Shown: piece by piece, positions 1 to 15,482 of the stretch
Layout: each line of letters begins with the position of its first letter
Numbering within the stretch: the stretch's first letter is position 1
Assembly (NCBI GenBank): GCA_021792075.1
Contig: JAJYVK010000005.1
Coordinates: forward strand, 1-15,482
Length of the DNA stretch: 15,482 nucleotides
Direction of reading: 5' to 3'
Source: Actinomycetes bacterium
GTDB taxonomy: Bacteria > Actinomycetota > Acidimicrobiia > Acidimicrobiales > Acidimicrobiaceae
Translations under genes and position numbers: made by a program
Notes under the pieces: model-generated
What the model was told of the DNA's origin: nothing
Seen by the model: the letters and a program-made list of their open reading frames with translations, nothing else
Database searches by the model: none

Positions 1-1107
1 AAAACCTTTTCAGTCCTTGCCACCGACCACAGCGTTGCCAGAATATTCTGCGACATCGTGAATCTGGACGGTTCCCCCTTTGAGGGCTGCCCCAGAAACG
101 TCTTGAGAAGATCGCTAGAAAAAGCCAGGTCCAAGGGCTTTTCCTTCTTTGCCGCACCTGAGCTGGAGTACTTCTACTTTGCCGACGCAGATCCCAGCCA
201 CCCCCCCAAGCCTTTGGATTTCGGCTCCTACTTTGAGCTCACCGTAGCGGACTTCACCTCAAAGCTGAGACAGGAGACGGTTCTAGCGCTTGAGGACTCC
301 GGGATCCCTGTCGAATACTCTCAGCACGAGGACGCGCCATCCCAACACGAGATCGACCTGCGCTACACCGATGCCCTGACGATGGCTGACAACATCTTGG
401 CTGCCAGGTTGATAATTAAAGAGATCGCCTCTCGGCACAGCGTGCACGCCTCCTTCATGCCAAAACCCATGGCGGGCGTTCAAGGATCGGGGATGCACAC
501 CCACTTCTCGCTGTTCAATGGCGAGCAAAATGCGTTCAGCGACCAGAACGACAAGTACAGGCTATCCGAGACAGCTAAACGGTTCATTGCCGGGATCATG
601 CGCCACGCACCAGAGTTCACCGCGGTGACTAACCAGTGGGTCAACTCCTACAAGCGTCTTGTCGCCGGCTATGAAGCTCCCATCTATGTTTCCTGGGCAA
701 GAAACAACCGGTCTGCACTGGTCAGAATTCCAGTTGCCAAGGGAGCAAACCCCGACTCCTCGAGAATTGAGTATCGCGCTACGGATTCCGCCTGCAATCC
801 GTACCTCAGCTTCTCGCTCATCCTCGCAGCTGGCTTGAAAGGAATCGAGGAGGGGTACGAGCTCCCGGAAGAGGCAAGCGACAACCTCTACAGTATGTCA
901 GACCAGGAGCTGCAAGCACACAACATCACATTCCTTCCGGGAAATCTTGATGAGGCGATTGCCAAAATGGAAGAGTCGGAGTTGGTCCGCGAAACGTTGG
1001 GTTCCCACGTCTTCGAGTGGTTCATACGAAACAAGCGAGACGAGTGGAGCTCTTACAAGACACATGTTTCCCAGTTCGAACTCGATCGTTACCTAAGAGC
1101 CCTTTAG
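1..1107 (+). CDS. glnA: Glutamine synthetase type I, 5'-truncated by the window edge
   Basis: ATP-dependent amidation of glutamate to glutamine in the cytoplasm; the enzyme is a dodecamer. The reading frame is open from base 1, so the GTG/ATG-like codons near base 58 are internal; about 70-80 N-terminal residues lie outside the window. Family motifs appear in order: the ELEYF strand near 157-171, APSQHEIDLRY near 334-366 (glutamate/metal region), MPKP...GSGMHTH near 457-504 (ATP and ammonium region), NSYKRLVAGYEAP near 643-681, then SWARNNRSALVRIP, and RIEYRATDSACNPYL near 763-807. The short C-terminus after DNLYSM resembles the I-alpha subtype more than the adenylylated I-beta subtype. The stop TAG shares a base with the next gene's GTG (TAGTG), so the two are probably coupled. 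Actinobacteria carry several GS paralogues, so the glnA symbol is the natural but not the only reading. Confidence 0.93.
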   Translation, partial: KTFSVLATDHSVARIFCDIVNLDGSPFEGCPRNVLRRSLEKARSKGFSFFAAPELEYFYFADADPSHPPKPLDFGSYFELTVADFTSKLRQETVLALEDSGIPVEYSQHEDAPSQHEIDLRYTDALTMADNILAARLIIKEIASRHSVHASFMPKPMAGVQGSGMHTHFSLFNGEQNAFSDQNDKYRLSETAKRFIAGIMRHAPEFTAVTNQWVNSYKRLVAGYEAPIYVSWARNNRSALVRIPVAKGANPDSSRIEYRATDSACNPYLSFSLILAAGLKGIEEGYELPEEASDNLYSMSDQELQAHNITFLPGNLDEAIAKMEESELVRETLGSHVFEWFIRNKRDEWSSYKTHVSQFELDRYLRAL

Positions 1108-1811
1108 TGAGCCAAATGGAATCTCTCCTTCTATTCGGAGGCATCGAGAGCGAAAAGCTGTCAAATGTGCTGAGAGACCTGGGCTACCAAGTGATCACGA
1201 TCGCCAAGACAAGCCAGATTGGACCGCTCGAGCCAGATGACGGTTACCTTGGCGCGGTGATCAACGCTTCCGATAATCTCGAACTGGCCCTATCGGTGGC
1301 CCGATCGATCCGAAAACGCGAAAACCCTGTTGAACCGGTGATCTTCATCGTAAATCAGGCTCTGCTTTCAGAGCTCAACTTGAGAGACGACCTCTTCGAC
1401 GACTTCATTGTCGGTCCCATCGACACCGCTGAACTCGATGTCAGGCTCAAGCATCTGCTTTGGAGGTCAGGGAGGGGGCTCGTACCCGAGATCATCGAAT
1501 ATGGTCCCGTCGTGCTGAACCTCGAAACTTATCAGGCAACCATTTCCGGCCGGGTCATGGACCTGACCTATATGGAGTACGAGCTTCTCAAGTTCTTGGC
1601 GTCAAGACCCGGCAAGGTGTTCAGCCGGGAAACTCTTCTATCAAGAGTCTGGGGCTACGAGTACTACGGCGGCGCACGCACGGTTGATGTCCATATTCGC
1701 CGCCTCAGGGCCAAGCTTGGCGAACAGCAGGAATCGCTCATCCAGACAGTGCGCTCAGTTGGCTACCGATTCGGGTCCACTCGGCGCGCGCCCTCGAGCG
1801 GCGGCCGATAA
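1107..1811 (+). CDS. glnR: GlnR-like orphan OmpR-family regulator with degenerate receiver
   Basis: A 234-residue protein with an N-terminal receiver-like fold (about 1-118) and a C-terminal OmpR/PhoB winged helix (about 131-226). The DNA-binding part, with MDLTYMEYELLKFL, WGYEYYGGARTVDVHIRR and SLIQTVRSVGYRF, closely resembles actinobacterial GlnR, the regulator of nitrogen assimilation genes. The acidic pocket is gone: the first-strand acidic pair is G11-G12, the phospho-acceptor position is N53 (AVINAS), and the conserved Lys before Pro is G103 (IVGPID). Phosphotransfer is therefore not expected, as already proposed for GlnR proteins with an incomplete pocket. I chose GTG 1107, which overlaps the glutamine synthetase stop; ATG 1116 is an alternative. 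The longer open frame back to 1017 lies inside the upstream gene and is not needed. Co-transcription with glutamine synthetase fits a nitrogen role. No histidine kinase gene is nearby. Confidence 0.85.
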   Translation: MSQMESLLLFGGIESEKLSNVLRDLGYQVITIAKTSQIGPLEPDDGYLGAVINASDNLELALSVARSIRKRENPVEPVIFIVNQALLSELNLRDDLFDDFIVGPIDTAELDVRLKHLLWRSGRGLVPEIIEYGPVVLNLETYQATISGRVMDLTYMEYELLKFLASRPGKVFSRETLLSRVWGYEYYGGARTVDVHIRRLRAKLGEQQESLIQTVRSVGYRFGSTRRAPSSGGR

Positions 1812-1828
1812 CCTCACGGGCAAATGAA

Positions 1829-1850
1829 AGCCCGCCTCAGAAGGCGGGCT
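1829..1850 (-). terminator. Intrinsic terminator of the ErpA-like gene
   Basis: A perfect 9-bp GC-rich stem (AGCCCGCCT at 1829-1837, AGGCGGGCT at 1842-1850) closes a CAGA loop. Read on the minus strand the stem is followed by TTTCATTT, which suits termination of the Fe-S carrier gene ending at 1871. On the plus strand it is followed by CAAACCAATT, so it would be a weak terminator for the regulator gene. It lies between two convergent genes and may act in both directions. Confidence 0.8.
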
Positions 1851-1870
1851 CAAACCAATTGGAATCAGCT

Positions 1871-2233
1871 CTAAGAGAAGGATGAACCGCAGCCGCAGGT
1901 CCTGGCCGCGTTAGGGTTCGAAATGTGAAAGCCTGCGTCCTGGAGACCCTCCTTGTAATCCAAGGTCGCACCCTTGAGCATCGCAGCGCTGGTCTCGTCG
2001 ACGACAACTTTGATATCGCCGAAAACACTTACGATATCATCGCTGGCCAACTCAGAGTCAAAGAACATGTCGTAGCTAAATCCTGAGCAGCCGCCCGGCC
2101 GCACGCCGACCCTGAGGAAAAGGGAACTCGAACCTTCCTCTTGAGCCAACAGTTCGGCGACCTTCTTAGCGGCAATGTCGGTGACGATAATACTCGATGG
2201 CTTTTTGCCAATTGTGATTGTACTGGCTGACAT
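1871..2233 (-). CDS. erpA: HesB/IscA/ErpA A-type iron-sulfur carrier
   Basis: A 120-residue protein of the usual A-type carrier length. It accepts Fe-S clusters from the assembly scaffold and passes them to apo-proteins. The three conserved cysteines are present: C49 in PGGCSGF, and C113 and C115 in the C-terminal CGCGSSF. The start ATG at 2231-2233 has an AAAGGAG Shine-Dalgarno at ideal distance; the frame remains open upstream but has no better start. It is transcribed divergently from mrp, another Fe-S carrier gene, and ends at a good terminator. Whether it should be named ErpA or IscA cannot be settled from sequence alone; actinobacteria usually have one such protein next to respiratory or SUF functions. 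Confidence 0.9.
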   Translation of the reverse strand: MSASTITIGKKPSSIIVTDIAAKKVAELLAQEEGSSSLFLRVGVRPGGCSGFSYDMFFDSELASDDIVSVFGDIKVVVDETSAAMLKGATLDYKEGLQDAGFHISNPNAARTCGCGSSFS

Positions 2234-2301
2234 TTCTCTCCTTTGGCCCGCGTGATCCGTCCACACGCAAGCGTTTCGCCACTCAAAACTGTCTTCAAGT
2301 A

Positions 2302-2331
2302 ATTCTAGCAAGACGGAAAATTAATCTGCAA
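2302..2331 (-). promoter_or_regulatory. Extended -10 promoter for the ErpA-like gene
   Basis: On the minus strand TTGCAG (plus-strand 2326-2331) is followed after 18 bp by TAGAAT (2302-2307), preceded by TGC, which makes an extended -10. Transcription would start near 2295, giving a leader of about 60 nt before the ATG at 2233. The rest of 2234-2460 shows no gene. Confidence 0.55.
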
Positions 2332-2447
2332 TCAGTGGCTCGAGTTTCATCCAGCGTGCGGATGCCAAAACCGATGCCACGACTCGATGCCGGTCCTCGA
2401 CTCCCTCTGATAACATCACCGCCCGGATGAGACCCACCGGTTGCACC

Positions 2448-2453
2448 TAGACT
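2448..2453 (+). promoter_or_regulatory. -10 element for a leaderless mrp transcript
   Basis: TAGACT lies 7 nt before the GTG start of mrp, and no Shine-Dalgarno is present. This TANNNT-to-start distance is the pattern of leaderless actinobacterial mRNAs. No good -35 is seen, so this is an inference from spacing. Confidence 0.4.
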
Positions 2454-2460
2454 TGTAGTT

Positions 2461-3651
2461 GTGAAAAGCGCGGAAAACACGGATTTTGAGAAGAAGGTGT
2501 CACTGGCGCTCGAGAACGTTATCGACCCTGAACTTGGCGACAACATCGTTTCTTTGGGTATGTACCTTGGTTCAAGCCTGGATAACGACGGTACGGCCAC
2601 AATAAAGATCGGTTTGACCGCCGTTGGTTGCCCCTTGCGCTCTCAAATCAAGAGAGACATCGAGCAAGCGCTTGGCCACATCAAAGAGATCCGCCGGACG
2701 GTGGTCGAAATGGGTGAATTGACCAGAGAGCAGAAAAAGCGGCTAATGGACACCGCGCGCAGGAACGCGCAGAAGGAGTCTCCACAGGTCGAGATTCCTC
2801 AATCCGCCCGGATAATCGCAATCTCCTCCGGCAAGGGTGGTGTCGGCAAATCCTCGCTGACTGCGAATCTCGCAGCCGCAATCGCCTCCCAGGGTTTGAC
2901 GGTTGGACTGCTCGATGCCGACATCTGGGGCTTCTCTCTGCCACGGATGCTTGGAGTATCCGGCAAGATCGAAGCCGAGGGAACCAAGGATTCCTGGAGG
3001 ATGTCTCCAATACGTAAGCAAATCGGAAGCGGGGAACTCCAGATCATCTCCATGGGCTTTTTGGCGCAGGGAGACTCTGATGCAATCATGTGGCGCGGGC
3101 TGATGCTTTCACGCGCGCTCCAGCACTTCATTGAGAATGTCGCATGGTCAAAGGTGGATTACCTGCTGATCGACATGCCTCCCGGAACCGGCGACATCCA
3201 GATGGCTCTTTCCAGAATGCTTCCCAGAACGGAGATGATAATCGTTACTACTCCGGCGAAGGGAGCTTCCGTGGTCGCCTCCCGCATGGGAGACATGGCC
3301 AAAAAAGGCCATCTCCGCATCGCTGGAGTTATAGAGAACATGTCCGGATTCACGTGCGACCATGGTGAACAGTATTCGCTGTTCGGTTCAGGTGGCGGAC
3401 AAGAGGTCGCCGATCAGCTAGGGACATCGCTGATCGCCAAGATTCCATTCACTCCCTCGATTGCACGGCTTGGCGACATCGGTTTGACCCTGATGGAGGC
3501 AGAGATGCTCCACCAGCACGAGAGGCAGGCTCGCGATGCGATAATCCAGCTGGCTCACGATATCATAACGAAGATTGCGCCGAACTATGAAGTACAGAGC
3601 TGCACCGCAAGGATGTTCGATGCGATAAACGCAGCCTTAGAGGCTCGTTAA
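2461..3651 (+). CDS. mrp: Mrp/ApbC-type Fe-S carrier P-loop ATPase
   Basis: A 396-residue cytosolic protein. An N-terminal MIP18/DUF59 domain (about 8-85, with VIDPELGDNIVSLG) is followed by a MinD-like P-loop domain (about 116-345). The deviant Walker A, SGKGGVGKSS, is at 123-132; DADIWGFSLPRML is at 152-164, and DMPPGTGD at 238-245. Mrp proteins bind and transfer Fe-S clusters. The usual CPxC cluster motif after ENMS is reduced here to one cysteine (C299 in FTCDHGEQYS), a form I believe is common in actinobacterial Mrp. The start is GTG 2461, at the beginning of the MIP18 domain, probably leaderless. The gene sits head to head with the A-type carrier, which supports a joint Fe-S role, and its last 15 bp overlap the 3' end of the opposing NUDIX gene. 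Confidence 0.93.
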   Translation: MKSAENTDFEKKVSLALENVIDPELGDNIVSLGMYLGSSLDNDGTATIKIGLTAVGCPLRSQIKRDIEQALGHIKEIRRTVVEMGELTREQKKRLMDTARRNAQKESPQVEIPQSARIIAISSGKGGVGKSSLTANLAAAIASQGLTVGLLDADIWGFSLPRMLGVSGKIEAEGTKDSWRMSPIRKQIGSGELQIISMGFLAQGDSDAIMWRGLMLSRALQHFIENVAWSKVDYLLIDMPPGTGDIQMALSRMLPRTEMIIVTTPAKGASVVASRMGDMAKKGHLRIAGVIENMSGFTCDHGEQYSLFGSGGGQEVADQLGTSLIAKIPFTPSIARLGDIGLTLMEAEMLHQHERQARDAIIQLAHDIITKIAPNYEVQSCTARMFDAINAALEAR

Positions 3652-4437
3652 CTCCTCGCCAGGCAACACGAACTTGGCCTCACCGTTTTCGTAGACGCGG
3701 ATCGGAGAAAGTGTCCTAATGTCGCTCAAACCTGACGCCCACTCGATGACCTCTTGAGTGCTCTTGAACTCTGCAATAGCTTTCAGATTACGTAGGGTAG
3801 GAAAGATCATCCTCAGCTCGCCATTTTCGAACCTCTCCAGAGCCTTTTTCGGATGTATCCAAAGGCTGTCGACGATCTCGCTCTCATCATGGAGGGCATC
3901 TTGATTTTCCGGCGCGATGGAGACGAAGAACCTGGTGTCATACCTTCTCCGGCCCCCAGGAGGAGTCACCCAGTGGCTAACGTAATACAGGTCGTCCGCA
4001 GTCAGATAAAGATCGTAAGAGTTCACCATGTCTGAGAACTTCAGCTCACCCTTATTGAGGGAGTCTCTGAGAGTTGCAAACTCATTTTTGATCTCTAAAG
4101 AACGCAGGTCCAAGTGGCGAAGAAGCGACCCCGATCTTTCGGGGGTCGAGGTGAGAAGCATTATCCCAGCCTCCTCAAAACACTCCCTAATCGCTGCTAC
4201 ATAGAAGGCGATTCCACCTTCGTCCAGTTCCAGACTTTTGGACGCCTCAGAGTCGGTTAGACCGATACATCTTGGCGCCAGATCCATATCCGATTGATCT
4301 ACAGCGCCTCCAGGAAATACATACGCACCCGCTGAAAAATCAAGCTCGGTCGAGCGCTTGAGCATCAGTACCTCAAAACCATCTTCGCCATCGGTTTCAC
4401 GCATCAAAATTACAGTTGCAGCAGGTCTGGGCTCCAC
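3637..4437 (-). CDS. NUDIX hydrolase, NUDT7/NUDT19-like type
   Basis: A 266-residue protein. The N-terminal strand ATVILMRE, VLMLKRS, then AYVFPGGAVD near 38-47 and the NUDIX helix RECFEEAGI near 84-92 place it in the NUDIX fold. The REUxEExGU core is intact, but the usual upstream Glu of the 23-residue box is Ile, and about 30 residues separate FPGG from the box. That layout is typical of the NUDT7/NUDT19-like class, whose members hydrolyse CoA or other nucleotide-diphosphate derivatives. A downstream HWVTPPGGRRRYDTRFF segment is also characteristic. The substrate cannot be assigned. The start is GTG 4437, with no Shine-Dalgarno and TAGCCT 7 nt upstream, so a leaderless start is possible. 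It diverges from selA and overlaps mrp by 15 bp at its end. Confidence 0.88.
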   Translation of the reverse strand: MEPRPAATVILMRETDGEDGFEVLMLKRSTELDFSAGAYVFPGGAVDQSDMDLAPRCIGLTDSEASKSLELDEGGIAFYVAAIRECFEEAGIMLLTSTPERSGSLLRHLDLRSLEIKNEFATLRDSLNKGELKFSDMVNSYDLYLTADDLYYVSHWVTPPGGRRRYDTRFFVSIAPENQDALHDESEIVDSLWIHPKKALERFENGELRMIFPTLRNLKAIAEFKSTQEVIEWASGLSDIRTLSPIRVYENGEAKFVLPGEELTSL

Positions 4438-4444
4438 CAGTACA

Positions 4445-4454
4445 AGGCTAGCGT
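4445..4454. promoter_or_regulatory. Overlapping divergent -10 elements (NUDIX gene and selA)
   Basis: The 23-bp gap between the two starts holds AGGCTAGCGT. Read leftward, TAGCCT (4445-4450) ends 7 nt before the NUDIX GTG. Read rightward, TAGCGT (4449-4454) ends 6 nt before the selA ATG. They share a TA within the palindrome GCTAGC. Neither gene has a Shine-Dalgarno at these starts. No clear -35 is seen for either direction. Confidence 0.35.
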
Positions 4455-4460
4455 CAAATC

Positions 4461-5753
4461 ATGCAATATATTGCTCGGGCTGGGGGTAATCTTGGCCTGG
4501 TGAGACCTCCTTCTGTAGATTCACTTGCGCACTCTCTCAAATCTTCCGGACTGCCCCACCAGCTTCGCGTAGAGGCTGCTCGGCGCTCGATTGCCAACAA
4601 CGACCATGGGAATGCAGCTCGATATGCGAAAGAGATTTCAGACGATCTCCTTCGCCCGGTGATCAATGGCACCGGAGTGATAATTCACACCAACCTGGGC
4701 CGCTCACCTCTCCGCCAGGAAAACTCTCAGCGGGGCTCCTACCGCTACTCCAATCTCGAGATCGACCTAAAGAGTGGGAAAAGGGGCTCTCGAGACAAGA
4801 GAGTCGGATCGCTTCTGGCCGGGTACATCGGAGCAGAGTCAGCCATCATCGTGAACAACGGGGCTGCGGCAATCTTTCTGGTGCTTGCCGCCCACGCGTT
4901 GGGCAGCAGCGTGATCATCTCCAGGGGGGAACTCGTGGAGATCGGCGGAGGATTTCGAATACCCGAGGTTCTGGCATCGGCAGGAGCTCGGCTGGTCGAG
5001 GTTGGAACCACGAACAAGACGCGGCTCAAAGACTATGAGACTGCTGCGAAAGACCCTGAAGCGGCACTGATACTCAAGGTTCACAGCTCGAACTACCAAT
5101 TGACTGGCTTCGTCGAGAGCGTTCCTGTCAGCCAATTAGGATCGCTCGGAATACCGGTTGTATTTGACATTGGGTCAGGTCTGCTCGACGAGACAGCGCC
5201 CTGGATGGGATGGCCAAAGCCTTCTTGGCTCAAAGATGAGCCTGGGGCGAAACAGAGCCTAGCCAACGGCGCTGATCTGGTGACATTTTCCGGCGACAAG
5301 CTATTGGGTGGCCCCCAAGCTGGCATCATCGCTGGAAGGAGAGAGATGGTCGAGATCTGCGCCCGGCATCCTCTCTACCGAGCGCTGCGTCCGGGCAACC
5401 TCGTACTCGAGGCGATGGGTACAACACTCTTCGCCTACCTGGACAACAGAGCCGACGAGCTTCCACTATGGCGTATGGCCAAGCTCAAAGTCGAAGAGCT
5501 CAAGACTCGGGCCGAGAGGATTGGGATCGGTCGACCGACTCCGCTCAGAGCAGCCATTGGGGGTGGCTCACTTCCGGGACAGGAGCTAGATTCGTTCGGC
5601 ATCGCACTTACAGGCGACCTTACCGCCAAGCTTCGCCAGCTTGAAATACCAGTGCTGGCAAGAATGGAGGGATCAGAAACCGTGATCGATCTAAGGACCG
5701 TCGATCCCAACGACGACGATTACCTGAGAAGCTCTATCCAATCGCTGACCTAG
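4461..5753 (+). CDS. selA: L-seryl-tRNA(Sec) selenium transferase SelA
   Basis: A PLP enzyme that converts Ser-tRNA(Sec) to Sec-tRNA(Sec) with selenophosphate. The 430-residue length is typical. The N-terminal PSVDSL segment (about 17-22) and the VINGTGVIIHTNLGRSPL block (about 68-85) are SelA hallmarks. The PLP-binding lysine is K280, in FSGDKLLGGPQAG. The start is taken as ATG 4461; GTG 4500, just before the conserved RPPSVDSL region, is a possible alternative and would lengthen the intergenic region. The gene is followed after 46 bp by selB, so they form an operon. No selD or tRNA-Sec is visible in the window. Confidence 0.95.
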   Translation: MQYIARAGGNLGLVRPPSVDSLAHSLKSSGLPHQLRVEAARRSIANNDHGNAARYAKEISDDLLRPVINGTGVIIHTNLGRSPLRQENSQRGSYRYSNLEIDLKSGKRGSRDKRVGSLLAGYIGAESAIIVNNGAAAIFLVLAAHALGSSVIISRGELVEIGGGFRIPEVLASAGARLVEVGTTNKTRLKDYETAAKDPEAALILKVHSSNYQLTGFVESVPVSQLGSLGIPVVFDIGSGLLDETAPWMGWPKPSWLKDEPGAKQSLANGADLVTFSGDKLLGGPQAGIIAGRREMVEICARHPLYRALRPGNLVLEAMGTTLFAYLDNRADELPLWRMAKLKVEELKTRAERIGIGRPTPLRAAIGGGSLPGQELDSFGIALTGDLTAKLRQLEIPVLARMEGSETVIDLRTVDPNDDDYLRSSIQSLT

Positions 5754-5799
5754 CCGACCTTTTGATCTGCCAATTTTCCACCGAAGGGAGTGGAGTCAG

Positions 5800-7611
5800 A
5801 TGCATGTACTTTCAACAGCCGGACATGTCGACCATGGCAAGTCATCTCTGATACTTGCCCTTACGGGAACGGATCCAGACCGATGGAAAGAGGAGAAAGA
5901 GCGCGGGCTCACGATAGATCTTGGTTTCGCACATCTAAGGCTTCCTTCCGGTCAGGAGCTGTCACTTGTCGATGTACCTGGCCACATTCGCTTCATCAAG
6001 AACATGCTTGCCGGGGTGGGAGCAATCGATGGTGCAATTTTCGTGGTGGCTGCGAACGAGGTATGGAAGCCGCAGAGTGAGGAGCATCTGCGGATACTCG
6101 ATCTGCTCGGGACCAAGACCGGAATAATCGTCATCACAAAGGCCGATCTTGTAGACGAAGAGTGGCTTGAACTGGCACGAATGGAGATCGGGGAACATGT
6201 CGCCGGAAGCTTTCTGGAAAAAGCACCCGTTATTGCCGTCGACTCTCTCTCCAGGCGCGGCCTCGACCAGCTGATGGTTGAGATAGAAAAACTTTTGGCC
6301 TCCACTCCGAATGCCGCCAACCTGAACCGACCGAGGCTATGGATCGACAGGGTATTTTCCTCGCGTGGCTCGGGAACGGTGGTGACCGGTACCCTAACTG
6401 GAGGAGATGTCCGACTGGACCAGGAGCTCGCAATCTTTCACTCCTCAGGCAGATCCTGGAATGTCATGGTCTCCAATTTAACCAAGGAGTTCTTTGAGGA
6501 TCTCGGAGATACCAGCTCCAAGGTAAGGGTTCGTAGCCTAGAGTCTCATGGAGCCAAGCTGAGCATGGCGGACCCTGGAAGAAGACTGGCATTGAATCTC
6601 CTCGGAGTATCCCCCAACCAGGTTTCTCGCGGGGACGTGCTGATCGATCCCTCCCAATGGTGTGCAACATCAACCTTCGACGCCACAATCAAGGTCTTGC
6701 CAAACCTCTCCCACGGCATCACGAAGAAGGGCGCTTACGCGATTTATGTTGGCTCTGGAGACTTCCCCGCAGGTATAAATGTCTTGGGAAAGGGTGAACT
6801 CAAATCCGGAGAGGTCGGAGCCATTCGAGTTCATTTGAACTCCGTAGTCCCTTTGACCAAAGGAGACCGCTTCATCCTGAGAGAGTTGGGGCGCAGGGAG
6901 ACGGTCGCCGGAGGAGAAGTCACAAACGTGAACCCTCTCACTCCTGTGAGCAAGCCTGCCCCGCCCTTCGACATCATGCAGATCGTGAAAGAACGCGGCT
7001 TTATCGACGCCAGGCTTCTTTACAAGATGACGGGCAAGAACGTTTCACCAAATGCAGGCGAGCGATACGTCATCTCCGAATCGCTTGAAACTGAGATCAC
7101 TCGTGAGCTGACGGAAAGGGCCGTGAACGCTGGCGAACTTGGTTTCGACATCTCGGAGCTGGATGAGATCTCGAGAGCAGTTCTCCAAGGCATCCAAGAT
7201 CTCACCGTCGACTCCTCAAGGGTCTACAGTTCCAGGTTCGGCCAGATGAGGGACACGCTAAGCAAACATCCCTTCATCAAGGAGTTGGAAAGTTCGCTGT
7301 TCAAGCCGCCGGCGCCTGACGGAGTGAACCGACAGCAGTTGCGGGAGCTCGTCAGACAGGGACTCGTGATCGATTGTGAGGGAATCTATTACTCACCCCT
7401 CGCACTCTCTAGGGCAAAAGAAGTGATCTGGGAACTGTCCCTGACAGAGCAGAACGGATTCACCGTATCCCAGCTCAGGGACAAGCTTGACACCTCACGA
7501 AAATACCTCCTAGCTCTTGTCGGCTACCTGGACACGCATGGATTCACCAGAAGAGCCGGTGACCTCCGACGACCGGGCCCTGCACTTGTGAGGGAGTTCA
7601 GCAAGAGCTAG
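5800..7611 (+). CDS. selB: Selenocysteine-specific elongation factor SelB
   Basis: A GTPase that carries Sec-tRNA(Sec) to the ribosome at UGA codons marked by a SECIS hairpin. The 603-residue length matches bacterial SelB. G1 is GHVDHGKS at 8-15, followed by [10 protein letters not shown] (switch region, 34-43), DVPGH at 58-62 (G3) and TKAD at 113-116 (G4). EF-Tu-like beta-barrel domains follow (about 175-375, with [13 protein letters not shown]). The C-terminal part (about 390-600) is predicted to hold winged helices that bind the [33 protein letters not shown] near the end fits WH4. A GGAG-type Shine-Dalgarno precedes ATG 5800. The gene follows selA closely. Its last 14 bp overlap the 3' end of the opposing hydrolase gene. 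Confidence 0.95.
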
Positions 7612-8401
7612 CCAGCACTTCGACAAACTTCTCCGGATGCGCGCTGATCCAGCTATGTGTGCCAGGGACCCAGATGGGATCCACGGAGGCATATTTAGCC
7701 AATCGAGCTATTGCATCCCGAGTTATGATCCTGTCGCCTTCAGCTCCGACCACAAACACCTTGGCCTCGGATTCAACGATCTTTTCGAGCTCCGAAAAAA
7801 GCGGATAGCTCCTCGCCACCCTGGAGAGCCTCCAAAGCCCGATCGGGTCACGGATCAGCTGGATCATGCCGGTGCCGATCATGGTTACCATATTGCCGTA
7901 GGTAACCTCCGACGCCAACAGGTCTATTGGAAGCGACAGGGACCAGCCAAGGGCGGACCTTGTCTGAGCTAAGCCCTCTTGGGGTGTGACATGCCCGCCG
8001 ACAGAAGACATAAGAAAGAGCCGTTCTATCGAGCCAGGGAAATCAGCGGCATAGCTGGCGGCAATTCCTCCCCCGAGCGAATGGCCGACTACCACCGCCG
8101 GCCTTTCCTCACCAGACCGCTCCAGAAAGGTCTCGATCCACTCGCTTACCTCCGATGAGGAGGGCCACCGGCCACCGAATGATTCCGAAGGGCCAAAGCC
8201 GGGCAGGAACGGCGCAATGACCCTGTTGCCGGTTCGAGCCGCCATATCCAGCGCCGATTTATAGACAAGAGGGGTCACTGCCCAACCGTGGATGAAAAGA
8301 AGAGGTGGCCCTTCTCCCCCCGAAAGATATCCGATTGTTCTTCCCCCGACTTGACTTTTTAAAAGGCTCAGCGAAATCTGCTTTTTCACAACGAAATCCA
8401 T
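7598..8401 (-). CDS. Alpha/beta-fold hydrolase
   Basis: A 267-residue protein of the alpha/beta hydrolase fold with a complete apparent triad: S108 in the GHSLGG nucleophile elbow, D223 in GAEGDRI and H249 in PGTHSW. The oxyanion-hole HGW is at 38-40. It has no signal peptide, so it is probably a cytoplasmic esterase or C-C bond hydrolase; the substrate is unknown. I prefer ATG 8401, with a GGAGGT 14 nt upstream, although that spacing is long; the frame extends to GTG 8437 without a Shine-Dalgarno, and an in-frame CTG at 8410 lies 5 nt after the GGAGGT. The gene converges on selB and diverges from the thioredoxin-fold gene at 8572. No functional link to selenocysteine is evident. Confidence 0.87.
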   Translation of the reverse strand: MDFVVKKQISLSLLKSQVGGRTIGYLSGGEGPPLLFIHGWAVTPLVYKSALDMAARTGNRVIAPFLPGFGPSESFGGRWPSSSEVSEWIETFLERSGEERPAVVVGHSLGGGIAASYAADFPGSIERLFLMSSVGGHVTPQEGLAQTRSALGWSLSLPIDLLASEVTYGNMVTMIGTGMIQLIRDPIGLWRLSRVARSYPLFSELEKIVESEAKVFVVGAEGDRIITRDAIARLAKYASVDPIWVPGTHSWISAHPEKFVEVLASSC

Positions 8402-8571
8402 TTTAGCCAGTAACGACCTCCGCGAAAGATGCTCCACACAATGAAAGCGAAGTCACAACCAAACACGAATACCTTCGATGCTAGGATGCTGGTAGTTTTC
8501 TTGCTGGACTGTTGGTCGTCACTCTGACTAACATGCCTAAATATTGGAGTCATATTCACGGCGGAGGATCG

Positions 8572-9420
8572 ATGGCAAAACAAAAGAAGAAGGCGGCATC
8601 TGCACAACGTGGGCAGATCATAACCTTGATATCGATCGTTGTCGTGCTCCTTGTCGTCGCAGCGCTGATCCTGGTCAAACTCAATAAGTCCTCCTCTAGC
8701 AAGGGAACAAGCTCAACTGTTGCTCCATCCGATGTGGTCGCAGCTACGACGGGAGTGCCGGAAAGCGCCTTCGCTGCGATAGGCTACGACTCCGCCTTGC
8801 CGAAGCCTTCTTCGATCAAAGAGACATCGTCTCTCACAAAGAGCGGCCTACCGGAGGTGCTGTACATGGGAGCCGATTACTGCCCTTATTGCGCCGCGCA
8901 GAGGTGGGCCATCGTCAGCGCCTTGTCTAGATTCGGAAGCTTTCAGAAACTGGGCGCAACCTCCTCCGGAGCCAATGACGTCTATCCAAATACACAGACG
9001 TTCAGTTTCTACGGTTCGAGCTACAGCTCAAAATATATTGCCTTCGAGGGTGTGGAAATGCAGACCAACATAGCATCAAACGGAAGCTACACCACGCTGC
9101 AAACTCCGACAACGGCGCAGAACAATCTGCTTACCACCTGGGACAAGCCGCCATATACACCAACCGCTGACGGCATTCCTTTCGTCGACTTTGCCAACAA
9201 GTATGTGCTCGGTGGAGCGAGCTACAACCCTGGCCTCCTTGCGGGACTCTCTTTGCAGACAATCGCCGGGAGCCTGGCACAACCCACCTCAGCGCCGGCC
9301 AAGGCAATCATCGGAACTGCCAACATCATCACCGCAACCGTCTGCAAGATCGACAACAACCAGCCATCCAATGTCTGCAACCTCGGCTATATCCAGCAGA
9401 TCGAAAAGGCACTCAAGTAG
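8572..9420 (+). CDS. Membrane-anchored thiol oxidoreductase, DUF929-like, with CPYC
   Basis: A 282-residue protein with a short Lys-rich cytoplasmic N-terminus, one hydrophobic segment (about 15-37, an anchor rather than a cleaved signal), a Ser/Thr-rich linker, and a thioredoxin-like domain. MGADYCPYCAAQRW contains the active-site pair C104-x-x-C107. Two more cysteines, C258 and C269, near the C-terminus may form a structural disulfide. The order of motifs matches the DUF929 family seen in archaea and actinobacteria. ATG 8572 follows a clear GGAGG at 4-5 nt, so the open frame upstream to 8512 is not used. It is followed by a VKOR gene, which suggests that VKOR re-oxidises the CPYC pair. Oxidase and isomerase roles cannot be distinguished from sequence. 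Confidence 0.82.
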   Translation: MAKQKKKAASAQRGQIITLISIVVVLLVVAALILVKLNKSSSSKGTSSTVAPSDVVAATTGVPESAFAAIGYDSALPKPSSIKETSSLTKSGLPEVLYMGADYCPYCAAQRWAIVSALSRFGSFQKLGATSSGANDVYPNTQTFSFYGSSYSSKYIAFEGVEMQTNIASNGSYTTLQTPTTAQNNLLTTWDKPPYTPTADGIPFVDFANKYVLGGASYNPGLLAGLSLQTIAGSLAQPTSAPAKAIIGTANIITATVCKIDNNQPSNVCNLGYIQQIEKALK

Positions 9421-9519
9421 TAGCCCACGCTGCGCAAGCCGTTTCCAAAGACAACATCTGAAAGAGCAAAAAAGATTTGGGGCCGAGGAAAACTGCCAGT
9501 TTGAACGGAGAGTAAGAAG

Positions 9520-9987
9520 ATGGAAATGATTGAGGACACCAGATCCAACTCGATGACGCCGGTAAGGTACTTCTGCTTCGGACTCAGCCTGGTTGGAATT
9601 CCGATCACGATCTATCTGACGATCGCGCACTTCACTTCACCAGGCATTCTCGCCTGCCCCTCGACGGGTGTGATCGACTGTGCCAAGGTGACCAGTTCAG
9701 CACAGTCATACTTTCTCGGAATACCGGTGGCGATCCTGGGTCTGATCTTTTTCGTCTACCTGTCGATCCTCAATTCGCCATGGGGATTCAGGCAAGCGAG
9801 CCTTCGGGTACCGAGATTGGGATCGATGGTCTTGGGTGTAGCTTTTGTCCTCTGGCTGGTGTCTGCCGAGCTTCTTATAATCAACTCGATATGTTTATGG
9901 TGTACCACGGTGCATGTGATAACCGTCATCATCTTCGCCCTCGTGGTCTATGACTATTTCGTGGATTCGCCGGCTCGGATACAGTGA
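9520..9987 (+). CDS. VKOR-family membrane oxidoreductase
   Basis: A 155-residue integral membrane protein with four predicted helices (about 15-37, 65-85, 100-121, 126-145). It has the VKOR cysteine set: loop cysteines C46 and C54 with nearby S59/S60 and a GIPVAILG helix start, and the active-site C125-x-x-C128 (CLWC). Bacterial VKORs, like DsbB, take electrons from a periplasmic thioredoxin-fold partner and pass them to quinone. GGAGAG lies 7 nt before ATG 9520. The adjacent CPYC protein upstream (99-bp gap, no terminator) is the obvious redox partner. Here the enzyme is not fused to a thioredoxin domain, unlike some bacterial VKORs. Confidence 0.92.
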   Translation: MEMIEDTRSNSMTPVRYFCFGLSLVGIPITIYLTIAHFTSPGILACPSTGVIDCAKVTSSAQSYFLGIPVAILGLIFFVYLSILNSPWGFRQASLRVPRLGSMVLGVAFVLWLVSAELLIINSICLWCTTVHVITVIIFALVVYDYFVDSPARIQ

Positions 9988-10012
9988 ATCTGCTATTCAA
10001 GGCCGGCTCTTC

Positions 10013-10018
10013 TATACT
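10013..10018 (+). promoter_or_regulatory. Candidate -10 for the ArsA-family operon
   Basis: TATACT lies 23 nt upstream of the TTG start at 10042 and would give a short leader carrying the GGAG Shine-Dalgarno (10031-10034). No convincing -35 is present in the VKOR 3' end, so read-through from upstream is equally possible. Confidence 0.35.
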
Positions 10019-10041
10019 TGTACGCGGAGCGGAGATTAGAT

Positions 10042-10944
10042 TTGCCAAATTCGGCCAATTTAGGTCACAAAAAGAAGGTCTTTGACCTATTTGCCCAGAA
10101 GGTCCTTGTCGTTGTGGGAAAGGGCGGCACTGGCAGGACAACGGTCGCCAGAGTTCTAGCAGAACTTGGCACAAAGACTGGAAGGCGCGTGGCAGTAATT
10201 GCCGGGACGTCAGGAACCCACTTTCTGGCCAAGGAAGACCCGCTATTGAGCTTCAGCTCCCTTGAGCCAGGCCAGGTACTGATTAGCTACCTGTACGAGC
10301 ACGGTCTTGGCCAGCTTGGGAAACGCCTTTCATCGACAGGATTGGCCAGCATAATCTCGACAGCCATACCCGGAATCGCCGACCTTCTGGTGCTTGCAAA
10401 GATCAAGCAGATGGAGAGATCCGACGCCGCAGACTTGATCATTTTCGATGCGCCGGCCTCCGGACACTTTCTTCGACTGATTGCGACCCCAAAAGGGCTG
10501 GCCGATATCGCTGCTGCCGGCCCACTGCGGAAGCAATCCAGAGAGGTCCTCGAAATGCTCGACGACCCAACTCGTCTCGGGGTGGCCTTCGTTACCATCG
10601 CTGAGGAGACTCCGGTCAAAGAGAGCATCGAGACCATGAAGCAGCTCAAAAAGAGCTCCGGCATCGTACCCTGTGCACTATTCATCAACTCCGTGCTTCC
10701 CTCGATACCTGGCAATGAGAAGGTTCAAGATCTCTCTTTTCTCGAATCCACGTCCCCTTACTACCAAGCAGCAAAGTACATGAGAACTCGCTCACAGTCG
10801 CAAAAGCACTACGAGGCGATGGCTGCAAAGGCGTTCGGACTCAAGCCAATAGAAGTTCCTCTAGTGCCCACGGTCGAACTCAGCGAGGATGACATCACGT
10901 ACTTGGCTGACATCGTCGAACTCCAGATTCGGTCCAAGAAATGA
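10042..10944 (+). CDS. ArsA/Get3-family ATPase, subunit A, altered P-loop
   Basis: A 300-residue cytosolic SIMIBI-class ATPase. The Walker A region reads GKGGTGRTT (26-34): the signature Lys is K27, but the P-loop Lys is replaced by R32 (codon AGG). The switch region after the second strand is VIAGTSGTHFLAKE, without the usual DPA motif or catalytic Asp. The switch II block DAPASGHFLRLIATP keeps the family pattern (DxxxxGHxLRL). TTG 10042 is chosen because GGAG lies 7 nt upstream; the frame also has TTG 10018. Its stop overlaps the next ATG by 4 bp (ATGA). The pair resembles the conserved actinobacterial tandem represented by M. tuberculosis Rv3679/Rv3680. It lacks arsenite-binding context, so an arsenic pump role is unlikely. 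Confidence 0.85.
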   Translation: MPNSANLGHKKKVFDLFAQKVLVVVGKGGTGRTTVARVLAELGTKTGRRVAVIAGTSGTHFLAKEDPLLSFSSLEPGQVLISYLYEHGLGQLGKRLSSTGLASIISTAIPGIADLLVLAKIKQMERSDAADLIIFDAPASGHFLRLIATPKGLADIAAAGPLRKQSREVLEMLDDPTRLGVAFVTIAEETPVKESIETMKQLKKSSGIVPCALFINSVLPSIPGNEKVQDLSFLESTSPYYQAAKYMRTRSQSQKHYEAMAAKAFGLKPIEVPLVPTVELSEDDITYLADIVELQIRSKK

Positions 10945-12020
10945 GCCTCGACATACTTGAAAGATCCAAAGTGATCGTCTGTCTCGGTACCGGAGGTGTC
11001 GGTAAGACAACCACCGCAGCCGCACTCGGATATATGGCCGCCAAGGCAGGGAGACACGTATGCGTGGTCACCATCGATCCCGCCAAGCGCTTGGCCGACG
11101 CAATGGGCATTGCTGAGCTCGCCAACACTCCAAAAAAGATCGATACCGCGCCCGAGTTCGACCTCTGGGCGGTGATGCTCGATCCCAACTCAACCTTTGA
11201 CGAGCTGGTGCAGAAGTTCGCCACCTCGCCAGAACAGGTCGAGAAGATCTTTCATAACACTATCTACCAAAACCTTACCGAGAACCTATCCGGAACTCAG
11301 GAGTACATGGCTATGGAGAAGCTTCACGAACTTGCGTCAGACCCCCGTTTCGACCTCCTCGTCGTGGACACCCCTCCAGCAAGGAATGCAATCGAATTCC
11401 TCAATGCTCCCAAACGCTTAGTCGGCTTTTTGGAAAACCGAATGTTTCGGCTGCTCATATCCCCATCACAAAGTGTCTTTCGCCCGGTGACTGTGGCGAC
11501 ACGGTTACTACTAAGAACAATTTCAAAAGTAGTGGGAACACAGGTCGTATCCGACGCGGTCGAGTTCTTCCAGGCATTTGAAGGGATGGAGGCCGGCTTC
11601 AAGAAGCGGGCAGCCGAAGTTCAGGATCTGCTCTCGCAAGACTCGACCTCATTTGTCCTGGTGACAGGTACCCACAAGGACACCATCGATGAAGCGCTCT
11701 ACTTCGCATCGCGGCTGGACGAGTACGAGCTTGACGTCGACATGATCATTTCCAACAGGGTCACTCCGGAATTCGGCAACGAACTTGAAGATAGCCGGAT
11801 CGAAGTTCCCAAAGATATCCGGGAAAACCTCGAATATCTAATCCGCCTTCGGTCAGCCGAGCTCGAACAACTATCTAGACTCTCGGTAATAGTTGGAAAG
11901 GATAAGCATATCCTGGTCCCTCTGCTGCCTCACGACATCGGGTCGCTTAGCGAAATCCAAGAGATCGGGGAGGTTCTTGTGGATTCGAGATCGACATTTG
12001 AAAACTCAGTTTCTCCGTGA
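10941..12020 (+). CDS. ArsA/Get3-family ATPase, subunit B
   Basis: A 359-residue partner of the preceding ATPase. Walker A reads GTGGVGKTT (16-24): the P-loop Lys K22 is present, but the inter-subunit signature Lys position is T17. Switch I is intact, with IDPAKRLAD containing D46 and the likely catalytic D53. Switch II is DTPPARNAIEFLNAPKRL, as in the Rv3680-like group. There is no CxxC zinc motif or long hydrophobic groove segment that I can recognise as in eukaryotic Get3. The ATGA overlap with the upstream stop indicates tight translational coupling and a likely heteromeric complex. The cargo is unknown; membrane-protein targeting or stress functions have been suggested for this group. 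Confidence 0.88.
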   Translation: MSLDILERSKVIVCLGTGGVGKTTTAAALGYMAAKAGRHVCVVTIDPAKRLADAMGIAELANTPKKIDTAPEFDLWAVMLDPNSTFDELVQKFATSPEQVEKIFHNTIYQNLTENLSGTQEYMAMEKLHELASDPRFDLLVVDTPPARNAIEFLNAPKRLVGFLENRMFRLLISPSQSVFRPVTVATRLLLRTISKVVGTQVVSDAVEFFQAFEGMEAGFKKRAAEVQDLLSQDSTSFVLVTGTHKDTIDEALYFASRLDEYELDVDMIISNRVTPEFGNELEDSRIEVPKDIRENLEYLIRLRSAELEQLSRLSVIVGKDKHILVPLLPHDIGSLSEIQEIGEVLVDSRSTFENSVSP

Positions 12021-12027
12021 AAGTGCA

Positions 12028-12041
12028 ATTTTTGCAAAAAT
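12028..12041. repeat. 14-bp perfect palindrome before the receiver gene
   Basis: ATTTTTGCAAAAAT reads the same on both strands. It sits in the 38-bp gap between the second ATPase stop and the receiver start, next to AAATAAAGT. It could be an operator; it is too AT-rich to be a good terminator stem. Confidence 0.5.
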
Positions 12042-12058
12042 AAAGTAGGTTCTTTACC

Positions 12059-12463
12059 GTGCCATTGATATACATAGTTTCTGACTCGCAAAACCTGAAG
12101 AACTTGGTCAGCTCGGCAGTAGCAGGACCAAAGAACGAGCTTGTGGAACTCTCATCGGGCAACGAGCTCATGAAGTTGCTCCAAGAGGAGAGCCCCGACC
12201 TCGTGATACTCGATCTTCAGATCTCGAATATGGGAGCAACCGCCATAACGCTGGAAATCAGGCTGGGCGAAAAAGCCAAGAGAATCGACCCGACAAAAAT
12301 ACTGGTACTTCTCGACAGAAGGGCCGATGTATTCATGACCCGGCGCTCCGGTGCTGATGGCTTCATCATCAAGCCTCTGGACTCGCTGAAAATCAAGAGA
12401 GCGGTAAACGAGATGCTAAGCTCCGGCCGGTTCGAAGACACCGCCTTTGCACCAGCCAACTGA
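12059..12463 (+). CDS. Stand-alone response-regulator receiver protein
   Basis: A 134-residue single receiver domain without output domain. The phospho-acceptor Asp is D52 (LVILDLQIS) and the conserved Lys is K105 (GFIIKPLD). Only one acidic residue (D9, in IVSDSQ) is clear at the end of the first strand, where most receivers have two, and the conserved Thr/Ser of the fourth strand appears to be missing (ILVLLDRRAD). Phosphorylation is possible but the switch may be atypical. GTG 12059 is the only start fitting the first strand; the TAGG upstream is a weak Shine-Dalgarno. It follows the ATPase pair by 38 bp and may be cotranscribed with it. No histidine kinase is in the window. Confidence 0.82.
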   Translation: MPLIYIVSDSQNLKNLVSSAVAGPKNELVELSSGNELMKLLQEESPDLVILDLQISNMGATAITLEIRLGEKAKRIDPTKILVLLDRRADVFMTRRSGADGFIIKPLDSLKIKRAVNEMLSSGRFEDTAFAPAN

Positions 12464-12475
12464 ACTCAATCCCAA

Positions 12476-12488
12476 CTAGAGTATCTAG
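12476..12488. repeat. Small inverted repeat upstream of tRNA-Pro
   Basis: CTAGA and TCTAG flank GTA, 33 bp upstream of the tRNA gene. It may be part of the tRNA promoter or an operator, but is short enough to be chance. Confidence 0.25.
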
Positions 12489-12521
12489 ACAGACTAAGCT
12501 CTTTTGTTTCACTGAAATTTA

Positions 12522-12598
12522 CGGGAAGTAGCGCAGCTTGGTAGCGCGCAGCGTTCGGGACGCTGAGGCCGCGGGTTCAAGTCCCGCCTTCCCGACCA
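12522..12598 (+). tRNA. tRNA-Pro (anticodon CGG)
   Basis: A 77-nt cloverleaf with encoded CCA. The acceptor stem CGGGAAG pairs with CTTCCCG (12588-12594), followed by A and CCA (12596-12598). The D stem is GCGC/GCGC, the anticodon stem CAGCG/CGCTG, and the loop TTCGGGA gives anticodon CGG at 12556-12558, reading CCG. The T stem GCGGG/CCCGC encloses TTCAAGT. The C1 start and GCGCAGCTTGGTAGCGC D-arm are typical of bacterial tRNA-Pro. Confidence 0.97.
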
Positions 12599-13072
12599 TC
12601 TGCTCACCATAGTTGAGCGATGTCTATCATGGGCTGGTTCGGGGCTTTCGCCGGACAACTACGGCTGGGCCTGTCGAGTGCCACTAGCCTTGCTGATGAC
12701 GGCCTGCTGTGCTCCTCAACCGTCCAGGGGAGTCGCGATGGCGATTATGAGGCTTGAAGCTGCACTAACCGAGAGCAAGGTGCCATTTGCCGCATTTTCA
12801 TGGTATTGCCTACCCTGTATCCAGCTCCCGATCTGCCCTGATCTTCAGAAGGAAACAGGTTCTGGAAGATTCTGGAGCCGACGGCGCGCCTCTGCCCCAG
12901 CCGGATATCCTCTCTCCGTTTACGCAAGGAGGCTCGAAAGTTGAACCGGTTGCCCAAATGCGTCTGGCGCGATGACTTTGCCTATACAGGGCTCAATTGG
13001 AATCGGATCTTGGAACGGAAATCCGGTCGGCCCATATTGGCCAGGCCATAGAGTCGCCGAGGCGAGACTGCT
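12599..13072. other. About 470 bp without a recognisable gene
   Basis: Between the tRNA and the next gene no frame gives a convincing protein: the short open frames (for example 12678-12944 on the plus strand and 12745-12957 on the minus strand) lack a Shine-Dalgarno and family-like sequence. I checked for tmRNA, RNase P RNA, SRP RNA and tRNA-Sec hallmarks and found none. A 5-bp hairpin GCTCA/TGAGC (12602-12618) sits right after the tRNA but lacks a T-tract. No repeat of the tRNA 3' end and no integrase remnant was found. Confidence 0.6.
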
Positions 13073-14119
13073 ATGAATCACTCCCTTGCAGCGCCAGGCG
13101 ATCGAGGGGGAAAACTTGCGCTGGTCTCATTCTTGGGTGTTGTCATCTCTTCCGTGATCCTCTTTCTCTGGGAGCTATACATGCTGACCAGCGCAGTGAT
13201 AAATCAGCCCGAGCGACTTACTGGATGGAGGGCCGTGATTCGTGAGCTGCCAGCCCTGCTCCTGGTGATCGGGTTTCTTGTCGTGGGTCTCATCCTCGGC
13301 GTCCACTCAGCTCGACTCGGCTCGCGAAGAGGCTTCGTGGCGCTATGGCTGCTCTCCCTCGCAGTGTTCCTTGTTCTCGAGGAGACTGTTGGCTCAAGCC
13401 TTGAAGCAATCGGCTCCTCAGGTTCGATCAAACTCGCCAACTCCCTTGTTCCGGCGTTCGCAGTCGCGGCGCTGTTGACGCTTTCGATATGCCTCTGGCT
13501 GACGCGCAGGGACTCTCGAACTGCGCACGTCCGACCACCACGAAACGGGGCGGCTTTATCCGGATACAAGCTGGCCGCTCTGGTGGCACTTGCCGGAATC
13601 GCGGGCGGCTTCATATGGCTCTTCGCTGCCCAAACCTTGTTGACCCTCCACGCTGACAACTTTGTCCGCACAAGGGTTCCGGGTAGTCTCATCGCAGAGA
13701 CCAGCAGCCCAGCCATGCTCTACGTATACGCGGAGGGTGGGAATGTCTACTCGGGCTATCCCTCCCTCGACGATCTTGCCCTCAGAGTCACAGGCCCATC
13801 GGGCCGTGACGTAAAGGTGAACGCAGTTTCACCTATGCCCGAGTACCGAAGCCATGGCAAAGTCGGTCGCGTCGTCGGCAGATTCTACGCCAACGGCCAG
13901 GGGAGCTATCTTTTGGTGTCCGAGAGCTATCAGCCACAAATGGAAGCCCCACACGCCCCACCGAACATATACGGCGGAGTTGCAGTTGGTGACAACGTTA
14001 CCAACTGGATGCAGCCAAACGAATGGGGTGTCGTTGTACTGCAGTCGGTCACTCTCGCAGTCGCCCTTGCCCTCTCGTTGGCAACTATCAGGGAGCGACA
14101 TCAGCCCCTCCACGGATAA
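13073..14119 (+). CDS. Six-helix membrane protein of unknown function with an outer domain
   Basis: A 348-residue protein I cannot assign to a named family. Hydrophobic segments are predicted at about 15-37, 59-78, 88-104, 125-143, 166-190 and 318-338. Between helices 5 and 6 is a soluble region of about 127 residues, predicted to be outside the cell. Its order of motifs (LALRVTGPSGRDVKV, then an EYRS segment, then a GRFYANGQGSYLLV strand, then VAVGD) is like a beta-sandwich found in several uncharacterised actinobacterial membrane proteins; this is from memory and needs a profile search. ATG 13073 has only a weak purine-rich stretch (GAGGCGAGA) upstream. It appears monocistronic: tRNA-Pro and a gap lie upstream, and an independent promoter for the P-type ATPase lies downstream. 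Confidence 0.75.
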   Translation: MNHSLAAPGDRGGKLALVSFLGVVISSVILFLWELYMLTSAVINQPERLTGWRAVIRELPALLLVIGFLVVGLILGVHSARLGSRRGFVALWLLSLAVFLVLEETVGSSLEAIGSSGSIKLANSLVPAFAVAALLTLSICLWLTRRDSRTAHVRPPRNGAALSGYKLAALVALAGIAGGFIWLFAAQTLLTLHADNFVRTRVPGSLIAETSSPAMLYVYAEGGNVYSGYPSLDDLALRVTGPSGRDVKVNAVSPMPEYRSHGKVGRVVGRFYANGQGSYLLVSESYQPQMEAPHAPPNIYGGVAVGDNVTNWMQPNEWGVVVLQSVTLAVALALSLATIRERHQPLHG

Positions 14120-14199
14120 GCGCTATATCTCTCCTACCCTATTGGCAGAACCAGCTGCAGCCGGTACAGCCATGAGAGCACAACCACGGCAGTCACCTG

Positions 14200-14228
14200 T
14201 TGATAGAAAGCCCGGTATTCGATAAAAT
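14200..14228 (+). promoter_or_regulatory. Sigma70-type promoter for the P-type ATPase
   Basis: TTGATA (14200-14205) and TAAAAT (14223-14228) are separated by exactly 17 bp, close to the primary-sigma consensus. Transcription would begin near 14235, leaving a leader of about 90 nt before the ATG at 14326. This is the strongest promoter match in the window. Confidence 0.65.
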
Positions 14229-14242
14229 CCTGGTACGTAGGA

Positions 14243-14302
14243 TCGGCACATGGAAAAGCCGACCAAGGCTCACCGCCGGGTCGAAGGGCGTCCGACCCCC
14301 GG
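14243..14302 (+). promoter_or_regulatory. Structured 5' leader of the P-type ATPase gene
   Basis: Two hairpins can form in the predicted leader: TCGGC (14243-14247) with GCCGA (14258-14262), and CCGGGTCG (14276-14283) with CGACCC plus GG (14293-14302) across a CC bulge. The second stem ends 23 nt before the start codon, upstream of the AAGGTGG ribosome-binding site. It does not match the metal-sensing riboswitch classes I know (yybP-ykoY, NiCo/czcD, ykoK). Confidence 0.35.
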
Positions 14303-14325
14303 AATTGTCCTTCGAAGGTGGTCGA

Positions 14326-15482
14326 ATGGATCGCGGAAATACGGTGACCGAAGAGATGCTGCTAGAGGGTCTTAGCTCTCAAGAGGCCGCACTTCGACTC
14401 AAGACTGAAGGGGCTAACGAACTTCCCGCGACAAAGAAGCGCTCTCTGACCAAACAGTCATGGGACGTAGTTCGCGAACCGATGCTGCTGCTCCTTTTGA
14501 TAGCTGGGATCATAAACTTCCTGCTTTCCGAACCGCTTGACGGTGCGATCCTGATGACGTTCATTGTCGTAGTGATCGCAATCTCCATCTATCAGGAACG
14601 AAAGACCGAGAACGCGCTTTCAGCTCTCCGCGACATGTCGTCACCCCGAGCTCTGGTCATGCGAGACGGTCGGCAAACTCGCATCGCCGGATTCGAGGTC
14701 GTCCGTGGCGACGTTGCACTGCTTGCCGAGGGAGACAGGGTTCCTGCCGACGCGGTGCTCGTGGACAGCGTGAACATGTTGGTGGACGAATCTGCCCTGA
14801 CCGGCGAGTCCGTCCCGGTCCGGAAAGCTCCGGCAAATCTTGAGACAGCTGGAACAGAGATCGGCAAACCTGGAGGTGATGGCACGCCCTGGGTATTCTC
14901 GGGAACCCTTGTTGTAAAGGGCCACGGAATAGCACTGGTAAAGCACACCGGAATCGACACCGAGCTGGGTCGCATAGGCACAGCGCTGAGCACGATAGAA
15001 ACGGAGAAAACTCCTCTTCAGCAAAAAATTACCCGCCTTATATGGATTGTGGCTGGTCTGAGCCTGATAGCCGCCTCGGTAGTCGTGATCGCGTACGGAA
15101 TTACGAGAGGCCGATGGCTAGAAGGCTTTCTGGCCGGGATCGGAACGGCCATGGCCACACTGCCAGAAGAGCTGCCAGTTGTGCTGACAGTCTTTCTGGC
15201 ACTGGGGGCGTGGAGAATGTCTCAAAAGAACGTCCTGGCTCGGCGCGCACCCGTGATAGAGACACTTGGTTCAGCAACAGCGATCTGCGTCGACAAAACC
15301 GGCACGCTGACGATGAACTCCATGACCGTGGCAGAACTGATCGTCGATGGCCAAGCTTTCAAACTGGACGGCGAGCCGCTCCCTCAAACCTTCCTTGAAC
15401 TCGTCGAATACGCCGTGCTTGCCTCTCCGATCGACCCCTTCGATCCCATGGACAAGGCGTTCAGGCACCTGGAAGAGATCTA
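14326..15482 (+). CDS. P-type cation-transporting ATPase, 3'-truncated by the window edge
   Basis: The frame is open from ATG 14326 to the window end: 385 codons, less than half of a typical 800-900-residue P2-like pump. An N-terminal cation-ATPase region (about 12-50) is followed by helices near 52-67 and 70-89, the actuator domain with the TGES motif at 159-162, two more helices (about 242-262 and 270-290), and the phosphorylation motif DKTGTLT starting at D323. Helix 4 has PEELP at 280-284, where Ca2+ pumps have PEGLP, so the cation is not certain; Ca2+ or another divalent ion is the best guess. No N-terminal CxxC heavy-metal domain is present, which argues against a Cu/Cd/Zn P1B pump. AAGGTGG lies about 5 nt before the ATG. 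The N and P domains lie beyond the window. Confidence 0.93.
   Translation, partial: MDRGNTVTEEMLLEGLSSQEAALRLKTEGANELPATKKRSLTKQSWDVVREPMLLLLLIAGIINFLLSEPLDGAILMTFIVVVIAISIYQERKTENALSALRDMSSPRALVMRDGRQTRIAGFEVVRGDVALLAEGDRVPADAVLVDSVNMLVDESALTGESVPVRKAPANLETAGTEIGKPGGDGTPWVFSGTLVVKGHGIALVKHTGIDTELGRIGTALSTIETEKTPLQQKITRLIWIVAGLSLIAASVVVIAYGITRGRWLEGFLAGIGTAMATLPEELPVVLTVFLALGAWRMSQKNVLARRAPVIETLGSATAICVDKTGTLTMNSMTVAELIVDGQAFKLDGEPLPQTFLELVEYAVLASPIDPFDPMDKAFRHLEEI

Follow-up and report, generated by a model that had tools for sequence, protein, structure and literature searches.

Sequence Evidence for a Probable One-Site A:B Heterodimer Encoded by a Divergent BagA/BagB-Like Gene Pair in an Acidimicrobial Genome

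Introduction

The closest solved relatives of the gene pair described here are BagA and BagB of Mycobacterium tuberculosis (Rv3679/Rv3680; PDB 6bs3, 6bs4, and 6bs5), which represent the same subunit types and of which 6bs3, the closest solved pair, is an A/B co-crystal. In alignments, BagA carries GKGGTGKST with EVEG in the place of the DPA motif, and BagB carries GAGGVGKTT together with TIDPA. Whitaker 2020 is reported to have found that the M. tuberculosis pair needs intact ATP-binding motifs in both subunits to function. For Get3, we take the water-positioning aspartate of switch I to be the Asp of the DPA motif, D57 in yeast Get3, and the D57N mutant is blocked in hydrolysis. The title of PDB entry 9ns5 names Get3(D57N) as the protein used for an ATP-bound structure.

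According to PMC10248533, the signature lysine of Get3 acts in trans, the switch-I aspartate places the attacking water, and an asparagine of strand beta7 has an adenine-binding role. The same paper reports that NosGet3d, which has a P-loop arginine and a switch-I glutamate, hydrolyses ATP with a kcat of 0.28 per min, where yeast Get3 assayed alongside reached 2.7 (PMC10248533). A literature search by title and abstract returned nothing on the pair; the content of Hu 2019 and Whitaker 2020 lay outside that search.

Here, we analysed two adjacent genes of this fold, subunits A and B, in a window, that is, the whole stretch of 15,482 nucleotides from contig JAJYVK010000005.1 of an Acidimicrobiaceae genome, and compared them with pairs from other bacteria.

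Materials and Methods

Loci were drawn from (a) 60 relatives, for which the search supplied 30 loci directly and a further 40 stretches were fetched by position, together covering part of the list; (b) 296 genomes sampled from the phylum, 127 of them with matches, as 30 loci and 100 hand-picked stretches; (c) 80 named loci in genome_contigs, the best 80 of at least 319 confirmed relatives; (d1) a sample from the phylum to which the Planctomycetota MAG L185 belongs, 9 of its 149 genomes having matches; and (d2) a sample from the phylum of the Myxococcus L176, 107 of its 117 genomes having matches, as 30 loci supplied by the search and 20 stretches selected from a longer list. A search with two profiles and an adjacency rule yielded 326 distinct A-B pairs, at least one of which, L003, duplicates another in truncated form; the A P-loop is unreadable in four pairs.

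Eight B genes without an adjacent A under this rule were excluded. They comprise two cut by contig ends (L249, L264), one fusion (L189), one (L155) whose A gene sits some 3.6 kb upstream of it, and four further entries, L158 and L292 (one locus), L340, and L345. The three genomes of L158, L340, and L345 have an A-like gene with GKGG elsewhere, and two of them also carry a complete adjacent pair; in G355 the A-like gene is split over two frames.

The source genome also carries a paralogous pair, located on contig C528, in which A reads GKGGVGKSS and B reads GPGGVGKTT plus TVDPA. Pairs of the window type are referred to as class 1 and those of the C528 type as class 2. Searching the 60 relatives with A gave matches in 59, and 41 of the 60 had two or three, although a few of these multiple matches were two-domain ArsA proteins. 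A further divergent pair, with Ser at the A P-loop lysine position, occurs in some genomes of the order (L061, L193, L194).

For the folding of the L189 fusion, we used an alignment of the fusions with A rows (A6), so that the B half of the fusion model rests on six rows; two alignments combining A and B rows (A3, A5) set A rows against the B half and were left out of the folding.

Results

Gene Pair and Motifs

All features of the pair lie on the + strand. Subunit A (10042..10944) encodes a BagA-like Get3/ArsA-family protein of 300 aa, and subunit B (10941..12020) a BagB-like one of 359 aa. Translation of A from TTG 10042 includes VVVGKGGTGRTT, which contains K27 and R32; a second in-frame TTG lies at 10018. 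The nucleotide-site motif of A is GKGGTGRTT, in which the signature (intradimeric) lysine K27 (10120..10122) is present and R32 (10135..10137) replaces the P-loop lysine. At the expected place of DPA, A reads AVIAGTSGT, and its switch I (AGTSGT, 10201..10218) has neither DPA nor an acidic residue and is two residues shorter than in related A's in the alignments. A retains T33 in the P-loop, the switch-II aspartate D136 (10447..10449), and N216 (10687..10689), a candidate adenine-binding asparagine that by position would be the equivalent of the strand beta7 asparagine of Get3. Translation of B from ATG 10941 includes CLGTGGVGKTT, where T17 (10989..10991) replaces the signature lysine and K22 (11004..11006) is the P-loop lysine; TIDPA follows with D46 (11076..11078), by homology the catalytic-water aspartate, then D53, and the switch-II aspartate D143 (11367..11369).

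Translation confirmed the genes and motifs that an earlier note on this DNA had listed (K27, R32, and the missing DPA in A; T17, K22, and D46 in B). The note had also picked B D53 as the likely catalytic aspartate, and we rejected this candidate: D53 lies seven residues past the DPA aspartate, the invariant aspartate in the 326 B's is D46, and the catalytic-water role would belong to D46. The two genes share four bases (ATGA, 10941..10944), combining the TGA stop of A with the ATG start of B, and a 4-base overlap was found in 209 of the 326 pairs when the start codon closest to the A stop was chosen. The overlap fits coupled translation, but equal synthesis of the subunits, as had been read from it, does not follow.

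The combination of GKGGTGRTT and GTGGVGKTT is identical in all seven genomes of the window genus that have a window-type pair and is therefore not due to chance; the remaining two of the nine genomes in this genus (G002, G003) have the second A type only. Against L011, dN/dS was 0.094 for A and 0.030 for B, most other comparisons being saturated. Both genes are under purifying selection, and these ratios rule out A as a pseudogene or decaying gene.

Family Placement

Both proteins scored above the curated cut-off (24.3 bits) of ArsA_ATPase (PF02374), A with 54 and B with 122.3 bits. The best solved relative of A was 6bs3_A (Rv3679), by sequence (E 2.2e-16) as well as by fold (E 1.3e-15), and that of B was 6bs3_B (Rv3680; sequence E 2.2e-75). 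The fold match of A was obtained with an AlphaFold model built from 53 rows (mean pLDDT 90.4, pTM 0.88). The best NCBIfam models were BagA for A and BagB for B, and both scores fell below the equivalog cut-offs (NF053622, 84.9 versus 400 bits for A; NF053621, 324.3 versus 521 bits for B); these two models may be narrow, as their names point to M. tuberculosis. In a wide sense of BagAB-like, each gene has the matching 6bs3 subunit as its best solved relative, the genes adjoin in the order A to B, A has the signature lysine, and B lacks it and has DPA. Judged by these sequence features, the window pair is a divergent BagAB-like relative of Rv3679/Rv3680.

Filing the pair as ArsA or Get3 was ruled out by profile cut-offs and the missing CXXC motif. 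The Get3/TRC40 model TIGR00345 (cut-off 135 bits) gave 44.6 bits for A and 105.1 for B, and the CXXC zinc motif was found in none of the 326 B's, in two of the 326 A's, and in neither translated window protein. The ArsA model TIGR04291 (cut-off 650 bits) gave 48 and 67.9 bits, respectively, and the subunits are separate genes, not a two-domain chain. In addition, no metal-pump gene was found among the eight window proteins searched with Pfam.

Retention Pattern Across 326 Pairs

The signature position of A was lysine in all 322 readable pairs (four unreadable), and that of B was S in 182, A in 70, P in 54, T in 19, and K in only one, so that 325 of the 326 B's had a residue other than lysine. 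The P-loop lysine position of A was K in 306, R in 13, S in 3, and unreadable in 4, and the adjoining P-loop Ser/Thr is kept. In B, the P-loop lysine and the aspartate of DPA were present in 326/326, and the switch-II aspartate in 325/325 readable sequences. The switch-II aspartate of A was D in 325/326 and the candidate adenine asparagine N in 324/326. Clustering at 90% identity left 291 pairs with the same pattern, the P-loop lysine being lost in 15 of 287 readable A's and in no B of 291 (Fisher p 2e-5, a guide only among related rows); clustering at 70% left 187 pairs, with losses in 10 of 186 readable A's versus 0 of 187 B's.

Switch I is highly variable across A's. The position matching the DPA aspartate was E in 147, D in 83, N in 33, A in 20, G in 10, S in 9, T in 5, R in 4, V in 2, and H in 2, with a gap in 11. 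This variation was checked as a possible alignment artefact by an alignment-free count of the residue 24 from the P-loop lysine, which gave E 145, D 83, and N 33 besides others. Many myxobacterial A's (L307-L356 of the Myxococcota sample) have Asn at this position, as in Get3 D57N. Because 230 of the 326 A's are acidic here (Glu or Asp) and 306 of the 322 readable ones keep the P-loop lysine, most A's do not look degenerate in sequence, except that they would receive no trans lysine and lack DPA.

On a concatenated FastTree, the state of the A P-loop lysine changed at least seven separate times, always in A, and at least seven were likewise counted on a quick IQ-TREE of 101 rows and on trees built from only the A or only the B sequences of these rows; the trees are unrooted, so reading the changes as losses is an interpretation, and IQ-TREE warned of some long branches. 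The window genus represents one such event, with R32 and the shortened switch I in 7/7 pairs. The earlier note had predicted that R/K in A would covary with T/K in B. This was not observed: B is without lysine irrespective of the A residue (K, R, or S), namely in 16 of 16 pairs where A lost its P-loop lysine and in 305 of 306 where A kept it. The covariation fails because the loss in B is family-wide, a reason that strengthens the idea of a composite site. Since the missing B lysine is independent of the A P-loop state, R32 is, on this distribution, a late and local change, and the A/B asymmetry is old and family-wide in the sample.

A pair in which both subunits keep both lysines, which would speak against a composite site, was looked for and found once in 326. 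The exception is a planctomycete pair, L291, which represents the same locus as L185; its branch is a nested one, and a distance of 2.16 separates it from the closest row.

Natural A-B Fusions

Single-chain A-B fusions occur in two lineages, with six distinct proteins that lie outside the 326 pairs. The first lineage comprises L189 (the same locus as L363), L364, and L365, carried by 3 of the 27 genomes in its order, and the second L288 (the same as L357), L358, and L359, carried by all three genomes in its family. These proteins have relatives 46–59% identical to the query chains and therefore are not assembly errors of a single contig. In all six, the A half carries GKGG, and the B half combines a non-lysine signature position with DPA. 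An AlphaFold model of the L189 fusion from 12 rows (pLDDT 80.0, pTM 0.77) matched best the closed MgATP-bound ArsA 9nbw, over 737 columns gaps included and with a target TM of 0.72, versus a lower 0.63 for open ArsA. By its length and score, this match would cover both halves. The model supports an ArsA-like arrangement of A and B without proving it, given that AlphaFold knows ArsA.

Receiver Gene Downstream and Other Window Genes

A stand-alone receiver domain (12059..12463, + strand; Pfam Response_reg, 41.4 bits, cut-off 30.2) follows B and is possibly the third gene of a module. Of 44 distinct Acidimicrobiia class-1 loci for which 700 nt or more of downstream sequence is covered, 41 encode a receiver on the same strand no farther than 1.5 kb past B, starting within 90 nt of B in 24 loci and at 401–1128 nt in 17; the three class-1 loci with enough downstream sequence and no receiver are L055, L086, and L061. 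No receiver follows class-2 B in the 18 Acidimicrobiia loci. Elsewhere it was found after B in 6 of 124 loci, all six from MAGs with no label more precise than actinobacteria of some sort, and it also lies downstream of the fused genes L288, L357, L358, and L359. With the columns taken to be those customary for receivers, an alignment of 71 rows, which include repeat copies of one gene, shows the phospho-acceptor Asp in 71/71, lacks the first Asp of the acidic pair in 71/71, and has Leu in place of Thr/Ser in 68/71, the last two positions being atypical. The association of the receiver with the class-1 pair is new here; the search by title and abstract gave nothing on a receiver link to the pair.

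Just upstream of A, Pfam identified a DUF929 protein (8512-9420) and a VKOR-family protein (9520-9987), which accompany the pair in six of seven window-genus loci, the seventh being cut short, and in several others. A SelA-like gene, named by reading (4461-5753), adjoins a Pfam-identified SelB gene (5800-7611). SelB is also present in 13 other fetched loci (E <1e-20), two of which are the same locus, and no tRNA-Sec was found in the window. The window further contains an Mrp-like ATPase, named by reading (2461-3651), whose GKGGVGKSS keeps both lysines and which serves as a further control.

Discussion

In this study, we compared a divergent BagAB-like pair with 326 adjacent pairs, and the pattern of kept and lost residues makes it probable that such pairs form an obligate heterodimer of A and B, with the Get3/ArsA fold and a single hydrolytic site. 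First, B would bind ATP through its own P-loop (K22), with D46 positioning the attacking water. Second, K27 of A would be supplied in trans to the B site; because B has no signature lysine of its own, A would be its sole source. Third, the A site would face T17 of B and receive no trans lysine, and therefore would be non-hydrolytic. In most relatives the A site nevertheless appears nucleotide-capable, with its P-loop lysine, asparagine, and switch-II aspartate kept, and a nucleotide held there may have a structural or regulatory part; decay of the site seems to have gone further in the window genus, with R32 in place and the acidic residue of switch I gone. The retention pattern, the independent changes, the fusions, purifying selection, and the predicted folds of A and of the fusion are observed. 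From them we infer the heterodimer in the source organism, the trans contact, and hydrolysis by B only.

The composite-site reading of the earlier note is supported in its central part, an A:B heterodimer with one complete site made of the B P-loop, B D46, and the A signature lysine, but not as regards covariation, D53, the dead site, and equal synthesis. This part is well supported by evolution, through near-absolute retention in the sampled pairs, fusions in two lineages, and nearest solved relatives that were co-crystallised as A/B. Physical heterodimer formation by the window pair itself is indirectly backed by the fused relatives and the 6bs3 co-crystal. The one dead site of the note, by comparison, went further than the residues allow, since A keeps N216 along with D136 and T33, and since NosGet3d, a homodimeric relative, still hydrolyses ATP with Arg and Glu (PMC10248533).

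That R32 is neutral drift in one lineage, devoid of mechanistic meaning, we regard as rather unlikely, yet such a reading is largely compatible with the one-site heterodimer, whose composite site does not depend on R32; it fits the scatter of R and S changes over about seven lineages, of which the B pattern is independent, but pure drift sits less easily with the absence of any P-loop lysine loss in the 326 B's, which makes the tolerance specific to A.

The main considerations against a one-site model are the activity of NosGet3d, by which changes in the A site alone do not prove inactivity, the planctomycete pair with all lysines, the P-loop lysine and acidic switch-I residue kept by most A's, and the reported need of the M. 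tuberculosis pair for intact ATP-binding motifs in both subunits (Whitaker 2020). In one alternative, both sites would hydrolyse ATP, with the missing lysine of B and the arginine of A tolerated and the asymmetry tuning rate or partner binding. Although the retention of D136, N216, and the P-loop Ser/Thr in A and the ATPase of NosGet3d with its P-loop Arg and switch-I Glu (PMC10248533) agree with this, we consider it quite improbable: the signature lysine is missing from nearly every B and present in every readable A, window A has no acidic residue at the DPA position, and many myxobacterial A's have there the Asn of the Get3(D57N) named for the ATP-bound structure 9ns5. Least of all do we expect A to have ceased to be an ATPase half and to act as scaffold or regulator only, with GKGG kept for folding or dimer contact, since the decayed nucleotide site of the window genus and the variable switch I that could suggest it are set against a K27 invariant while the nearby P-loop lysine varies, an adenine asparagine kept in nearly all A's, and purifying selection.

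The likeliest class of cellular job for the one-site heterodimer is a Get3-like, nucleotide-driven cycle on a client or partner, perhaps linked to the receiver. More tentatively, and with considerable doubt, Acidimicrobiia class 1 could be a three-part machine in which the stand-alone, atypical receiver encoded nearby sets the cycle of a Get3-like one-site heterodimer, window-genus A would have lost its own site, and A would be becoming a purely trans-activating, arginine-finger-like subunit; if true, phosphorylation would serve as the gating signal for a Get3-type ATPase. The receiver gene offers a handle on the function of the pair in a large, mostly uncultured actinobacterial group. The one-site model would turn a poorly understood, widespread pair into a testable ATPase in which B binds and hydrolyses ATP and A completes the site across the interface, and it would explain why the genes usually adjoin; the natural single-chain versions should purify more simply.

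Compared with known systems, the pair stands nearest to BagA/BagB, with which it shares the asymmetry of signature lysine and DPA. A shares 21% identity with 6bs3_A in the Foldseek alignment, and BagA keeps the P-loop lysine and a switch-I Glu, whereas window A has neither. Get3/TRC40 resembles the pair in fold, intradimeric lysine, and switch motifs; in contrast, it forms a homodimer in which both sites are complete, and it usually has a CXXC zinc site. NosGet3d shows the same P-loop Lys-to-Arg and switch-I Asp-to-Glu changes as some A subunits, but its ATPase was assayed on a single protein, a homodimeric relative, and it lacks the adenine asparagine that A and B keep. ArsA carries two Get3-fold halves per chain, a layout that the natural A-B fusions copy; unlike the A/B pair, it keeps both lysines and DPA in each half, as seen in three two-domain ArsA proteins from window-family genomes that served as a control (L368-L370).
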